A stretch of DNA of 64,000 nucleotides, from assembly GCF_015206895.1 (NCBI RefSeq), contig NZ_JADEXU010000010.1, positions 1-64,000 on the forward strand, in the 5' to 3' direction. Position numbers and translations under genes: made by a program. This DNA is from Nostoc sp. LEGE 12450. Its GTDB lineage: Bacteria > Cyanobacteriota > Cyanobacteriia > Cyanobacteriales > Nostocaceae. The first letter of the stretch is position 1. Every line of letters begins with the position of its first letter. Shown here piece after piece: positions 1-64,000 of the stretch. A model generated the notes under the pieces. It did not search any database, was not told the DNA's origin, and saw only the letters and a list, made by a program, of their open reading frames with translations.

Positions 1-471
1 AAGTTTGGTCTTGCTCATGCGTCAGAAATACCCTTAAACGTGCCCCCATACACAAATCACTTTGTAGATGCATTTTCAGTATTTATATATCTTAACATAC
101 CGGATTTTTTTGATGCCTACCTACTTATTTGAACTATATCTATCGTCAGGGCACAGCAATACTGTGCCCCTACCGCGTGGTCTATTTAACTGAAAATAGC
201 TGTAAAAAACTAATTCCGATCCTGAAAAAATACTAGCAGGAAAGGGATTGAAGAAGGCAGAAAGCAGATCGCTTTTAGCATCTCCCCTTGAGAAAAGTAA
301 AGCTGTTCTTGAGAAAAGAATTACTGAAATAACCCTCTTTCCTCCCCTGCTCCCTGCCCCTCTGCCTTTTCTGCCCAATTCCCAATAATGTAACGATTTG
401 TCTAGCAGTTTCAGAGCGGATTTAGCATTTATGTAACATTAAATGAAGTATCAAGATAAAGGAATTAATTC
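1..471. other. Intergenic region upstream of psb34
   Basis: No convincing gene is seen. The region contains a perfect hairpin at 149-169 (GGGCACAG, 5-nt loop, CTGTGCCC), resembling the interspersed palindromes common in Nostoc genomes. An open frame on the minus strand over 121-378 has low-complexity basic content and looks like a chance frame through this repeat. The last 50 bases should hold the psb34 promoter and leader. Confidence 0.5.
149..169. repeat. Short palindromic hairpin
   Basis: GGGCACAG at 149-156 and CTGTGCCC at 162-169 pair perfectly around the loop CAATA. No T-tract follows on either strand, so an interspersed palindromic repeat fits better than a terminator. Confidence 0.6.
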
Positions 472-651
472 ATGCCCTATACCAATGAAGAAGGCGGCCT
501 TCTGAATAATTTTGCTCGGGAACCAAAGGTTTATCAAGCAGAACCTCCCACAGAAGGGCAAAAACGAACTTATCTCATACTAGGAATTGCCGCTACAGCT
601 TTGGTTGTCGGCTTGATTCTAGTCGCCTTCTTCGTTTCTAAGAGCAGTTAA
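472..651 (+). CDS. psb34: Photosystem II assembly protein Psb34 (Ssl1498 family)
   Basis: This encodes 59 residues. The soluble N-terminus (MPYTNEEGGLLNNFAREP, then VYQAEPPTEGQKR) precedes one membrane helix at about residues 34-55, the layout of the cyanobacterial Ssl1498 light-harvesting-like family now called Psb34. Members of that family bind PSII assembly intermediates near CP47 and are linked to displacement of Hlip proteins; that role comes from family knowledge, not from this sequence. The ATG follows AAAGGAATTAATTC, giving a plausible ribosome site. A hairpin with a T-tract lies 44 bases after the stop, so the gene is probably monocistronic. Confidence 0.9.
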   Translation: MPYTNEEGGLLNNFAREPKVYQAEPPTEGQKRTYLILGIAATALVVGLILVAFFVSKSS

Positions 652-694
652 TCATAAAATATTTTCAGAAAACTTAATCTTCTTTATCGTTTTT

Positions 695-735
695 CAGGTT
701 CCGATTTTAAGAGGGGCCTGCTTTTTTATTTTTTG
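695..735 (+). terminator. Rho-independent terminator of psb34
   Basis: CAGGTTCC (695-702) pairs with GGGGCCTG (713-720) through eight pairs, two of them G-U. A T-rich run, CTTTTTTATTTTTTG, follows. The position 44 bases past the psb34 stop fits its terminator. Confidence 0.65.
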
Positions 736-851
736 TTAAAATTGAACTAGCAATTAAAGTATATAATTATACTTTTTATGGCTGTTAGACTTGAAGGCTA
801 AATTTATTCTGAGCAGCACAACATCTACTTGTACTTAAAAATAATTTTTAT

Positions 852-978
852 TACAGCAGTTTGCAAATAAGTGAGCTATAAAATGTAGGACTCAAAATCA
901 CATATCAAAAATTTCTGCTTCCTACCTCCAGCCTCAAAACCCCTAGCTTTGTATTTCATACAAAAGAAAACTGCTGTA
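852..978. repeat. Inverted-repeat-bounded segment (127 bp)
   Basis: TACAGCAGTTT at 852-862 and AAACTGCTGTA at 968-978 form perfect 11-bp terminal inverted repeats around a non-coding interior. No target duplication is visible at the flanks, so this may be an old miniature element or a chance inverted repeat. Confidence 0.4.
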
Positions 979-1045
979 TGACTTTAGCCCACTTAAGATA
1001 TACCCAAAACGTTAATATGTACTGTGTTTTGGCTTTTTAGCCGCT

Positions 1046-3208
1046 ATGAGCGTGAATGATACTGCACACAACAATAATTCTACTTTGAATCGGCAAGTAT
1101 ACCACCGCCTGAAACTTGCCCTAAGCCTTGGCTTACGACGACAACTTTTTTTAGCAGTATGTGATGATTTACACTTAAGGAATCAAGTAGCAGCCCGCTT
1201 GCATTCTACATTGGCTTATCCTGTTGGACAGGTGCTATATCAGTCATCAAATGCCCAAGAAAATAGCACTCCAGCTTATCCGCGATTAGTCACATTGCGT
1301 TTGAATTTAAACGAACCCAATCCCATAGTTCAGATAAATCAATGGTTAGCTAATTATCCACCACCAATTGTTGGAGCATCAAAAGATACCCCTGGAAGAC
1401 CTTTTCCAGTACCAGCATTTCAGATTGTAGGCGTGGAACATCTTACCAAGGAAACAGTAGCAACACAGCGTTTATTTTTACACTATCTCCGCTTAAGTGA
1501 GCAATATTTTTCTACACAAGAATCCAGTCGGTTCCTAGAATCGACCTTACTGTTGTGGATACCGCGTCCTTGGTTATCTGCCATTAAGCAATCAGCACCA
1601 CAGTTTTGGCGTTGCCGGACTGGTGTATTTGTGTTTGCTGGAGAACCCACACCCGCGACTCAAAATGCAGGCTATCCAGAACGTTTTTCACCTTCCAGAA
1701 ACTTGGATTTAGGGAATATTGAGCAGTCGATTCTAGATGAATCAGTTAACCAAGCAGAACTCAAAACCACAACTTCTGAGTTCAAGTTTGAGAAAAATTC
1801 CGGTTTCCCAGCAGAGATACAAGGGAATGGCGTACATAAAACCCAGGAATTTACTAATAGGTCTGGTAGTGGTAAAAATAATCAATCGCTGTTGTCTTTA
1901 TCTTATGTAAGTAGCGAGTTAACAGAGCTAGTAATCGCAACAATTAACGCAAGTAGTGATAAAAATACTGAAAATTATTTACAACCGCAGCAGATTTTGT
2001 TGGAGATTGAAGAATTACACGAAAAGCAAGCTTTAGGGGATGTACTGGCAGAAGCTTATCATCGCTTGGGCAGTTTATACCGCCTTCGGATTGAGCAAGG
2101 AGAGTCAACCCTAGAAAACCTGATGGTGGCAATTATTGCTTATCAGGAGGCTATTAGCTATGACGAAAGCTCACCGCAACTTGCAGATATCTTGAATGAT
2201 TTGGGTACACTCTACTGGATGCTATACCGTACACCACCCAATTCTGAGGAGGGACAAACTTATATAGAGCAGGCAATAGAATTTTATCAGTTGGCGTTGA
2301 AGATGATTTCACCGCAGACGCATCGGGAAACTTACGCTCGTGTGCAAAATAATTTGGGGACGGCTTATGGTGATTTAGCTCGTTTTTCTCACCCGTCTGA
2401 AAATTGGCAGCAGGCAATATTAGCTTACAACGAAGCACTCAGCTACCGTACAGCCGATATGGATTCATTAAAGTATGCAGCTTGCCAGAATAATTTGGGT
2501 ACTGCTTACTGGCATCTAGGGCAATACAACCAACCGATTGTGCATTTAAAGAAAGCGATCGCAGCTTACAACGAAGCACTCGTATACTACAACCCCGAAG
2601 AGGAACCGCTCAAGTATGGCATGATTCAAAACAACATCGGCACTGCCTGTTGGAATCTGGCACAATACGAGCAACCTGCCCAAAATCTCCAGCTAGCTAT
2701 TAATGTCTATAGCAAAGCTCTTAAGTATCGCACTCCAGCTAATGTTCCCAGCGCCTGTGCCGCTACACAAAATAATCTAGGTACTGCTTACTGGCACTTA
2801 GCAAACCTTTCTCAGACAACTAAAGAGGCACGTCAAAAGTATCTGCAACTATGCATCAGCGCTTATGAAGAGGCTATAGCTTTGGCTCGCTCACTTAGCG
2901 GTACTCCTTTAAGCTTTGATTTACTTGCCTCTTATAATAACTTGGCACTAGCACATTATCAGCTAGTAATAGATAAGTCGTTTAATGGTGACAAAGCAAC
3001 ACATTCTCAACACTTAGAAATAGCTTTAGACTACCATTTGCAAGCCTTAAACGGATTGAGCAAACAATCAGAGGCTTATCAAACAACTTTCACTTATGTG
3101 GTGAAAACTATTCGTGCTTTTCATAATGAATTAGGAATACAGGGACAAACTTTGGCTTTATCTAAAGTTCCTAGTCAGCTGTTGCCAGAGATTTTGTCAA
3201 AGTTATAA
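1046..3208 (+). CDS. TPR-repeat protein with degenerate STAND-like N-terminus
   Basis: This is a 720-residue cytoplasmic protein. Residues about 20-210 look like an NTPase-type fold without a recognisable Walker A (LFLAVCDDLHLRNQVAARL sits where a P-loop would be); this region also contains a strand-like LLLWIPRPWL followed by FWRCRTGVFVFAGEP. Residues about 210-330 are low complexity. At least seven tetratricopeptide repeats follow at about 337-670, several with the signature QNNLGTAYWHL. TPR arrays bind proteins, so a scaffold or sensor role is likely, but no partner is evident. The start is the first ATG of the frame; the ribosome site is weak. A strong hairpin terminator lies 30 bases after the stop. 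Confidence 0.75.
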   Translation: MSVNDTAHNNNSTLNRQVYHRLKLALSLGLRRQLFLAVCDDLHLRNQVAARLHSTLAYPVGQVLYQSSNAQENSTPAYPRLVTLRLNLNEPNPIVQINQWLANYPPPIVGASKDTPGRPFPVPAFQIVGVEHLTKETVATQRLFLHYLRLSEQYFSTQESSRFLESTLLLWIPRPWLSAIKQSAPQFWRCRTGVFVFAGEPTPATQNAGYPERFSPSRNLDLGNIEQSILDESVNQAELKTTTSEFKFEKNSGFPAEIQGNGVHKTQEFTNRSGSGKNNQSLLSLSYVSSELTELVIATINASSDKNTENYLQPQQILLEIEELHEKQALGDVLAEAYHRLGSLYRLRIEQGESTLENLMVAIIAYQEAISYDESSPQLADILNDLGTLYWMLYRTPPNSEEGQTYIEQAIEFYQLALKMISPQTHRETYARVQNNLGTAYGDLARFSHPSENWQQAILAYNEALSYRTADMDSLKYAACQNNLGTAYWHLGQYNQPIVHLKKAIAAYNEALVYYNPEEEPLKYGMIQNNIGTACWNLAQYEQPAQNLQLAINVYSKALKYRTPANVPSACAATQNNLGTAYWHLANLSQTTKEARQKYLQLCISAYEEAIALARSLSGTPLSFDLLASYNNLALAHYQLVIDKSFNGDKATHSQHLEIALDYHLQALNGLSKQSEAYQTTFTYVVKTIRAFHNELGIQGQTLALSKVPSQLLPEILSKL

Positions 3209-3237
3209 GGTATTGAGGATTAACTTGATATCAATTA

Positions 3238-3262
3238 AAACCCGCCAGCGCGGGTTTCGTTT
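3238..3262 (+). terminator. Terminator after the TPR gene
   Basis: AAACCCGC (3238-3245), a 4-nt loop CAGC, and GCGGGTTT (3250-3257) form a perfect 8-bp stem followed by CGTTTG. It lies between a plus-strand gene and the end of a minus-strand gene, so it may act in both directions. Confidence 0.75.
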
Positions 3263-3296
3263 GTATGCTTATGTGGCTATTAGAGGCTTGGATTAG

Positions 3297-3494
3297 TTAA
3301 TTGCGATCGCGATCGCTTAACCTTGACCGAGGTATCAACAATCCAATATATGTACCGACAGCAAATTTTGTTAAATCGAGAAATTGAGGGCGACTTTTGT
3401 CGTCGATAACCGCAAGAGTTAAAGAACCAATCACCATAATCAGCGTTACAACAGCTAGCACTTCATCTCTGGAAGGAAATTTCTTGGATAACAT
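3297..3494 (-). CDS. Small single-helix membrane protein, unknown function
   Basis: This encodes 65 residues. A charged N-terminus (MLSKKFPSRDEV) leads into a hydrophobic segment at about residues 12-30. A second, weaker hydrophobic stretch (FAVGTYIGLLIP) follows at about 44-55, and the tail is basic and acidic (RSRLSDRDRN). The ribosome site AGGAG lies 7 bases before the ATG, which supports a real gene despite its size. The HIP1-like repeat GCGATCGCGATCGC overlaps the C-terminal codons. No function is recognised. Confidence 0.6.
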   Translation of the reverse strand: MLSKKFPSRDEVLAVVTLIMVIGSLTLAVIDDKSRPQFLDLTKFAVGTYIGLLIPRSRLSDRDRN

Positions 3495-3649
3495 TTACCT
3501 ACTCCTGAATTAGTTGATTCAATACATTTACTGTCTCAACTGTGACTGGGAGATTTCGCTCAAACTTAGGCTGACATACCCTAACATTGCCTTACATATC
3601 TGTAATCTTTAGATATAGACTGGTTTTTAGGTAATTGTGAGATTAGCTA

Positions 3650-5800
3650 ATGCAACCCTTACCACGTAACTTTTTGACTGATATGGCTCGTAAGTATGAG
3701 CTTTCTCCAGAGCAGGAAGAGGCTTTTGTAGAACTATATAGTAGGGAAAATGAAGACGAGCGAGGGGTTGCACAAGCTCTCTATATTTCTGACAATGCTT
3801 TTCGCACTCGCATGACTGGTGTTTATAACAAGTTCAGTATTGGTGGTAAGGGCCCAGGTAAGTTTTATAGACTGCGCGATATTCTGATTCAGGAGTACCA
3901 GAAATCTAATACTTCACCAATTCCACCTGCTCCCAAAATAGATGTATATGCACGAGTCCAAGAGGTACGGGAAAAGATAAAACCCCTCATTGAAGAACGC
4001 TGCGGCACAATGCGGGTGCTGGATATGACTCAACCCATCGGCTTGAATGAAATTTATACCAGCGTAAATATTCTGGAAAAAATCACTGGGCGACAACGGT
4101 TAGGAATTGATGAATTATTAGAACAGTATAGGAGCCAGGATTTTGACCGCTTTGGACTCAATAAAATTACTGAAAAATTGCCAGGACTGGAAGCGGTTGA
4201 GAAATATTCCAAGCTGATGATTTTGGGTAAACCAGGTGCAGGTAAAACCACATTTTTGAAGTATTTAGCGATTCAGTGTATTGGAGGTGAGTTTCAGGGT
4301 GAACGTGTACCGATTTTTATTACCCTCAAAAACTTTGCGGAAGCTGCAAACAAACCTAGATTGCTAGAATACATCACCGAAGAATTTATAAATCCTATCT
4401 CTTCAATTCGAGATGTAATAACTTATGGCAAGGCATTAGTTTTACTTGATGGGTTGGATGAGGTTAGAGAAGAGGATAGCAATCGCATTTTAAAAGAAAT
4501 TCGTGAGTTTTCTGACCGTTTCCCAAACAATCAGTTTGTCATGACTTGTCGGATTGCAGCACGGGAGTATGTGTTTGAGAAGTTCACAGAGGTGGAAGTT
4601 GCTGATTTTGACGATGACCAAATTTCCAACTTTGCCAATAACTGGTTTAAGGATAAAGCTGTAAAACTAGAGACTTTTATTAAACGTCTCGAAGAGAATA
4701 GCCGAATCAAACAACTTGCTGCAAGTCCACTACTGCTAACGTTGCTTTGTTTAGCATTTGAAGAGTCAGGAGATTTCCCTGCAAATCGTTCTGAGTTATA
4801 CAAAGAAGGGCTGGATGCGTTATTGAAAAAATGGGATGCCAAGCGGGGAATTCAACGCGACCAGATTTACAAAAAGCTATCAGTCCAGCGTAAAGAAGAT
4901 TTACTCAGCAAAATGGCGTTGACTACTTTTGAGGGGAGTGAATATTTCTTCAAGCAGAAAGTAGCAGAACACTACTTTACAGAATACATCCGCAATTTAC
5001 CCGGTGCTAATACTGACGAAGAAGCATTGCAACTTGACAGTGAGCAAGTTTTGCGTTCAATTGAACATCATCATGGGCTAGTTGTCGCAAGAGCGAAAAG
5101 GATTTACTCATTTTCTCACCTGACATTTCATGAGTATTTCACAGCGAGAGAATTTGTGGTTGTGAGACAGCCATCAGAAGAAGCGCTGCAAAATCTTGTT
5201 AGCCATATTACTGAGAAACGCTGGCGGGAAGTCTTTTTACTTGCGGTTGGGATGTCTCCAAGTGCAGATCGGTTATTGCTGTTGATCAAAGACAAAATTG
5301 ATTTTTCTATAGTGGCTGATGATCAGAAGTTGCAGAAGTTTCTTCTGTGGGTAAAAGAAAAATCTCTTTCCGTTAAGTTTTCTTACAAACCAGCAGCAGT
5401 TAGGGCCTTTTACCTCTCTTTCTACCTCTCTTTCTACCTCTCTTTCTACCTCTCCCTCTCCCTCGACCTCGACCCAGAACTCAAGAATTTGCTGCAAAAA
5501 CTTCGAGAGGAACTACCAAGCAGAAAAGACAGGCAAGAATCTCAGCAATGGTGGTTAGCTAATGGGAAGCCTTGGTGTGAAGAATTAAGAGAAGCAATGA
5601 TTAAATATCGTAATATCGGTCATGATTGGCAGTTCAGTAACGAGCAGAAGGAATTGCTTCAGCAGTATTATGATGCCAATAAATTACTAGTAGATTGCCT
5701 AAATAGCGATTGTTATGTCAGCCGGGAAGTGCGACAGCAAATAGAAGAGACTTTGATATTAGCGATCGCAGAGATTAAACAGCATCAGCAGCAATCTTAA
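3650..5800 (+). CDS. NACHT-domain STAND NTPase with N-terminal HTH-like domain
   Basis: This is a 716-residue protein. Residues about 10-85 resemble the helix-turn-helix module found at the N-terminus of many cyanobacterial STAND and vMAP-type proteins (core NAFRTRMTGVYNKF, then GKGPGKFYRLRDIL). The NACHT domain has Walker A GKPGAGKTT at about 193-201, Walker B LVLLDGLDEV at about 263, a TCR sensor, and the FSHLTFHEYFTARE motif typical of the end of NACHT modules. The C-terminal 100 residues (WWLANGKPWCEELREA onward) look like the helical NCH2-type domain. No effector enzyme is fused. Bacterial NACHT proteins include antiphage NLR-like proteins, so defence or signalling is plausible but unproven. 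Residues about 588-603 come from a 12-bp tandem repeat. Confidence 0.85.
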   Translation: MQPLPRNFLTDMARKYELSPEQEEAFVELYSRENEDERGVAQALYISDNAFRTRMTGVYNKFSIGGKGPGKFYRLRDILIQEYQKSNTSPIPPAPKIDVYARVQEVREKIKPLIEERCGTMRVLDMTQPIGLNEIYTSVNILEKITGRQRLGIDELLEQYRSQDFDRFGLNKITEKLPGLEAVEKYSKLMILGKPGAGKTTFLKYLAIQCIGGEFQGERVPIFITLKNFAEAANKPRLLEYITEEFINPISSIRDVITYGKALVLLDGLDEVREEDSNRILKEIREFSDRFPNNQFVMTCRIAAREYVFEKFTEVEVADFDDDQISNFANNWFKDKAVKLETFIKRLEENSRIKQLAASPLLLTLLCLAFEESGDFPANRSELYKEGLDALLKKWDAKRGIQRDQIYKKLSVQRKEDLLSKMALTTFEGSEYFFKQKVAEHYFTEYIRNLPGANTDEEALQLDSEQVLRSIEHHHGLVVARAKRIYSFSHLTFHEYFTAREFVVVRQPSEEALQNLVSHITEKRWREVFLLAVGMSPSADRLLLLIKDKIDFSIVADDQKLQKFLLWVKEKSLSVKFSYKPAAVRAFYLSFYLSFYLSFYLSLSLDLDPELKNLLQKLREELPSRKDRQESQQWWLANGKPWCEELREAMIKYRNIGHDWQFSNEQKELLQQYYDANKLLVDCLNSDCYVSREVRQQIEETLILAIAEIKQHQQQS
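5411..5446 (+). repeat. 12-bp in-frame tandem repeat in the NACHT gene
   Basis: TACCTCTCTTTC occurs three times head to tail (5411-5422, 5423-5434, 5435-5446), then degenerates into TACCTCTCCCTC. It encodes repeated YLSF units just before the C-terminal helical domain. The 12-base period preserves the frame when copy number changes. Confidence 0.85.
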
Positions 5801-6205
5801 ATACACACATAGCAGATAGTTGATATTTCTGTCCCACAGGTAAATCATTCGTTAAGAAAACGAAAATATTTCCCAATTCCTAGCAAATCAATTTATAATG
5901 GAACTAATAGTTCGCAGTTAGCCCATCGCCTCTATTTAATGGCTTAGATATGTGGACATAAGTAATAAAACAACGTTTAGGAACAAGATGATACTCGTTT
6001 ACGTCGCAAGAATGTCTTGCCTCTGATTTGAGTAACGCACATTAGTAGGATACTAATTCTGAGGTGCGATCGAGATCGCACAGACTCCCATAAAAAGTAC
6101 TTTTATCTTCGGAATACGCTTATAGACAGGTTCAAAAACAGTCAGAAACAAACTCAGTAAATCACCGTCATTAAATACATCACACACACAAAGGAAAACC
6201 CTCTT
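5801..6205. other. Intergenic region upstream of a secreted-protein gene
   Basis: No gene is seen. A small hairpin lies at 6064-6081 (GTGCGAT, loop CGAG, ATCGCAC). AAGGAAAACCC about 8-15 bases before the ATG at 6206 supplies the likely ribosome site. The long upstream region probably holds the promoter, but no clear element could be assigned. Confidence 0.45.
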
Positions 6206-6919
6206 ATGGCTCACTCACATCAATGGAAATCTAGAACTGCTGCACTAATGGCAATAGCCGTTACCGCAAGCGTCGCTAGCCCCCTATTAAGCTTGGCTCC
6301 TGCCAATGCACAATATAGAATTGGGCAAGACAGAAATACTCAATATGGAAACGTTACCATTCCTTCTGGGGTTGCTTTTCCTGTCACCTACGAGAAAGAG
6401 ACTATTACTATTGCTCCTGGGGAAAGTAAATCTATAACCTTGAGAATAGCCAATGACATTATCGACAGAAATAGAAATGTCTTAATTCCTGCTGGAACTA
6501 AAGTAAATGGACGGCTAGAATCTGTTGACTTAGATAATTATTCAAGAAATACAGATGACAACCAAGGAAAAGGCGTGCGGTTTGTCGCTCAAGAATTAGA
6601 ATTTTCTAATGGTCAGCGTCAGTCGATTAATGCAACTTCTCGGACATACACCACAACTCAAAAAGTTTCACAAGGGCCTAGCACTGGTCAGGTTTTAACT
6701 GATGCAGCTATTGGTGGAGGTGCTGGTCTTTTAGGTTCACTAATTACTGGTAATAACAGAATTGATGATTTAAAACCTGTTATTGGTGCGGCTGCGGGTG
6801 CAGGTGCAAGTGTCCTATTACGTAAAAAAGAAGCAAATGTGTTTGTCATCAGACCCGCACAAGATTTAAGGCTCACACTGAATTCTAATTTGAATTTAGT
6901 ACCACGCTCACGCTACTAG
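6206..6919 (+). CDS. Secreted or periplasmic protein of unknown function
   Basis: This encodes 237 residues. A clear signal peptide (basic start, hydrophobic core, likely cleavage after APANA near residue 35) precedes a beta-rich region with VTIPSGVAFPVTY and VLIPAGTKVNGRLESV. A glycine- and alanine-rich stretch at about 175-210 (AAIGGGAGLLGSLITG and VIGAAAGAGASVLL) could be a glycine-zipper-like membrane or oligomerisation segment. The C-terminal sequence reads VFVIRPAQDLRLTLNSNL. It is probably an envelope protein, but no enzyme signature was seen. A palindromic terminator with HIP1-containing arms follows 40 bases after the stop. Confidence 0.75.
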   Translation: MAHSHQWKSRTAALMAIAVTASVASPLLSLAPANAQYRIGQDRNTQYGNVTIPSGVAFPVTYEKETITIAPGESKSITLRIANDIIDRNRNVLIPAGTKVNGRLESVDLDNYSRNTDDNQGKGVRFVAQELEFSNGQRQSINATSRTYTTTQKVSQGPSTGQVLTDAAIGGGAGLLGSLITGNNRIDDLKPVIGAAAGAGASVLLRKKEANVFVIRPAQDLRLTLNSNLNLVPRSRY

Positions 6920-6959
6920 ATTTAACTCTATTCAAGTCGTGACTTTAATCACCCCTCAC

Positions 6960-7003
6960 AGGCGATCGCCACTTTAACTAGAGTGTGCGATCGCCTTCAT
7001 TTT
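6960..7003 (+). terminator. HIP1-armed inverted repeat, likely terminator
   Basis: AGGCGATCGC (6960-6969) and GCGATCGCCT (6987-6996) form a 10-bp stem with a 17-nt loop, followed by TCATTTTTAG. Each arm contains a full HIP1 octamer, so terminator and repeat functions overlap here. Confidence 0.55.
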
Positions 7004-7214
7004 TAGACCTAAAAAATTCTATTTAATAGCAACTATCATACCTCTATATCGTTTTCATCACCATCGATATTTATTGGAATACTTATTGAAGTATGCTATT
7101 GAAGGAAAGAGCTAGGAAAGTCATCTCTATTTTATTCTCTATCTAAAAGAGTATTCAAAATTACCTAATATCCTGATATTTTTTCTCAAGTAGTGTATAA
7201 AAGAGCATTTTATT

Positions 7215-9239
7215 ATGGTAAGTAAAAGTTTCATTTTAAGCACATCTCTTGCAATTCCCGTGGTGTTAATTCTTTTGACTCAGGGAGAAAAGATAAAAGT
7301 ATCTTTAGTTGAAAATGCCCCTCAGATATCCACTAACAACGAAATTAGCCTATCCAGCAGCAAGCTAATTAGCGCGAATTCAACACCGAAAACATACTAT
7401 GTTAGTGGTAATGGAAACGACAAAAATAGCGGACTTTCTACTTCATCCGCATTTAGGACAATTCAGAAAGCAGCAGACCTTACCAACCCTGGTGATACAG
7501 TATTGATTATGAATGGAGTCTACAAAAATGTAGCCAAAGCTTTGAGTGCAGTAAGTATTAAACGTTCTGGAACTGCAAATGCATGGATTAGGTATAAAGC
7601 ATATCCTGGACATTTCCCAAAAATTCAGCACAATACATGGAGCGGTATTCTAATTTCAAGTAGAGCTTCATATATTGAGATCAACGGACTGGAGGTTATA
7701 GGGAATAATGCCAATATAACTCTTGATTATGCGATGAGTGAGAAGAATAACAGACAAAACCCACTCACGAGTGGAAACTGCATCAGCATTGACGGACGAA
7801 CCAGTGGTCATGTTCATCACATCCGTATTCTGAACAATAAAGTGCATGACTGTGGAGGAGCAGGTATTTCAGCGATTCAATCAGATTATGTGACAGTAGA
7901 TAATAACGTAGTTTTCAATAATGCCTGGTATGGTGTTTATGGTGCTAGTGGTATTTCAATATTGAATAATTGGAATTCTGACAAAAACCAGGGATACAAA
8001 ATGTTTGTTACCAACAACAAGGCTTACAACAATCGTATGTACATCCCTTGGATTGCAGTTGGAAAGATCACGGATGGTAATGGTATTATTATCGATACTA
8101 CAAGAAACGATCAGAATAATTCAAAATTGGGCGCATATCAAGGACGCACTTTAGTTAAAAACAATCTGACATTTAATAATGGTGGCTCAGGTATTCATAC
8201 ATTCTTAAGCGATCATGTTGATATTGTAAATAACACTGCTGTTTTAAATAATCAAAGCCCTGAAATTCAAGATGGACAAATATTTGCTAATGTATCATCT
8301 GATGTCAGGATTTTAAACAATATTCTCTATGCTTACCCTGGCAAAGATATTAATAGTAACAATAAAAATAAAAACGTTGTTTATGATTATAATATATACC
8401 TTAATGTTTCTAAAATAAGTGTTAAGGGAACTCACGATATTGTTGCAGATTCACAGGTTTTAAAAAAATATCCTACTATCGAAAAAATATCTAATGATTG
8501 GAAATCGCGACTAGATAAACAAAATCCACCAACACGGATTTATGTAGAGTCTAACTCCGCAGGTTTTGTTTGTGAGTCAGTAACTTATAGTTTACAAGGG
8601 AAACCTATCCAAGCGGGATGCTCCCCGCAATCTTTAGCTCAAATTGCTTTTTCTGATGTTTCATCTAACTATTGGGCGGCACAATTTATTCAACAATTGT
8701 CACAGCGTGGTGTAATTGCTGGATTTCCTGATGGTAGATTCCGCCCTGAAGAACCGGTGACACGCGCTCAATTTGCCGCTATGGTCAACAAAGCTTTCCC
8801 TAAATCACAGCAGAGGCAGGCGATCAATTTTGCTGACGTGCCTAGCAACTATTGGGCATACAGTGCAATTGGGCAAGCCTATACCATTGGTTTTTTATCT
8901 GGATATCCCGGTAATCGGTTTCAACCTAACCAAGCTATTCCCCGCCAGCAGGTTTTGGTTTCCCTTGCCAACGGTCTGGGATATACTTCTGGTGGTAATA
9001 CCGAAAACACTCTGAAATATTTCAACGATGCCTCTAACATCGCTAGCTATGCCCGTAGCCCGATCGCAGCTGCAACTGAAAAGCAAATCGTCGTAAACTA
9101 TCCTAATGTCAAATCCCTAAATCCAACCGCAACAGCAACTCGCGCCCAGGTAGCAGCTTTTATCTACCAAGCACTGGTTAGTTCTAAGCAAGCCTCAGCA
9201 ATTAACTCGCCTTACGTCGTGTCAAACCTCAGCAATTAA
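7215..9239 (+). CDS. Secreted right-handed beta-helix protein with C-terminal SLH repeats
   Basis: This encodes 674 residues. The hydrophobic N-terminus (about 5-24) acts as signal or anchor. Residues about 60-400 form a right-handed parallel beta-helix module: it opens with TYYVSGNGNDKNSG, then AFRTIQKAADL and GDTVLIMNGVY, followed by many N-rich coils (such as ILNNKVHDCGGAGI and VTVDNNVVFNNAW). Such modules occur in pectate-lyase-like and polysaccharide-binding proteins. Three S-layer-homology repeats follow at about 477-650, starting IAFSDVSSNYWAAQFI and INFADVPSNYWAYSAI, the third more divergent. In cyanobacteria SLH repeats anchor proteins to peptidoglycan or envelope polymers, so this is probably a cell-surface polysaccharide-active or adhesive protein. 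Whether it has catalytic residues was not determined. Confidence 0.85.
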   Translation: MVSKSFILSTSLAIPVVLILLTQGEKIKVSLVENAPQISTNNEISLSSSKLISANSTPKTYYVSGNGNDKNSGLSTSSAFRTIQKAADLTNPGDTVLIMNGVYKNVAKALSAVSIKRSGTANAWIRYKAYPGHFPKIQHNTWSGILISSRASYIEINGLEVIGNNANITLDYAMSEKNNRQNPLTSGNCISIDGRTSGHVHHIRILNNKVHDCGGAGISAIQSDYVTVDNNVVFNNAWYGVYGASGISILNNWNSDKNQGYKMFVTNNKAYNNRMYIPWIAVGKITDGNGIIIDTTRNDQNNSKLGAYQGRTLVKNNLTFNNGGSGIHTFLSDHVDIVNNTAVLNNQSPEIQDGQIFANVSSDVRILNNILYAYPGKDINSNNKNKNVVYDYNIYLNVSKISVKGTHDIVADSQVLKKYPTIEKISNDWKSRLDKQNPPTRIYVESNSAGFVCESVTYSLQGKPIQAGCSPQSLAQIAFSDVSSNYWAAQFIQQLSQRGVIAGFPDGRFRPEEPVTRAQFAAMVNKAFPKSQQRQAINFADVPSNYWAYSAIGQAYTIGFLSGYPGNRFQPNQAIPRQQVLVSLANGLGYTSGGNTENTLKYFNDASNIASYARSPIAAATEKQIVVNYPNVKSLNPTATATRAQVAAFIYQALVSSKQASAINSPYVVSNLSN

Positions 9240-9260
9240 CTGCCTAATCAACAATTATCC

Positions 9261-10673
9261 ATGTCTATAATCATTGCTGGAGAACGTAGTGGGGTGGGCA
9301 AGACAACAGTCACGCTTACCCTTTTAGCATCTTTACGTCGTCGCGATCGCTTGGTGCAATCTTTCAAGGTAGGCCCAGACTACATCGATCCGATGTTTCA
9401 TCAACACGTAACTGGTCGTCCTTGTCGCAACTTAGACCCAGTGTTGACTTCAGAAACCTACGTTCAGCAATGTTTTGCCCGTCATAGTCAACTGACTGAA
9501 TATTCCCTAGTGGAAGGGGTAATGGGATTATTTGATGGAATTTCGTCATTGGTCATTAGTCCTTTGTCATTTGCAGAAGACAAAGGACTAATGACTAATG
9601 ACAAAGGACAAATTACTGACTTTGCAAGTACGGCACACATTGCACGGCTTTTAGATTTACCTGTGGTGTTGGTGATTGATTGCAGTCGCTTGTCTGGTTC
9701 TGTAGCTGCGATTGCTCACGGCTACCAATCTATTGATCCCCGAATTAAAATAGCTGGGGTAGTATTAAATCGCGTGGGAAGCGATCGCCACCTCTCTCTC
9801 CTCAAAGATGCCCTAAAACCCTTACAATTACCGATTCTCGGCGTGTTGCGTCGTCAAGATAACATCACAATTCCCGATCGCCATTTGGGTTTAGTACCCA
9901 CAGCAGAACTTACTGAACTCAACGCCTTGATTGATCGCCTCGCCGATTTAGGAGATACTTGCTTCGATTGGCAAAACTTATTACCCCTGTTAAAATCACA
10001 ACCTCTCCCTCCTCCCCCTAATCCGCCTCATTCTCCCTCCTCCATCAGAATTGCAGTCGCGCGCGATCGCGCTTTTAATTTTTATTACCAAGACAATCTC
10101 GATTTGCTGCAACAGCTTGGTGCAGAACTTGTTTTCTGGAGTCCCTTAGAAGCTGCTGCAATACCAAAAGATGTCCAGGGAATGTATTTTGGGGGAGGTT
10201 TCCCAGAAGTTTTTGCCCAGCAACTAGCAGAAAATACCAGCGTTCGTGATGGAGTGAAAACAGCAATTCTGGAAGGAATGCCTGCGATCGCTGAATGTGG
10301 AGGATTAATGTATTTATGTGAGCAAATTATCGACTTTGAGGGTAAATCTTGGGCGATGACGGGAGTTTTACCGACATCTGCTGTCATGGGTGCGCGTTTA
10401 ACTCTGGGCTATCGTCGTGCAGTAGCTTTGCAAGATAATTTGTTAGTGAAGGCAGGTACAACTGTTCACGGACATGAATTTCATCGTTCCCATTTAACTT
10501 TAACTCCCACTCAGCCCCTATTTGAAACTTCTCGCTACGATTGTGATGAAAATATGGGATGCGAGGGATGGGGTTTTCCTGCAAATGTTCATGCTTCTTA
10601 TGTTCACCTGCATTGGGGGAGAAGTGTAGAAATTCCCCAACAGTTTCTTAAAGAATGTAGAACTTACGCATAA
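9261..10673 (+). CDS. cobB: Cobyrinic acid a,c-diamide synthase (CobB/CbiA)
   Basis: This encodes 470 residues. It amidates the a and c side chains of cobyrinic acid or its hydrogeno form, with ATP and glutamine, in cobalamin synthesis. The N-terminal P-loop GERSGVGKTTV (about 6-16) and FKVGPDYIDPMFH belong to the ATP-dependent synthase domain. The C-terminal class I-like glutaminase carries the nucleophile in AECGGLMYLCE (about residue 341), and GHEFHRSHL lies further on. A stretch at about residues 94-117 is atypical: it is encoded by a 44-bp inverted repeat and splits the usual LFDG to STAHIA segment. The gene sits 21 bases after the SLH gene and converges on the cyclic-nucleotide protein. 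Confidence 0.93.
   Translation: MSIIIAGERSGVGKTTVTLTLLASLRRRDRLVQSFKVGPDYIDPMFHQHVTGRPCRNLDPVLTSETYVQQCFARHSQLTEYSLVEGVMGLFDGISSLVISPLSFAEDKGLMTNDKGQITDFASTAHIARLLDLPVVLVIDCSRLSGSVAAIAHGYQSIDPRIKIAGVVLNRVGSDRHLSLLKDALKPLQLPILGVLRRQDNITIPDRHLGLVPTAELTELNALIDRLADLGDTCFDWQNLLPLLKSQPLPPPPNPPHSPSSIRIAVARDRAFNFYYQDNLDLLQQLGAELVFWSPLEAAAIPKDVQGMYFGGGFPEVFAQQLAENTSVRDGVKTAILEGMPAIAECGGLMYLCEQIIDFEGKSWAMTGVLPTSAVMGARLTLGYRRAVALQDNLLVKAGTTVHGHEFHRSHLTLTPTQPLFETSRYDCDENMGCEGWGFPANVHASYVHLHWGRSVEIPQQFLKECRTYA
9552..9595. repeat. Interspersed palindromic repeat inside cobB
   Basis: GTCATTAGTCCTTTGTC (9552-9568) and GACAAAGGACTAATGAC (9579-9595) are perfect 17-bp arms around a 10-nt loop. Similar words recur at 52010-52065 inside hppD and, intergenically, near 37440-37465. 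Confidence 0.85.
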
Positions 10674-10740
10674 TAGACCCCCCAATACCCCAATACAGTT
10701 CGGTTAAAGGGGAAAGGGAAAAGGTTTTGAATATATTCTT

Positions 10741-11178
10741 TTAACGCGAGTTCGATAAATTCATATCGTCATTTAACTTACGAATCAGACGGGATAACTC
10801 ACGAATGATATTCACCGCAATTTCAGGAGTTTCTTCGATCGCATCATACAATTGCTCTTGCGTCAGTTCCAAAAATTCGCAAGGTTCCAAAGTTGTTGCA
10901 GTGGCAGAACGAGGTTGAGTATCAAATACTGCCATCTCACCGAAGTATTTTCCCTGTTCCACCTCTGCAAGTTGTTTATTGCCAATGTGAACTTTAACCC
11001 GGCCTGACACGACAATATAAAGCGATCGCCCTTCTTCTCCTTGGCGAAAGATGGTGTAATTAGCTGGAAATGACAGTTCGTTCATCACTGAAGTGAGCCG
11101 CACAATAAAATCATCCCGCAATTCCTTAAAAATCGGGACTCGCCGGACAAATAATAAACGGTCAACACTGGTTAGCAT
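10741..11178 (-). CDS. Cyclic-nucleotide-binding domain protein
   Basis: This encodes 145 residues, essentially one cNMP-binding domain (about 10-125). The beta-roll motif ANYTIFRQGEEGRSLYIVVSG and the phosphate-binding cassette FGEMAVFDTQPRSATATT, with its conserved Glu and Arg, are intact, so cAMP binding is plausible. There is no helix-turn-helix and no fused enzyme, unlike Crp or cNMP-gated effectors, so it probably acts through a protein partner. It converges with cobB across a 67-base gap that has no clear terminator. The ATG start matches the usual domain start. Confidence 0.85.
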   Translation of the reverse strand: MLTSVDRLLFVRRVPIFKELRDDFIVRLTSVMNELSFPANYTIFRQGEEGRSLYIVVSGRVKVHIGNKQLAEVEQGKYFGEMAVFDTQPRSATATTLEPCEFLELTQEQLYDAIEETPEIAVNIIRELSRLIRKLNDDMNLSNSR

Positions 11179-11874
11179 AATTACAAGTTAAACATAAAAC
11201 ATTACTGTAAATTTTAAACCTGAAGGCAGAGCGCAATTAGTCATATTAACCGATGTTGAACGCTAGCCGCCAAGAATATCTCAAACATTAGCCTGTCTTT
11301 GATCTGACTTTTCACGTTATGTGAAAAGTCCACCAAAAACCTAACCTCCTAACCCCCTTCCCGCGTCGGGAAGGGGGAAAATTCAAAGTCTCTCTCCTTT
11401 TAGGAGAGAGTTTTTCCAGATGCCGTGAAAAGTCAGGTCTTTGATAGGAGCGATGCCTACGGCGGTAAACTACGCTCTTAAACTTCTCAGATACTAACTC
11501 AGTATGAAGCGCAATCAACTGCCAGTCTGTTTTGTTAAAAACCTTGCCAGCCCCACTCAGGCAACACCTATAAAACAGACTGTTTATCAATCACCTTTAT
11601 TTATCGTTTTAAAAAACAAGAGTATTTGCTCTTATTGGGTTGCAAGCCATAATATTGACTTCATGAGCTCCCAAGGTACCTTGCTGAGGAGAAAAAAATC
11701 ACCAATTTGATTAAAGGCAATCGCCTGTAAAAACTGGGGAACTGGCTGATGACTAGCGAACCTCAATCGGTTGTCGTTAGGTAAAACAGTCGCAAAATCT
11801 CCTTATCTACCCTCACCGCGAGGTGCAGAGAAGGACTAGGACATAACAGCATTGAATTATCGTGAGCAACAATT
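11179..11874. other. Repeat-rich intergenic region
   Basis: About 700 bases without a credible gene. It holds the 133-bp MITE-like element at 11304-11436 with its flanking duplications, then a GGAGCGATGCCTACGGCGG-type interspersed repeat at about 11447-11477. Frames over 11312-11590 and 11504-11710 run through repeats and have no family-like content. The CadD-like gene promoter should be near the right end. Confidence 0.55.
11304..11436. mobile_element. MITE-like element with 13-bp TIRs and 9-bp target duplication
   Basis: CTGACTTTTCACG (11304-11316) and CGTGAAAAGTCAG (11424-11436) are perfect 13-bp terminal inverted repeats. The 9-mer GTCTTTGAT abuts both ends as a direct repeat (11295-11303 and 11437-11445), as expected of a target-site duplication. 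The 133-bp interior encodes no transposase and contains a GGGAAGG-rich hairpin at about 11355-11375. It would have been mobilised in trans by an unidentified transposase. Confidence 0.75.
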
Positions 11875-12549
11875 ATGAGTTGGCTAATTAGTACATTATT
11901 TATTGGGATATCTGTCGCTTTTGCAACTACCTTTGACGACAATTTATATTTGACAGCTTTTTTTGGAAAAGTCAATCGCAGCTTTCGTCCTAAGCATATT
12001 ATTATCGGTGAATTTCTGGGATTTACTACCTTAGTGTGCGCTAGTCTCCCTGGTTTCTTCGGTGGTCTTCTGATTCCTAGCACCTGGATTGGATTACTAG
12101 GTTTGCTTCCCATTGCTATTGGTATCAGTAATTTCATCAGTCGAGAAGAGGAAGGAGAGACAGTGCAAGCTGTGTCAGTTGAGTTAAAGTCTCCTGTCAA
12201 ATCTGAACGCCAGAATAAATCATTATTAGCAACCATCCGCGATCCTCAAACCTACCGCGTTTCTGCTGTCACCATTGCCAATGGAGGAAACAACATTGGG
12301 ATCTATGTACCTTTGTTTGCTAGTAGTAATCTTCCAAGTTTGAGTGTAATTTTGTGTGTTTGTTATTTCAGTATTGGAGTGTGGTGTTTCCTGTCTTACA
12401 ACCTGACTCGTAATCCTCTGATGACTCCCGTTCTAACCCGCTTCGGCCGAAAAGTCTTCCCATTTGTCTTAATTTACCTGGGACTATCTATCTTAATTAA
12501 GAGTGAATCATATCGACTGTTACCTAATCTGGCAATGCTTTCTAATTAG
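11875..12549 (+). CDS. CadD-family cadmium resistance-type transporter
   Basis: This encodes 224 residues, an inner-membrane protein of about five or six helices. The N-terminus has the family layout ([21 protein letters not shown], with the paired acidic residues DD in the first helix, then [12 protein letters not shown]). A polar central loop at about 85-115 is followed by [17 protein letters not shown], which is highly conserved in CadD-like proteins of the LysE superfamily. Members export divalent metals or other small solutes, and the substrate here is not determined. No regulator gene such as an ArsR/CadC type is adjacent. The ATG is preceded by a GAGCAACAATT leader with only a weak ribosome site. 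Confidence 0.8.
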
Positions 12550-12912
12550 GCATTACACCCGAACTGAAAACTGTTTACCTGGGAATGCTATGTCTACGAT
12601 GGTCACTGACTTGTACTGAGTGCAGTCGAAGCAGCTTTGTCGTACCACTTCATAAAAGCAAGCTACGCGCAGCGTCTCGTCGAGAAGTGCAGGCTACGCC
12701 TACGCAGATGGGTGCTATTCCCTGACATAACCAAACAATTACCCGATCGTTTCCCATCCAAAAATATTTTTTTAATCACTTGAATTTATCAACTTAAATC
12801 AAAATAATATTTGCTCTTATCAATCAATTTATCTAAAGTGAGAATAAAGCACATTATTGATGGCTCTTATAAAAGCAAACCGACTACTACGAATAATGAT
12901 AGGAAGGAACTC
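12550..12912. other. Intergenic region with degraded interspersed repeat
   Basis: No gene is seen. Around 12650-12710 lies a GCTACGCGCAGCGTCTCGT and GGCTACGCCTACGC word cluster, the same repeat class found at 11448 and 24181. The rest is AT-rich leader. AGGAAGGAAC at 12901-12910 is the ribosome site for the pentapeptide gene. Confidence 0.5.
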
Positions 12913-13584
12913 ATGAATCAATCAAATTCCAAAAAATTAACTCGGTGGATCGTAACAGCAGTATTTCTGGTACTTGTAGCAGGATTTTCGCTCCTTGACC
13001 AGCAAGCAGTTAAAGCTCAAACATTAACAACATCCATACCTACTGAGTCTGAACTAGCTCCAGTCACATCTCCGGTTACACCGCCAATGGAATCTGTAAC
13101 TTCCCCAGTCATACCTCCGGTTACACCGCCAATGGAGTCTGTAACTTCCCCAGTCATACCTCCAGTTGTGTCTGTAGCAACAAATGTTAGACATTTATTA
13201 CAAACTAATGAATGTGTCGGATGTAATCTAACTGGAGCAATGCTTAAAGATGCAAACCTGCAAGCGGCAAACTTGGAGGGTGCTAACTTACAAAATGCAG
13301 ACTTAGAAAGGGCTAACCTACAGCAAACAAACTTACAAGGGGCAAACTTTCAAGGAGCAGATTTAGGTAAGGTAAACCTTTTGGGAGCAAACCTTGTGGG
13401 AGCAAACCTATTTGATGCAGACTTAGAAAAAGCCAACCTGTTGGGAGCAAATCTGCAAATGGCTAACCTACAGGGCGCAGACTTGGAAAAGACAAATCTC
13501 ACAAATGCAAACATCCAGGGGATTAACCTGATGGGGGTTGATTTGGAAGATGCGATCAGACCTGAAGGATTCACTGTTCAGTGA
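12913..13584 (+). CDS. Secreted pentapeptide-repeat protein
   Basis: This encodes 223 residues from the ATG at 12913, chosen over an upstream in-frame codon (12811) because a strong AGGAAGG ribosome site precedes it and a signal peptide then begins at once. The signal peptide (hydrophobic core VTAVFLVLVAGFSLL, cleavage probably after VKA) is followed by a Pro/Thr-rich linker built from a 45-bp tandem duplication. CVGCNL introduces about 20 pentapeptide repeats of the A(N/D)LxG type, a right-handed quadrilateral beta-helix. Function is unknown; such proteins are common in cyanobacterial periplasm and thylakoid lumen. Confidence 0.85.
   Translation: MNQSNSKKLTRWIVTAVFLVLVAGFSLLDQQAVKAQTLTTSIPTESELAPVTSPVTPPMESVTSPVIPPVTPPMESVTSPVIPPVVSVATNVRHLLQTNECVGCNLTGAMLKDANLQAANLEGANLQNADLERANLQQTNLQGANFQGADLGKVNLLGANLVGANLFDADLEKANLLGANLQMANLQGADLEKTNLTNANIQGINLMGVDLEDAIRPEGFTVQ
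13072..13161 (+). repeat. 45-bp in-frame tandem duplication
   Basis: Two copies of 45 bases lie head to tail (13072-13116 and 13117-13161), differing at one position (GGAATC/GGAGTC). They encode PVTPPMESVTSPVIP-type units in the linker of the pentapeptide protein. Confidence 0.9.
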
Positions 13585-13623
13585 TTAAACTGAAGTTCTG
13601 AGTGTAAATTTAATAAAACCCTC

Positions 13624-13662
13624 AAAAGCCTGATTCAGTAATGAATACAGGCTTTTATTTTT
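13624..13662 (+). terminator. Terminator of the pentapeptide gene
   Basis: AAAAGCCTG (13624-13632) pairs with CAGGCTTTT (13648-13656), with a 15-nt loop, followed by ATTTTTAA. The stem is perfect and lies 40 bases after the stop. Confidence 0.8.
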
Positions 13663-13870
13663 AAACGTGAGTTCGATGGGATTTTTTCTACTGACAAGAT
13701 ACCGTTACGTGGGCTTTTTTACTTTTCAGACATCTTCTAAAGATGCTTCAACCTAATAGTAAATTAAATATACTTGTTTACAGATGGAATGATTCTCACT
13801 ATATACCTGACTTTTAACGCTCCTAGAAAAACTAGTTATTATCAAATAATTTCAGGTTAACAAGTTTGTA

Positions 13871-14803
13871 ATGAGTAGTAGATTTTCTAATTTCACCTAC
13901 TATATCCGTTGTAATAACCTAGAATTAATAGAACAAGCTTTGACCCACATTCTTGAGCAAGAAGGCTGTCGGCGTATCCCTTTACCGATCCTTCCTGACG
14001 ATGATATTGAAAAACTGCGTGGTAAACCTTGGCTATTATGTAACGAATTGTGGATAATTGGATTGTTTGTTGGATCATTCGGATGGACGATTGTCAAAGT
14101 ATTGCCGGAGCAATTAATATGCCGTCGGGCTAGAGATGCTGATCGTCCCCGATTATCTCAATTAGCAATGCATATTAATAGTGATGCTTTTTATATCGGT
14201 TGCAGCAAACTATAAGATATTCTTATGGAAACTGATGCCAAAGGTAGCATTTTCACCTCTGGCGACGTTGATGATTTATCAGGAGAAGATAAATTTTTTG
14301 AGGAGCCGATTAATCTCGTAGAGCGTATCCAGTCGTTAGAGCACCTTAAGCTGATGTACTCAACAGAGCCTCAGCGATTTTTTCTGTTAAATGTCCCAGA
14401 GGAAATGCAAAGAGCAGAGTCCAAACTCAAACAGGAGCAAACTCAAAGATTTAACCAGTGGCAGGAACAGTTTTTAGAGGATTATGCCAAACAGCATTTT
14501 CCTTTAATCGCACCTGATGAGTTGGAAAAGTGGAAAGTAAGGTTTAGGGAGAATAAAGATCGGCTATTTAAGCAAAAAGGAGGAAAAAAATTATTTCGAG
14601 CTTGGTCTTATGCTTATGCATGGCAGAACTTTAGGGAAATGCCTAGCGGTTTTCAAGTATTTGACACAGCTATAGGACGATTGTTGGGGGGAACATCCAA
14701 CTACTGGCATCTAGGAAATGAACCTTTAGTTTATTGTGCCTACACCCAACAACAGCAGCTAGAAGCTGATGGGGCGCGACTATTGTACTTTCAACCTAAG
14801 TAA
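13871..14803 (+). pseudogene. Unknown-family gene interrupted by an in-frame TAA
   Basis: Codons 1-114 (13871-14212) and the downstream part (14225-14803) are in the same frame, separated by a TAA at 14213-14215. Read through the stop, the 310-codon product matches the intact neighbour at 14887 along its whole length: both have FWNYTYCIH- or FSNFTYYIR-type starts, WLL then LW/VWI and GLFVGS, DxTG/AKGxIF, then LLGGTxxYWxLG and ADGARLLYF at the end. At the stop the neighbour reads LYEYGGILMEAD while this copy reads CSKL, stop, DILMETD, so one codon is affected. It is probably a decaying paralogue; a sequencing error is possible. Function unknown. Confidence 0.75.
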
Positions 14804-14886
14804 GTCGGACTGAAAAACCAAACTATGTTTTGAGTAGGGGAGGTTTTTGGTAAGGTGCGTATTCCAAAACATCATAGAGGGCTGCA

Positions 14887-15777
14887 ATGAGTGGGTTTTG
14901 GAATTATACTTACTGCATTCATTGTGATGATCTGACACTAATCGAGCAAACACTAACCTGCCTTTTAGAGCAAGAAGGCTGTCACCGCATCACCTTGCCT
15001 GAGATTTCTATAGATGTTGAAGAACTACGTCATAATCCGTGGCTTTTATCTCATGAGGTGTGGATATTCGGTCTATTCGTTGGTAGTTATGGATGGACAA
15101 TTGCCAAGATATTACCAGAGGAAATACTATGCCAACGAGCTATCAATGCCGATCATCCTCGATTGTCGGCATTAGCAAGGCAAATTGGTTGCGATACCTT
15201 TTATGTGGGTTTGTACGAATACGGCGGGATTCTCATGGAAGCAGATGCAACAGGTGACATCTTCATCTCTGGTTCCATTGGCGAAGAGTATTTACAAGAA
15301 GATAAATTTTTTGATGAGCGAATTAATTCAGAAAAATTTGAACAATTTTTATTACTGGATGTTTCAGAGGAAATACACAGAGCAAAACAAGTATTACAAG
15401 AAGAGGAAAATAAAAGATTTGAACAGTGGGAAGAGCAATTTTTAGACGACTATGCCAATTCCCATTTTTCTCCAATGATACCCAGTGCATTGGAACAGTG
15501 GAAAGCCCAATGGAAGACGTTTTTCAAAAAGGATAAGTATCAGTTATCTAAAGAAAAAGGAGGAAAGCGGTTATATGAAACTTTAGCTTTTGAAGCATCA
15601 CACTTGTTTATTGAATCTGATTCTGAAATGTTTGAGAAAGCCTTAGCACATCTGCTAGGTGGTACACCCTCCTACTGGTACTTAGGAGCAGATCCTTTAG
15701 TTTACCGTGCCTACACTCAGCAGGAACAGCTAAAAGCAGATGGGGCGCGGCTATTGTACTTTCGACCTACCCAGTAA
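14887..15777 (+). CDS. Unknown-family protein, intact tandem paralogue
   Basis: This encodes a 296-residue soluble protein with no signal peptide. The N-terminal half (about 1-130) has HCDDLTLIEQTLTCLLEQEG, then GLFVGSYGWTIAKILPEE. The middle is a charged helical segment (EEIHRAKQVLQEEENKRFEQW) likely to form a coiled coil, and the C-terminus ends SYWYLGADPLVYRAYTQQEQ and ADGARLLYF. No catalytic motif was recognised. It is a diverged tandem duplicate of the interrupted copy at 13871. Tandem, fast-diverging soluble paralogues of this size can be immunity or accessory proteins, but nothing nearby proves that. Confidence 0.7.
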   Translation: MSGFWNYTYCIHCDDLTLIEQTLTCLLEQEGCHRITLPEISIDVEELRHNPWLLSHEVWIFGLFVGSYGWTIAKILPEEILCQRAINADHPRLSALARQIGCDTFYVGLYEYGGILMEADATGDIFISGSIGEEYLQEDKFFDERINSEKFEQFLLLDVSEEIHRAKQVLQEEENKRFEQWEEQFLDDYANSHFSPMIPSALEQWKAQWKTFFKKDKYQLSKEKGGKRLYETLAFEASHLFIESDSEMFEKALAHLLGGTPSYWYLGADPLVYRAYTQQEQLKADGARLLYFRPTQ

Positions 15778-15870
15778 TTGCAAAAGGTTGATTTTAGGCC
15801 CTTGACTCTTATACCAGAAGATATGTGTGCCAGTTTCGTAAGTCTTGAACTATTTCTCTTAAAAAATATT

Positions 15871-16823
15871 CTACGCTGTTTGATTTGCTTCCAACCAGTT
15901 AAGTAAATCCTCAAGGGTTGTAAAATCCAATAAAGCCTCACCAAGTGCTTCTAATTGCTCTAGGGAAAGAGTTTCAATGCGCCCCGGAACCTCTTGTGGT
16001 AACTCTCCTACCCGTTTTTGTAGTTGCCGTAGGACAAGTGTTTGTCCTTGTTCCTGTTTTCCCCGCTCGTAACCAATGCGCTCGCCTGTGGTAATGTAGC
16101 TCATAGTCCGCTCCTGCTCAAATTGCTTAAACTCTTGCCAAAATTCTGCTTCCAAAGCTTTTGGTAAAATCATAACCCAATCAATAAATCGGTAAAGGTT
16201 ACGAATATCTTTTTCTTGCAATCCTAATTCATACAATCGGCGAATCAAACTAAATTTCCAAGCTTTACGTTCTCCTGGCTTTTTATTTGTTTGCTGTGTC
16301 TTCAAATGTGCCATTACTACAGTTGCAAATGGATTGTCGCTGGCTTCTAATTCTGTCCAACGAGTTTGATAATCCAGCAGCTTGATGGTTCCAAATTCAA
16401 AGTTAAGTCTGGTATTGGGATAATTATAACTATATTGATTGGGTCGCCATGTCGGATCGGTATCGCACAAAATTGCCAAACTCATGGCAGGTTTAGCAAA
16501 TCTGTCAAAAATTCGCAGGTTGTAGGAAAACATTCTTTCTACAAAAGTATCTTCTGATTTCGCTTGAATTTCTACATGTATTAATAGCCAAGTTTCTTGC
16601 CCTTGAATTTGCCAGACTTTAACTAATTTATCTGCATATCTCCTACCAAGTTCTGCTTCGCGGGCAATTTGTTGAAATTCCTTGTCGAGAAATTCGTGGG
16701 GACGTTCCCAATTAATTAGTTCTGCTGTTTGGGGAAAGAAAAATTGCATTGCTTGGGAAAGTAAGCTTCTAAAATTTCTTTCCACGGGCTATCATTATCT
16801 GCTCTTCCCAGTTCCTCGGTCAT
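15871..16823 (-). pseudogene. Rpn-type PD-(D/E)XK nuclease with DUF4351, N-terminal frameshift
   Basis: From 16785 down the frame encodes 304 residues with the core of the Rpn/transposase-like nuclease family (EFLDKEFQQIAREAELGRRY, then LIHVEIQAKSEDTF, with an HVEIQ motif) and a C-terminal DUF4351 region (QLQKRVGELPQEV, then LEALGEALLDF). The family's usual opening appears in another frame: an ATG at 16823 starts MTEELGRADNDSPWKEILEAYF, and adding one C to the CCC run at 16755-16757 joins it to QAMQFFFPQ. The gene therefore seems to have lost one base. The GTG at 16785 would otherwise be the start. Members are nucleases linked to recombination, often in multicopy families. Confidence 0.7.
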
Positions 16824-16871
16824 CAGTTGATTGTTATACCATCTAGTAATCCTAAATCATTTGTGAACGAC

Positions 16872-16906
16872 AAGATCCCCAACTTCTGAGAGAAGTTGGG
16901 GATCTT
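16872..16906. repeat. Perfect 16-bp palindromic hairpin
   Basis: AAGATCCCCAACTTCT (16872-16887), loop GAG, AGAAGTTGGGGATCTT (16891-16906). It lies between recJ and the Rpn-type gene, both on the minus strand. With no U-tract on either side, it could be a terminator of recJ or a palindromic repeat of the kind widespread in Nostoc. Confidence 0.7.
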
Positions 16907-16969
16907 AGGCTAGCAATTTTCATCAATATAGAAGGGATTTGCCCGAAAATAGCAGTCTATCTCACGTTT

Positions 16970-19447
16970 TTAAAGGTTTGTACTCATATAATTGTCGGAA
17001 TTTGCGATCGCCACAATAGTAGATAAAGGCACGTCAGCAAAATACTGTTGCTGAAATTGTTCTTCTCGGACAGCAGCTAAAAATCGTGCCACTGCTTCAT
17101 CAGCAAGGTTTTCTGCCCTATCACTCGGATGCCAGGTAATTTGTAAATAATTGTCTTGTCGTTTGATTGTGAACCCTAAATGTTTTAAAGCTTTGATTCC
17201 TACAAGTAAAGTTTGGTCGCTGATGCTGATTTTCTCTAAAAGTTGGACGCGGGTAACTGGTTGATTTGTGCGGCTGAGGTATTTGGCAATTCCGACAAGA
17301 GTCAGCCAAATTTGATTGGGTGGTTGGTGTTTGGGTTTAGACCAAGCGATCGCTAATTGTTGTTGATTGGAAAGCGTAGATGCGGAGCGGCTTATGGCTA
17401 AACATCGCCGCAACCATAGGCGTAAATTATCCCAACTCGTGGGACAATCTTCAAGAATCAACGGTGTGAGCGGTAACGGGGCCTTTAGCTCGTCTTGAGT
17501 TGTGTTAGCCGTAGCCTGTTGTGAATGTTCCCGATTCCGTAAGTCTAAGATTAGTGGTGAATGTTGAGTGTTAAGTGCTGAGTTAACACTGGGACGCACG
17601 GCAATTAATCTGATTTCATAACGTTTTTTAAAGGTGTTGTAGTCTAATTCAGCTATGCAATCACACCTTCCTATGGGTAATTCATCTTTGTAGTGTCCCC
17701 ACCATAAGCCAGGAAAAGCACTTCTGCCGGAATCATCCCGAATATCAAACTCAGTTTTAATGTACTGTACCTTTTTCCCTTGCCAATCCTGCTGATTGCG
17801 ATGCCAAGCATTTTCAAACCAACAGTTTTGAATTAGTAACTTCGGAACAGGATTACCCATTCCACAAGGTTCTAGTACTTTCAGTTCTAAAAATAACTCT
17901 TTTCCCAAGTCTGCAACTGTCACCGTCAAGTCTGCTTGCACGGTTGGCGTTAGGGTTGTACTACCTAAAGATTGCCGCAACTGCTGATTAATCGCTGCTG
18001 TAAATAAAGGAATATTCTCTACTAACAAACTCAACCCGGCTGCAAAGGGATGTCCGCCAAAGCGATGTAACAAATGTGCTTGGTCTTTTACCAGTTGGTA
18101 TAAATCTACAGAATTCACCGAACGGGCGGAACCACGGGCGAGGGGAGTAGAGAGTCGGGAGTCGGGAGTCGGGGCGGAATCTTCTTCCTCACTCCCTAGT
18201 ACAGACGCGATTAATCGCGTCTCTCCAGATTCCCCACTCCCTTCTGTACTTAATAAAATAGTCGGGCGACCTGTTTCTTGTGCTACTTGTCCAGCAACTA
18301 AGCCCAACACACCCGCAGGCCATTGGGCATCTTCTAGGACAATGACGCTGGTGGTTGATAAGTCTAATTGAGTAAGTTTTTGTGCTACTTGCGCTTGTAC
18401 ATCTTTTTGCAAAGATTTGCGCCTGGTGTTTGCGAGTTCTGTAACTTCGGCTAATTCGTTACAACGTTTGACATCTCGACTGGTTAATAATTCAACGCAA
18501 AAACTAGCATCGCCTTGGATGCGGCTAACGGCGTTAATTCTTGGCCCCAAACCAAAGGAAATATCTGTGGGGCGATCGCCACTTTTCTGGCACAATTCTA
18601 ATAATCGCCCCACTCCCGGACGGCGACGCGCTGCTGGTGGCTGTTTAAAATCTTCTTGTAGTCGTTGAATTCCCAACTGGGCCAAATAACGACAATCTCC
18701 ACTTAACTGCACTAAGTCGGCAATTAATCCTACTGCTACTAAATCTAATAAATCCTCTAACGGATGTTTTGCAATATTAGGCAGACTTTGATATAACGCT
18801 TCCACCAACTTATAAGCTACCGCTACCCCAGAAAGATTAAACAGTTGATTTTCCCTTGAAAAATAGCGCGGATTGATAATTGCTGCAACAGGCGGGCGTT
18901 CAGTTGGTAAAGTGTGATGATCTGTAACTATTACATCTATCCCTACCTGTTTAGCGTAAATAATTTCCTCAATATTTGTGCTGCCAGTATCACAAGTAAC
19001 AATTAATTTACAACCTTGTTTTGCTAAGTTATCAATCCCTTCATTATTGAGACCGTGAGATTCTTTTAGGCGATTGGGAATATAGTAAATTAACTGAGTA
19101 TTTTGTTTAAAAAATTGTCCTAATCCATCCCAAAGTACAGATGTAGCGGTAATCCCATCAGCATCAAAGTCTCCCCAGATGGCAATTTTTTCTTTAGCGT
19201 TATATGCTTGTTGCAACCGTGCGATCGCTAACTGCATTTCCTGCCCAAACTCAAAGGGACTCGCTGGTTGATAAGCTTTATAGTTAATAAAAGCTGTTAA
19301 TTGTTGATTATCTTTAATTCCCCGTTGCCACAACAATTGTGCTGCATATATTCCACTGGATAGGGGCGTATGCTGTTTCACCGCTTGGATGAACCATTCC
19401 GGGGGTTGTTCGGTTGCTGTTATAGTCCACTGCTGTTGTTCTGCCAT
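16970..19447 (-). CDS. recJ: Single-stranded-DNA-specific exonuclease RecJ
   Basis: This encodes 825 residues. RecJ degrades single-stranded DNA 5' to 3' in recombination and mismatch or base-excision repair. The DHH-family motifs are intact: IWGDFDADGITATSVL near residue 95 and VTDHHTLP near 174 supply metal-binding aspartates and histidines, and HRFGGHPFAAGLSL marks the DHHA1 domain. It is longer than typical bacterial RecJ, with a low-complexity segment at about 410-440 encoded by repeats and a second at about 620-645 (SALNTQHSPL). The ATG lies 2 bases from the stop of the GNAT gene, so the two are co-transcribed, perhaps with the nuclease gene further upstream. Confidence 0.92.
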   Translation of the reverse strand: MAEQQQWTITATEQPPEWFIQAVKQHTPLSSGIYAAQLLWQRGIKDNQQLTAFINYKAYQPASPFEFGQEMQLAIARLQQAYNAKEKIAIWGDFDADGITATSVLWDGLGQFFKQNTQLIYYIPNRLKESHGLNNEGIDNLAKQGCKLIVTCDTGSTNIEEIIYAKQVGIDVIVTDHHTLPTERPPVAAIINPRYFSRENQLFNLSGVAVAYKLVEALYQSLPNIAKHPLEDLLDLVAVGLIADLVQLSGDCRYLAQLGIQRLQEDFKQPPAARRRPGVGRLLELCQKSGDRPTDISFGLGPRINAVSRIQGDASFCVELLTSRDVKRCNELAEVTELANTRRKSLQKDVQAQVAQKLTQLDLSTTSVIVLEDAQWPAGVLGLVAGQVAQETGRPTILLSTEGSGESGETRLIASVLGSEEEDSAPTPDSRLSTPLARGSARSVNSVDLYQLVKDQAHLLHRFGGHPFAAGLSLLVENIPLFTAAINQQLRQSLGSTTLTPTVQADLTVTVADLGKELFLELKVLEPCGMGNPVPKLLIQNCWFENAWHRNQQDWQGKKVQYIKTEFDIRDDSGRSAFPGLWWGHYKDELPIGRCDCIAELDYNTFKKRYEIRLIAVRPSVNSALNTQHSPLILDLRNREHSQQATANTTQDELKAPLPLTPLILEDCPTSWDNLRLWLRRCLAISRSASTLSNQQQLAIAWSKPKHQPPNQIWLTLVGIAKYLSRTNQPVTRVQLLEKISISDQTLLVGIKALKHLGFTIKRQDNYLQITWHPSDRAENLADEAVARFLAAVREEQFQQQYFADVPLSTIVAIANSDNYMSTNL
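18153..18222. repeat. Heptamer run and 20-bp palindrome inside recJ
   Basis: Three AGTCGGG heptamers (18153-18173) are followed by the perfect palindrome AGACGCGATTAATCGCGTCT (18203-18222). The same 20-mer occurs intergenically at 39301-39320. Both lie within the recJ reading frame. Confidence 0.9.
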
Positions 19448-19449
19448 TA

Positions 19450-20091
19450 TTAAATCGGGGATTGATCCTCAGTTGTTTGAGATTCACCTGCTAAGGGATT
19501 AAGAATTACTTCATTAGCGACACTATCAGCTTTACGCGCGCGAATTGCCGGACGCGATCGCTTGTAACCGGCTCTTTCAGCTTTTTGGTGTTCGTAATCA
19601 ATTAATCTGCCATAATATTCATGCTTGCTTAAATTCATCGACAAGAAAATATGCTGGCGAGTATTACCAAAACCCTTGCGGTTAAAAAACTTTAAGGCTG
19701 AAGTGTTGGTGGGATCGGTATCTACCAGCATAAACCGCGCCCCATCTTCAATCATTCGGGCAACGACTTTATCCACCAACTTGTCTGCTACTCCCCGACG
19801 CTGATACTTCGGACTAACTCCCAACCATAAAATGTATCCATAAGTCCAGGATGCTTTGGTAATGATGGTTCCCAAAATAAATCCGGCTAATTCTCCGTCT
19901 GTTTCAGCCACAAGACAGTATTCTGGATCGGTGTTGTAAAGTCCAATCACCTCCCATTCATCCCAGGTGCGGTATAAATAAGGATATAAATCGCTGGTAA
20001 ATAACCCTTCTCCCAAGTGGTAAACGGGAGCAATGTCATCAATTCCTAATTCGCGGACATAAATGGCTTCAGTTTCGTCAAAAGTTGACAT
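19450..20091 (-). CDS. GNAT-family N-acetyltransferase
   Basis: This encodes 213 residues. The GNAT fold spans about 8-150. Motif A reads LWLGVSPKYQRRGVADKLVDKV, whose RRGVA segment is the acetyl-CoA pyrophosphate-binding loop, and it is followed by LVDTDPTNTSALKFFNRKGF. This pattern fits RimI-like acetyltransferases, but the substrate is unknown. A basic C-terminal tail (about 165-190, KAERAGYKRSRPAIRARK) follows. The stop lies 2 bases before recJ and the start 53 bases after the PD-(D/E)XK gene, consistent with one operon. Confidence 0.85.
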   Translation of the reverse strand: MSTFDETEAIYVRELGIDDIAPVYHLGEGLFTSDLYPYLYRTWDEWEVIGLYNTDPEYCLVAETDGELAGFILGTIITKASWTYGYILWLGVSPKYQRRGVADKLVDKVVARMIEDGARFMLVDTDPTNTSALKFFNRKGFGNTRQHIFLSMNLSKHEYYGRLIDYEHQKAERAGYKRSRPAIRARKADSVANEVILNPLAGESQTTEDQSPI

Positions 20092-20144
20092 AAATTTAGA
20101 AGTTGTGATTTTTTTATATCCCTATTGGACTTGACAAACATCCT

Positions 20145-20957
20145 TTAATGTATGGAGTTGAGTAAGACTTCTTGAATGCTGTCAAAATTGGGCAATGAGT
20201 CTTTCACTGCTTCTTCGGGAACTTGTGTGCGATCGCACCGTTTGGCAAACTGACAATAGTCACAGGTTTTGCTACCCTCCACCACTTGAGGAAACTGCTG
20301 GTTATTTTGGTAATCTTCCAGCCAATTAGTTAACTGACTTAACAGTTGATTAAGTTTCTTTGCTATTTTTGTATGTTGAACAGTATTGTAATTAAATTTA
20401 ATATTTTGCGGCTTACCCTCAGATTGGACAAACCAGTAAGTCATGGAAATATTTTCTGGCGAATAATCACTAGTTTCAGCCAAGACATAGAGATAAAGCC
20501 GTGTTTGCCAGTTGGATTCTAACTCGCGTTTATTGGGTGGTTTAGGATAAGTTTTCCAATCCAGAATTTGCGCTTGTTGGTTATCTGCAATCAATAAATC
20601 ATAGACAACCGTTAGTAAATAATCTTGAACTTGCAGGGTGCGGTAGTGTTCACTTTCACGGAAAGTTTGATTATCAGATGCAGCCGTTAAAATTTCTGGG
20701 GCTGCATCCGCAAAACCTAGCATCCAGCTTTGGAGTTTAGCATCTGCTTGCAAAAAACCATCAATTGGCAAACCCATTTCTCGCTGCTGCATGAGCAAGT
20801 GAAAACGACTACCCAAAGTTTGCCGTTCTTCTTGTTCTGGATTTGAGGGCGAATTGAGTTTTTCTAGATAGGTATGTTGAAACTTACGCGGACAAGTTTC
20901 TAGTAAGTTGAGTTGTCCTTGAGACAGTCGCAGTAGTTGAGTGGGAGTTAACAGCAT
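20145..20957 (-). CDS. PD-(D/E)XK nuclease with Cas4/AddB-like iron-sulphur cysteines
   Basis: This encodes 270 residues. It has the RecB-nuclease architecture: an early Cys (LLETCPRKFQHTYLEKL, about residue 20), a His in LGSRFHLLMQQRE, a catalytic Asp in VVYDLLIADN, and ILDWKTY at about 127-133. Three cysteines near the C-terminus (CDYCQFAKRC) complete the four-cysteine set that binds a 4Fe-4S cluster in AddB, Cas4 and related nucleases. It therefore probably degrades single-stranded DNA ends. No cas genes lie nearby. It leads a likely three-gene repair operon with the GNAT gene and recJ. The 144-bp MITE-like element abuts its upstream side. Confidence 0.85.
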   Translation of the reverse strand: MLLTPTQLLRLSQGQLNLLETCPRKFQHTYLEKLNSPSNPEQEERQTLGSRFHLLMQQREMGLPIDGFLQADAKLQSWMLGFADAAPEILTAASDNQTFRESEHYRTLQVQDYLLTVVYDLLIADNQQAQILDWKTYPKPPNKRELESNWQTRLYLYVLAETSDYSPENISMTYWFVQSEGKPQNIKFNYNTVQHTKIAKKLNQLLSQLTNWLEDYQNNQQFPQVVEGSKTCDYCQFAKRCDRTQVPEEAVKDSLPNFDSIQEVLLNSIH

Positions 20958-20971
20958 TCTTCTATTTTAAT

Positions 20972-21115
20972 TAGGACTTACGCAAAACTACACGCGGTAG
21001 GGGCAATACCCTGCGGGTTCGCTGAAAGCGTTCTCGTAAGAGTAGCCGCTTTGCGTCTACATGAATTGCCCCTACCTGGAAATTAGGGTTTGGGCTATTT
21101 TTTGCGTAAGTCCTA
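20972..21115. mobile_element. 144-bp MITE-like element with 16-bp TIRs
   Basis: TAGGACTTACGCAAAA (20972-20987) and TTTTGCGTAAGTCCTA (21100-21115) are perfect terminal inverted repeats. A nested pair, GTAGGGGCAAT (20997-21007) and ATTGCCCCTAC (21065-21075), lies inside. TTAAT abuts both ends (20967-20971 and 21116-21120), so a 5-bp target duplication is likely. It has no coding capacity. It sits just upstream of the PD-(D/E)XK gene start. A related partial copy lies at 47995-48051. Confidence 0.75.
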
Positions 21116-21234
21116 TTAATGTGAGTTCGACGGGGTGAATTGACTCTGGTAGGAGGTTTTGGGTTTAATTCAGGAAGTAGGCGATCGCGTACACCTAAAG
21201 ATTTACATTTACCTGCTTTGCCTGCGGTGGCTTT

Positions 21235-22845
21235 TTAGCTTCGTCGAACTTCATGCAAATGGAATTTCTCCGTTTGCAAATAACGATAAAGACGATTTAG
21301 AGCGTTTATATGAGCGTAAGCTGCGGCTACCACAATATCAGTATCAGATGCTTGCCCAGAGAATATTCGCTCTTGATGCTTCAAGCGGACTGTGACAGTT
21401 CCTAGTGCATCAATTCCTCCAGTCACAGATTGGACAGAAAACTCAATTAGTTGATTGGGAATCTGCACCAATCGATTAATTACTTGATACACCGCATCCA
21501 CTGGGCCAGTGCCTACACTCGCATCTGTGAGGATTTTGCCTTCAGGAGTGACAATTGTAATAGTTGCAGTTGGGCAAGTGCAGTCACCACAAATTACCTG
21601 AACGTGTTCGATTTGGAAGCCACTTTCTACTTGAATCTGCGTTTCATCTCGAACGATCGCTTCTAAATCCCAATCTGAGATTTCTTTTTTCTTATCGGCA
21701 ACATCTTTGAATCGATTGAAGGCTTTATTCAAATCCGCCTCGTTCAATTCAAACCCCAATTCCTTGAGCCTGGTACGGAACGCATTCCTTCCAGAGTGCT
21801 TACCCAAAACAATGCGATTTTCTGGCAAACCGATCGCAGCAGCTTCCATAATTTCATAAGTTTCGCGGTGCTTGATAATTCCATCTTGGTGAATACCAGA
21901 CTCATGGGCGAAAGCGTTTGCTCCCACGATCGCTTTATTGGGCTGAATCAGCATCCCAGTTAATTGAGAAACCAAGGATGAGGTTTTGTAAATCTCCTCA
22001 GTCTTAATATTAGTCAAAGGTGTATCGGTATCAATCGGACGACTAAAGTAAGGATTGAAAAATGGTTTGCGAACCTGCAAGGCCATTACAATCTCTTCCA
22101 ATGCAGCATTACCAGCCCGTTCCCCAATGCCATTAATAGTACATTCCACCTGACGCACGCCATATTCAATTGCTGCCAAAGCGTTAGCTGTCGCCAAACC
22201 CAAATCATTTTGAGTGTGAATGGAAAGAATCACCCCATCAATATTAGGAACATTTTCCCGAATTCCCTGAATCAGATTTCCAATTTCCTTGGGTGTGTAG
22301 TAACCAACGGTATCAGGAATATTGATTGTAGTTGCACCTGCTGCGATCGCCGCCTCCAAAACTTCATACAGAAACTTTGGTTCAGTGCGGCTAGCATCCA
22401 TTGGCGAAAATTCTACATCGTCTACAAACGACTTGGCATAAGCAACCATTTCTGATGCGATCGCTAATACTTCGCTGCGAGACTTTTTCAACTGATATTT
22501 CAGGTGAATATCAGAGGTAGAAATCATTGTGTGAATTCTGGGACGATCTGCACCCTTCAAGGCTTCGGCGGCGGCGTGAATATCTTGGCGAATGGCTCTA
22601 GCTAAACTGCAAATGATTGGCCCACCGGGTATTCCGACTTGTTCAGCAATGGTTTTGACAGCTTGAAAATCTCCCGGACTAGCAACGGCAAAACCTGCTT
22701 CAATCACATCGACACCAAGGAGAGCTAGTTGATGAGCGATCGCCAGCTTTTCTTCTACATTGAGGGTTGCGCCCGGTGACTGTTCGCCATCCCGTAGCGT
22801 GGTGTCGAAGATGATAACTCGGTCTGGTTGAGATGCGATGCTCAT
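21235..22845 (-). CDS. leuA: 2-isopropylmalate synthase
   Basis: This encodes 536 residues from the ATG at 22845, which follows the ribosome site GGGAGA. An upstream in-frame codon would add 27 residues crossing the operator and was not used. LeuA condenses acetyl-CoA and 2-oxoisovalerate, the first committed step of leucine synthesis. The TIM-barrel catalytic domain opens [16 protein letters not shown], with metal-binding histidines in [23 protein letters not shown] follows. The C-terminal regulatory domain (after about residue 395) is the site of leucine feedback inhibition in the family. The gene is transcribed away from a GntR-type regulator, and the shared 89-base gap carries a duplicated operator. 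Confidence 0.95.
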
Positions 22846-22890
22846 AACTGTCTCCCGTGGTATTGAGGGGATGTTTAAAAAACTTACTTT

Positions 22891-22931
22891 GGATATTGTA
22901 TACAATCTTTCTCTTTTTGTATACAATATCC
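22891..22931. promoter_or_regulatory. Duplicated TTGTATACAA operator between leuA and gntR
   Basis: GGATATTGTATACAA (22891-22905) and TTGTATACAATATCC (22917-22931) are perfect 15-bp inverted arms with an 11-base spacer. Each also contains the palindrome TTGTATACAA, so two dimer sites lie about two helical turns apart. The right arm ends 3 bases before the GntR start codon, and the left arm is 45 bases from the leuA start. This fits autoregulation plus control of leuA. Confidence 0.8.
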
Positions 22932-22934
22932 AAT

Positions 22935-23615
22935 ATGAACTTAAATGACTTAGCAGCGAATGTGCTGCAACAACAACGCAGTACCCCAGATTTAATTGCC
23001 GATGCTTTGCGGGAAGCGATTCTGCGCGGCATTTTTCAGGAAGGACAATCTCTGAGACAGGATGAAATCGCCACTCAGTTTGGAGTTAGTCGTATTCCCG
23101 TGCGTGAAGCGCTCAAGCAGCTAGAAGCAGAAGGATTGGTGACACTGCATCTAAATCGTGGTGCGATCGTATCGGTGTTGACAGCACAAGAGGCGCAAGA
23201 AATTTGTGAAATTCGCAGCGCTTTAGAAGTGAAAGCGATGCAATTAGCAATACCCAAGTTCAAGGAAACAGATATAGAAAAAGCTGCTGTGATTTTGGAA
23301 GCGACAGACCAAGCAACTGATGCAGGTATGTTGGCAAAACTTAACTGGGAATTTCATGCGACGCTGTACGCCACTGCTGAACGTCCCCGGTTGCTGGGGA
23401 TGATTAAAACTTTACACGTTAATTGCGATCGCTATGTCCGCGTACAATTAGCGCAGATGGATTACCAAGAGCGATCGCAAAAAGAACACTATCAACTCTT
23501 AGACGCTTGTCAAAAGCACGATACAAAAGCTGCTGTCAGGTTGTTAAAACGACACATTGACACCGCCGGAGAACAGCTAATTGCATACTTGCAGCAAATT
23601 GCTCAGAAACGCTGA
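22935..23615 (+). CDS. GntR-family transcriptional regulator, FCD (FadR-type) subfamily
   Basis: This encodes 226 residues from the ATG at 22935. A winged helix-turn-helix occupies about 13-80 ([13 protein letters not shown], then [23 protein letters not shown], ending [12 protein letters not shown]). The FCD ligand-binding domain follows at about 85-215 ([19 protein letters not shown], then [19 protein letters not shown]), with Asp and His residues that bind metal or acid ligands in the subfamily. The effector is unknown; an organic acid is typical. It is divergent from leuA, and the duplicated operator ends just before its own start, leaving no room for a normal ribosome site, so the transcript may be leaderless or begin further upstream. 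Confidence 0.88.
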
Positions 23616-23713
23616 TTCTTGTTGGAACTAGATGATCTACCAGAACAGACTAAACAGAAAATTTCCACTATTCTGTTCAACAAACCTCTCCCTCCCTTGA
23701 ACTAAAGTTCAAC

Positions 23714-23782
23714 TCTATGTATCCCTCTCCGCCTCGGAGAGGGACGGTTTTACGTAGTAAAACCAGGGAGAGGTCTTTTTAA
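23714..23782. repeat. Nested short hairpins
   Basis: CCCTCTCCGCCTCGGAGAGGG and GGTTTTACGTAGTAAAACC form two consecutive perfect hairpins ahead of the 2Fe-2S protein gene. The first resembles interspersed Nostoc hairpins. No T-tract suited to a terminator follows. Confidence 0.6.
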
Positions 23783-23811
23783 GTTGTTCAGAGAAAGAAA
23801 TAGGATCGTCC

Positions 23812-24252
23812 ATGAAAAAACTGATCCGGCGTATTAAGAGATTGTTCCAACGTATCTTCAAGAGGTTTGCATCCACTTCTGGGCAGACATCGCCCTTAAT
23901 AAATTCTCGCCCTTTAGAAATTTCTATTCCCAGTGTTCCTCCCCGATGGGAGTCTGGTTTGGTGCTTGTGTGTTCACAATGTACAAACGAGCAATCAGGC
24001 TCAACAGCTTCTGAAGACTTAGAAAATTGGTTAAAATCTCGTTTAAAATTTGAGGGATTATGGGGAGAATTTCGGGTGGTTAGCACCAGTTGTTTAGGAG
24101 TTTGTCCAAAATCTGGTATTACTGTCGTTACTGTAAGTAATCGAAGTGGCGGTAATAGTCCATGCTTAATTATAGATCCTCGGAGCGATGTCTACGACGG
24201 GCTACGCCTACGCGAACTTCTTTACTCATACATTAAACAGAATAAAAAGTAA
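23812..24252 (+). CDS. Thioredoxin-like [2Fe-2S] ferredoxin-domain protein
   Basis: This encodes 146 residues. A very basic N-terminus (about 1-25, KKLIRRIKRLFQRIFKRF) may associate with membrane or nucleic acid. Residues about 45-125 resemble thioredoxin-fold [2Fe-2S] ferredoxins: LVLVCSQCTNEQSG supplies one cysteine pair, and STSCLGVCPKSGITVVT supplies the second. The C-terminal peptide RSDVYDGLRLREL is encoded by an interspersed repeat word (24181-24218) also found intergenically, so the natural C-terminus has been altered. A redox or regulatory role is possible; no partner enzyme is adjacent. An AT-rich terminator overlaps the stop codon. Confidence 0.8.
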   Translation: MKKLIRRIKRLFQRIFKRFASTSGQTSPLINSRPLEISIPSVPPRWESGLVLVCSQCTNEQSGSTASEDLENWLKSRLKFEGLWGEFRVVSTSCLGVCPKSGITVVTVSNRSGGNSPCLIIDPRSDVYDGLRLRELLYSYIKQNKK

Positions 24253-24278
24253 AAAGTACTCTCTACTTTTTACTTTTT
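24244..24278. terminator. AT-rich bidirectional terminator
   Basis: AAAAAGTAAAAAGTA (24244-24258) pairs perfectly with TACTTTTTACTTTTT (24264-24278) around a 5-base loop. It includes the stop codon of the 2Fe-2S gene and faces the end of the convergent SnoaL-like gene. Confidence 0.7.
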
Positions 24279-24303
24279 ATTTTTGCCTTATCGCTGTGAA
24301 AGA

Positions 24304-24966
24304 TTATTTATTGAAACCAGACATTTTTGGTCTGACAAAGTTAGCTGAGGAATTACTGCTTCGGGCATTAGCATTTGAGGAATCAACTGTCGGTGAACTA
24401 AGATTCAAGAAATCAATGAGTTTGAGAGTACGTTTACGAATTTTCCAGCGCCCATTTATGTTGACAACTTGATCTTCATAGGTGCCATTGGCAACATCAA
24501 TGCTAGTTTCCGAACGCTTGTGAGTCGCATGGAGATAAGAGGTCATCATTGCTTTATTATTCTCAATTGAAATGTTGATCGTACCCATCAAATGTTGAGT
24601 AGCTGTATAACCATTTCCTTGGAATACTGAATAGACAAAATCTGCCCAAGAATCTGTCCCATAATTTGTTTGAGTTGTCCCATCAGGAAAAATGGCAGTC
24701 AGGACTGCATCTTGAGTAAAACAATCCCGATAAATATTTTTTCCCTCAAGGAGATTTCCTCTACCAATGGCATCAGTTCCCAGTGCGTAACAGGATGTTA
24801 GTTTTTGAATTTCTAATTCTGCGTTAGGTTGAGTTGCACTTGCTAATTCAAACCTACCTCCAATAAACAGCACAAGAATAACTGCAAGGACAATCAATGT
24901 AATCTGATTGAACAAAAACGAGATGGCCTTTGGAACTATTCGCCCACCTTCTCTTCTTCTTTCCAC
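24304..24966 (-). CDS. Membrane-anchored SnoaL/NTF2-like protein
   Basis: This encodes 220 residues. A basic N-terminus precedes a single membrane helix at about residues 20-42 (ITLIVLAVILVLFIGG). Residues about 50-195 form a SnoaL/NTF2-like alpha+beta cone (ELEIQKLTSCYALGTDAIGRG, then CFTQDAVLTAIFPDG, TQHLMGTINISIENN and GTYEDQVVNINGRWKIRKR). In this superfamily the cone binds small hydrophobic ligands or catalyses aldol-type reactions; no catalytic set was clear here. The C-terminal 25 residues are Ser/Asn-rich. The domain probably faces the periplasm or lumen. The gene stands alone, with an upstream gap of 420 bases. Confidence 0.75.
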   Translation of the reverse strand: MERRREGGRIVPKAISFLFNQITLIVLAVILVLFIGGRFELASATQPNAELEIQKLTSCYALGTDAIGRGNLLEGKNIYRDCFTQDAVLTAIFPDGTTQTNYGTDSWADFVYSVFQGNGYTATQHLMGTINISIENNKAMMTSYLHATHKRSETSIDVANGTYEDQVVNINGRWKIRKRTLKLIDFLNLSSPTVDSSNANARSSNSSANFVRPKMSGFNK

Positions 24967-25388
24967 AGTATAACCACCTTAATTTTTACAATTTTCGCAT
25001 CTTATAACTTCCTGTGAACTCAATTTACGGCTGATATGTTAGCTGATAAAAACTAGACTAAAGTTCTTGCATATTTAGTTAGAGTTTACTTTTATATCAG
25101 TTAGTAAATGAGAAAGATAGTACAAGATTTGATGTATACAATTAGTTATTATGATAGCAGGCAGTACGTAAAGTTTTAAGTGCTAAATTAGACCAGTTTT
25201 GTATTGATTTGGTTAAGTAATGATGTTACCAGTTGCATAGTTTTTAACAGCAAAATAACCTTTACTTTAGCAAGCTTTAAAAATAGGATGTAATGAATTA
25301 TTCCTGGCAAACAAAATACCCGAATTATCAAATAATTCGAGTATCGGTTGCTATAGCTTTGCTAATCTATCTCTATCATGAGAGATTA
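24967..25388. other. Intergenic region between the SnoaL-like gene and the HstK-type gene
   Basis: AT-rich, no gene seen. CGAATTAT (25321-25328), loop CAA, ATAATTCG (25332-25339) is an 8-bp hairpin about 50 bases after the stop of the minus-strand kinase gene, where it could act as its terminator (GGGTATTTTG follows on that strand). The promoter for the SnoaL-like gene should lie near 24970-25060. Confidence 0.5.
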
Positions 25389-28300
25389 TTATCCGAGAAC
25401 GGGAATAGAAATTATAAATCCTGTTCCTTGTCCCAAAACTGATTCACAAATCAAACTTCCACCATGATTGTCTATTATAATTTGGCGACTAATAGATAAT
25501 CCTAATCCCGTACCTTTTCCTACGCATTTGGTTGTAAATAGATTTTCAAAGATACAAGCTTTAACTTCTTCTGACATTCCTTTAGCATTATCTTGAATCT
25601 TAATTATCAGATTATTATTCTCTTCTATCTTAGTTAAGATAGTAATAATATTTGGATAGCTTTCTTGAACTTCCATAAAACTACGGCCGATATTTGCTTC
25701 TTCTAAAGCATCAATTGCATTTGCAATAATATTCATAAACACCTGATTCAATTGTCCTAAATAGCATTTCACTAATGGAATATTTCCATACTCCCTAATG
25801 ACTTGAATCGCTGGACGGTTATGATCGGCTTTCAAACGATGCTGTAAAATCAACAAAGTACTATCAATACCTTCATGGATATTAGCTAATACTTTAGAGG
25901 TAGTATCGGCGCGTGAAAAAGTACGGAGAGAAGTACTAATATTGCGAATACGCTGTGTTCCTACCGTCATACCATCAATCATTTTGGGTAAATCTTTTAG
26001 CAGGAAATCTATATCTATTTCTTCGGCTTTTTCTTCAATCTCAGCACCAGGATTCGGGAACTTTTCTCGGTATAGTTGCAGATAGCCTATTAAATCATTA
26101 ACAGTATCTTTTGCTTGGGCGATACTACCTGTAATAAAACCAACTGGATTGTTGATTTCATGTGCTACGCCTGCAACTAAATTTCCCAAAGAAGACATTT
26201 TTTCACTTTGAATAAGTTGTAATTGTGCCTCTTGTAAATCTTTGATTGACTGTTCTAATTCTCTAGATTTGTCTTGTTCTCTTGTGTACAAGCGGGCATT
26301 TTGTATGGCAATAGCCATTTGAGAAACCAAGACTTTTAATACCTCTATTCTCTCTGTAACAAAAGCTCCTGATGACAACTGATTTTCTAAATAAATAATC
26401 CCTGTAAGCTGTGATTGGTAAATTATGGGCAAGCAAAAGATTGATTTTATTTTAGATTCCTGAATATAAATATCAAGGTTAAATGGTTCTGTAATTATTG
26501 CATCATTCAATACAAGATATTGCTGGGTGCGAAAAACGTAATTAATCACAGAGAGTGGTAAATCTTGATAGGTCTCAACAGGAATAGAGTGTAAAACTAT
26601 TGCTACATTGTCGATAGCATTTCCAGAAGCTTCGATATATAGTTGATTATCTTTAAGTAGGAGTAGTACTGCTTTTTGAGCCGCAGCATTTTCTAGTAAA
26701 ATTTTGATTAGCTTGCTCAACAAATTCTCTAAAACAATTTCATTGGTAATCGCTTGCGAAAACTTGATGAATGTATTAAAATCTAAAAAATCGCTTAAAC
26801 TACTACTATTAGTAGTTGTGGTAGTGGTGAGGTGAATTGTATCTATTTTAGAAGTAGTAGTTTCTACAGTAGTAGTTTGTCCTACTAGAAAAGCATACTT
26901 CGATTCTAAGTATTTAACTTTAGCGATCGCACCCCAACGAATATAAGCATAATAAGCTTTAGTGATATAGGTTTGATGAATTAACTCTTTACCTAGAGAT
27001 TGATAAAATTTTCCTGCTAACTCATAGCCTAAAGCTTCTTCTTGGAGAAAACCATTTTCTTGAGATTTAGCAATAGAATTTTCATAGTAGTCCATTGCTT
27101 CCAGCTTTTGGCCCAAAATCCGATACCGTTCTGCCTCCACGAGATAAAATCTATGTGAGTGATTCGTGGGAGCGTGAGTAGCCCAGAGTTCCATTTTTTG
27201 CTGATTAGCTTGGACTTTTTCTAGAATAGCTTGCCTCTCCGACTCTTTAGCAGTATGATATATAGCCAAGTGTGCTAAAGAATCGTAGAAATAGAACAGT
27301 GGAACAACAAACAACCCTGTGACACCACCTAAAGATTTTTCTGCGATCGCAGCATTTTCTACAGCTTTAAAATACTCCCCAAATATGTAAGAGAGCATTA
27401 GTTTATTGACAAATAAATGATTAATTGTGTAAAGATCATTTACTTGCTGATGAATTGGCAGCATACTTTGCTCGTCGTAGGCTTCTCCAATTAAACAGTC
27501 CACATTTTCAAAACTTCCTTTCAAGTTCAGGACTGTTTGCAAATATACTGAGTTCCAAGTGAAAGCTACTTGTTGCTTGATTTTCTTCAGCGAATCACAA
27601 TAAGCTATCAGTTCTTTTTCTAGAACCCAAAGTTCCTTACCCAGCCAAAATGAATGATAGGGATAAATGTAACCACAATAGCCAGCATATTCTAAATCTC
27701 CGGTTTCTAGACCACTAGCATATCCAGACATTGATGATGTTAATGTCTCCCTAACATGTTCTTTCCAGTGCATAACATGAGCGCTAACAACCGTCAGAAT
27801 CTTAGCTTTGAGTTCTTCAGCATTAAATTGTGACACCAAACTAGAAGCTAATTTACCAAATTCATAGCCAGAATTAATTTCTCCTTGAACTCCACAAAGA
27901 AGTAAGCCATAAAGACTATAACCATACCCGGATACAGCCGTATTGCCATAGTTTAAGGACAAATTGACCATTTTACAGACAATAATTGGCATCATTGCAG
28001 GAGCCGTTTGAAAAGCCGCAGGAAGAACTCCCATTAAGATTCTCATAGCTGCAATCTTGTTAGGATCAGACATTAATGGTAAGTTAATTAAATCTGCTAT
28101 GGCTTTCCCTTTCAAAGAAACAGCAATTTCATCCATCCCCTGCTGAATATCAGTTGATGTCGGTTCATCTGGAAAACTTATTCCTAACAATTTTAGAATT
28201 GATACTGCTATCTGAATGGCTTCCAGTTGTTTGCTTTGAATGATAGAAGCGATAATCTGTACTTCATAGACTTTCACTTTATCTAGAAGAATTTTGGCTT

Positions 28301-30812
28301 CTTGCTGCACCACCTCAGCCCATTGTTGCATCTGCTCAAAATTACCGCCCAGATAGGCTGCTTCTGCGGCTCCTTCATATAAGCCTATGGTTAAGGTATA
28401 TTCAGTTTGCCAAGCGTCTATACTTAAAAGTCCTATCCCATTTGTAAAGTACTTAAGCGCAGCTTCATAAGCTGTAGAAGCTTTAGCTTTTCGGCCTGCA
28501 ATTAAGTTTAATCGTGCCAATTCAGTTTTATCAGATTGTTCTATTAGGTTAACAATACCTACATTCAACTGATTAACTATATCAAAAACATTAGCTTCTA
28601 TTTCCTCTTTTGGAATATTTTGTAGAAGCAATTGTCCAATTTTTAAGTGAGTAGATTTCTTGAGTTCTTCTGGGATCAGCGAATATGCTGCTTGTTGTAC
28701 TCTATCATGTAAGAACTTGTAACCAACTCGTGAAGTGTCGAAATTTAAATTAACCGCTTCTTCTTGATTAAAAACTAAAGGAATACGGTAAGCTTCACTT
28801 AAAGGTAGAATTAATCCCGCTTGCAAAGCCGAGTGTAAATCATTGGCTGTCAAAGAAGCTGATTTTTCATTGACTATCGATAAAACATCAAGACTAAATC
28901 TGTCACCCACACAAGCTGCTAATTTTAAAACATCTTGGGTAGATTTTGGTAGTTTCTCAACTCGACTGGCAACTAGTTCAATTACATTTTTGTCGGTAAT
29001 TCCAATTGCTTGAATATCCTTTAAACTCCACTGCCATTGAGCTTTAATAAAATCAAATTTCAAAAGGTCTTCTTGATTAAGTGCCTGAATAAGTTGTGTG
29101 ATAAAGAATGGATTTCCACCTGTTTTATTATAAATTAATTCAGATAAGTGGATAATTTTATTGTCAAAAATGCTGGATTCTGTATCATGGTTAACTTCTG
29201 CTACTTGTAGAGTTTCTCCAACTAGCTGAGTCACATTCTCTAAATTTAAAGGTTGCAATACAATATTGTTAACAACTGTGCCAGCATTCTTAATTTCTTC
29301 TATTTTTTGAATTAACGGATGTGCGGCATTAACTTCATTATCCCTATATGCACCAATGAATAATAGATGTTTGCTGTCAGTATCAGTTATAAGTAGTTGG
29401 ATTAAATTCAATGTGGCTGAATCTGCCCATTGCAAATCATCTAAAAATATGACTAAAGGGTGTTCTTTTTGGGTAAAAACTTGAATAAATTCTTTAAAAA
29501 CTCGATTGAAGCGGTTTTGTGATTCTGTTGCACCAATTTGAGCAACGTCTGGCTGTGTACCAATAATTAATTCTACTTCGGGAATTACGTCAATAATGAC
29601 TTTCCCATTTGTTCCCAAAGCTGATAGTATTTTTTCACGCCAGGTTTCTATTTTTTCATTATTCTCTGTCAGCAAATACCGCATTAAATAAGCAAAAGCT
29701 TGAATTAAAGAAGCATAAGGTATATTTCGTTTTAATTGGTCAAATTTACCAGAAATAAAGTAACCTTGTCTACGAGTAATGGGTTTATTAACTTCGTTAA
29801 CTAAAACTGATTTACCAATACCTGAATAACCAGAAACTAGCATCATCTCACTAGTTCCAGATGTAACGCGTTCAAATGCAGCTAGCAGTTCATTAACTTG
29901 GTTTTCACGACCATATAATTTTTGAGGAATTAATAACTGGCTTAAGACATCTAAACGACCTGGAACAAAATCAGTAATTATACCCTGAGATTTTAACTGG
30001 TTAAGACATAACTCTAAGTCTGCCAATAATCCTGTAGCACTTTGATATCTGTCTTCAGCATTTTTCGCCATCAACTTCAGCACAATTTCTGAGATGGCGT
30101 TAGGAATTGTTGGATTTAATAACTGTGGATTTATCGGTTGAACAGCAATATGGCTATAAACTAGTTCTAAGGGGTCTTGACTAAAAAATGGTGTTTTCTC
30201 AGTGAGCATTTCATATAAAGTCACACCGAGAGAATAAAAGTCAGTACGATAATCAAGAATACGATTCATTCTCCCCGTTTGTTCAGGAGACATGTAGGCA
30301 AGTGTGCCTTCAACGCAGTTAGGATTATTAAATTGGGGATTTTCCTTATTGAGGCGGGAGGCTATACCAAAGTCAGTGAGTTTAACAATACCTGTCTGGG
30401 AGTTAATAATTATGTTGCTAGGCTTGATATCTTTATGAATGATCTGGTGTTTATGCAAATAATCTAGAGCTTTAGTCAGTTGAATAGCAATATTTAAATG
30501 GTTAATTAAGTCAAGTTTTTCTGTCTGAAGAATTTGGGCTAAAGATTGACCACCAAAGTCTTCTAACAACAGCCCCACTCGATTAGCAAAGGTTTCTAGA
30601 CTAATGGATTTAACTATGTTGGGATGGTCTAAACCTTGCTGAATTTGATACTCATTTTTCAGGCGAGTAAAGGCTTCAAGGGTAGGATATTCATTTTTAA
30701 GCAACTTGAGGATAACTCGCTGTTGCGTTTTTGGTATTTGTGTTTGATAAATAATTGTTTGGATTCCTTCGTGGAGAGTTGAGTTGATTGGGTATCCAGT
30801 ACGATTTGGCAT
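25389..30812 (-). CDS. Trifunctional Ser/Thr kinase, AAA ATPase and histidine kinase (HstK type)
   Basis: This encodes 1807 residues. In order: a Ser/Thr kinase domain (about 10-275) with IIHKDIKPSNIII and LTDFGIASRL, hence catalytic Asp and DFG intact though HRD reads HKD; a large AAA/STAND-type ATPase (about 290-560) with Walker A GYSGIGKSV and Walker B VIFLDDLQWADS; a long helical TPR-like region (about 700-1280); a GAF domain (about 1360-1510); and a histidine kinase with H-box VAGVAHEINNPVGF near 1547, then QVFMNIIANAIDAL, QDNAKGM and GTGLGLSISRQI. This is the layout of cyanobacterial HstK-type proteins. No response regulator lies next to it. Its ligand is unknown. Confidence 0.93.
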   Translation of the reverse strand: MPNRTGYPINSTLHEGIQTIIYQTQIPKTQQRVILKLLKNEYPTLEAFTRLKNEYQIQQGLDHPNIVKSISLETFANRVGLLLEDFGGQSLAQILQTEKLDLINHLNIAIQLTKALDYLHKHQIIHKDIKPSNIIINSQTGIVKLTDFGIASRLNKENPQFNNPNCVEGTLAYMSPEQTGRMNRILDYRTDFYSLGVTLYEMLTEKTPFFSQDPLELVYSHIAVQPINPQLLNPTIPNAISEIVLKLMAKNAEDRYQSATGLLADLELCLNQLKSQGIITDFVPGRLDVLSQLLIPQKLYGRENQVNELLAAFERVTSGTSEMMLVSGYSGIGKSVLVNEVNKPITRRQGYFISGKFDQLKRNIPYASLIQAFAYLMRYLLTENNEKIETWREKILSALGTNGKVIIDVIPEVELIIGTQPDVAQIGATESQNRFNRVFKEFIQVFTQKEHPLVIFLDDLQWADSATLNLIQLLITDTDSKHLLFIGAYRDNEVNAAHPLIQKIEEIKNAGTVVNNIVLQPLNLENVTQLVGETLQVAEVNHDTESSIFDNKIIHLSELIYNKTGGNPFFITQLIQALNQEDLLKFDFIKAQWQWSLKDIQAIGITDKNVIELVASRVEKLPKSTQDVLKLAACVGDRFSLDVLSIVNEKSASLTANDLHSALQAGLILPLSEAYRIPLVFNQEEAVNLNFDTSRVGYKFLHDRVQQAAYSLIPEELKKSTHLKIGQLLLQNIPKEEIEANVFDIVNQLNVGIVNLIEQSDKTELARLNLIAGRKAKASTAYEAALKYFTNGIGLLSIDAWQTEYTLTIGLYEGAAEAAYLGGNFEQMQQWAEVVQQEAKILLDKVKVYEVQIIASIIQSKQLEAIQIAVSILKLLGISFPDEPTSTDIQQGMDEIAVSLKGKAIADLINLPLMSDPNKIAAMRILMGVLPAAFQTAPAMMPIIVCKMVNLSLNYGNTAVSGYGYSLYGLLLCGVQGEINSGYEFGKLASSLVSQFNAEELKAKILTVVSAHVMHWKEHVRETLTSSMSGYASGLETGDLEYAGYCGYIYPYHSFWLGKELWVLEKELIAYCDSLKKIKQQVAFTWNSVYLQTVLNLKGSFENVDCLIGEAYDEQSMLPIHQQVNDLYTINHLFVNKLMLSYIFGEYFKAVENAAIAEKSLGGVTGLFVVPLFYFYDSLAHLAIYHTAKESERQAILEKVQANQQKMELWATHAPTNHSHRFYLVEAERYRILGQKLEAMDYYENSIAKSQENGFLQEEALGYELAGKFYQSLGKELIHQTYITKAYYAYIRWGAIAKVKYLESKYAFLVGQTTTVETTTSKIDTIHLTTTTTTNSSSLSDFLDFNTFIKFSQAITNEIVLENLLSKLIKILLENAAAQKAVLLLLKDNQLYIEASGNAIDNVAIVLHSIPVETYQDLPLSVINYVFRTQQYLVLNDAIITEPFNLDIYIQESKIKSIFCLPIIYQSQLTGIIYLENQLSSGAFVTERIEVLKVLVSQMAIAIQNARLYTREQDKSRELEQSIKDLQEAQLQLIQSEKMSSLGNLVAGVAHEINNPVGFITGSIAQAKDTVNDLIGYLQLYREKFPNPGAEIEEKAEEIDIDFLLKDLPKMIDGMTVGTQRIRNISTSLRTFSRADTTSKVLANIHEGIDSTLLILQHRLKADHNRPAIQVIREYGNIPLVKCYLGQLNQVFMNIIANAIDALEEANIGRSFMEVQESYPNIITILTKIEENNNLIIKIQDNAKGMSEEVKACIFENLFTTKCVGKGTGLGLSISRQIIIDNHGGSLICESVLGQGTGFIISIPVLG

Positions 30813-30984
30813 TGATTTTTGCCTATAAACTTACAAAATTAGTACTACCCCCCGTCTTGTCATAAAAGGGGTTCTAATTTAATTATTCCCAGTGGTAGAA
30901 AATTATTAACATTGTGATTCCGTATTCAAGGGTTATAAATTGAAACGCGATTATTCCCTTGTAACGGAAAAGCTACTCTAACTT

Positions 30985-31521
30985 TTACGCCAAACGCAGA
31001 TTAGGACACTTCTGCAAGAATCCAGATGCCTTATTGTGGGCATCTACATTATGAGTATGTGCTGGCGTAGGTCGAATAATGCCATCAAACAGGTCATCTA
31101 ATCCGTAGGGAGTGAAAAATTGCCATTGACCTTGTGCATTTAGTCGAACTCCGACAGCAGTAGCAGTGTGCAGCCACTCTGTGATGGCATCTTCTGTACT
31201 AGTGTAGGGTCTGCTACCAAGCCGCCAACGAGCAAAACTGGCTTGATTTTTGACATCAAACTCGTCATGAGGAAATTGTTCTGTGAGAGTCGCCTTTGCT
31301 GCTAGTTCTTGAGAACGATTTCCTTCTATATCAAAAAATGCAATATCAAAATCTTTAATACCTAACCCACAGTCATTGCCAAAAATCGAGGACCAAACTG
31401 TGTTTCGGACTGCACCACCAGCTAACCACCAGTTAGGTAGATTTAATTGAGCGATCGCAGGTAATACTGTATCAATAGGTGTATCAGCTAAAATCATCTG
31501 TAGACGAGTGTTACTATTCAT
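30985..31521 (-). CDS. Nucleotidyltransferase-fold protein (DUF925/NTP_transf_6 type)
   Basis: This encodes 178 residues. The N-terminal nucleotidyltransferase signature WWLAGGAVRNTVWS, followed by IKDFDIAFFD with paired acidic residues, places it in the DUF925 branch of the nucleotidyltransferase superfamily. The later sequence GIIRPTPAHT is family-like. Members are thought to transfer nucleotides to small molecules or proteins; no substrate is known here. The gene sits between the HstK-type gene and a divergent broken pRiA4b-type gene, with no operon partner. Confidence 0.8.
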   Translation of the reverse strand: MNSNTRLQMILADTPIDTVLPAIAQLNLPNWWLAGGAVRNTVWSSIFGNDCGLGIKDFDIAFFDIEGNRSQELAAKATLTEQFPHDEFDVKNQASFARWRLGSRPYTSTEDAITEWLHTATAVGVRLNAQGQWQFFTPYGLDDLFDGIIRPTPAHTHNVDAHNKASGFLQKCPNLRLA

Positions 31522-31716
31522 ATCAAACTCTTGGGATTGTCAACTAGAAGGTGAAAATATTATCATTCACATCTCATTAAGTTTACGGTCTTGATAAACC
31601 TACTATGACACTTATAGGGTCAGGGTTTATTAGGATAATTTTGGTACTCATCGTATAAAGAATACAAGGTTATACAGAAGGTTAAATTGTGAATTGAGAA
31701 TTTATAATTTTTATTT

Positions 31717-32985
31717 ATGGAAGATTTATTTGCGCGACTAGAACGCACACTCAATCCTGAACTACCTTCCTTAACAGAGTCACAACAACAACTCCTGCAA
31801 GAACTCAGTATTGATGAAAATCAACCTGGTACAATTTTGCGTGATTTTTAAACTCTGATAGATTTATTACAACCGAATGGAGTGGAAGTTAGTAGTGTTA
31901 ATAATCTTCTACCACTGAAAGTACTATCAGAATTGAATTCTCTGTTAAGTCACCCAATTGAAACTAAACTCAAACGCCCCGTACAGAAATCATACCCTTA
32001 CATTAATGGACTATATCTGTTATTACGCAGTTCTGGAATAGCCCAAATTAGATCCCAAGGTAAGAAGCAGATTTTAGTTTTAGACGCAGCCACTTTGCAA
32101 TCATGGTCAAATCTCAATCCAACAGAACGCTATTTTAATTTATTAGAAGCCTGGTTGATTTGGGGAAATAACGAAATTTTAGGTGAACATCAAGATTCAT
32201 TTGGGAATTTATTTAGATGTATTCAACTATGGCCCCGCGTCCCAGATAAAGGTTTAAAATTCCCTAAATATGAACACCAACACGATATTAGTTATTACCC
32301 AGGTCTGCATAATGTTGCCCTGTTAGAGTTATTTGGATTGTTAACTATTAAACATGGCAAGCCAACAGATGGCAAAGGATGGCGCATTACTAGTTTACAA
32401 CGCTTGCCATTTGGAGATGCTATGTTGCAACTACTATTCCCACTAGGTATACGAGGAGAATTACAGGATGAGGTCAATGTAACTTTTGGAAAGTTGCAGT
32501 CACATCTTCAACTATTTTTTTCAGAATGGGAGCATAATTTACTTGTTCCCAAACAAGGCTTTACTGACGGAATTTATATTTTTAAAGTGTCCATTTCTAA
32601 GGCTTGGCGACGCATTGCCATACCAGCCAAAAAACCATTAAGCTGGCTAGCAGAGACAATTCTTGATGCTTTTGACTTTGATTACGATCACCTGTACGAG
32701 TTTAGTTATAAAGACCATTTTGGTCGCATCATAAAAATCGGTCATGCCTATATGGAAACACCCCCATTTGCCGACCAAGTGCAGATTGGTGATGTGTCTC
32801 TAGAACCGGGTGGTAAAATGACCTATCTTTATAATTTTGGCGACAACTGGAAATTTGATGTGCAGTTAGAAGCAATTAATCCACCTGATAACAAAATCAA
32901 AAAACCAAAAATTGTAGAAGTTCACGGAAATGCACCTCAACAGTATTGGAGTGAGGATGATGAATCGGATGAAGATGAAGGATGA
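31717..32985 (+). pseudogene. pRiA4b ORF-3-like (TnpR-like) gene interrupted by an in-frame TAA
   Basis: An ATG at 31717 opens a frame of 44 codons (MEDLFARLERTLNPELP, ending GTILRDF), then a TAA at 31849-31851. The same frame continues TLIDLLQPNGVEV into a GTG-started 367-residue frame (31882 on). CAA to TAA is one base change, and the joined protein (about 422 residues) is coherent. The C-terminal half has the plasmid pRiA4b ORF-3 fold: IYIFKVSISKAWRRIAIPA, LAETILDAFDFDYDHLYEF and TYLYNFGDNWKFDVQLE. The C-terminus is very acidic. The 367-residue part may still be translated from the GTG at 31882. Function of the family is unknown. Confidence 0.75.
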
Positions 32986-33112
32986 AGAGGATTTAGGGAA
33001 GTACAGAGAATCGTGTTCATAAGTCTTCTGTTTGTGTCTACTAAAACCCGCTCTAAGATTGAGATAGTTTTAGTTACAATAAAGCAACACAAATTGTCAG
33101 GAGATAAAACTT

Positions 33113-33568
33113 GTGAGTCTTCCATATACTGGAGATTGTCAATGTGGACAGATTCGTTATGAAATTCATGCCCAACCTTTAACCCTTTACCTATGCCACT
33201 GCAAGGAGTGTCAAAAACAATCGTCTAGTGCCTTTGGTATGTCTCTTACAGTACTACGAGATGCGGTTGTAATTGTTCAGGGAAAACCGAAAGCTTGGAC
33301 TCGGAAAAATGATAGCGGACGTGAAGTAAATAACCTATTCTGTGGCGACTGCGGAACGCGATTGTTCCATGAACGGACTTATAAAACCGATACTATTAAT
33401 GTCAAAGCTGGAACCTTAGATGATACAAGTTGGTTACGTCCAGTGGGTAACATTTGGACACGCAGTGCCCAGTCATGGGTGATAATTTCAGATCAGTTGC
33501 TCAACTATGATGGACAACCAGAGGATACGCAGCCTTTATGGGAAAAATGGAAACAACAACATCCATAA
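33113..33568 (+). CDS. GFA-family (glutathione-dependent formaldehyde-activating-like) protein
   Basis: This encodes 151 residues starting at a GTG, with CAGGAG 9-14 bases upstream. The zinc-binding cysteines are in place: TGDCQCGQIRYE, CHCKECQKQSSSAF and CGDCGTRLF, followed by VKAGTLDD. Family members bind zinc, and the original member promotes S-hydroxymethylglutathione formation; most cyanobacterial members are of unknown substrate. The gene stands alone between the broken pRiA4b-type gene and cobO. Confidence 0.85.
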   Translation: MSLPYTGDCQCGQIRYEIHAQPLTLYLCHCKECQKQSSSAFGMSLTVLRDAVVIVQGKPKAWTRKNDSGREVNNLFCGDCGTRLFHERTYKTDTINVKAGTLDDTSWLRPVGNIWTRSAQSWVIISDQLLNYDGQPEDTQPLWEKWKQQHP

Positions 33569-33902
33569 ATGCTCCTGATATTAGACATCATAGCTCTTGA
33601 CGCTTAAAGCATTTAGCTCATGATTTTACCAAAGGAGATAATCAGAAATTTTTATTGTTAAAATGCTTTAATGAACATATTAAATTATTTAAAACAGTAA
33701 TAGTAAACTCAAATTATAATTTCAGTTTGTGTATTATATATTTCTACTTGTCTGCAAATCCTTAATAAAGGTAACATACTATTAATATTTCACATGAAAA
33801 CTTACTGGACATTTCCAATCAAGTAATTTAAGTGAAATTGGATAATTAAGAAGATTTTGGTTCATTCCCAACAATTTTAACAGTTATTTCTAGACAAGCT
33901 TA
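33569..33902. other. Intergenic region upstream of cobO
   Basis: AT-rich and without a gene. TTAAAGCATTT (33604-33614) and AAATGCTTTAA (33661-33671) are 11-bp inverted arms 46 bases apart and could close a large stem-loop. No cobalamin riboswitch B12 box or conserved GCCACTG was found, although cobO is a typical target of such switches. Confidence 0.5.
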
Positions 33903-34580
33903 ATGAAAAACGATACACCACAAGAATTAAACCAAGATCAAGAAATTGGGCGCTTGATTGATGAGGTAATGTCTTCATCTCTGACTGATGAACAGTACCG
34001 CAAAAAAATGCAGCGACGCAAAGAAGTGCAAGACAAGCGCATAGCAGAAGCTGTACCAGAAAAAGGGTTAATTATTGTAAATACTGGTAATGGTAAAGGT
34101 AAAACCACTGCGGCTTTGGGGATGGTGTTACGATCGCTAGGTCACGGCTATAAAGTAGCGATCATCCAATTTATTAAGGGAAGCTGGGAACCTTCAGAAA
34201 AAAGGGTTTTCAGCTATTGGGAAGACCAGATAGAATTTCATGCAATGGGCGAAGGCTTCACTTGGGAAACTCAAGACCGCGATCGCGATCTTGACAAAGC
34301 TAGTGCCGCCTGGGAAAAATCATTAGAATATATTCGCAACCCAGACTTTCATCTGGTGTTGTTAGACGAAATTAACATCGCCCTCAAAATGGCTTACTTA
34401 CCATTAGAGGACGTTTTGGCGGGTTTGGCGCAAAAACCAGCTAATAAGCACGTTATTCTCACAGGTAGAGGCGCACCGGCTGGTTTAATTGAGCGTGCTG
34501 ACCTCGTAACCGAAATGACCTTAATTAAGCACCCTTTCCGCGATCAAGGCGTGAAAGCGCAACCAGGAATTGAGTATTAA
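33903..34580 (+). CDS. cobO: Cob(I)yrinic acid a,c-diamide adenosyltransferase
   Basis: This encodes 225 residues. It transfers the adenosyl group of ATP to cob(I)alamin-type corrinoids. The P-loop NTGNGKGKTTAALG lies at about 60-73, followed by GYKVAIIQFIKGSW, VLLDEINIALKMAYL and VILTGRGAP, all typical of the CobO/BtuR family. The N-terminal 55 residues are charged and variable. cobB lies in the same window but 24 kb away, so the cobalamin genes are dispersed. The stop is 8 bases from the end of the convergent hypothetical gene. Confidence 0.93.
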   Translation: MKNDTPQELNQDQEIGRLIDEVMSSSLTDEQYRKKMQRRKEVQDKRIAEAVPEKGLIIVNTGNGKGKTTAALGMVLRSLGHGYKVAIIQFIKGSWEPSEKRVFSYWEDQIEFHAMGEGFTWETQDRDRDLDKASAAWEKSLEYIRNPDFHLVLLDEINIALKMAYLPLEDVLAGLAQKPANKHVILTGRGAPAGLIERADLVTEMTLIKHPFRDQGVKAQPGIEY

Positions 34581-34588
34581 CTTAACGA

Positions 34589-35296
34589 TTATTTGCACAT
34601 TTGCAACGTGCGGCGATCGCTAGCTGTGATGGAATTTAATTGATAAAAGTCTTGCAGAGCCACTGAGTAAGGATAACTGCTGAAATCATCTTCACTAACT
34701 TTAGGTAGTTGACTGTTTGCAGCTACCTGATTTGACCGAGGAGTACTGGCTTCATTTGACGAACTATTAACCGTCATCGCCAACTCTCCTGACTTGTTGA
34801 GCGTACCTTGAAAACAATTAAATTCTGATTGGGGCATATACAATGCACCAGTTATCTTGTCCTGCTGCTTTTGAAATATGATGTAACCTTGACCAAGCTG
34901 GTTTGATTTTGGCGATTGACCATAGAGATAAACCCCATCTTTGACAGGAAAATTCACTTTTGGTAAACTTTCTGTACCTTTTGTAGCTCCCTGAGAATCT
35001 GGAACCAGCGCTGTGGTTTTAGGGAGTGTTTTTCCGCTCTGATGTACAAAAATCCCTCTCTCTCCAGCAGATGCTCTTAGCTGACTTCTCTGCTCTCTAA
35101 CTTTTCTTAGCTGCGACAAAAGGGAGTTTTCGGAGGTTGTGGTTTTTTGAATCTGAGCCGATGATAATGGAGAATCTGTAACCGGTACGACTTGAGTCTG
35201 CTTGCCTATAAAGCCCAAACCGAGAAGTAAGCCTAAGCCCGCTAGGGAAATTCCCCACTGGCGGGGAGATAAGAACTGATAAAGGTTGTTAAGCAC
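34589..35296 (-). CDS. Membrane-anchored protein of unknown function
   Basis: This encodes 235 residues from a GTG at 35296 preceded by GGAGAAGTAG. A hydrophobic N-terminal segment (ISLAGLGLLLGLGFI, about 15-30) forms a signal anchor. After a low-complexity linker, residues about 115-235 hold a domain with VYLYGQSPKSNQLGQGYIIFQ and GALYMPQSEFNCFQGTLN, ending YSVALQDFYQLNSI and MCK. Two cysteines (ECF-like CFQ and the C-terminal CK) might form a disulphide in the periplasm. It resembles conserved cyanobacterial hypothetical proteins, but the function is not known. It converges on cobO. Confidence 0.7.
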   Translation of the reverse strand: MLNNLYQFLSPRQWGISLAGLGLLLGLGFIGKQTQVVPVTDSPLSSAQIQKTTTSENSLLSQLRKVREQRSQLRASAGERGIFVHQSGKTLPKTTALVPDSQGATKGTESLPKVNFPVKDGVYLYGQSPKSNQLGQGYIIFQKQQDKITGALYMPQSEFNCFQGTLNKSGELAMTVNSSSNEASTPRSNQVAANSQLPKVSEDDFSSYPYSVALQDFYQLNSITASDRRTLQMCK

Positions 35297-35596
35297 CCTA
35301 CTTCTCCTGTTAAAAAATCAACTAAGTTCTTTAGAACTTACTTAAACTATAACCAAGTCTTAATTGTCAAAAGACTTTGTTAACGACTTATATTACTATT
35401 GTCCAAAAAAGAAAACTGTCAAAAACCAAAGTTTTTATTTAATCTAGCCCGACAATCTTAGATTACCACCAGTTAGGGGAAGTAGAGCAGCGTAAACAAT
35501 TAAAGGTTTGTAGTGTTCGCGGAGCGTGTCGCAGACAAGCCTCTCGTAGAGAAGAGAGGGCTTGATCCCGTCAAATAGGACTAAACTTTTTACTAC

Positions 35597-35637
35597 AAAC
35601 TAATATTAATTAACTTTACATTAATTAATATTAGTTT
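35597..35637. repeat. Perfect 17-bp AT-rich inverted repeat
   Basis: AAACTAATATTAATTAA (35597-35613) and TTAATTAATATTAGTTT (35621-35637) pair fully around the 7-base loop CTTTACA. No T-tract suggests a terminator, so it may be a repeat-element core or an RNA structure. Confidence 0.8.
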
Positions 35638-35830
35638 GAGTTATTTTTCATCCAATAGATTCATCCCGTTGGGTGAAGTTAATCAGAAATTAGATCCTTT
35701 CAATCAATATGGGTTTCGTAGTACCTTATTTTTTACTTTTTAATAAATAAAAATACTGATAGTATTTTCTCGGATTTGTCGCCGTAGAAATACAGCCTCA
35801 GATCAAAATATTTTTCCTGGCTATCATTAT

Positions 35831-35860
35831 AAAAAAATAGCCCCCTGAATTCAGGAGGCT
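35831..35860 (-). terminator. Terminator of the sigma factor gene
   Basis: On the minus strand AGCCTCCTGAA pairs with TTCAGGGGGCT with one mismatch and an unpaired turn inside GAATTC, followed by ATTTTTTTAT. The position about 40 bases after the minus-strand sigma gene fits. Confidence 0.7.
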
Positions 35861-35872
35861 CATCATGCTCTA

Positions 35873-35894
35873 GAGACGCGGGATTTCGCGTCTC
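35873..35894. repeat. GAGACGCG hairpin
   Basis: GAGACGCG (35873-35880), loop GGATTT, CGCGTCTC (35887-35894). The arms match the ends of the AGACGCGATTAATCGCGTCT palindrome seen at 18203 and 39301, so it belongs to the same repeat family. Confidence 0.7.
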
Positions 35895-35899
35895 CATAT

Positions 35900-36883
35900 T
35901 TAACTAGCAACGTATTCTTGGACATTGGCGCGACGGCGACGCAGATGAGCCAAAGCTTGATGCTCTAACTGGCGGACACGTTCGCGGCTGAGATTCAATC
36001 TCTCACCCACTTTCGCCAATGACATTTCGTTACCATCTTCTAAACCAAAGCGTAGAGCTAAAACTTCTCGCTGTTGCGGGGTTAGTTCTGCTAGTAGGTT
36101 GTTCAAATCTTGGCGTAAGAATTCTTGGTTGGTGTAATACTCTGGTGATGGCCCGCTATCTTCGAGCATTTCTTGCAACTCAGTATCTTGGTTATCGCCA
36201 ACTTTAACGTCCAAAGACACTGGTTGACGCGCCATATTCAGGTACTCGCGGATCTGAGCAGGTTCTAGTTCCAGTTCTTTGGCAATTTCGGCTGGAGTAG
36301 GCGATCGCCCCAAGGTTTGAGCCAATTCACGCTGTACTTTCTTGATTTTGTTCAGTTTTTCGGTAATGTGAATCGGCAACCGGATAGTACGTCCTTGTTG
36401 AGCGATCGCGCGGGTAATAGCTTGGCGAATCCACCAGTAAGCGTAAGTCGAGAACTTATAACCCCTCATTGGGTCAAATTTCTCCACACCCCGCTCTAAT
36501 CCTAGTGTTCCTTCCTGAATTAAATCCAGAAATTCCATATTTCGCTTTTGGTATTTTTTCGCAATAGCAACGACCAAGCGCAAATTCGCTTCGATCATTT
36601 TTTGCTTTGCCCGCTTACCTTGAGCTACTGTTTGTTGTACTTCAGTTTCCGATTGTTGAACCACGTCAGCCCACTCTGACATATCCGGTTCGCGGTGCAG
36701 TTTCTTCGCCAAAACCTCTTTGGCATCGATGAGCGTCATCATTTGTTGAACCTGCTTCCCATATACAATCTCTTGTTCACGGGTTAGCAGTGGTACACGG
36801 CCAATTTCTCGCAGATAGGTTCGCACCATATCAGCCGTGAATCTGGTGTTGAGATTTTCCGTTTGGGTATTGACAGTAGGCAT
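35900..36883 (-). CDS. Group 2 (SigA-like) RNA polymerase sigma factor
   Basis: This encodes 327 residues. Region 1.2 (DMVRTYLREIGRVPLLTREQE) is followed by region 2 with IEANLRLVVAIAKKYQKRNMEFLDLIQEG and YKFSTYAYWWIRQAITRAI, the core-binding and -10 recognition helices. Region 3 includes LNKIKKVQRELAQTLGR and region 4 ends MSLAKVGERLNLSRERVRQLEHQALAHLRRR, the -35 helix-turn-helix. There is no long region 1.1, so it is a non-essential group 2 factor; in cyanobacteria these respond to light, nutrients or circadian cues. Which Sig subtype (B, C, D or E) was not resolved. A 583-base upstream gap leaves ample room for multiple promoters. Confidence 0.93.
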   Translation of the reverse strand: MPTVNTQTENLNTRFTADMVRTYLREIGRVPLLTREQEIVYGKQVQQMMTLIDAKEVLAKKLHREPDMSEWADVVQQSETEVQQTVAQGKRAKQKMIEANLRLVVAIAKKYQKRNMEFLDLIQEGTLGLERGVEKFDPMRGYKFSTYAYWWIRQAITRAIAQQGRTIRLPIHITEKLNKIKKVQRELAQTLGRSPTPAEIAKELELEPAQIREYLNMARQPVSLDVKVGDNQDTELQEMLEDSGPSPEYYTNQEFLRQDLNNLLAELTPQQREVLALRFGLEDGNEMSLAKVGERLNLSRERVRQLEHQALAHLRRRRANVQEYVAS

Positions 36884-37466
36884 TGGTGCGTTGTCCTCTA
36901 CTCCGTAAATAAAATGTATGTTTTCTTACTAAAATGGATGGATAAAACTAGTAAATCTATCACAAAATATCAGGAGCTACTAAAAACAATTCTCAATTAA
37001 TATAGACGTTTTTAAGACGTTAAGCCCCTAAGATAGGTTCCCCTATCTTCCCTAAATTTTCAATCTCTTATTAGCACACTGGTTATTTTTGAGAATTCTT
37101 ACTTTAGGTAGTTACTGAGAGCAAGGAGCAAATCCGAAGTCGGTATGAGTTCCACTTGGTTTTATATTACGATAAATCAGGCAGATAGTAAAGTATCTTA
37201 AGATAAAACTTTCAATTATAATCCAAAATTAGTCGTTTGGAAAAAAATTTAGGCTTCCTTGAAATTACTGACTATATCTATAGTGACCCCAAAAACCTCT
37301 CTTCTGTTGCCAAAAAGTAGCCGGATAACCGAACTTAATTTCTTGTGAGGATGGAGGGATGTTACGAATTGGGAATTGGGCATTGGTCGGTAACGGATTA
37401 ATCCTGATGTAGATTAATCAGTGACTTCCCGTAGGGTAGGACAAATGACCAATGACAAATAACTAT
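36884..37466. other. Long upstream region of the sigma factor gene
   Basis: No gene is seen. AAGATAGG (37031-37038), loop TTCC, CCTATCTT (37043-37050) forms a perfect hairpin about 150 bases upstream of the sigma start, possibly in its leader. Farther up, GAATTGGGAATTGGGCATTGGTC and GACCAATGACAAATAAC words (37370-37465) belong to the repeat family seen in cobB and hppD. Confidence 0.5.
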
Positions 37467-39197
37467 TTAAAATCCCAGGTCAGCTTTGGCGAGTTCAGCA
37501 GCAGCGAATACTTCCGCGTCAGGTTTTTCTTCCCAGGCTGGCTCACCAATTTCTTCGTAAAAAGTTGCGTCGTAAGGACGGGTACGTACTACTACGGGCA
37601 TGGGTACGGCATGACCCAAAATTAAAGCTTGTTGTTTAGAGTCTAACTTTGCCAGTACCGATCGCAGTCCGCTACCACCAGATACACCCGTAAAAATCGC
37701 GTCAATGTCTTTTTCGTCATTAAGCAAAGCGGTAATGCGAGTTCCAATCTGGGACATAACTTCATTATCTATGCCTGATGGACGTTGATCAACTACCAAA
37801 AGTGTGACAAAATACTTCCGCAACTCACGGGCAATAGTCCCAAAGATAGTGCTTTGTACGATAGCCGGGTCAAGAAAACGGTGCGCCTCTTCAATGGTAA
37901 TCATCAACGGCGTGGGGCGATCGCAAGGGTTTTTGCTTTGCAGGAATTTATCTGCTTTTTTGACGTAATGCTCGTGGATACGTCGGGTGATCATATTCGT
38001 CACCAACATATAAGAGAGCATATTAGACTGGGAACCAAATTCTATCACAACATTCTTCCCAGATTCCAGACATTGCACAATTTTACTAATGTAATTCTGG
38101 GGGCAGACTGCTCGCATATACTTCAAGCTGTCCATCCGCAAGAGTTTGCGCTGCAATGCCATAATCGAGCCTTTGTGTCCGCGTTTCTCGTCGCAGAACA
38201 TCTCGATTTCTTCATTAGTCATGTTCAGCAGTTGGACAATCCAAGACTTGCCAAACTCACTATATAGAATATTGGCGTTATCTAGGGCTGCGTCAGAGAG
38301 TCCTAAATCTCGGCTACATAACTTAATATCTTCAACTTCTATTTGCTCGTAACTCAAATAAAGTTCTTGAGCATCACGCACACCCCGGCGCTTTGTCGAT
38401 TCGGGGTCAAGGGTATAAACTTCTACCTTGCTTGGAAAAAGTTGCTTTAATCCCTTAACTGTATTCACGTTCTTTCCTTCTGCGACAGCTTCCCAGCCAT
38501 ACTCAGAGTGCATATCAAAAATCAAATTTACCGCCGCACTTTTACGGATAACGCCAGCTAAAAGTAGTCGCGTCAGAAAAGATTTACCAGTACCAGATTT
38601 CCCAAAAACCCCATTACTCCGTTCCACGAAGCGGTTTAAATCGATACAAACGGGCACATCCATATCCAAGGGTTTCCCAATGGAAAAATTTCGCCTTTGG
38701 GGGTCATCTTCCCAGCCAAACACGCGGCGAAAGTCGTCAACGCTGGCTTCGTATACTTGACTAAAGTGGCTAGGAATAGTTTTAACAGGCAACAATTCCA
38801 TCGTCGTGCTGGTTTGTGGCACAAAGGAAGCCAAACCCGTTACTGATGGGATAAAGGGATTTGCCGATTTGCCGTTTGTTGGGGAGAAAGATTCTTCCAC
38901 TTCGGGAGTGAACATCAACATCGGCGAGAGGTTGATAGTACCATAAGTACCACTTCCAGCTAAAACATCTCGTAAAAAAGTGTCTTCCCAACTGGGGGGA
39001 TTAGCAATAATTCGTGCATTAGCAGCTCCCAATGCTACATCTGTCAGCATACAAAAAAAACGCGATCGCATCCCTTGCACAACAAGAAACTTACCAACCC
39101 GCATATCTTCCACAGAAATGTCAGGATGCAATCGTACTTCTAAACCTTCAGTTAGAGAACCTTGAATAACCGAACCTAATGGCTGTCCCGAATTCAT
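37467..39197 (-). CDS. HerA-like ATPase (DUF87)
   Basis: This encodes 576 residues. The N-terminal beta-barrel-like region (about 1-100; LGSVIQGSLTEGLEVRL, then VGKFLVVQG) precedes a HerA/FtsK-type ATPase: Walker A GVFGKSGTGKSFLTRLL at about 200-210, Walker B MITIEEAHRFL near 436, and VDQRPSGIDNEV and IGTRITALLNDEKD near the sensor positions. HerA-type hexamers translocate DNA, in archaea with NurA nuclease. No NurA-like gene is adjacent here, so the partner is unknown. The gene stands alone; a GST gene lies 175 bases upstream. Confidence 0.88.
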   Translation of the reverse strand: MNSGQPLGSVIQGSLTEGLEVRLHPDISVEDMRVGKFLVVQGMRSRFFCMLTDVALGAANARIIANPPSWEDTFLRDVLAGSGTYGTINLSPMLMFTPEVEESFSPTNGKSANPFIPSVTGLASFVPQTSTTMELLPVKTIPSHFSQVYEASVDDFRRVFGWEDDPQRRNFSIGKPLDMDVPVCIDLNRFVERSNGVFGKSGTGKSFLTRLLLAGVIRKSAAVNLIFDMHSEYGWEAVAEGKNVNTVKGLKQLFPSKVEVYTLDPESTKRRGVRDAQELYLSYEQIEVEDIKLCSRDLGLSDAALDNANILYSEFGKSWIVQLLNMTNEEIEMFCDEKRGHKGSIMALQRKLLRMDSLKYMRAVCPQNYISKIVQCLESGKNVVIEFGSQSNMLSYMLVTNMITRRIHEHYVKKADKFLQSKNPCDRPTPLMITIEEAHRFLDPAIVQSTIFGTIARELRKYFVTLLVVDQRPSGIDNEVMSQIGTRITALLNDEKDIDAIFTGVSGGSGLRSVLAKLDSKQQALILGHAVPMPVVVRTRPYDATFYEEIGEPAWEEKPDAEVFAAAELAKADLGF

Positions 39198-39372
39198 CTA
39201 GTTAATTACATGATTGTTGATGCGATATCTTAATAGTCATTCAATTTTAGATTTTAGATTTTAGATTTTTCCTTCAATCCAAAATCCAAAATCGGCAGAG
39301 AGACGCGATTAATCGCGTCTGTACAAGAGTTAGGAGTGTGAGGGAATAACTCAATGTCCCATGCCCAATGCC
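39198..39372. repeat. Interspersed short tandem repeats and palindrome
   Basis: TTTTAGA occurs three times in tandem at 39245-39265, followed by AATCCAAAATCCAAAATC-type words, then the perfect palindrome AGACGCGATTAATCGCGTCT at 39301-39320. The 20-mer is identical to the copy inside recJ at 18203-18222. Confidence 0.85.
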
Positions 39373-40167
39373 CTAATCAATCTGAATCGAAGTTGGCGCA
39401 CTCCCTGCGGCTGAGGTGGTACTGATTAATGGTTTACGGAATTGAGCGTAAATGCGATCGCGCCAGGTAAAGAATGGTTCATAATCTATATTCTCTGAAA
39501 AGATTGGCAATCCTTTTCCTCTAATAGAAGCTGGTAAATCCAGATAGGGGCCAGGGGGGAACTTGAGTAATATCGATAAGCCAGCCACTGACAAGTCAGC
39601 TAAAGTCGGCTCATCTCCAGTTAAATAAGGACTATCTGCCAATAATAACGTTACCGCTTCCAAGTCTTGTTTTAAAGATGCGATCGCTGACTGGATCACA
39701 TCTGGACTATAACCTACACCAAAACCCAACACTGTCAGTAAGTCAGTAGGTACTCCTCCAACCAGACTTTTAAATATATCTGGTGTTGAGGTGGGTAATA
39801 AAGACTTGCGGAAATTTTGATCTTGACTTACAGCTGCAAATAGCGCTTTCCTACCTTTGATACCTATAGATTCATCCGCCCATTCTTCTATCAATAAAGT
39901 TAAACCCCGTTTTTTGGGATCTTGGGGTATTATGGGGCGATCGGGATACTCTAAGTCTAAATACTTAGCTATTTCCGTAGAATCCGCAATATATTTATTA
40001 CGATCCTTTAATACTGGGACTTGTTTCTGACCAGTCAGCCGGAAAAGTTCTACTTGTCCAATCCCAGGCGTAACTTCTATTTTGCGGTAATCTAGTCCTT
40101 TAAAATCTAGAATTAGGCGCACTTTCTCTGAGTATTGAGATAGTTCCCATTGGTATAATTCCAGCAT
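39373..40167 (-). CDS. Glutathione S-transferase family protein
   Basis: This encodes 264 residues. An N-terminal thioredoxin-fold GST domain (LELYQWELSQYSEKVRLILDFKGL, then QKQVPVLKD and YIADSTEIAKYLD) has the cis-Pro motif VPVL and a Ser/Tyr at the expected catalytic site near residues 5-15. The all-helical C-terminal domain includes SPYLTGDEPTLADLSVAGL, the N-capping signature of GSTs. It likely conjugates or isomerises glutathione substrates, possibly in stress response. No adjacent stress gene narrows the function. Confidence 0.85.
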   Translation of the reverse strand: MLELYQWELSQYSEKVRLILDFKGLDYRKIEVTPGIGQVELFRLTGQKQVPVLKDRNKYIADSTEIAKYLDLEYPDRPIIPQDPKKRGLTLLIEEWADESIGIKGRKALFAAVSQDQNFRKSLLPTSTPDIFKSLVGGVPTDLLTVLGFGVGYSPDVIQSAIASLKQDLEAVTLLLADSPYLTGDEPTLADLSVAGLSILLKFPPGPYLDLPASIRGKGLPIFSENIDYEPFFTWRDRIYAQFRKPLISTTSAAGSAPTSIQID

Positions 40168-40890
40168 CTTGTATACCTAATAACTGGTCAACTTCTTAAA
40201 CTTTACAATTGTATCTTTAGTTAAAGTAATTTTTCTTTACATTAGTTGCTTTTGTTGATTTTTGTCCGATCTAACTGGAATTATGATTGAACTCATGTCT
40301 AGTTTTTGGCAAAATCATCAATTTCAAAATTATTATTTTCCAATTAAAATATAAAAGAATTAAATAATTTATTTCGGGATACATAAATAAAGTTAACCAC
40401 TCAGTTGCAAATATTCAGCAGTTAATTTAATTTCCCTCACTATTAGACTAAATTATCTGTGGTTTTGCTGAATCATTAATGCTTAATTCAGATATATCGC
40501 CTTGTCCTATATGGAATTCAGTATTTTTCAAACTTATCAATTTACGTACAAATTTATATATATATATTGGCTTTTTAGTAGAGTTTTTTCCACAGTTTAT
40601 TGTAACTGAAACCTTGGATATGTGAAATCTTCCCACTCTTTTAGAGTTGAGCCTACAGCAAGTGAGGCTTTTAGCTCTTTATCAGTGTGACTGAGAAAAT
40701 ATACTCGTTACATAAAATATGTGGTAGATATATTTCATACCGATCAGCTTGTTTCGAGGTTATATATTTTACCCAGCTAGCAAAAACTCTTCTGAGGAAA
40801 AATTTTACTTCCCTCTTTGGTTAGATTTTGTGCATAGCAAAATGTTATAAATCTTTATGTAATGTATGGACAAAAAGACAAACAAAATTT
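40168..40890. other. Long intergenic region upstream of the FAS1 gene
   Basis: AT-rich, no convincing gene. A 62-codon frame on the minus strand (40448-40636) starts at a GTG without a good ribosome site and was not accepted. Short hairpins such as ACTCT TTT AGAGT near 40637 are visible. The region probably carries promoters for both flanking genes. Confidence 0.45.
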
Positions 40891-41721
40891 ATGAAGACAA
40901 ATAACAGCAAATTGCTGACCACGTTGGCAGGCATAGCAGGATTCACTAGTTTAAGCCTTCTCATTACTTTACCATCTGAAGCCAAAGAGGTATTAAATCC
41001 TAACCCCAGTATTTTCAACGAAGCCCCCTATAACAAGGGTCAACGCCTTCAAGTAAACGCTCAATACACACCTACTGAGGCTACTTCCGAAACACAAAAA
41101 GGCAATACTAAGCGCAAACAAGTAGCGCAGAAAGGTAGTGTAACAAATCCCAGACCCAGTATTTTCAACGAGCCTCCTTATAACCGTGGTGGTAGTGCTA
41201 CACCTATTGAACCAAAACCCCCCACGCCAGGTACTACCCCAGAAACTCAACCCGGTCAGAAACCTACTACAACTCCACCAGGCCCAGGGGCAAGTGACAA
41301 TCAAGGCAAAAACCTGTTAGCGTTGGCAGAGTCAAACGCTTCTTTTACAACCTTAACCAAGGCTTTGAAAGCAGCAGGGTTGACTGGAGCTTTGCAAGGC
41401 AAAGATAACTTAACTATTTTTGCACCCACTGATGCCGCTTTTGCTAAGTTGCCAGCAGATGCTTTGCAAGAATTGTTAAACCCAGCTAACAAAGAAGTAT
41501 TGCTCAAGATTTTAACTTACCATGTAGTACCTGGTAAGGTATTGTCCACTGATTTGAAGTCTGGTGAAGTTAAAAGCCTCGAAGGTGGCGCAATCAACGT
41601 TAAGGTTGATCCTTCTACTGGTGTAACTGTCAATGATGCTAAGGTTACACAAGCAGATATCACAGGCAGCAACGGTGTAATCCACGCAATTGATCAGGTA
41701 ATTTTGCCTCCTGACTTGTAG
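40891..41721 (+). CDS. Secreted FAS1 (fasciclin) domain protein
   Basis: This encodes 276 residues from the ATG at 40891, where a signal peptide begins at once (LTTLAGIAGFTSLSLLITL, cleavage probably after EAK). A 21-codon upstream extension was rejected because it lacks a signal sequence. Residues about 30-140 contain two copies of an NPxPSIFNEPPYNKG-type motif in a Pro/Thr-rich linker. The FAS1 domain (about 145-276) has the H1 motif NLTIFAPTDAAFAKL and the H2 motif VLLKILTYHVVPG, ending NGVIHAIDQVILP. FAS1 proteins mediate adhesion or matrix association. A strong terminator follows. Confidence 0.9.
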   Translation: MKTNNSKLLTTLAGIAGFTSLSLLITLPSEAKEVLNPNPSIFNEAPYNKGQRLQVNAQYTPTEATSETQKGNTKRKQVAQKGSVTNPRPSIFNEPPYNRGGSATPIEPKPPTPGTTPETQPGQKPTTTPPGPGASDNQGKNLLALAESNASFTTLTKALKAAGLTGALQGKDNLTIFAPTDAAFAKLPADALQELLNPANKEVLLKILTYHVVPGKVLSTDLKSGEVKSLEGGAINVKVDPSTGVTVNDAKVTQADITGSNGVIHAIDQVILPPDL

Positions 41722-41786
41722 TTTGTAGGTATTAGTACAATCAGTAACAGAATTAGGTAGGAATAAAGTATTAATACATAAACATT

Positions 41787-41817
41787 CCGTTCAATGTTAA
41801 TTTTGGACGGTTTTTTT
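41787..41817 (+). terminator. Terminator of the FAS1 gene
   Basis: CCGTTCAA (41787-41794) pairs with TTGGACGG (41803-41810), including one G-U, followed by a run of seven T. It lies 65 bases after the stop. Confidence 0.8.
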
Positions 41818-41854
41818 GTATTTTAATAACAGTGAGCTAAATTGGCAACCCCAC

Positions 41855-42760
41855 CTAATGGCTTTGCTTTTGGTTTGCAATCAGCTTTTGATCCTTATCT
41901 TGCATTTCTAAAAGTTCAGGGATAGTAACAAAGCTATAGCCCTGTTTCCGAAAGTTGGCAATAATTTCTGGTAAAGCTTGTACAGTTTTAGAGCGATTAC
42001 CACCACCATCATGCATCAACACAATGCCACCCGGCTTGGCTCTTCTGAACACATTATTAATTAACTTTGGTACAGCAGGACGTGAGTAGTCTACAGAGTC
42101 AGATGACCAAAGGATGATGGCATATTTGCTATTTTTAGCGTAATCAGCCACCCCATTGTGCATGATTCCCCCTGGTGGTCGAAATAGATTTGTTTTAATA
42201 CCTGTCACTTGATAAATCTGGTCTGCTGTGTGGTCAATTTCATAAGCGGCTGCTTGTGGATTCAGAAATTGATACCAATGATGCCAAGTATGATTACCAA
42301 TTACGTGACCTTCAGCAATTTCTCGCTTCAGTAAGCCTGGATAATTTTTTACATTCTGCCCAATTACAAAAAATGTCCCTTTGATTTGATTTTGTTTGAG
42401 AATATCTAGTACCTGGGCGGTACTTTCAGGCCATGGCCCATCATCAAAGGTGAGAGCAATTACTTTCTGTTGGGGAGTAAGTTTTGCCGCACCAACTATT
42501 GCTCCTTGAAAGCTTGGTGGCACACCATAGGAAAGACCCTTTATTTGCGCTTGTTGCTGCCAAATTTTAAGCATCGTTGCTTTTAATTCTTCAATCTGCT
42601 GTTGGGCCCCAACTTTGGCTGGTAGCTTGTTTACATTTATATTTTCTGTACTTTCGGCCTCAGATGATCTTGACTTGATAAACATCATCGTGGTGGTACT
42701 CAAGACAAGCAACGCTATTAATATTTTTTGCACACCAAAAAATGACTTATTGTCCTCCAC
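41855..42760 (-). CDS. Polysaccharide deacetylase (CE4/NodB-like), membrane-anchored
   Basis: This encodes 301 residues from a GTG at 42760 with GAAGGAGC upstream. A hydrophobic N-terminal anchor (ILIALLVLSTTTMMFI, about 12-28) precedes a NodB domain at about 85-280. Motif 1 ALTFDDGPWPE supplies the catalytic base and metal Asp, motif 2 GNHTWHH the metal histidines, motif 3 FRPPGG, and VLMHDGG the later catalytic His region. It probably deacetylates envelope or exopolysaccharide N-acetylhexosamines in the periplasm. It converges with the FAS1 gene, and the upstream gap of 611 bases is hairpin-rich. Confidence 0.88.
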   Translation of the reverse strand: MEDNKSFFGVQKILIALLVLSTTTMMFIKSRSSEAESTENINVNKLPAKVGAQQQIEELKATMLKIWQQQAQIKGLSYGVPPSFQGAIVGAAKLTPQQKVIALTFDDGPWPESTAQVLDILKQNQIKGTFFVIGQNVKNYPGLLKREIAEGHVIGNHTWHHWYQFLNPQAAAYEIDHTADQIYQVTGIKTNLFRPPGGIMHNGVADYAKNSKYAIILWSSDSVDYSRPAVPKLINNVFRRAKPGGIVLMHDGGGNRSKTVQALPEIIANFRKQGYSFVTIPELLEMQDKDQKLIANQKQSH

Positions 42761-43371
42761 TTCATAGCTCCTTCAAGGGTAGAACCGTTTTTTTCACAAT
42801 ATTTCTGGCAGTTTTTGACACTGTTATAAGCCTTGTCATGCAAACTACAGCATGATTAGTAATATCTTTTAAAGTTAGCTCTAACCCTGACTCCGAAAAA
42901 ATGCCTTATTCTACGGTTATCTAAATATCTATAAACAAAACCCTCACCAGGAAGGTGAGAGCCTTCTTGTACCTTAGTTTTCGTAGACTACGAGATATGA
43001 AGGGAATTTAGATAACTATAAAAGGCAATTAATTTTGCCTTGTTAACATGAATATACTGAATGTAGTTTAAATATTGCATACTGCATTGACGAAGCCATT
43101 GCGAAATTATGACAAAGGTGTGACCTTATTTGAGTGATAACGGTACAGTACAGACCCGTTAAAAAATTTCTTTGCTCCCCTACTACACAAGATGAGTCAA
43201 TAGCATTGGCTGCTGAATGCTGAGTTACTAAGAGAGTAAAACAAGGGTTATTAAAGTAAGGATTCATTTTTGTGGGGCGGGTAAGATTACCTACCCCGCA
43301 AAATGGTAGACAATATCCCCACCCCACAAGAGGTAACTGGATACTTGTTTATTTGGGAATCCCTTAACAGC
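42761..43371. other. Intergenic region between hemL and the deacetylase gene
   Basis: No gene is accepted. CTCACC (42943-42948), loop AGGAA, GGTGAG (42954-42959) forms a hairpin that reads GGGTTTTG downstream on the minus strand. GCGGGTA and TACCCCGC pair near 43276-43300. A frame over 43043-43327 on the minus strand has no family-like content. Confidence 0.5.
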
Positions 43372-44670
43372 TTACAGACTAGACATTACATCCCGTGCAA
43401 TTGCTAAAGTTTGATCGATGTCTTCTTCAGTGTGAGCAAAAGACGTAAAACCAGCTTCAAATTGAGAGGGTGCTAGGTAAACACCACGTTCTAACATACC
43501 CCGATGGAAGCGTCCGAATTTGGCTGTATCAGACTTTTTCGCATCTTCGTAGTTATGAACTGGGCCAGAGGTAAAGAATAAACCAAACATGGCGCTGATT
43601 TGACCGCCGCAAGCTGCATGACCAGTTTCTTTAGCAATTTGCAGCAAACCATCTGCTAGCTTTTTAGTAATCCGCTCAAGATAATCGTAAGTACCTGGCT
43701 TTTGCAGCAATTCTAAAGTCTTAATACCAGCAGTCATCGCCAAGGGATTACCCGAAAGAGTCCCAGCTTGATATACGGGACCAGCAGGGGCAACCATTGA
43801 CATAATATCTCGGCGACCGCCATAAGCTCCTACTGGCAAACCACCACCAATAACCTTGCCCAAGGTTGTTAAATCGGGGGTCACGCCAAATTTTTCTTGA
43901 GCGCCACCGTAAGCAATGCGGAAGCCCGTCATCACTTCGTCAAATACCAATAAGGCTCCATACTCGTGAGTGAGTTCCCGTAATCCTTCTAAGAAACCTG
44001 CGTCGGGTGCAATAAATCCAGCATTACCAACAACTGGCTCAAGAATAACGCCAGCAATCTCGTCGCGGTTTTCTTCAAACAAGGCTTTGACGGATTCTAG
44101 ATCATTGTAAGGTGCGGTTAGAGTAGTGCTAGTTGCCGCTTTTGGAACTCCTGGTGAGTCTGGTAAGCCAAGTGTGGCAACACCAGAACCTGCCTTCACG
44201 AGAAAGGTATCGGCGTGTCCGTGGTAACAGCCTTCAAACTTAATGATTTTGTCTCGCTTGGTGAAAGCCCGCATCAGCCGCAAAACTCCCATACAGGCTT
44301 CAGTTCCAGAGTTAACAAATCTGACCATTTCGATGCTGGGAACGGCATCAATGACCATTTCTGCTAAAACATTTTCTAGAGTTGAGGGAGCGCCGAAACT
44401 GGTGCCTTTTTCTAAAGCTTCATGCAACGCTGCAATGACTTCTGGATGAGCATGACCGCAAATAGCTGGGCCCCAAGTACCTACATAGTCTATATATTGG
44501 TTGCCATCTACATCCCAAATATATGCGCCTTTAACACGATCAAAAACGATGGGTTGTCCACCTACAGATTTAAAGGCACGAACTGGAGAACTGACTCCTC
44601 CGGGCATGAGGTTTTGAGCAGCGGCGAAGACCTCTTGTGATTTTGTTGTTTTAATTGTGGTATTTACCAA
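43372..44670 (-). CDS. hemL: Glutamate-1-semialdehyde 2,1-aminomutase
   Basis: This encodes 432 residues. It converts glutamate-1-semialdehyde to 5-aminolevulinate, the tetrapyrrole precursor, using pyridoxamine phosphate. Class III aminotransferase features are present: [15 protein letters not shown] near the start, [39 protein letters not shown] and the cofactor lysine in [17 protein letters not shown] (near 272). The start is a TTG at 44670, supported by TTAGGAGA 8-14 bases upstream; the next start would truncate the conserved N-terminus. Length is normal for the family. It serves chlorophyll, phycobilin and, with cobB and cobO, corrinoid supply. Confidence 0.95.
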
Positions 44671-44776
44671 GGTTCTCTCCTAACAGTGGACAATAAAAAG
44701 CTCTATCTCAGGATAGGGTTAAAAATTGCTTAGAATTTCTATCCTATAGAATTAACTGAACCAAAAAAATAACAAT

Positions 44777-44965
44777 ATGTTATACAAGTCCAACAAAGAC
44801 TTGCCTCTAGATATTCAAACTCGATTATCTGAAGCATACCAGGATCTTTACCGAGCAGCTTTTAACTCGGCCATCCATTGGTATGGTGAGGCATCAAAAG
44901 CTCATAAAGTTGCTTTAAGTGCTGTAAAGATGCAGTCTGCAATGGAACACAATGCTCTTGTTTAG
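44777..44965 (+). CDS. ChaB-like small protein
   Basis: This encodes 62 residues. YKSNKDLPLDIQTRLSEAYQ, then YRAAFNSAIHWYGEA and HKVALSAVKMQ, match the layout of the ChaB domain (a helical fold originally named as a cation transport regulator). The protein is shorter than the usual 70-80 residues, lacking a C-terminal tail. It lies between divergent hemL and hisIE with no operon partner. The function of cyanobacterial ChaB proteins is not established. Confidence 0.75.
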   Translation: MLYKSNKDLPLDIQTRLSEAYQDLYRAAFNSAIHWYGEASKAHKVALSAVKMQSAMEHNALV

Positions 44966-45066
44966 AGCTAGATAAGATAGTTAAATTCAAAAAAATATAC
45001 CAGTTGCTCTATTCAGAATGGTATCGTAAATCCATAAGTTATTCTCATTAGAGCAAACTAGCTGGT

Positions 45067-45717
45067 ATGTCTTCTAACGATTTGCGATCGCTACATTACG
45101 CCATCCCTGTTGAAAAAATTCGCTACGATGAACGGGGTTTAGTGCCTGCAATTGTCCAAGATTATTTGGATGGTACTGTCCTAATGATGGCGTGGATGAA
45201 TCAGGAGTCGTTACAAAAAACTTTAGAAACTGAAGAAACTTGGTTTTGGAGCCGTTCCCGGCAAGAATTATGGCACAAGGGGGCGAGTTCTGGACATATT
45301 CAAAAAGTGCAAAGTATTCGTTATGACTGTGATAGTGATGCCTTGCTCATAGGGGTAGAGCAATTAGGAGATATTGCTTGCCATACCGGAGAACGCAGTT
45401 GCTTTCACCAAATAGAAGGAAATATTGTTCCACCACCAGGGGATACGTTGTCGCAATTGTTTCAAATAATATGCGATCGCCGCGACAATCCGACAGAAAG
45501 TTCTTATACCTGTAAGTTATTCGCAGGTGGCGATAACAAAATTTTGAAAAAGATCGGTGAGGAAACCGCCGAGGTGGTAATGGCCTTTAAGGATGATGAA
45601 GCAGATGCGATCGCAGGTGAAGTGGCTGATTTGCTATATCATACCTTGGTTGCCTTAGCTCATCATCAAGTTGATTTGAAATCTGTGTATCGTAAGTTGC
45701 AAGAACGTCGTCAATAG
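45067..45717 (+). CDS. hisI: Bifunctional phosphoribosyl-AMP cyclohydrolase / phosphoribosyl-ATP pyrophosphatase
   Basis: This encodes 216 residues, the fused HisIE enzyme for the second and third steps of histidine synthesis. The N-terminal HisI half (about 10-115) has [44 protein letters not shown] and [12 protein letters not shown], with zinc and magnesium ligands. The C-terminal HisE half (about 125-216) has [29 protein letters not shown] and [14 protein letters not shown], the acidic helices that bind pyrophosphate. The gene stands alone and ends 8 bases from the convergent MFS gene with no terminator between them. Confidence 0.94.
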
Positions 45718-45725
45718 AGTAAGCC

Positions 45726-46997
45726 CTACTCAGGCAAAATCCGATTGAGATACTGTAAAATCACCACGACAATCAGCACACTCAAGGGGAATCCTAGCCA
45801 GAAAGTATTGGTAATAATTTGCGGTTGATCTAATGCCCATCCCCCCAAGGGATGACCAATAAAAGACCCAATAGCCCAACACACAGCATTGACGGAGAAA
45901 TAAACGCCACGTTGATTTTCCGGGGCTAACTCAGTGACTAAAGAGGCGGCAGATGGAGTATAAGAAACAATTGCAACTGCAAATACTCCCAATGCCAATG
46001 CTACCCAAATTAAATTATGAGATGGGGCAGTACCACTTACCCAAATGAGTCCAAACCCAACTCCCCAAAGAATGGCGGAAACGGTGAGTGCCAGTGTGTG
46101 AGAACAGCGTTTTAAGAAACCAGTGACAGGCAACTGAAAAATGATAGCTAGCACCAGATGCCAAGCAAATAGAACGCTAATAGTAGTTTGAGCAAATCCT
46201 TCGGTAGTACTTTTGATAACAAAGTTTTTGAAGTAAAGCGGCAGAGTGCTATGGATTTGAGAAATATAGATTGTAAAGAATATATTAACTGTGATGTAGA
46301 CCAGGAAACGGCGATCACCTAATACTGCCATCCAAGAAGAAAAATGTTCTTTCTTTTCAGATTCCCCCATTTGCGGTTGTTCGGTTTTACTAATTCCTAC
46401 ATAGACAACCCCAAAAAACATCAGAAAAGAGATGGCATCAATGATAAATAGCCATCGATAACTCCCAATTACCGCAATCAAAAACCCAGCAAGCATAATT
46501 CCGATCGCTAACCCAAGATTATCAGCCAGTCGTGCGATCGCAAAAGTTTCGCGGCGATTGTCAATCTGGCTAGCGTCAGCAACAACAGCTTCAGCCGCCG
46601 GCCAATAGAAACCTATCCCTAAACCGCTAATCAAGCTACCAATTACCAAAATAGTAAAATCATTGGTTGCAGCTAAAACCAAAGAAGCAATTGCTGAAAT
46701 CGCCGTCGCTAGCAACAAAGTGCGGCGACGGCCCCAGTGTTCAGAATCAGCCAAAGAACCACCTACAATCCTCCCTACAATGCCGGAAATCGAGGCGCTA
46801 CCCAAGGCTACCCCAACACTGGTTGCAGATAAACCAACTTCATTCACAAAAAAGATGGGGGCGTAAAACAGGGTACAGCCAGTTCCAACTTCCGAGAGAA
46901 ATCTACCTATTGCAAAAATCCAGACTTGAGGATGTATTGAGGGCAGCCACGATGATAGCTGAGATTGAGAAGCTAATTTCATGAGTTTAGATGTCAT
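45726..46997 (-). CDS. MFS transporter
   Basis: This encodes 423 residues with about 12 hydrophobic helices in two halves. The motif A-like segment GGSLADSEHWGRRRTLLLA lies in the loop after helix 2, and the second half begins after a polar loop near 205-220 (TEQPQMGESEKKEHF). The pattern fits a drug or metabolite efflux-type major facilitator. The substrate is not determined. The ATG at 46997 lies about 55 bases from a cluster of three DnaA-box-like sites (47051-47092). Confidence 0.85.
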   Translation of the reverse strand: MTSKLMKLASQSQLSSWLPSIHPQVWIFAIGRFLSEVGTGCTLFYAPIFFVNEVGLSATSVGVALGSASISGIVGRIVGGSLADSEHWGRRRTLLLATAISAIASLVLAATNDFTILVIGSLISGLGIGFYWPAAEAVVADASQIDNRRETFAIARLADNLGLAIGIMLAGFLIAVIGSYRWLFIIDAISFLMFFGVVYVGISKTEQPQMGESEKKEHFSSWMAVLGDRRFLVYITVNIFFTIYISQIHSTLPLYFKNFVIKSTTEGFAQTTISVLFAWHLVLAIIFQLPVTGFLKRCSHTLALTVSAILWGVGFGLIWVSGTAPSHNLIWVALALGVFAVAIVSYTPSAASLVTELAPENQRGVYFSVNAVCWAIGSFIGHPLGGWALDQPQIITNTFWLGFPLSVLIVVVILQYLNRILPE

Positions 46998-47604
46998 AGT
47001 TTGGTGACATTTTTGTAATTCTTATCATTGGCTGCTATTTTTCTCACTCATTCCACAGGGTTTCCACAGGGATTTTAGCAGTTTTCCACAGGTTCACTAC
47101 GAACTAATGGGCTTCTTACCCTCTGACTGGGGATTGTTAATTAACAGTGGCGAATAAGTTCAAGGACTGAGTTTTTATAAAGTAAAGTAACTAAAAATAG
47201 GCTCTAATGCTTATTCTCTCGTTCGCATTTATTTTTTATACATTCATTTTTAACATTTCGCAGCATTGACAAACCCACCCCCTCTTGGCGCACAATGATT
47301 CGGCTTGCTTTTGTAATTCCTTCAACCGTTGGCATCAAATGTGTAAAATATATTACCTGAGATGTGGGCGTAGATTGTCGGGCTGGCAAAAGAGTGGTGA
47401 GGTAGTTCGTCTTCTCCCAAAGGGAGAGGCTAGCGCCATAGCGCAGCGTTAGCGAGTCCGCGAGCGTCAGGGGGTTTCCCCCATGAGAAACTACCGTTCG
47501 CCCTTGGCGTGCCGGAGGCATCACCCGTAAGGGTGAGAAAGCCATAAGCCGCTTCACCGCAAGCAACTTGTCCCTCTTGATTATCCTCATAGGAGGAAAA
47601 TCTC
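46998..47604. other. Intergenic region with DnaA-box-like cluster and hairpin-rich repeats
   Basis: No gene is accepted; a frame over 47204-47590 on the minus strand runs through repeats. The left part has three TTCCACAGG boxes. The right part (47395-47560) is a cluster of short hairpins, such as TCTCCCAAAGGGAGA, GGGGGTTTCCCCC and CACCCGTAAGGGTG, with a GCGCAGCGTTAGCGAG-type interspersed word. Confidence 0.6.
47051..47092 (+). promoter_or_regulatory. Three helically phased DnaA-box-like sites
   Basis: TTCCACAGG occurs at 47051-47059, 47062-47070 and 47084-47092, and the third is preceded by TT, giving the consensus TTTTCCACA. Start-to-start spacings of 11 and 22 bases put all three on one DNA face. 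They could bind DnaA, either to regulate the adjacent MFS gene or as part of an origin-like or titration site. Confidence 0.6.
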
Positions 47605-47859
47605 ATGAAATCAACGGTTAGCATCTTTACAGAAATTCCCGAAACACTCCACGAATCCTTAAAAAACTACTTAGAAACCCATCCTGATTGGGATGAAAAT
47701 AGGGTATTGACGGCGGCACTATCATTGTTTTTACTCCAAAATGGAGATAGCGATCGCCGGGCTGCCCGAGTTTATCTGGAAACTTTATTCCACCACTCCT
47801 CAGTAGAAACGCCCAGTATCGATTCACCCGCAACAGCTAATCTATTAGATACCCCATAG
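47605..47859 (+). CDS. DUF2811-family protein
   Basis: This encodes 84 residues. TVSIFTEIPETLHESLKNYLETHPDWDENRVLTAALSLFLL is typical of the DUF2811 family, a small cyanobacterial family with a ribbon-helix-helix-like predicted pattern. A strong ribosome site AGGAGG precedes the ATG by 9 bases. The C-terminal 25 residues (HHSSVETPSIDSPATANLL) look disordered. DNA binding is possible by analogy but not shown. It stands alone. Confidence 0.85.
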   Translation: MKSTVSIFTEIPETLHESLKNYLETHPDWDENRVLTAALSLFLLQNGDSDRRAARVYLETLFHHSSVETPSIDSPATANLLDTP

Positions 47860-48456
47860 GTACGGGCATTATTCTCGCTCATACTCTAAGTGTGGGCACG
47901 GCAAACCGTGCCCCATAAATGGGATTTGATCCAATAGCGATTAAGCATATCGGGGCAATATTACAATAAAAAAGATCGGTAGATTCTACTCTAGAACTTA
48001 CTCAAAACTATACGCAGTAGGAGTAATTTATGAATTGCTCCTACTGCGTATACGTATATTTTTACATTAGTGTCAACTTAGAGCCTGGGCAAGAAAAAAC
48101 AAGGGGCTTAAGCTCCTTGTGATGAAACCTGCAAAGGCAGGTAAATTCCAGTGTAGATGCGGTTTCTAAGCGCCGATTTCAGATTAAATTGACAAGCTAT
48201 GCGCCCCTAAAAACTTCACCTAAGCACATATCTGCCAAAACAGTCAGATCCAAAGAAATATTTTCCAGTGGACTTTCTCTACTGTCCACCGTCTTAAATT
48301 GATAAACCAACATTTCAAATAACTGTCTGGTCAGTATTTGAGCAATTCTATCTATGTTTAATTGTCTAAATTTGTCTTTTACTGAAGCTAAAGAAATTCA
48401 CTAATTACTACCCCATGAGTCAACAGTCAAGAGTTAAAAAACTCTAGACTATAGAC
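47860..48456. other. Intergenic region with MITE-related hairpin
   Basis: No gene is seen. A 19-bp hairpin at 48010-48051 is related to the left end of the 144-bp element at 20972. Shorter near-palindromes follow (CAAGGGGCTTAAGCTCCTTG at about 48099-48118, and CCTGC AAAG GCAGG at about 48128-48141), which together could form a structured RNA, but no known family was recognised. Confidence 0.5.
48010..48051. repeat. Hairpin related to the 144-bp MITE-like element
   Basis: A 19-bp stem (48010-48028 with 48033-48051, one G-T pair) surrounds the loop TATG. The left flank and arm, ACTTACTCAAAACTATACGC then AGTAGGAGTAAT, align with ACTTACGCAAAACTACACGC then GGTAGGGGCAAT at 20977-21007, so this is a degenerate relative. 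Confidence 0.7.
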
Positions 48457-49182
48457 TCAGGACTTGGCTTCCAAATGTTGGGGGTGAGCAGGAGATTCAA
48501 ACTTATACCCTACGCCACGTACAGTTTGAATTAATGCTGGCTGACTAGCATCAATTTCAATCTTCTTGCGAATTTGACCAATATGTACATCTACAACCCG
48601 TTGGTCGCCGACATATTCATAGTCCCACACCTCTTGGATTAGTTCTGCCCGTCGCCAAACTCGGCCTGGATGACTTGCTAAAAAATGCAACAAGTCAAAT
48701 TCCAGTGCAGTTAAGGGTACTGCTTGGTTATTAAGTGCTACCTCCCGTCGCACCGGATCAATCATCAGTTTTTCAAATACCAAGCGTTTCTGCTCGGCAG
48801 TAGTTATCACTCGCTGCCGTCTCAAAATCGCTCCGACTCTGACTTCTAGCTCTCCCAACCCAAAAGGCTTGGTGAGATAGTCGTCAGCACCTTTGGCAAA
48901 GCCGCGAATTTTGTCAGCTTCGTCAGCACGGCTAGTCAACATCAGAACAAAAACACCATTACGACTTTGCATCTCTTGGCAAAGGTTAAACCCCGTTACA
49001 TCTGGTAGATTCACGTCTAGAATCACCAAATCAGGGTTAAATTGCTCAAATAGAGCTAAGGCTGTCTTTCCATCTTCGGCAGCCTCCACCTGATAGTTCT
49101 GTTTAATCAAAAAGCGTTGGATTAAATTCCGAACCGCAGGATCGTCGTCAACTACAAGAATCTTGGCAGGAGCCATGACCAT
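48457..49182 (-). CDS. OmpR/PhoB-type response regulator
   Basis: This encodes 241 residues from the ATG at 49182; a TTG four codons upstream and an ATG two codons downstream are alternatives. The receiver domain (about 5-120) has the acidic DDD, phosphoacceptor Asp in DLVILDVNLPDVTGF, Thr/Ser in MLTSRADEAD and Lys in YLTKPFGLGELEVRV. The DNA-binding winged helix (about 135-235) has VPLTALEFDLLHFLASHPGRVWRRAELIQEVWDYEYV and VDVHIGQIRKKIE, ending VRGVGYKFE. No histidine kinase is adjacent, so it is an orphan. The subtype (RpaA, RpaB, NblR or other) was not resolved. Confidence 0.92.
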   Translation of the reverse strand: MVMAPAKILVVDDDPAVRNLIQRFLIKQNYQVEAAEDGKTALALFEQFNPDLVILDVNLPDVTGFNLCQEMQSRNGVFVLMLTSRADEADKIRGFAKGADDYLTKPFGLGELEVRVGAILRRQRVITTAEQKRLVFEKLMIDPVRREVALNNQAVPLTALEFDLLHFLASHPGRVWRRAELIQEVWDYEYVGDQRVVDVHIGQIRKKIEIDASQPALIQTVRGVGYKFESPAHPQHLEAKS

Positions 49183-49798
49183 TACTTTGCACAAAAATTC
49201 GTAAGATTAACAAGAGGGTTGCGTAAAAACGCAGTTACCACTTTGGGACTAACTAAGAATCTACATGGCTACGGTATGGGAATCCCGATCATTCACAAAT
49301 AAATACTGTAATCAGAAATGTGGGCGATGAAAACGCGAAACTTCTTTTAGCCACAGTAGATAGGCGCTCTGACTTTAGCCGTAATAGTTCTAGTTAGATG
49401 GCAACTTAAAACGTTTCAATTTTAAATCGATATGCGGATATATACCACAAGCGATTATTCAGTATAATTAAAAAAATTTTATTAGGGCACAGTAATTTTG
49501 CCAAATTGAAAGCAGTAAAGTTGATTTTTTCATAAAAACTCTGGATTTTAGGTACTCTCCGTTCAAATTCTAGATTAAAGCCAGAATTAAGCAACGACAT
49601 GAGGGTATACACGGAGTTATAGCGATATGTTAAAGTGACTATAGTTGAAATTACAAAGTCAATCAAACTAACCCGTGCTACTATCCTGGTAGGGCATAAA
49701 AGTAGGTCGAGACTTTAGTTTCGATTAAAACAAAACCTAAAACTGTTTTTTATTCGACAAAAGACTGCCGCTGACTGAGGCTGAAGTAACAAACTCCC
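49183..49798. other. Intergenic region upstream of the CPP1-like gene
   Basis: No gene is accepted over about 600 bases. A minus-strand frame at 49406-49666 is AT-driven, lacks a ribosome site and resembles no family. The region holds the divergent promoters of the response regulator and the CPP1-like gene, but no element was clear enough to call. Confidence 0.45.
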
Positions 49799-50428
49799 AT
49801 GAGCGATCAAAATCCCTACGAAAAACTTGGGGTATCAGAAGAGGCTAGCTTCGATGAAATTCAGGATGCTCGTAATCGCCTATTCGAGCAACATAGTGGC
49901 GATGCCAAGCATTTAGAAGTAATTGAAGCGGCTTACGATGCGATTTTAATGGATCGCTTACGGATGCGCCAGGAAGGTAAAATTAAAGTTCCTGAGCGCA
50001 TCCGGTTTCCAGAGTTGCGAGTGCAATCACCTCCTAAAGAAAGTCCAACACCTCGTGAGCAGTCACCTGCATGGCTGCAACGGATGCTGGATCAGCCAAC
50101 ACCTGCGGATATACTTTTACCAGGAGCTTGGTTTCTTGGTTTGAGTTCTATCAGCTTGTTTTACCCAGAGGGAGGCGAGCAGATTTTGCAGTTAGCATTG
50201 GTGGTTGGGGTAGGCACCAGTATTTACTTCCTCAATCGCAAGGAAGGCAAATTTGGCCGAGCAGTTTTGTTTACCCTGATAAGTTTAATCATTGGCTTAA
50301 TCGCTGGGGGACTAGTTGCTAGCTGGCTCTTACCACAAATATCATCATTCACCAATCTGGGAACGAATCAGTTCTCTACTGTAGTAACGTTTATATTGTT
50401 GTGGTTGGTTAGTAGTTTTCTACGGTAA
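49799..50428 (+). CDS. CPP1-like family protein (chaperone-like, J-domain-like N-terminus)
   Basis: This encodes 209 residues. A degenerate J-like domain (about 1-75; NPYEKLGVSEEASFDEIQDARNRLFEQH, lacking the HPD motif) is followed by a linker and three to four hydrophobic helices (about 100-205; PADILLPGAWFLGLSSISLF and AVLFTLISLIIGLIAGGLV). This is the layout of CPP1, the plant chaperone-like protein of protochlorophyllide oxidoreductase, and its cyanobacterial relatives. A role in pigment-enzyme stability or membrane assembly is inferred from that family. Confidence 0.88.
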   Translation: MSDQNPYEKLGVSEEASFDEIQDARNRLFEQHSGDAKHLEVIEAAYDAILMDRLRMRQEGKIKVPERIRFPELRVQSPPKESPTPREQSPAWLQRMLDQPTPADILLPGAWFLGLSSISLFYPEGGEQILQLALVVGVGTSIYFLNRKEGKFGRAVLFTLISLIIGLIAGGLVASWLLPQISSFTNLGTNQFSTVVTFILLWLVSSFLR

Positions 50429-50575
50429 ACCACTAGCTGTAAGCAAATTTCCATAAAGAATACATGGTTTATGTGTGTTCTTCTCAAATATATAAAGTTA
50501 GGAGTCAGAATAAGTATTCTGACTCCTGCTTTCATTTGTACGATTAATTCAATCTGTTAGAGCTACAGAGCCTTT

Positions 50576-51268
50576 CTAGACAAGGTGTTTGGGTTTTAAG
50601 ACTAAATCTACAGCAGTGCTGAAATCCTTAACGATTAAGTCGGGGTGGTAAAGTTCCAATTGGGTGCGATCGCGGATACCACATTCCACAGCCATCACCT
50701 TAATATCATAATTTTTAGCTGCGGTGATGTCGGCTTCCGTATCTCCCACCATCCAGGTATCGGCAGCCGGAGGCAGTTCTTTTAATGCCTTAGCCATTAA
50801 CAAGGGCTTATCTTCAATATCACGAGTTTTAACGTAGTCGTTACTCAGGCAATAACAACGATTTTCCGGGAAAAATCTCCCTAAATCGTGTTTTTTAAAA
50901 GCATAATCTAGTTCTCGAACTCGGCGCATCGTCATAACTGCCAAATCAATTCCCGCTTCTTGAATTTTTAACAGTGCATCCACAGCACCAAGTGCGAGAG
51001 TGTCATAGTTGAAATAAGCTTCTGTATGCACAGTTTGCCGCCGCAACTGGGCGAATTCTTGGGCTTGGGCTTCGTCTAAACCGGAATTTAAGGCGATTTG
51101 TTTTTCAGGAACGCGCGATCGCTTTAACTGCCAAAATTCCGCTTTCGGAAGTTCTTGCACTACTTGATCTGGGCGACGAGTTTTCTCTAAGCAGAATTGA
51201 TAAACACGGTAGTACCGTTCGGAAACATCAATAATTGGGCCGTCGAAGTCAGTAATCAGTCTTAGCAT
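50576..51268 (-). CDS. HAD-superfamily hydrolase
   Basis: This encodes 230 residues. Motif I LITDFDGPIIDVSERY supplies the nucleophile and acid-base aspartates, motif II is in LAVMTMRRVRELD, and motif III/IV is WMVGDTEADITAAKNYDIKVMAVECG. The helical cap lies in the first half. This is a type I phosphatase, with a length close to phosphoglycolate phosphatase-like members, but the substrate cannot be read from the sequence. It sits upstream (rightward) of the plus-strand CPP1-like gene and downstream of hppD on the same strand, 103 bases away. Confidence 0.87.
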   Translation of the reverse strand: MLRLITDFDGPIIDVSERYYRVYQFCLEKTRRPDQVVQELPKAEFWQLKRSRVPEKQIALNSGLDEAQAQEFAQLRRQTVHTEAYFNYDTLALGAVDALLKIQEAGIDLAVMTMRRVRELDYAFKKHDLGRFFPENRCYCLSNDYVKTRDIEDKPLLMAKALKELPPAADTWMVGDTEADITAAKNYDIKVMAVECGIRDRTQLELYHPDLIVKDFSTAVDLVLKPKHLV

Positions 51269-51371
51269 CGGCGGAAAAAGTTAATTTTTATTAAAATTAT
51301 CTCAGATGTATGGTTATTTTTTGAGGGTATCAAGTCTGGCTGAATTCCAATTGATATTTTGTACTCAGGCA

Positions 51372-52448
51372 TTATTGCAGGGTACCACGTTTGATTTGTT
51401 CGCTTTCAATGGCTTCAAATAAGGCGCGAAAATTACCTTCGCCAAAACCTTGAGCTTGGAAACGGCGTTCAATAAACTCAAAGAAAAATGTCGGCTGTTC
51501 AAAAATAGGCTGGGTGAAAATTTGCAGTAGTAGGGGTGCAGTTTGTTGTGTCCCTACGGGAGTATATTCTTGCCAGTCCACCAGAATTTCCTGTTGAGCG
51601 ATCGCTTCTAGTTCTAGAGGTGATAGCGTGAGTCCTGAACGCTGTTTTAGCTGTGAATAGTAGGTTTGGGGAACTGAGAGCAAAGGTAAACCACTGGCAC
51701 GAAATTTAGCGATCGCACTCACCAGATTATTTGTCCGTAAGGCAATATGTTGAATACCTGGCCCCCGATTGACATCTAAAAATTCCTGAATTTGGGAATT
51801 TTTGGAAGCTGGTTCATTAATTGGCAGTTGGACGCTGCCGTTATGCGAAACCATCACCTGGCTGTGTAAAGCAGAACGATTGGTTTTAATTTTAAATGCT
51901 TGCTGGGGTTGAAAATCTAGGATTTTTTCGTACCAAGCGACAGCATGATCCAATTCACCAACAGCCACGTTTAACACAATGTGATCTATAGCAGCAAAAG
52001 TGTTGTCATTTGTGATTTGTCCTTTGTCAAAAACCAATGACGAATGACTACTGACAAATGACCTTTCTATTAATGTATGAGTCAGTCCACCCCAGGCGGC
52101 AATTTTACCACACTTGAGAAAAGCCCTACCTACCTGGCGTTCTTGGATGGGTTGTAGGATTGTAGCACCATGTTTTTGAGCTTGTGCGATCGCAGCTTCT
52201 ACATCTTCCACAGCAAAAGCGACATCTGCCACACCAGGTGGATATTTACGCAAAAACTCCGCTACTGGACTTGTAGGTAACAGTGGTGAAGATAGAAAAA
52301 AGCAGACAGCACCACTTTTCACTACTTCTGTACAAGTGTGAAACGAACTGTTGCGATCGGCTACTGATTGAAAACCAAGATGGTGTACAAACCAATCCCG
52401 CCAAATTTTGGCATCTTCTACATAGAAATGAACGTGATCAATTTTCAT
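51372..52448 (-). CDS. hppD: 4-hydroxyphenylpyruvate dioxygenase
   Basis: This encodes 358 residues. It converts 4-hydroxyphenylpyruvate to homogentisate, which in cyanobacteria feeds tocopherol synthesis. Two vicinal-oxygen-chelate halves are present: the N-terminal half opens MKIDHVHFYVEDAKIWRDWFVHHLGF, and the C-terminal half carries the iron ligands in FAAIDHIVLNV, GIQHIALRT and FFEFIERR, with GFGEGNFRALFEAIE near the end. At about residues 130-150 the connecting segment contains SSHSSLVFDKGQITND, encoded by an interspersed repeat also found in cobB. A SDR gene lies 106 bases upstream on the same strand. Confidence 0.93.
   Translation of the reverse strand: MKIDHVHFYVEDAKIWRDWFVHHLGFQSVADRNSSFHTCTEVVKSGAVCFFLSSPLLPTSPVAEFLRKYPPGVADVAFAVEDVEAAIAQAQKHGATILQPIQERQVGRAFLKCGKIAAWGGLTHTLIERSFVSSHSSLVFDKGQITNDNTFAAIDHIVLNVAVGELDHAVAWYEKILDFQPQQAFKIKTNRSALHSQVMVSHNGSVQLPINEPASKNSQIQEFLDVNRGPGIQHIALRTNNLVSAIAKFRASGLPLLSVPQTYYSQLKQRSGLTLSPLELEAIAQQEILVDWQEYTPVGTQQTAPLLLQIFTQPIFEQPTFFFEFIERRFQAQGFGEGNFRALFEAIESEQIKRGTLQ
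52010..52066. repeat. Interspersed repeat inside hppD
   Basis: GATTTGTCCTTTGTCAAAAACC and ACGAATGACTACTGACAAATGACC-type words (TTTGTC and GACAAA arms) resemble the cobB insertion at 9552-9595. On the coding strand both yield the peptide DKGQIT. Confidence 0.75.
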
Positions 52449-52554
52449 AGATATTGAAAATCCAGCATAACAGCTTATATATCTGTGAATTTTGCCTCTT
52501 TTGCTAGATTTTCACTTCTGACCTAAGCAAGAATTATATATACGTACTCCTACT

Positions 52555-53259
52555 TTAAAAGAACAGATGACTATCAGGTTGAATATTAATTTCCATTGGC
52601 ACAGCTTGCGGTTCGGCAGAAAGGGCAAAGAAAATAGCATTGGCAGCAGTTTCAGGACTGAGCATTTTTTTCCGGTCTACTTTTAGGTTGACATTATCCC
52701 AGAAAGGAGAATCTACCCCACCAAAGTAGAATAGCGTGAACTTGATACCAAAACGCTTGAGTTCCTCTGCCATGCACTTGCTAAAACCAACAACACCAAA
52801 CTTAGAAGCAGAATAAGCTGCTGCCATCCCCATCGAATGCTTGCCGAGAATTCCTACCACATTACAGATGTGACCAGACTTGCGCTTTTGCATCTCTTCA
52901 GCAGCCGCCTGGGTAGTATAAAAGCTGCCTTTTAAGTTTACATCTAGCATCTTGTCTAAATCAGCAGGTTCCAGGCTGTTGTAAGGCTTGAGTATACCTA
53001 CACCGGCTGCATTCACTAAAATATCGATTTGACCAAACTTAGCGATGGTCTTTTCTATCAAAATATCTACTTGTTGGGGGTCAGTAATATCAGTGGGAAC
53101 AGTCAAAACTTCCCCTGGTAAATCAGTCGCCAGTGTTATTAAACGAGCTGCATCCCTCCCAGCCAATACCAACCGGGCTCCGGTGGGCGCAAGTTTATGT
53201 GTTAATGCTGAACCAATACCACCAGTAGCACCGACAATAACGACAACTTTATCCTGCAT
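52555..53259 (-). CDS. Short-chain dehydrogenase/reductase-like protein
   Basis: This encodes 234 residues. The NAD(P)-binding Rossmann motif IVGATGGIGSAL, the NAAGVG loop, and the YSASKFGVVGF Tyr-Lys pair are present. The residue at the usual catalytic Ser position (13 before the Tyr, in NVVGILG) is Gly, and no Ser neighbours it. The Tyr and Lys remain, so reduced or altered activity is possible. The substrate is unknown. The gene is about 106 bases upstream of hppD on the same strand and could be co-transcribed. Confidence 0.85.
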   Translation of the reverse strand: MQDKVVVIVGATGGIGSALTHKLAPTGARLVLAGRDAARLITLATDLPGEVLTVPTDITDPQQVDILIEKTIAKFGQIDILVNAAGVGILKPYNSLEPADLDKMLDVNLKGSFYTTQAAAEEMQKRKSGHICNVVGILGKHSMGMAAAYSASKFGVVGFSKCMAEELKRFGIKFTLFYFGGVDSPFWDNVNLKVDRKKMLSPETAANAIFFALSAEPQAVPMEINIQPDSHLFF

Positions 53260-53340
53260 TGCAATATTTATATTTCTTTACATCTGTTTACATAATACTG
53301 AATTACAGGCTCAGGTTGTACGTAAACATCCAGAAAGCAT

Positions 53341-54630
53341 CTACTCGCGTAATGGTGCTGCTAGCTCAAATTCCTTGCCACTCGCTTTTAATGTAAATGT
53401 GGGAGATGATTCTAGATATTTAGTAAAATTGGAACCTAACTTTAATTTTTTAATAATTGAATTAGGAGATTCTCCAGTTATTTTCCGGATCTCTGTACCT
53501 AGCTTAGACACAGATAATTTAGTTTGGGGAGAATTTATATGTATATCTTGAATAATTTTAAATAGTAATTTATCTAATATTTCTCCATTAGAAATTTTTG
53601 TAAAGTCTTCTTGTCGTTCTTTTTCTTGAATACATTCAGCCAATAAGTTATTTACAACAGGGATTATTTCCTCATTTTCTGGTTGCTTTGAATTATTTGG
53701 AATATTAATATTGCATTTTTCTTGAAATGAAGTTGCAACATCAACTAGACTGTTTAATCTAGCATTGATTGATTCCTGTTCAGTTTTAATTAATTCTTGA
53801 TTTGTATCAAGCATTTTCTCAAAAGATGGAACTTCTGTTGCCATTGTTAGGGAATAATCAGTTAATTTGCCAGTATTCCGATTTTCTATATGCAAATTTT
53901 GCCCTTGTCTACGTACCCAATAGACAATCAATCCCTGGTTTTGGAGTTCGTTACAAAGATGGTTTAAAATTCCATCGCTAGAACAGACTAATATTTCTTT
54001 AACTGTTGGATAAGAACGTAAGACACAAGCACCGAATGCAATCATTTTTGCATCAGCACTATTTTTACCTTCAGGCACATGGAAAAGTTGATAGCCACGG
54101 TTATATAGTTCAATATCTTGCTTACCAATATTAGGATTTCTCCAGTTAGCAAATGCAATTTTAACTTGGAGAGGAAATTTACAAATACTGGCTAAAAATA
54201 ATTCTGGATTAATATCTAGTTTTAAGTTTTCTGCATCCAAAAGGAGAAGAGAGATTCCTGTTTCTAACTTATGTCTAATTTCATTTTCTAGCTGAATTTT
54301 TAAGAGCAATTGGCTGAACGCAGAATATTCTAAGCAACCAGGCGATAATATAGTTTGCAGCAGTTCTTCAGGTAATTTAAAATTAAAAGAGCCAAGACCT
54401 TGCTCTGTGATTTTTTCTTCTGGCAGGTTTTTTACTAAAGAAAGTTCCGCCGCATCAGCTATAGATGCTTTCGTATTTCCATTGCTGTGAGCAAGCAAAT
54501 CCATTTCCAGGGAACAAGATAATGCAGGCTCAAAGAATTGTTTGCCACAATTTTTGCAGAGGTAATTCTGCTGGTCATTGCTACGACCATTTTTATAATA
54601 TGAAGTAGATTCGCACAGAGGACATTTCAT
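53341..54630 (-). CDS. Zinc-ribbon, NYN-type RNase and LOTUS-like fusion protein
   Basis: This encodes 429 residues from the ATG at 54630, where the family-like sequence begins; an upstream in-frame codon adds 34 residues of poor quality. Residues 3-33 are a zinc ribbon like the N-terminus of IS1-type InsA (CPLCESTSYYKNGR, then CKNCGKQFFEP). Residues about 125-265 resemble a NYN/PIN-fold RNase, with acidic residues in LLLLDAENL, KNSADAKMIAFG and VCSSDGILNHL. A charged helical segment precedes a C-terminal OST-HTH/LOTUS-like domain (about 355-420; KLSVSKLGTEIRKITGESPNSIIKKL, then FTKYLE). LOTUS-NYN proteins are RNA-binding nucleases; the zinc ribbon suggests nucleic-acid recognition. No partner gene is adjacent. 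Confidence 0.7.
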   Translation of the reverse strand: MKCPLCESTSYYKNGRSNDQQNYLCKNCGKQFFEPALSCSLEMDLLAHSNGNTKASIADAAELSLVKNLPEEKITEQGLGSFNFKLPEELLQTILSPGCLEYSAFSQLLLKIQLENEIRHKLETGISLLLLDAENLKLDINPELFLASICKFPLQVKIAFANWRNPNIGKQDIELYNRGYQLFHVPEGKNSADAKMIAFGACVLRSYPTVKEILVCSSDGILNHLCNELQNQGLIVYWVRRQGQNLHIENRNTGKLTDYSLTMATEVPSFEKMLDTNQELIKTEQESINARLNSLVDVATSFQEKCNINIPNNSKQPENEEIIPVVNNLLAECIQEKERQEDFTKISNGEILDKLLFKIIQDIHINSPQTKLSVSKLGTEIRKITGESPNSIIKKLKLGSNFTKYLESSPTFTLKASGKEFELAAPLRE

Positions 54631-54813
54631 CTTATGATTCAGGTGGTCTAGGCAGATACTTTTCTTTAAGTATATAGTATAAAAAAAGACTGTCAATGTC
54701 ACTCTGCATTGCCCAACACAAGAAGAACTCAAAGTAAGCAGAAATTAAATTCAACCTTAATTTTCGCCTGCACTATGTCATAGCCCTCTGAATAGTTGAT
54801 TTTAAGAAACGCT

Positions 54814-55593
54814 TCAATTAACGCGGGCGAAAACGTAGTCACGGGTGCGAGAATCTACGGGATTAGTAAAAATTTTATTTGTAGTACCAAATTCAACCAT
54901 TTGAGTAATACGATTTTCATTACTATGAAAGAAAGCCGTAAAATCCGATAGGCGAGTAACTTGATGCATATTGTGAGTAACAATCACAATTGTTAAATCA
55001 GAGCGCAAGTTATGGATCAAATGCTCAATTTTCATACTAGCAGCAGGATCAAGACCTGAACAAGGCTCATCCATCAACAAAACATTTGGTTTCACTGCTA
55101 AAGCCCGAGCAATACATAATCTTTGTTGTTGACCACCAGAAAGTTCTAAAGCAGACTTGTGCAGCTTATTTTTCACTTCATCCCAAAGTTCAGCAGCTTT
55201 GATGGCAGATTCAACAATCCCGTCTAATTCTACCTTCGGATGCCATCCAATCAATTTCACTCCATAAGCAACATTATCGTAAACACTCATAGGAAAAAGA
55301 TTTGGCTTGGGAAAAACCATACTAACTTGGCGACGTAAGCGATTGATATTGACCCGACGCTCATAAATACTCTGACCAAAAAACTCTACTTTTCCTTCAA
55401 CCTTAACTTCTCCTTCTAATTCGCTCATGCGATTTAACGATTTAATAAAAGTAGATTTGCCACAACCGCTAGAACCAATAATTGCCGTAATTTGGTTTTG
55501 GTAAATATCCATTGACACGCCTTCAACTATCTTTTGAGTGTCGTAATAGAAGCTGAAGTTTTTGACTCTGATGGCTGGAATTAGTTTACTCAT
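54814..55593 (-). CDS. pstB: Phosphate ABC transporter ATP-binding protein PstB, paralogue 2
   Basis: This encodes 259 residues. Walker [15 protein letters not shown], signature [15 protein letters not shown], Walker [14 protein letters not shown] and the switch His in IVTHNMHQ are intact. The Q-loop glutamine, QK in the other copy ([10 protein letters not shown]), is Pro here (MVFPKPNLFP), through a CAA to CCA-type change. About 540 bases separate it from the first pstB. It may pair with the same PstCA or assist in regulation; the Pro could affect coupling to the permease. Confidence 0.88.
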   Translation of the reverse strand: MSKLIPAIRVKNFSFYYDTQKIVEGVSMDIYQNQITAIIGSSGCGKSTFIKSLNRMSELEGEVKVEGKVEFFGQSIYERRVNINRLRRQVSMVFPKPNLFPMSVYDNVAYGVKLIGWHPKVELDGIVESAIKAAELWDEVKNKLHKSALELSGGQQQRLCIARALAVKPNVLLMDEPCSGLDPAASMKIEHLIHNLRSDLTIVIVTHNMHQVTRLSDFTAFFHSNENRITQMVEFGTTNKIFTNPVDSRTRDYVFARVN

Positions 55594-56134
55594 ATTGCCA
55601 AAACGTGTAAAACAAAACTTAACTAAGTAAAACAGTACAAATCAGCACAGTTGTTTCACTATGTTACTCCTAAAAGGAGATATACATGTCAATTACGTAG
55701 TTATGCTGTAGTCATACAGCAGATAAACTGTTATTAAGGCTATGTTCCAAAAATTATCTTTTATAGACTTTTTATACCTATCTTTTTCCCCTTAATTGAC
55801 GTATCATCCTTTGTTATGAAAAAGGATTTGGTCTCGTTCGATTTAAAATAGCTATATAAAAATCCACTTTGATTTTTGTTCGCGCAGCGTGGCGTAACCA
55901 TACTTACTTGTGTCGGCAGGCAAGAGGCAATAGGAAATAAGGCTTTTTGAGTGGTACAAAGTTTTTTCAAAAATCAAATATGAGTTCTATCTCAATATCA
56001 CATACCCTTCATGTATAGTGAGAAGTTAGTTTATTTATCAAGATAAATTAGTAACTTTTTTAAACTATATTTTATGAGTATCTTCTAGCGCGAGATAGTT
56101 CGACAAAAATCAATAAGTCACGCTAGAACATACC
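55594..56134. other. Intergenic region between the two pstB genes
   Basis: No gene is accepted; a minus-strand frame at 55761-55970 has no family-like content. Repeat words such as TTCGCGCAGCGTGGCG (about 55880-55895) are present, as is a small CTCCT/AGGAG hairpin near 55665-55680. No Pho-box-like array was seen, so the second pstB may depend on read-through. Confidence 0.5.
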
Positions 56135-56914
56135 TTAACCGAAACGCCCTGAAATGTAGTCGCGGGTGCGAGGGTCTAGTGGATTGTTAAAGATTTGCTC
56201 TGTAGGACCAAATTCAATCATTTGACCAATGCGACTTTCGTCGGTGCTAAAGAAAGCCGTAAAATCAGAAACGCGGGCGGCTTGCTGCATATTATGGGTA
56301 ACGATCGCAATTGTCAACTCAGACTGTAAGCTATGAAGGAGTTCCTCAACTTTCATGGTGGCAATGGGGTCAAGAGCGGAGCAAGGCTCATCCATCAGCA
56401 GAACTTTCGGCTTGACTGCTAAAGCGCGGGCAATACATAATCTTTGTTGCTGACCACCAGAAAGCCCTAAAGCTGATTTATCGAGCTTATCTTTCACTTC
56501 ATCCCAAAGAGCAGCGCTGTGAAGTGCAGATTCAACAATTTCATCTAATTCTAATTTTGAATTCCTGCCTGCTATTCTCATACCGTAGGCAACATTTTCG
56601 TAAATGCTTATCGGAAAAGGATTCGGTTTTTGAAACACCATGCCAATTTGGCGGCGTAATCGGTTGATATTGACACGAGGAGCGTAAATATTCTGGCCAA
56701 AAAATTCTACATCTCCTTCAACTTTCACAGGCCCTTCTAATTCGCTAATGCGATTAAGAATTTTGATGAAGGTAGATTTACCACAACCACTAGGGCCAAT
56801 AATTGCGGTTACTTGTTTTTGATAAATATCTATTGATACCTTTTCAATTGCTTTTGTTGTGCCATAGTAAAAGCTGATATTTTTAACTTTGATAGCTGGA
56901 ATTAGGTTACTCAT
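56135..56914 (-). CDS. pstB: Phosphate ABC transporter ATP-binding protein PstB
   Basis: This encodes 259 residues with every ABC motif intact: Walker [16 protein letters not shown]-loop [10 protein letters not shown], signature [15 protein letters not shown], Walker [14 protein letters not shown] and switch His IVTHNMQQ. It energises phosphate import through PstCA. The order on the minus strand is pstS, pstC, pstA, this gene, then the second pstB. The gap to pstA is 199 bases and holds no obvious gene. Confidence 0.95.
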
Positions 56915-57113
56915 GCTTGATTAAGGTGCGAAATAAAATTATAAAAACAGAATTCAGGAGTCAGAATTAAAACGAAATTATATAACAGGAATAGGAGACA
57001 ATTAAATATATTTTAATTTTCTACTATTACTATTTAATAGTCTGAAATTAGTAGCCAATCGGAATCATCTACTAATTAATTCTTACCTCTGACTTCTGAA
57101 TTCTGTATTCTGC

Positions 57114-57995
57114 TCATTTTATTCTTCTCTGTCTAATAACTAAGCGAGAAATAATGCTGACAGATAAAATTAAGCCGAGTAAAACTATAGAAGTAGTCCA
57201 TACCAATTGGCTTTTTTCTGGATCGGGGTCGTTGTAGAGGTTAAAAATCAATACTGGTAAAGAAGCTGTTGGACTTAACAATCCTTCTGACCAATCTAGA
57301 CTAAATAAAGCGGTAAAAATTAAGGGTGCTGTTTCACCAGCAGCACGAGCTACAGCTAATAAAATACCTGTAGTAATTCCGGGGATTGCAGTAGTGACAA
57401 CAATGCGAAAAGTAGTTTGGAAGCGAGTTCCACCTAAAGCAGCAGAGGCGAGGCGTTGAGATGCAGGAATCAGTTTTAAGGACTCTTCTGTTGTCAGTAT
57501 AATCACAGGTAGCATAATCACGGCTAAAGCAAAACCACCTGCGATCGCACTAAATCCTTTAGTTACTAGAACTATTACGCCATAAGCGAATACACCTACA
57601 ACAATTGAAGGCACGCCTGTAAGAATGCTGCTGATAAAACGAACAAGACTAGCAATTGTGTTGCTTTGTCCAAATTCTGCCAAGAAAATTCCTGTCATAA
57701 TCCCTGTGGGAATGCTTAAAATAGCACCAATTATCACCATAATTATGGTTCCCAGGATGGCATTGCCAAAGCCATTATCAATCACTGCTTTGACAAACAT
57801 TTCTGATTTGAGTCCAGATATTCCCCGGATGAAAATTTCCCACAAAATCGATAACAAAGGAATGAGTGCTACACCTGTAAAACCAAAGGCGATCGCATTC
57901 ATTGCATAAGTAAATATTACTCGCTCTGTTGGCAGAGGACTGCATAATTCTGCCACCAAAGATTCATCCGTTTCTGACTGGATGTAAGCACTCAT
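57114..57995 (-). CDS. pstA: Phosphate ABC transporter permease PstA
   Basis: This encodes 293 residues with six membrane helices. The EAA-like loop AALGGTRFQTTFRIVVTTAIPGITTGILLAVARAAGE, together with GTIIMVIIGAILSIPTGIMTGIF, is characteristic of PstA. It forms the phosphate channel with PstC in the plasma membrane. It starts 52 bases after pstC on the same strand, fitting an operon. Confidence 0.94.
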   Translation of the reverse strand: MSAYIQSETDESLVAELCSPLPTERVIFTYAMNAIAFGFTGVALIPLLSILWEIFIRGISGLKSEMFVKAVIDNGFGNAILGTIIMVIIGAILSIPTGIMTGIFLAEFGQSNTIASLVRFISSILTGVPSIVVGVFAYGVIVLVTKGFSAIAGGFALAVIMLPVIILTTEESLKLIPASQRLASAALGGTRFQTTFRIVVTTAIPGITTGILLAVARAAGETAPLIFTALFSLDWSEGLLSPTASLPVLIFNLYNDPDPEKSQLVWTTSIVLLGLILSVSIISRLVIRQRRIK

Positions 57996-58047
57996 AAATT
58001 TTATAAATTTTGATTGATAAATGTCTTGCTAAGTTGCTGATAAAGTA

Positions 58048-59025
58048 TCATTTATTTTTCCCACCAACCCACTTCACCAATAGCACAGCGCCAATATTTA
58101 CAGCTAGAGTCAACCCAAACAAAATCAATCCCAAATAGCTTAAAGCACCTATATGCAATCCCGGTTCAGCTTCAGCAAATTCATTAGCTAATACAGAGGG
58201 AATTGTATAAGCTGGATCGAGTAAAGAAGCGCTGATTTGAGCAGAGTTACCAATCACCATAGTGACGGCCATTGTTTCACCCAAAGCACGTCCTAAAGCA
58301 AGCATGGCTGCACTCACAATTCCAGAAAATCCCGATGGTAGCAAGACTCGAAAAATTGTTTCCCAACGAGTGCCACCTAAAGCCATAGATGCACTACGTA
58401 ATTCTTTAGGGATAGCCATTAAGACATCACGGCTAATTGCTGCCATTGTGGGCAAAATCATGATGGCTAGAATAACTCCAGCAGTCAACATATTAGTCCC
58501 AGAAGGATCTTCTGTATTAAACAGTGGTATCCATTTAAAAGTGCTGGCTAGCCACTTTTGTAGAGGCTCTAGAACTGGAATAAAGACAAAAATCGCCCAT
58601 AGACCAATAATTACACTGGGAATTGCTGCAATTAATTCCACAACAAATGCTAGGATGGTTCGCAGCGATGTCGGTAAGAAATTTTCACTCATGACTAAGG
58701 CTACTGCCATTCCCACCGGGACAGCAAATAAAATAGCGATCGCACTACTTACCAGAGTTCCATAAACATAGGGTAATGCACCAAAAATCTGATTACCTGT
58801 ATCCCAATCTTCTCCCCACAAAAACCCCAGTCCAAACTGCTTGATGGCTGGTAGAGCTTCTGAGAAAATTACCCAACTCATCAAAAATAGTACTGCAACA
58901 GTAATCACGGCAAAAAAGTATACTAGCCGTGTAAAACCTTGGTCAAACCAGAAGTTTGCACCACTGACACCTGTTAAATTGAAACTTTCATCGCCTAGAT
59001 TTGAATCATCTGATGAATTTGCCAT
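58048..59025 (-). CDS. pstC: Phosphate ABC transporter permease PstC
   Basis: This encodes 325 residues with six membrane helices after a cytoplasmic N-terminal extension of about 35 residues. ALGGTRWETIFRVLLPSGFSGIVSAAMLALGRALGETMAV is the EAA loop that contacts PstB, and FAVPVGMAVALVMSENFL lies before it. It pairs with PstA. The 177-base gap to pstS contains hairpins that may lower downstream expression. Confidence 0.94.
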   Translation of the reverse strand: MANSSDDSNLGDESFNLTGVSGANFWFDQGFTRLVYFFAVITVAVLFLMSWVIFSEALPAIKQFGLGFLWGEDWDTGNQIFGALPYVYGTLVSSAIAILFAVPVGMAVALVMSENFLPTSLRTILAFVVELIAAIPSVIIGLWAIFVFIPVLEPLQKWLASTFKWIPLFNTEDPSGTNMLTAGVILAIMILPTMAAISRDVLMAIPKELRSASMALGGTRWETIFRVLLPSGFSGIVSAAMLALGRALGETMAVTMVIGNSAQISASLLDPAYTIPSVLANEFAEAEPGLHIGALSYLGLILFGLTLAVNIGAVLLVKWVGGKNK

Positions 59026-59103
59026 TACAAATCAATAAAATAGATTTTTTATTACTACTAGAACGAGTTATTAACTTACTCTAGTAGGAGAGAAAATTAT
59101 TAA

Positions 59104-59174
59104 GATAATCCCCCTATTCCCTCTTTTTAAGGGAGAATCTTAAAATCCCCCTTTTTAAGTGGGTTGGGGGATAT
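59104..59174. repeat. C-tract hairpin repeat between pstS and pstC
   Basis: Words of the AATCCCCC and TTTTTAAG(T)GGG type (59108-59173) form several short complementary pairs, such as CCCTCTTTTTAAGGG and CCCCCTTTTTAAGTGGGTTGGGGG. The pattern is typical of interspersed Nostoc repeats. In the pst transcript it could act as an attenuator, leaving pstS more abundant than pstCAB. Confidence 0.6.
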
Positions 59175-59202
59175 TTTCTACGTAAGTCCTAAAGATTGCA
59201 AA

Positions 59203-60246
59203 TTAAGGTTTGATAGAGCTATTAACTGTTTGAAGCACCCGATTTGCTACATCAGATGGAATTTTGGTGTAGTTGAGGTCATCGTTATACTGTTGACCAT
59301 CCTTCAATACCCAATTAATCCATTTCTTAATTGCATCAGCCTTAGCAGGATTAGCATACTGTTTGTAAACCATCATCCAAGTAAGACCAACAATGGGATA
59401 ACCTTGTCCTGGATCTCCTACAAAAACACGGTAATTATCTGGGAAAGTAACAGTTGATAAAGCTGCATTTGCAGATTGTAAAGAAGGAGCAACAAATTCT
59501 CCTTTCTTATTTTGTACCAGTGCTGATTTGAGGTTGTTTTGGACAGCGTAGCTATATTCTACATAACCGATAGAACCAGGAGTCCGAGCTACTATAGCAG
59601 CTACGCCTGGATTCCCTTTGCCTTTGAGGACATTTGGCAAATTCCATTTTGGAGCAGTGTTAGTTCCAACTCTGCCTTTAAAATAGCCACTGATGGCACT
59701 CAAGTGATTAGTAAAAATGAAAGTTGTACCGCTACTATCGGCACGAACAGCAAATTTAATTGTTTGATTTGGTAGATTAGCACCTGGATTATCAGCTTTA
59801 ATTTTTGCGTCATCCCATTTGGTAATTTGACCTGAATAAATTGCTGGTAGTGTAGCGCGGGACAATTTGAGATCGTTAACACCCGGAAGATTGTAAACAA
59901 CAGAAACAGCACCGCCGGCTGTGGGTACTAAGATTGCACCGTTCTTGACTTTAGAAATTTCATCATCTTTCATTGCAGCGTCACTACCACCAAAGTCAAC
60001 GGTTCCAGCGATGACTTGACGAATACCGCCGCCACTACCAATTGCTTGATAGTTAATTTTCAAGTCTGGATATTTCTTCTTCACTTCACGAGCATACCGT
60101 TCGTAAAGCGGAGCCGGAAAAGTTGCTCCTGCACCATTGAGAGTTTCAGCTTGTGCGATCGCACTAAAAAATGGACTAAGTGCAACAGAAGTTGTCACCA
60201 ATGAAGTAGCAACGACACGATTCAAGGTGGTGGTCGAAAAAATCAT
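59203..60246 (-). CDS. pstS: Phosphate-binding protein PstS
   Basis: This encodes 347 residues. The signal peptide (about 1-32, ending SAIAQA) is followed by a periplasmic phosphate-binding domain: ETLNGAGATFPAPLYERY, then IGSGGGIRQVIAGTVDFGGSDAAM and RADSSGTTFIFTNHLSA supply phosphate ligands (Ser, Asp, Arg and Thr). It delivers phosphate to PstCAB. It is the first gene of the operon, 63 bases downstream of the candidate Pho-box array at 60309-60363. Confidence 0.95.
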   Translation of the reverse strand: MIFSTTTLNRVVATSLVTTSVALSPFFSAIAQAETLNGAGATFPAPLYERYAREVKKKYPDLKINYQAIGSGGGIRQVIAGTVDFGGSDAAMKDDEISKVKNGAILVPTAGGAVSVVYNLPGVNDLKLSRATLPAIYSGQITKWDDAKIKADNPGANLPNQTIKFAVRADSSGTTFIFTNHLSAISGYFKGRVGTNTAPKWNLPNVLKGKGNPGVAAIVARTPGSIGYVEYSYAVQNNLKSALVQNKKGEFVAPSLQSANAALSTVTFPDNYRVFVGDPGQGYPIVGLTWMMVYKQYANPAKADAIKKWINWVLKDGQQYNDDLNYTKIPSDVANRVLQTVNSSIKP

Positions 60247-60584
60247 ATTACCTCTGATTAAAGGAATATCTTCCTGCTGTAATTCCAGCCTTAATCAAGG
60301 TACATTTGTTATGGTTAAATTTTCTTTAACAATTGATAAATAAAAAATTAAAATGCGTTTAAATCTTAATTTAAAATATGTTTTATTTGTTGATATTTGA
60401 TTGATAGATTATTTAGTAAAAAGATGCCAATATAAACGTAATTTTAATTTAAATAATTAAAAATGAGTAAATAACTAAATTTAAAAAATATAACTTTGCT
60501 AGAAAATGGATAAAAATCTGTGTTTCTCAGTGAGTGCCTAAAATTAAGTAGCAATTCCAAATTATTCGTTGTTAGACTGTGCAT
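60247..60584. other. Promoter region of the pst operon
   Basis: No gene is seen. It holds the Pho-box-like array (60309-60363) and an AT-rich stretch reaching to the convergent end of the DUF6745-like gene at 60585. Confidence 0.55.
60309..60363 (-). promoter_or_regulatory. Five-unit Pho-box-like direct-repeat array
   Basis: On the minus strand five 11-base units lie head to tail, starting TTTAAACG, TTTAATTT, ATTTATCA, GTTAAAGA and TTTAACCA, each followed by 3 bases. The 8-plus-3 spacing and the YTTAACCW-like first and last units match cyanobacterial Pho boxes bound by the PhoB-type regulator SphR. The array ends 63 bases upstream of pstS. Confidence 0.65.
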
Positions 60585-61403
60585 CTACACGGAATCAGGA
60601 TCTTGTTCCTGATAATATCGCTCTTCTTGAGAAGGATGTCTTCCGTGGCAAGCATAAACACTATAGCCATCAGCAAATTGAAGAGCAGGTTCTCCTTCAG
60701 CATGAAGTATATTTTCTTCGTCAAAAGACAACTTACAAGGGCGATCACAGACTATACAAACCTTTTCAAATTGGAACATAAAACCACAATTTTGCATTAA
60801 ATCTTTAAGTACATTCCATTTTTTCTTGTCGTGTTGAAGGTTAAGAACTGAGATACAAAAATCCAACATACAACCCCAAATTGCCCATTCTGCTGGTCTA
60901 GTCAAGTTATTTCTAAAGTATAAAATATCAGTAAATTCAAGTTCAAGTTTCTCAAGATCGGCAGTTAGTTGATGTTCCAAACATCTTCCTGTGTAGGTAA
61001 AGTATGAAATTAGTGGATGACTATGAGTTGAGTAGTACGGAAATTCAGGGTGTTGAACTTGGTTCCGCAATCTGATACAGAGATGTTCGTCAAGTTGTTG
61101 CGTTATTCCATGTAGAAGGTGATCTATTACTCTTTTACCGAATTTCATGTGGATATCGCGCCCTAGATATGCCTTAAAGTTCTCTATAGTAAGAGTCTTC
61201 TCAATTGCGGTCATCGGACTGCTATAGAATAATATCTCAGGTTCAGGATAATCACTCACCGCATAAGCAGCTTTGATTACTGCTGCGACTTTTTCTTGCT
61301 TAATTGATTCAGTTGATATTTGTATTGACCGCCACTTATCTCTATAGATAGATAGCATTGCCTCTTGTTCATCAGATAGTTCGGTGATGATGTGTTTTGG
61401 CAT
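60585..61403 (-). CDS. DUF6745-like protein
   Basis: This encodes 272 soluble residues. LSDEQEAMLSIYRDKWRSIQISTESI near the N-terminus and ILHAEGEPALQFADGYSVYACHG near the C-terminus resemble the DUF6745 domain, often associated with leucine-rich-repeat or accessory proteins in cyanobacteria. Two cysteine pairs (CIVCDRPC) lie near 225. No enzymatic motif was recognised. It lies apart from the pst operon and a Uma2 gene. Confidence 0.65.
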   Translation of the reverse strand: MPKHIITELSDEQEAMLSIYRDKWRSIQISTESIKQEKVAAVIKAAYAVSDYPEPEILFYSSPMTAIEKTLTIENFKAYLGRDIHMKFGKRVIDHLLHGITQQLDEHLCIRLRNQVQHPEFPYYSTHSHPLISYFTYTGRCLEHQLTADLEKLELEFTDILYFRNNLTRPAEWAIWGCMLDFCISVLNLQHDKKKWNVLKDLMQNCGFMFQFEKVCIVCDRPCKLSFDEENILHAEGEPALQFADGYSVYACHGRHPSQEERYYQEQDPDSV

Positions 61404-61451
61404 ATATATTTTCAGTATAAAAATAGTAAGTTGGCCTGAAAAAAATATTTG

Positions 61452-62021
61452 TTACGCAGTCACCTTTAACCATCCAAAAATATCACCTACCGTCAACTGT
61501 AACCCCTGGCAGAACTCTGGCACTGGTAAAACAGACTCAATTTCCTCAAAAGGTAAAGGTTGTTGTCCCGCAGGATAAACAGCAATGAACCGCTCATCGG
61601 GGTCAATTAACCAACCCATTTGAGTCCCATGATTGAGAGCGTGTAAGATTTTTTTTGTAACTTTTGTATGACTTTGTTCGGGGGAGAGAATTTCAATTAT
61701 CCAGTCGGGTGCTACAGTAAATGTATTGGCAATATCACCATTTTCATCTACGGGAAGCCTTGCCCAAGAAAATACAGCGACATCGGGAACTATAGAACGT
61801 CCTGCAAAAGTGCAACGCAATTCTGGAAAAGCCCAACCCATTTTTTGGACTTTGATAACAGAATTGATTGTGGGACAAAGTTCTCCTTGAATAGTGCTAT
61901 GTTTTCCTTGAGGCATAGGTTTTGGAATGATTTTCCCATCGATGTATTCGCAATACGGTTTAGTTTCTGGTAGTGCGATAAACTCTTCTAGGGTCAATAT
62001 TTTATTTGATATTTGTATCAT
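61452..62021 (-). CDS. Uma2-family endonuclease (DUF820)
   Basis: This encodes 189 residues. The PD-(D/E)XK core is complete: YCEYIDGKII, SIVPDVAVFSW, PDWIIEILSPEQSHTKVTKKI, and GWLIDPDERFIAVY, with acidic and lysine residues at the expected sites. Uma2 proteins are numerous in cyanobacteria and are annotated as restriction-like nucleases, though their targets are mostly unknown. The gene stands alone. Confidence 0.88.
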   Translation of the reverse strand: MIQISNKILTLEEFIALPETKPYCEYIDGKIIPKPMPQGKHSTIQGELCPTINSVIKVQKMGWAFPELRCTFAGRSIVPDVAVFSWARLPVDENGDIANTFTVAPDWIIEILSPEQSHTKVTKKILHALNHGTQMGWLIDPDERFIAVYPAGQQPLPFEEIESVLPVPEFCQGLQLTVGDIFGWLKVTA

Positions 62022-62122
62022 GATTATCCTAGCTTCAACTTATAATACTTTTTGACATCGTTAGTATTTATCTTATTCTAAAATATTTTTCAATTTACCA
62101 ATCCGTAAACATCTAAATTATT

Positions 62123-63076
62123 TCATGCTTTCTTGCGTCTACAATACATTACCAAAAGTATAAATAATCCCATTCCTGCCAAATATTTAATTACATCAGG
62201 TATGCTTGGATTAGGTGAAAAGAAGCCTTCGATCGTACCAGCAATAATCAACATTGGTACAATGCCAAATACTAGCTGCACTGCTTGAGAACCATAAAAT
62301 TTCAGTGCATCTCCACGGCGATATTTACCAGGAAATAAAATTGCTCTTGCTAATAAAAATCCTGCACCCCCAGCAAAAAAGATCGCGGGTAATTCCAAGG
62401 AACCATGTGGAAACACAAAGGCCCAAAAAGAATAAGCCAGATTATTTTGACCAACTAAAGTGCCAACAGCACCAATTAATAAGCCATTAAAAATCATCAA
62501 ATAGGCTGTATATAGTCCAACAGTGATGCCACCGGCAACAGCACCAAAGGATACTGACAGATTATTGATCGTGATACTGCTAGATGCCAGAGGTTCAACA
62601 CCGACAATTGACCCCATCCATAATTTATGATCGTCTCGCACTTTGGTAATCAAACTTTCAGGTACGATCAAAGCCATAAAGCTGGGGTTTTGCCAAGAAT
62701 ACCACCAAGCCACTAGTACCCCCAGTAGGAACAGTGCCGTGGCTACAGCAATATATGCAAATGTTTTCTGGACTACATCTGGTAATCCCCATCTGTAAAA
62801 TTCTAGGATTGCCTGCCATTCCTGTCGCCGCGAACCTTGGTAAATCTGCGTATAGGCACGAGTTGTTAAAGATTGTAAACTTTGTATCAAAGTATTGCCG
62901 ATTTGCTGGGTACGGGCACGAGCCAAATCTGCCGCTACTGAACGATATAAACTCGCTAACTCTCTAATTTCTGCTGCCCTTAGAGACTTTAGCCCTCTTT
63001 TTTCTATCTGCTTTAATAGGGCATCCAGACGTTGCCAATTTGGTTCTCGTCGCGCAATCCAACGTTGAATATTCAT
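62123..63076 (-). CDS. Stage II sporulation protein M-like (SpoIIM/DUF95) membrane protein
   Basis: This encodes 317 residues from the ATG at 63076; a GTG five codons upstream is an alternative. A soluble N-terminal helical region (about 1-95) precedes about five membrane helices. ITVGLYTAYLMIFNGLLIGAV and FVFPHGSLELPAIFFAGGAGFLLARAIL are typical of the SpoIIM/DUF95 family. Such proteins often neighbour RDD, MoxR or DUF58 genes; here a second membrane protein is divergent. The function in non-sporulating bacteria is unknown. Confidence 0.85.
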   Translation of the reverse strand: MNIQRWIARREPNWQRLDALLKQIEKRGLKSLRAAEIRELASLYRSVAADLARARTQQIGNTLIQSLQSLTTRAYTQIYQGSRRQEWQAILEFYRWGLPDVVQKTFAYIAVATALFLLGVLVAWWYSWQNPSFMALIVPESLITKVRDDHKLWMGSIVGVEPLASSSITINNLSVSFGAVAGGITVGLYTAYLMIFNGLLIGAVGTLVGQNNLAYSFWAFVFPHGSLELPAIFFAGGAGFLLARAILFPGKYRRGDALKFYGSQAVQLVFGIVPMLIIAGTIEGFFSPNPSIPDVIKYLAGMGLFILLVMYCRRKKA

Positions 63077-63156
63077 GAATTTTGGGAACACTGAGTTTAA
63101 CTTAGCTTAAGATAGCCTCAAATTGATCTCCGTAGTTTCAAGGGAAATTTGCCATT

Positions 63157-64000
63157 ATGTCTGAAAATTTTGGATCTTCCGGCCAGATACAACCACTGAG
63201 TGTAGGAAATGTTGTCAGTGCTGCGGTGCGATTGTATCGTTCTCATCTTAAGACTTATCTGAAACTGGCTGCGATCGCTCACTTGTGGGTTATCGTTCCA
63301 ATTTATGGCTGGGCAAAATATGCAGCCATCTCTGGACTAATTTCACGCTTGGCTTTTGGAGAATTGATTTACCAACCTGAAAGTGTCCAAGCCGCCAGCA
63401 GCCATGTCAATCCGCGTCTGTGGTCATTTTTAAGAGTTGGGTTTCAGGTAGGATTATCTTTGCTGGTAGTTTATTTAGGATTGGCGATCGCAGGTGGTAT
63501 TCTGTCTGCTTTGCTGGTAGCGTTATTGGGAGGGATATTAGGTACTGCGGGTGTTATAGTCACAACCACATTGACAATAATTTTAATGGTAATTATTTTA
63601 CTGTTGGGACTAACCTGGTTCTACTCTCGTTGGATAGTAGCTGAGGTACCGCTAGCAGTTGAAGAAAATATTAATGGTGGCGAAAGTGTTGCTAGAAGTT
63701 GGGAGTTAACTAAAGCCTCGGTACTTCGCATTCAGGGCGTTGTTTTAGTTGCTTTTTTCGTTACACTGCCATTAGTGTTTGTATTAAATTATGTACCTAG
63801 CTTATTCCTCATCAAGCTTGAGCCTGGTACTGTCATCTACGGAATTGTGTATTTTATTTCTGTGATTGGTAGCTTAGTAGGTGGAGTTTTGATAATGCCG
63901 TTCTGGCAAGCATTAAAAGCTGTTTTATACTTGGATTTGCGGACTCGACGTGAGGGTCTGGGTTTGCAGTTAAGACAACCTCCTACACAAGATTTTCGTT
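63157..64000 (+). CDS. Multi-helix membrane protein, partial at window edge
   Basis: The frame opens at the ATG at 63157 (MSENFGSSGQIQPLSVGNVV) and runs to the edge with no stop, so at least 281 residues are present. An amphipathic N-terminus (SAAVRLYRSHLKTYLKL) is followed by six or more hydrophobic helices, with LLGLTWFYSRWIVAEVPLAVEENINGGESVARSWELTK between helices. The pattern resembles DUF975- or glycerophosphodiester-membrane-domain-type proteins that accompany SpoIIM-like genes, with which it shares an 80-base divergent promoter region. The function is unknown. Confidence 0.7.
   Translation, partial: MSENFGSSGQIQPLSVGNVVSAAVRLYRSHLKTYLKLAAIAHLWVIVPIYGWAKYAAISGLISRLAFGELIYQPESVQAASSHVNPRLWSFLRVGFQVGLSLLVVYLGLAIAGGILSALLVALLGGILGTAGVIVTTTLTIILMVIILLLGLTWFYSRWIVAEVPLAVEENINGGESVARSWELTKASVLRIQGVVLVAFFVTLPLVFVLNYVPSLFLIKLEPGTVIYGIVYFISVIGSLVGGVLIMPFWQALKAVLYLDLRTRREGLGLQLRQPPTQDFR

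Follow-up and report, generated by a model that had tools for sequence, protein, structure and literature searches.

The protein of 429 amino acids encoded on the minus strand at positions 53341–54630 (stop codon included) of the analysed stretch of Nostoc DNA, 64,000 nucleotides long and hereafter called the window, is probably an endoribonuclease encoded on the chromosome and dependent on metal, of the bacterial kind in which LK-nuclease (NYN) is joined to OST-HTH; its IS1-type zinc ribbon would serve as an additional module for binding nucleic acid. We base this reading on domain content, predicted folds, conservation and gene order. What is new here is a ribbon-bearing branch of the family that stands apart from the ribbon-less paralogues, with one clade lacking all four ribbon cysteines. 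A search of the open-licence PMC literature found no report of this branch, of its cysteine loss or of its pst neighbourhood.

Gene and Domain Organization

The reading frame can be extended on the same strand to a TTG, giving 463 amino acids, while the ATG at 54630, giving 429, is aligned in 20/20 upstream regions (that of the window and 19 chosen by hand, each cut at the predicted start). A promoter-like site, TTGACA-16-TATACT, with 11/12 consensus matches (54669–54696, minus strand), lies between the two starts and was the top-scoring site in the scanned region; its TTGACA is conserved in 16 of the 20 upstream regions and missing from those of loci L060, L063, L065 and L068. The gene is present in a single copy in the 8.8 Mb Nostoc genome. 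Across the window, an Rfam scan at gathering scores found nothing and a tRNA search found no tRNA.

The full-length structure model is of modest confidence (pLDDT 69.9, pTM 0.40) and comprises a ribbon, an alpha/beta NYN core, a helix at residues 270–307, a winged helix at 349–424 and poorly predicted linkers. On the minus strand, the IS1/IS1595-type ribbon (residues 1–36, positions 54523–54630) is followed by a variable linker with helices (residues 37–120, 54271–54522; pLDDT below 50 at residues 37–85), the NYN (PIN-like) domain (121–262, 53845–54270), a long stretch modelled as the single helix 270–307, possibly a coiled coil (263–308, 53707–53844), and the LOTUS/OST-HTH winged helix (346–424, 53359–53595). 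The dN/dS values, summed over pairs of 24 Nostocales genes, were 0.148 for the ribbon, 0.158 for NYN, 0.242 for the coil and 0.292 for LOTUS, and 0.582, 0.445 (both within 37–120) and 0.801 (309–345) for the segments between the domains. The low values point to purifying selection and suggest that both the ribbon and LOTUS are functional.

The NYN Domain and Its Putative Active Site

The middle part of the protein matches the NYN family PF01936 above its cut-off (34.7 bits vs. 24.2, E 3e-8, residues 129–239), and 22 of the 23 relatives also gave an NYN match at E <= 1. Four aspartates, D132, D172, D193 and D219, are identical in all 45 aligned rows, the window included, as well as in the 23-row set, and are candidate metal ligands; D132, D193 and D219 belong to the motifs LDAEN, ADAK and SSDG, and D172 is the fourth invariant residue. 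According to VIA-align, the best solved fold for this part is the NYN domain of MARF1 (5yaa; Z 13.4, 3.2 A, 135 residues aligned), followed by VPA0982 (2qip, Z 11.6), on which the 2010 placement of DUF88 among the PIN/NYN nucleases was based (PMC2848206). When the full model was submitted to Foldseek, MARF1 also came first at E 0.0016, with RadA/RAD51 chains at nearly equal E-values and poor TM-scores; no match reached E 0.001 with either model, and at the sequence level neither the protein, its NYN part nor the 23-row profile found a relevant match among solved structures.

Human MARF1 NYN is described as cleaving single-stranded RNA in the presence of either Mn or Mg; changing its D426 and D427 strongly reduces the activity (PMC6294520). 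The mouse protein is reported to require four aspartates, D178, D215, D246 and D272 (PMC10226599), spaced by 37, 31 and 26 residues vs. 40, 21 and 26 in the window protein; this correspondence is drawn from the spacing and the fold match rather than from superposed coordinates. The preliminary description of this DNA had proposed an NYN/PIN-like nuclease, and the above-threshold PF01936 match, the predicted PIN/NYN fold and the four invariant aspartates bear it out: the middle region did not turn out to have a non-PIN fold and the homologues did not lack the acidic residues, the two outcomes named beforehand as speaking against it. Its wording "RNA-directed nuclease" was too strong, as no guide is known for the window protein and its nuclease activity is a prediction.

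A LOTUS-like C-terminal Domain

LOTUS is an RNA-binding type of domain, known also from animal germ-line proteins. In the whole window protein, OST-HTH (PF12872) was not listed even at E <= 10, and the C-terminal domain alone scored 13.2 bits (E 0.08), below the cut-off of 23.8. Over the 54 C-terminal domains of the family, however, OST-HTH was by far the commonest match (29/54 at E <= 0.1, best 6e-5, vs. 4/54 for the next family). Modelled alone (pLDDT 79), the domain was placed by VIA-align closest to LOTUS structures, with Tejas at Z 10.5 (1.8 A, 71 residues aligned), TDRD5 at 9.2 and TDRD7 at 9.0 and 8.5; Oskar (7.8) was tied with other winged helices near 7.7, and the bacterial OST-HTH protein NE0665 reached 7.2. 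The first 24 Foldseek rows were all Oskar, Tejas or TDRD7 chains (E 0.02–0.2). The LOTUS assignment of the preliminary description thus holds for the predicted fold, which best matches solved LOTUS structures, with the window sequence below the Pfam cut-off: the C-terminal domain is LOTUS-like by predicted fold and divergent in sequence, and we claim no Pfam membership for it.

DNA-binding winged helices come after LOTUS in the same fold list, and DNA binding is common among both zinc ribbons and winged helices. Both points would suit a regulator that binds RNA or DNA without catalysing anything, its NYN fold being retained as a platform for binding. We consider such a protein unlikely, given the invariance of the four aspartates in 45/45 rows and the strong purifying selection on NYN.

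For the endoribonuclease that we favour instead, activity, an RNA substrate, the roles of the ribbon and the helix, and a part in normal RNA turnover rather than in defence are what we infer. In this reading, NYN would cleave single-stranded RNA, with D132, D172, D193 and D219 forming a Mg/Mn site; choosing and holding the RNA would fall to the LOTUS domain and the ribbon, both on flexible linkers, and helix 270–307 may dimerise the protein.

Comparison with Known NYN–LOTUS Proteins

NYN and OST-HTH have been known as a bacterial pair since 2010 (Anantharaman et al. 2010, PMC2848206). The bacterial LK-nuclease (DUF88) plus OST-HTH proteins described there resemble the window protein in having an N-terminal NYN/PIN-like nuclease and one or two C-terminal OST-HTH domains, to which the window protein adds the IS1-type zinc ribbon; passages of that paper mention LK-nuclease with Zn-knuckles, and not an IS1-type ribbon together with OST-HTH. 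They also describe no conserved linkage of LK-nuclease plus OST-HTH to known RNA-processing systems such as CRISPR, and propose that bacterial NYN–LOTUS proteins are stand-alone RNA-degrading enzymes and the likely source of the eukaryotic ones (PMC2848206).

Human and mouse MARF1 share with the window protein the NYN endoribonuclease and LOTUS, and provide the best fold match of its NYN part, whereas the human protein has eight LOTUS domains, two RRMs and eukaryotic decapping factors as partners, with no zinc ribbon in the description given (PMC6294520). Arabidopsis DNE1, with NYN followed by two LOTUS domains, has the plan of the two-LOTUS relatives found here (our relatives have one or two LOTUS-like domains), but is described with NYN and LOTUS only, with no ribbon, and interacts with the decapping factor DCP1 (PMC10226599). 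An NYN gene of Nostoc punctiforme, Npun_R1332, which may or may not belong to the ribbon–NYN–LOTUS family, is reported as up more than 60-fold in an alkane-overproducing strain (PMC7660261).

The Zinc Ribbon as a Portable Module

The N-terminal four-cysteine segment (C3, C6, C25 and C28) matches the ribbon model NF050000 at 44.2 bits (cut-off 28, E 2e-11, residues 3–33), which confirms the InsA/IS1-like CxxC zinc ribbon proposed in the preliminary description, and the same model matches 39 of the 45 aligned family rows at E <= 0.001. The IS1 transposase model NF033558, which has a whole-protein threshold of 100 bits, gave 29 bits over the ribbon only. The likeness to the IS1 family (NF050000/InsA) thus covers the first 36 residues, behind which the window protein has an NYN–LOTUS body and no transposase domain.

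The ribbon was then surveyed in 39 related genomes, where 30 loci and 10 further stretches were inspected. The model exceeded its cut-off in an IS1 transposase (L176) and in tyrosine integrases (L201, 695–2287; L205, 947–2539; L207, 745–2505; all on the minus strand) with N-terminal four-cysteine ribbons, two of them in L207. It did so as well in a protein of a same-genus genome with sigma-70 regions 2 and 4 and an IS1-type ribbon after region 4 (L199, 949–1944, plus strand), and in two proteins with long acidic stretches and one ribbon towards the C-terminus (L171, 436–1695; L180, 802–1767; both plus strand). The IS1-type ribbon is a portable module. The fusion, which had been called unusual, is therefore less odd than supposed, and its presence alone is no pointer to transposons.

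Distribution and Descent of the Family

A survey of the class gave some match in 179/291 genomes, many of them to the ribbon alone; the NYN part is found at about 60 places, and ribbon and NYN share one frame in a patchy set of 8/291 genomes, the window's included, with one such copy per genome in each of the eight. A pattern scan of the genome collection yielded 263 relatives, and the best 80 of these, all with cyanobacterial names, were retained. The four-cysteine pattern is present in 67 of these 80. The other 13 are three ribbon-less paralogues (L106, L107 and L110), six Tychonema-like relatives without the cysteines, two interrupted genes with the ribbon part before the break (L040 and L061), one gene truncated at a contig end (L064) and one lacking the N-terminal part (L069). 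The last, from Nostoc favosum (about 5950–6855), lacks the first ~150 residues despite pst just upstream, through either a deletion or an assembly fault. In the Tychonema-like relatives (L097, L100, L101, L102, L104 and L109), an N-terminal stretch of similar length is kept and all four ribbon cysteines are lost; the gene is thus retained without them, and zinc is dispensable at least in those relatives.

The NYN tree was built from 54 rows out of 109 frames, with near-copies dropped and the most distant ribbon-less frames left out. All ribbon-type rows, together with the cysteine-less ones, fall on one side of a branch with a support of 97/96, so that a single gain or loss of the ribbon is sufficient. 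A separate capture of the ribbon by ribbon-less genes of Nostoc was considered, and the same grouping makes it unnecessary. Both types stand in tandem in L071, L079 and L081 (according to the tree) and in L075 and L080 (according to gene order), in reverse order in L070, and with pst genes between them in L123; gene order and the tree suggest vertical descent. The preliminary description had asked whether the ribbon is always accompanied by LOTUS and LOTUS by the ribbon; they are not, since the sister paralogues have LOTUS-like ends without a ribbon.

Little Evidence for a Role in Defence

The preliminary description had also suggested RNA surveillance or defence, a reading in which the transposon-type ribbon would be a clue to the target of the nuclease. 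Its resemblance to the N-termini of IS1-family transposases fits this, as do the fold matches of the NYN part to the CRISPR ancillary Can2 nucleases (Z 8.0–10.3), but these rank below MARF1 and VPA0982, and the ribbon is found on integrases and a sigma-like protein, too. PADLOC-DB returned a single weak match, Csn2 at E 0.005 over residues 251–310, and the PHROG search of the protein none; 51 pattern matches in viral contigs included no confirmed relative, and the plasmid records held no full copy, with two partial matches, one to residues 141–248 and one to the ribbon. The conserved promoter-like site, the ordered metabolic neighbourhood, the single ribbon-type NYN copy in each of the eight sample genomes, and the lack of a confirmed viral relative or a full plasmid copy all argue against defence, which we rejected as the best reading and regard as very improbable; the earlier suggestion was over-read. 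OST-HTH occurs in some proposed conflict systems, in a description that mentions it without NYN (PMC8195603).

A Recurrent pst Neighbourhood

In the window, the gene is preceded by a pst operon on the same minus strand with two different pstB genes, one directly upstream (54814–55593, NF010851, 560.7 bits) and one farther on (56135–56914, TIGR00972, 380.4 bits), followed by pstA (57114–57995, TIGR00974, 266.9 bits) and pstC (58048–59025, TIGR02138, 315.4 bits). Elsewhere, except for L086, pst labels denote similarity clusters. A pst-cluster gene is present in the flank analysed for 52 of the best 80 named loci, 29 of the 52 being Nostoc and one (L109) having a single ABC ATPase 5 kb away. The link is absent in Okeania (0/4), Trichodesmium (0/4), Hormoscilla (0/3), Anabaena, Trichormus and others; among the 80 loci, some flanks are cut short by contig ends. 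The gene order is ubiD, NYN gene, pstSCAB in Microcoleus, and ubiD, both paralogues and an inverted pst operon in Oscillatoria. Among loci L071–L110, ubiD is found in 37/40 and in most of these is transcribed divergently from the NYN gene; the loci lacking it are three Nostocales. In Nostocales generally, SDR, HPPD, HAD and CPP1-like genes follow.

In the Nostocales block of 42 loci (L031–L070, L072 and L076), pstB lies upstream in 35, and pstS or pstC/A is also present in 25. Eight loci (L034, L036, L037, L039, L047, L048, L054 and L061) have an orphan pstB immediately before the NYN gene (in L037 with another frame in between) and no further pst gene in the flank; its PstB-type ATPase may not serve a transporter. 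In L063, L065, L068, L070 and L072, where the pst operon is directed away from the NYN gene, the pstB adjoining this gene (or its tandem paralogue) is 75–79% identical to the adjacent pstB of the window and 65–68% to the other one. The lone pstB loci, together with these identities, indicate that the steady partner in Nostocales is one divergent pstB.

The class sample consisted of 56 regions of 55 genomes and the window, leaving aside G240, G128 and three weaker places; the ribbon match of L147 lies outside the NYN frame. Pst genes were near 3/8 ribbon-type loci vs. 1/49 ribbon-less ones (Fisher 0.0075, calculated with 1/48 ribbon-less and with kinship ignored). In nine genomes, 24 pstC copies score above the cut-off, so that by our estimate a given 16-kb stretch would meet one in ~0.7% of cases. 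In the PstC tree of 39 rows, 19 are adjacent copies (15 from hand-chosen named loci) and 20 are others. The adjacent copies belong to distant lineages, and the starred branches force five label changes: one lineage joins the window's copy with Nostoc and Microcoleus, another holds Oscillatoria, N. linckia FACHB-104, N. carneum, Calothrix and Tolypothrix, and the copy beside the ribbon-less locus of G155 takes yet another position. In G107 and G087, the pstC copy belonging to the window's lineage is found elsewhere in the genome and not beside the gene. The pattern suggests repeated placement, or exchange, of pst operons next to the NYN gene; part of it could stem from recombination between pst copies, which would mean fewer independent events.

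These observations allow a tentative refinement of the endoribonuclease reading in terms of phosphate physiology, namely that the enzyme might turn over pst mRNA or recycle RNA phosphate under shortage, perhaps together with the adjacent PstB-type ATPase. The frequency of pst flanks and of an upstream pstB, alone in eight loci, the retention of a similar pstB beside differently oriented operons, the other gene orders in Microcoleus and Oscillatoria, the ribbon-type vs. ribbon-less comparison and the forced changes in the PstC tree are all consistent with it, and so is a Pho-box-like pair with one mismatch just upstream of the gene (54731–54749). Against it stand the genera without the link, the distant pstC in G107 and G087, the gene's own promoter-like site, the dominance of Nostoc in the 52/80 figure, and the number of Pho-box-like pairs in the window, which is not enriched over chance (27 vs. 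20.2 +- 4.8, with 11 of 100 shuffles as high).

In its most specific and more doubtful form, the proposal is of a phosphate-linked RNA-decay module, in which the partner of the ribbon NYN–LOTUS endoribonuclease would be a divergent PstB-type ATPase in Nostocales and, among other filamentous cyanobacteria, pst operons distantly related to one another; its task would be the turnover of pst mRNA or the recycling of phosphate from RNA. If true, this would give a bacterial functional setting to the NYN–LOTUS kind of MARF1 and DNE1. With its added ribbon, a ribbon-less paralogue in tandem and a neighbour that often recurs, the cyanobacterial branch is a concrete testable setting, in which the relatives without the ribbon cysteines are natural controls.

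The pair at 54731–54749, one of the two best Pho-box-like pairs in the window, overlaps a second pair with two mismatches, and the stretch they form just upstream of the NYN gene (54731–54763) is fairly conserved in core Nostoc.
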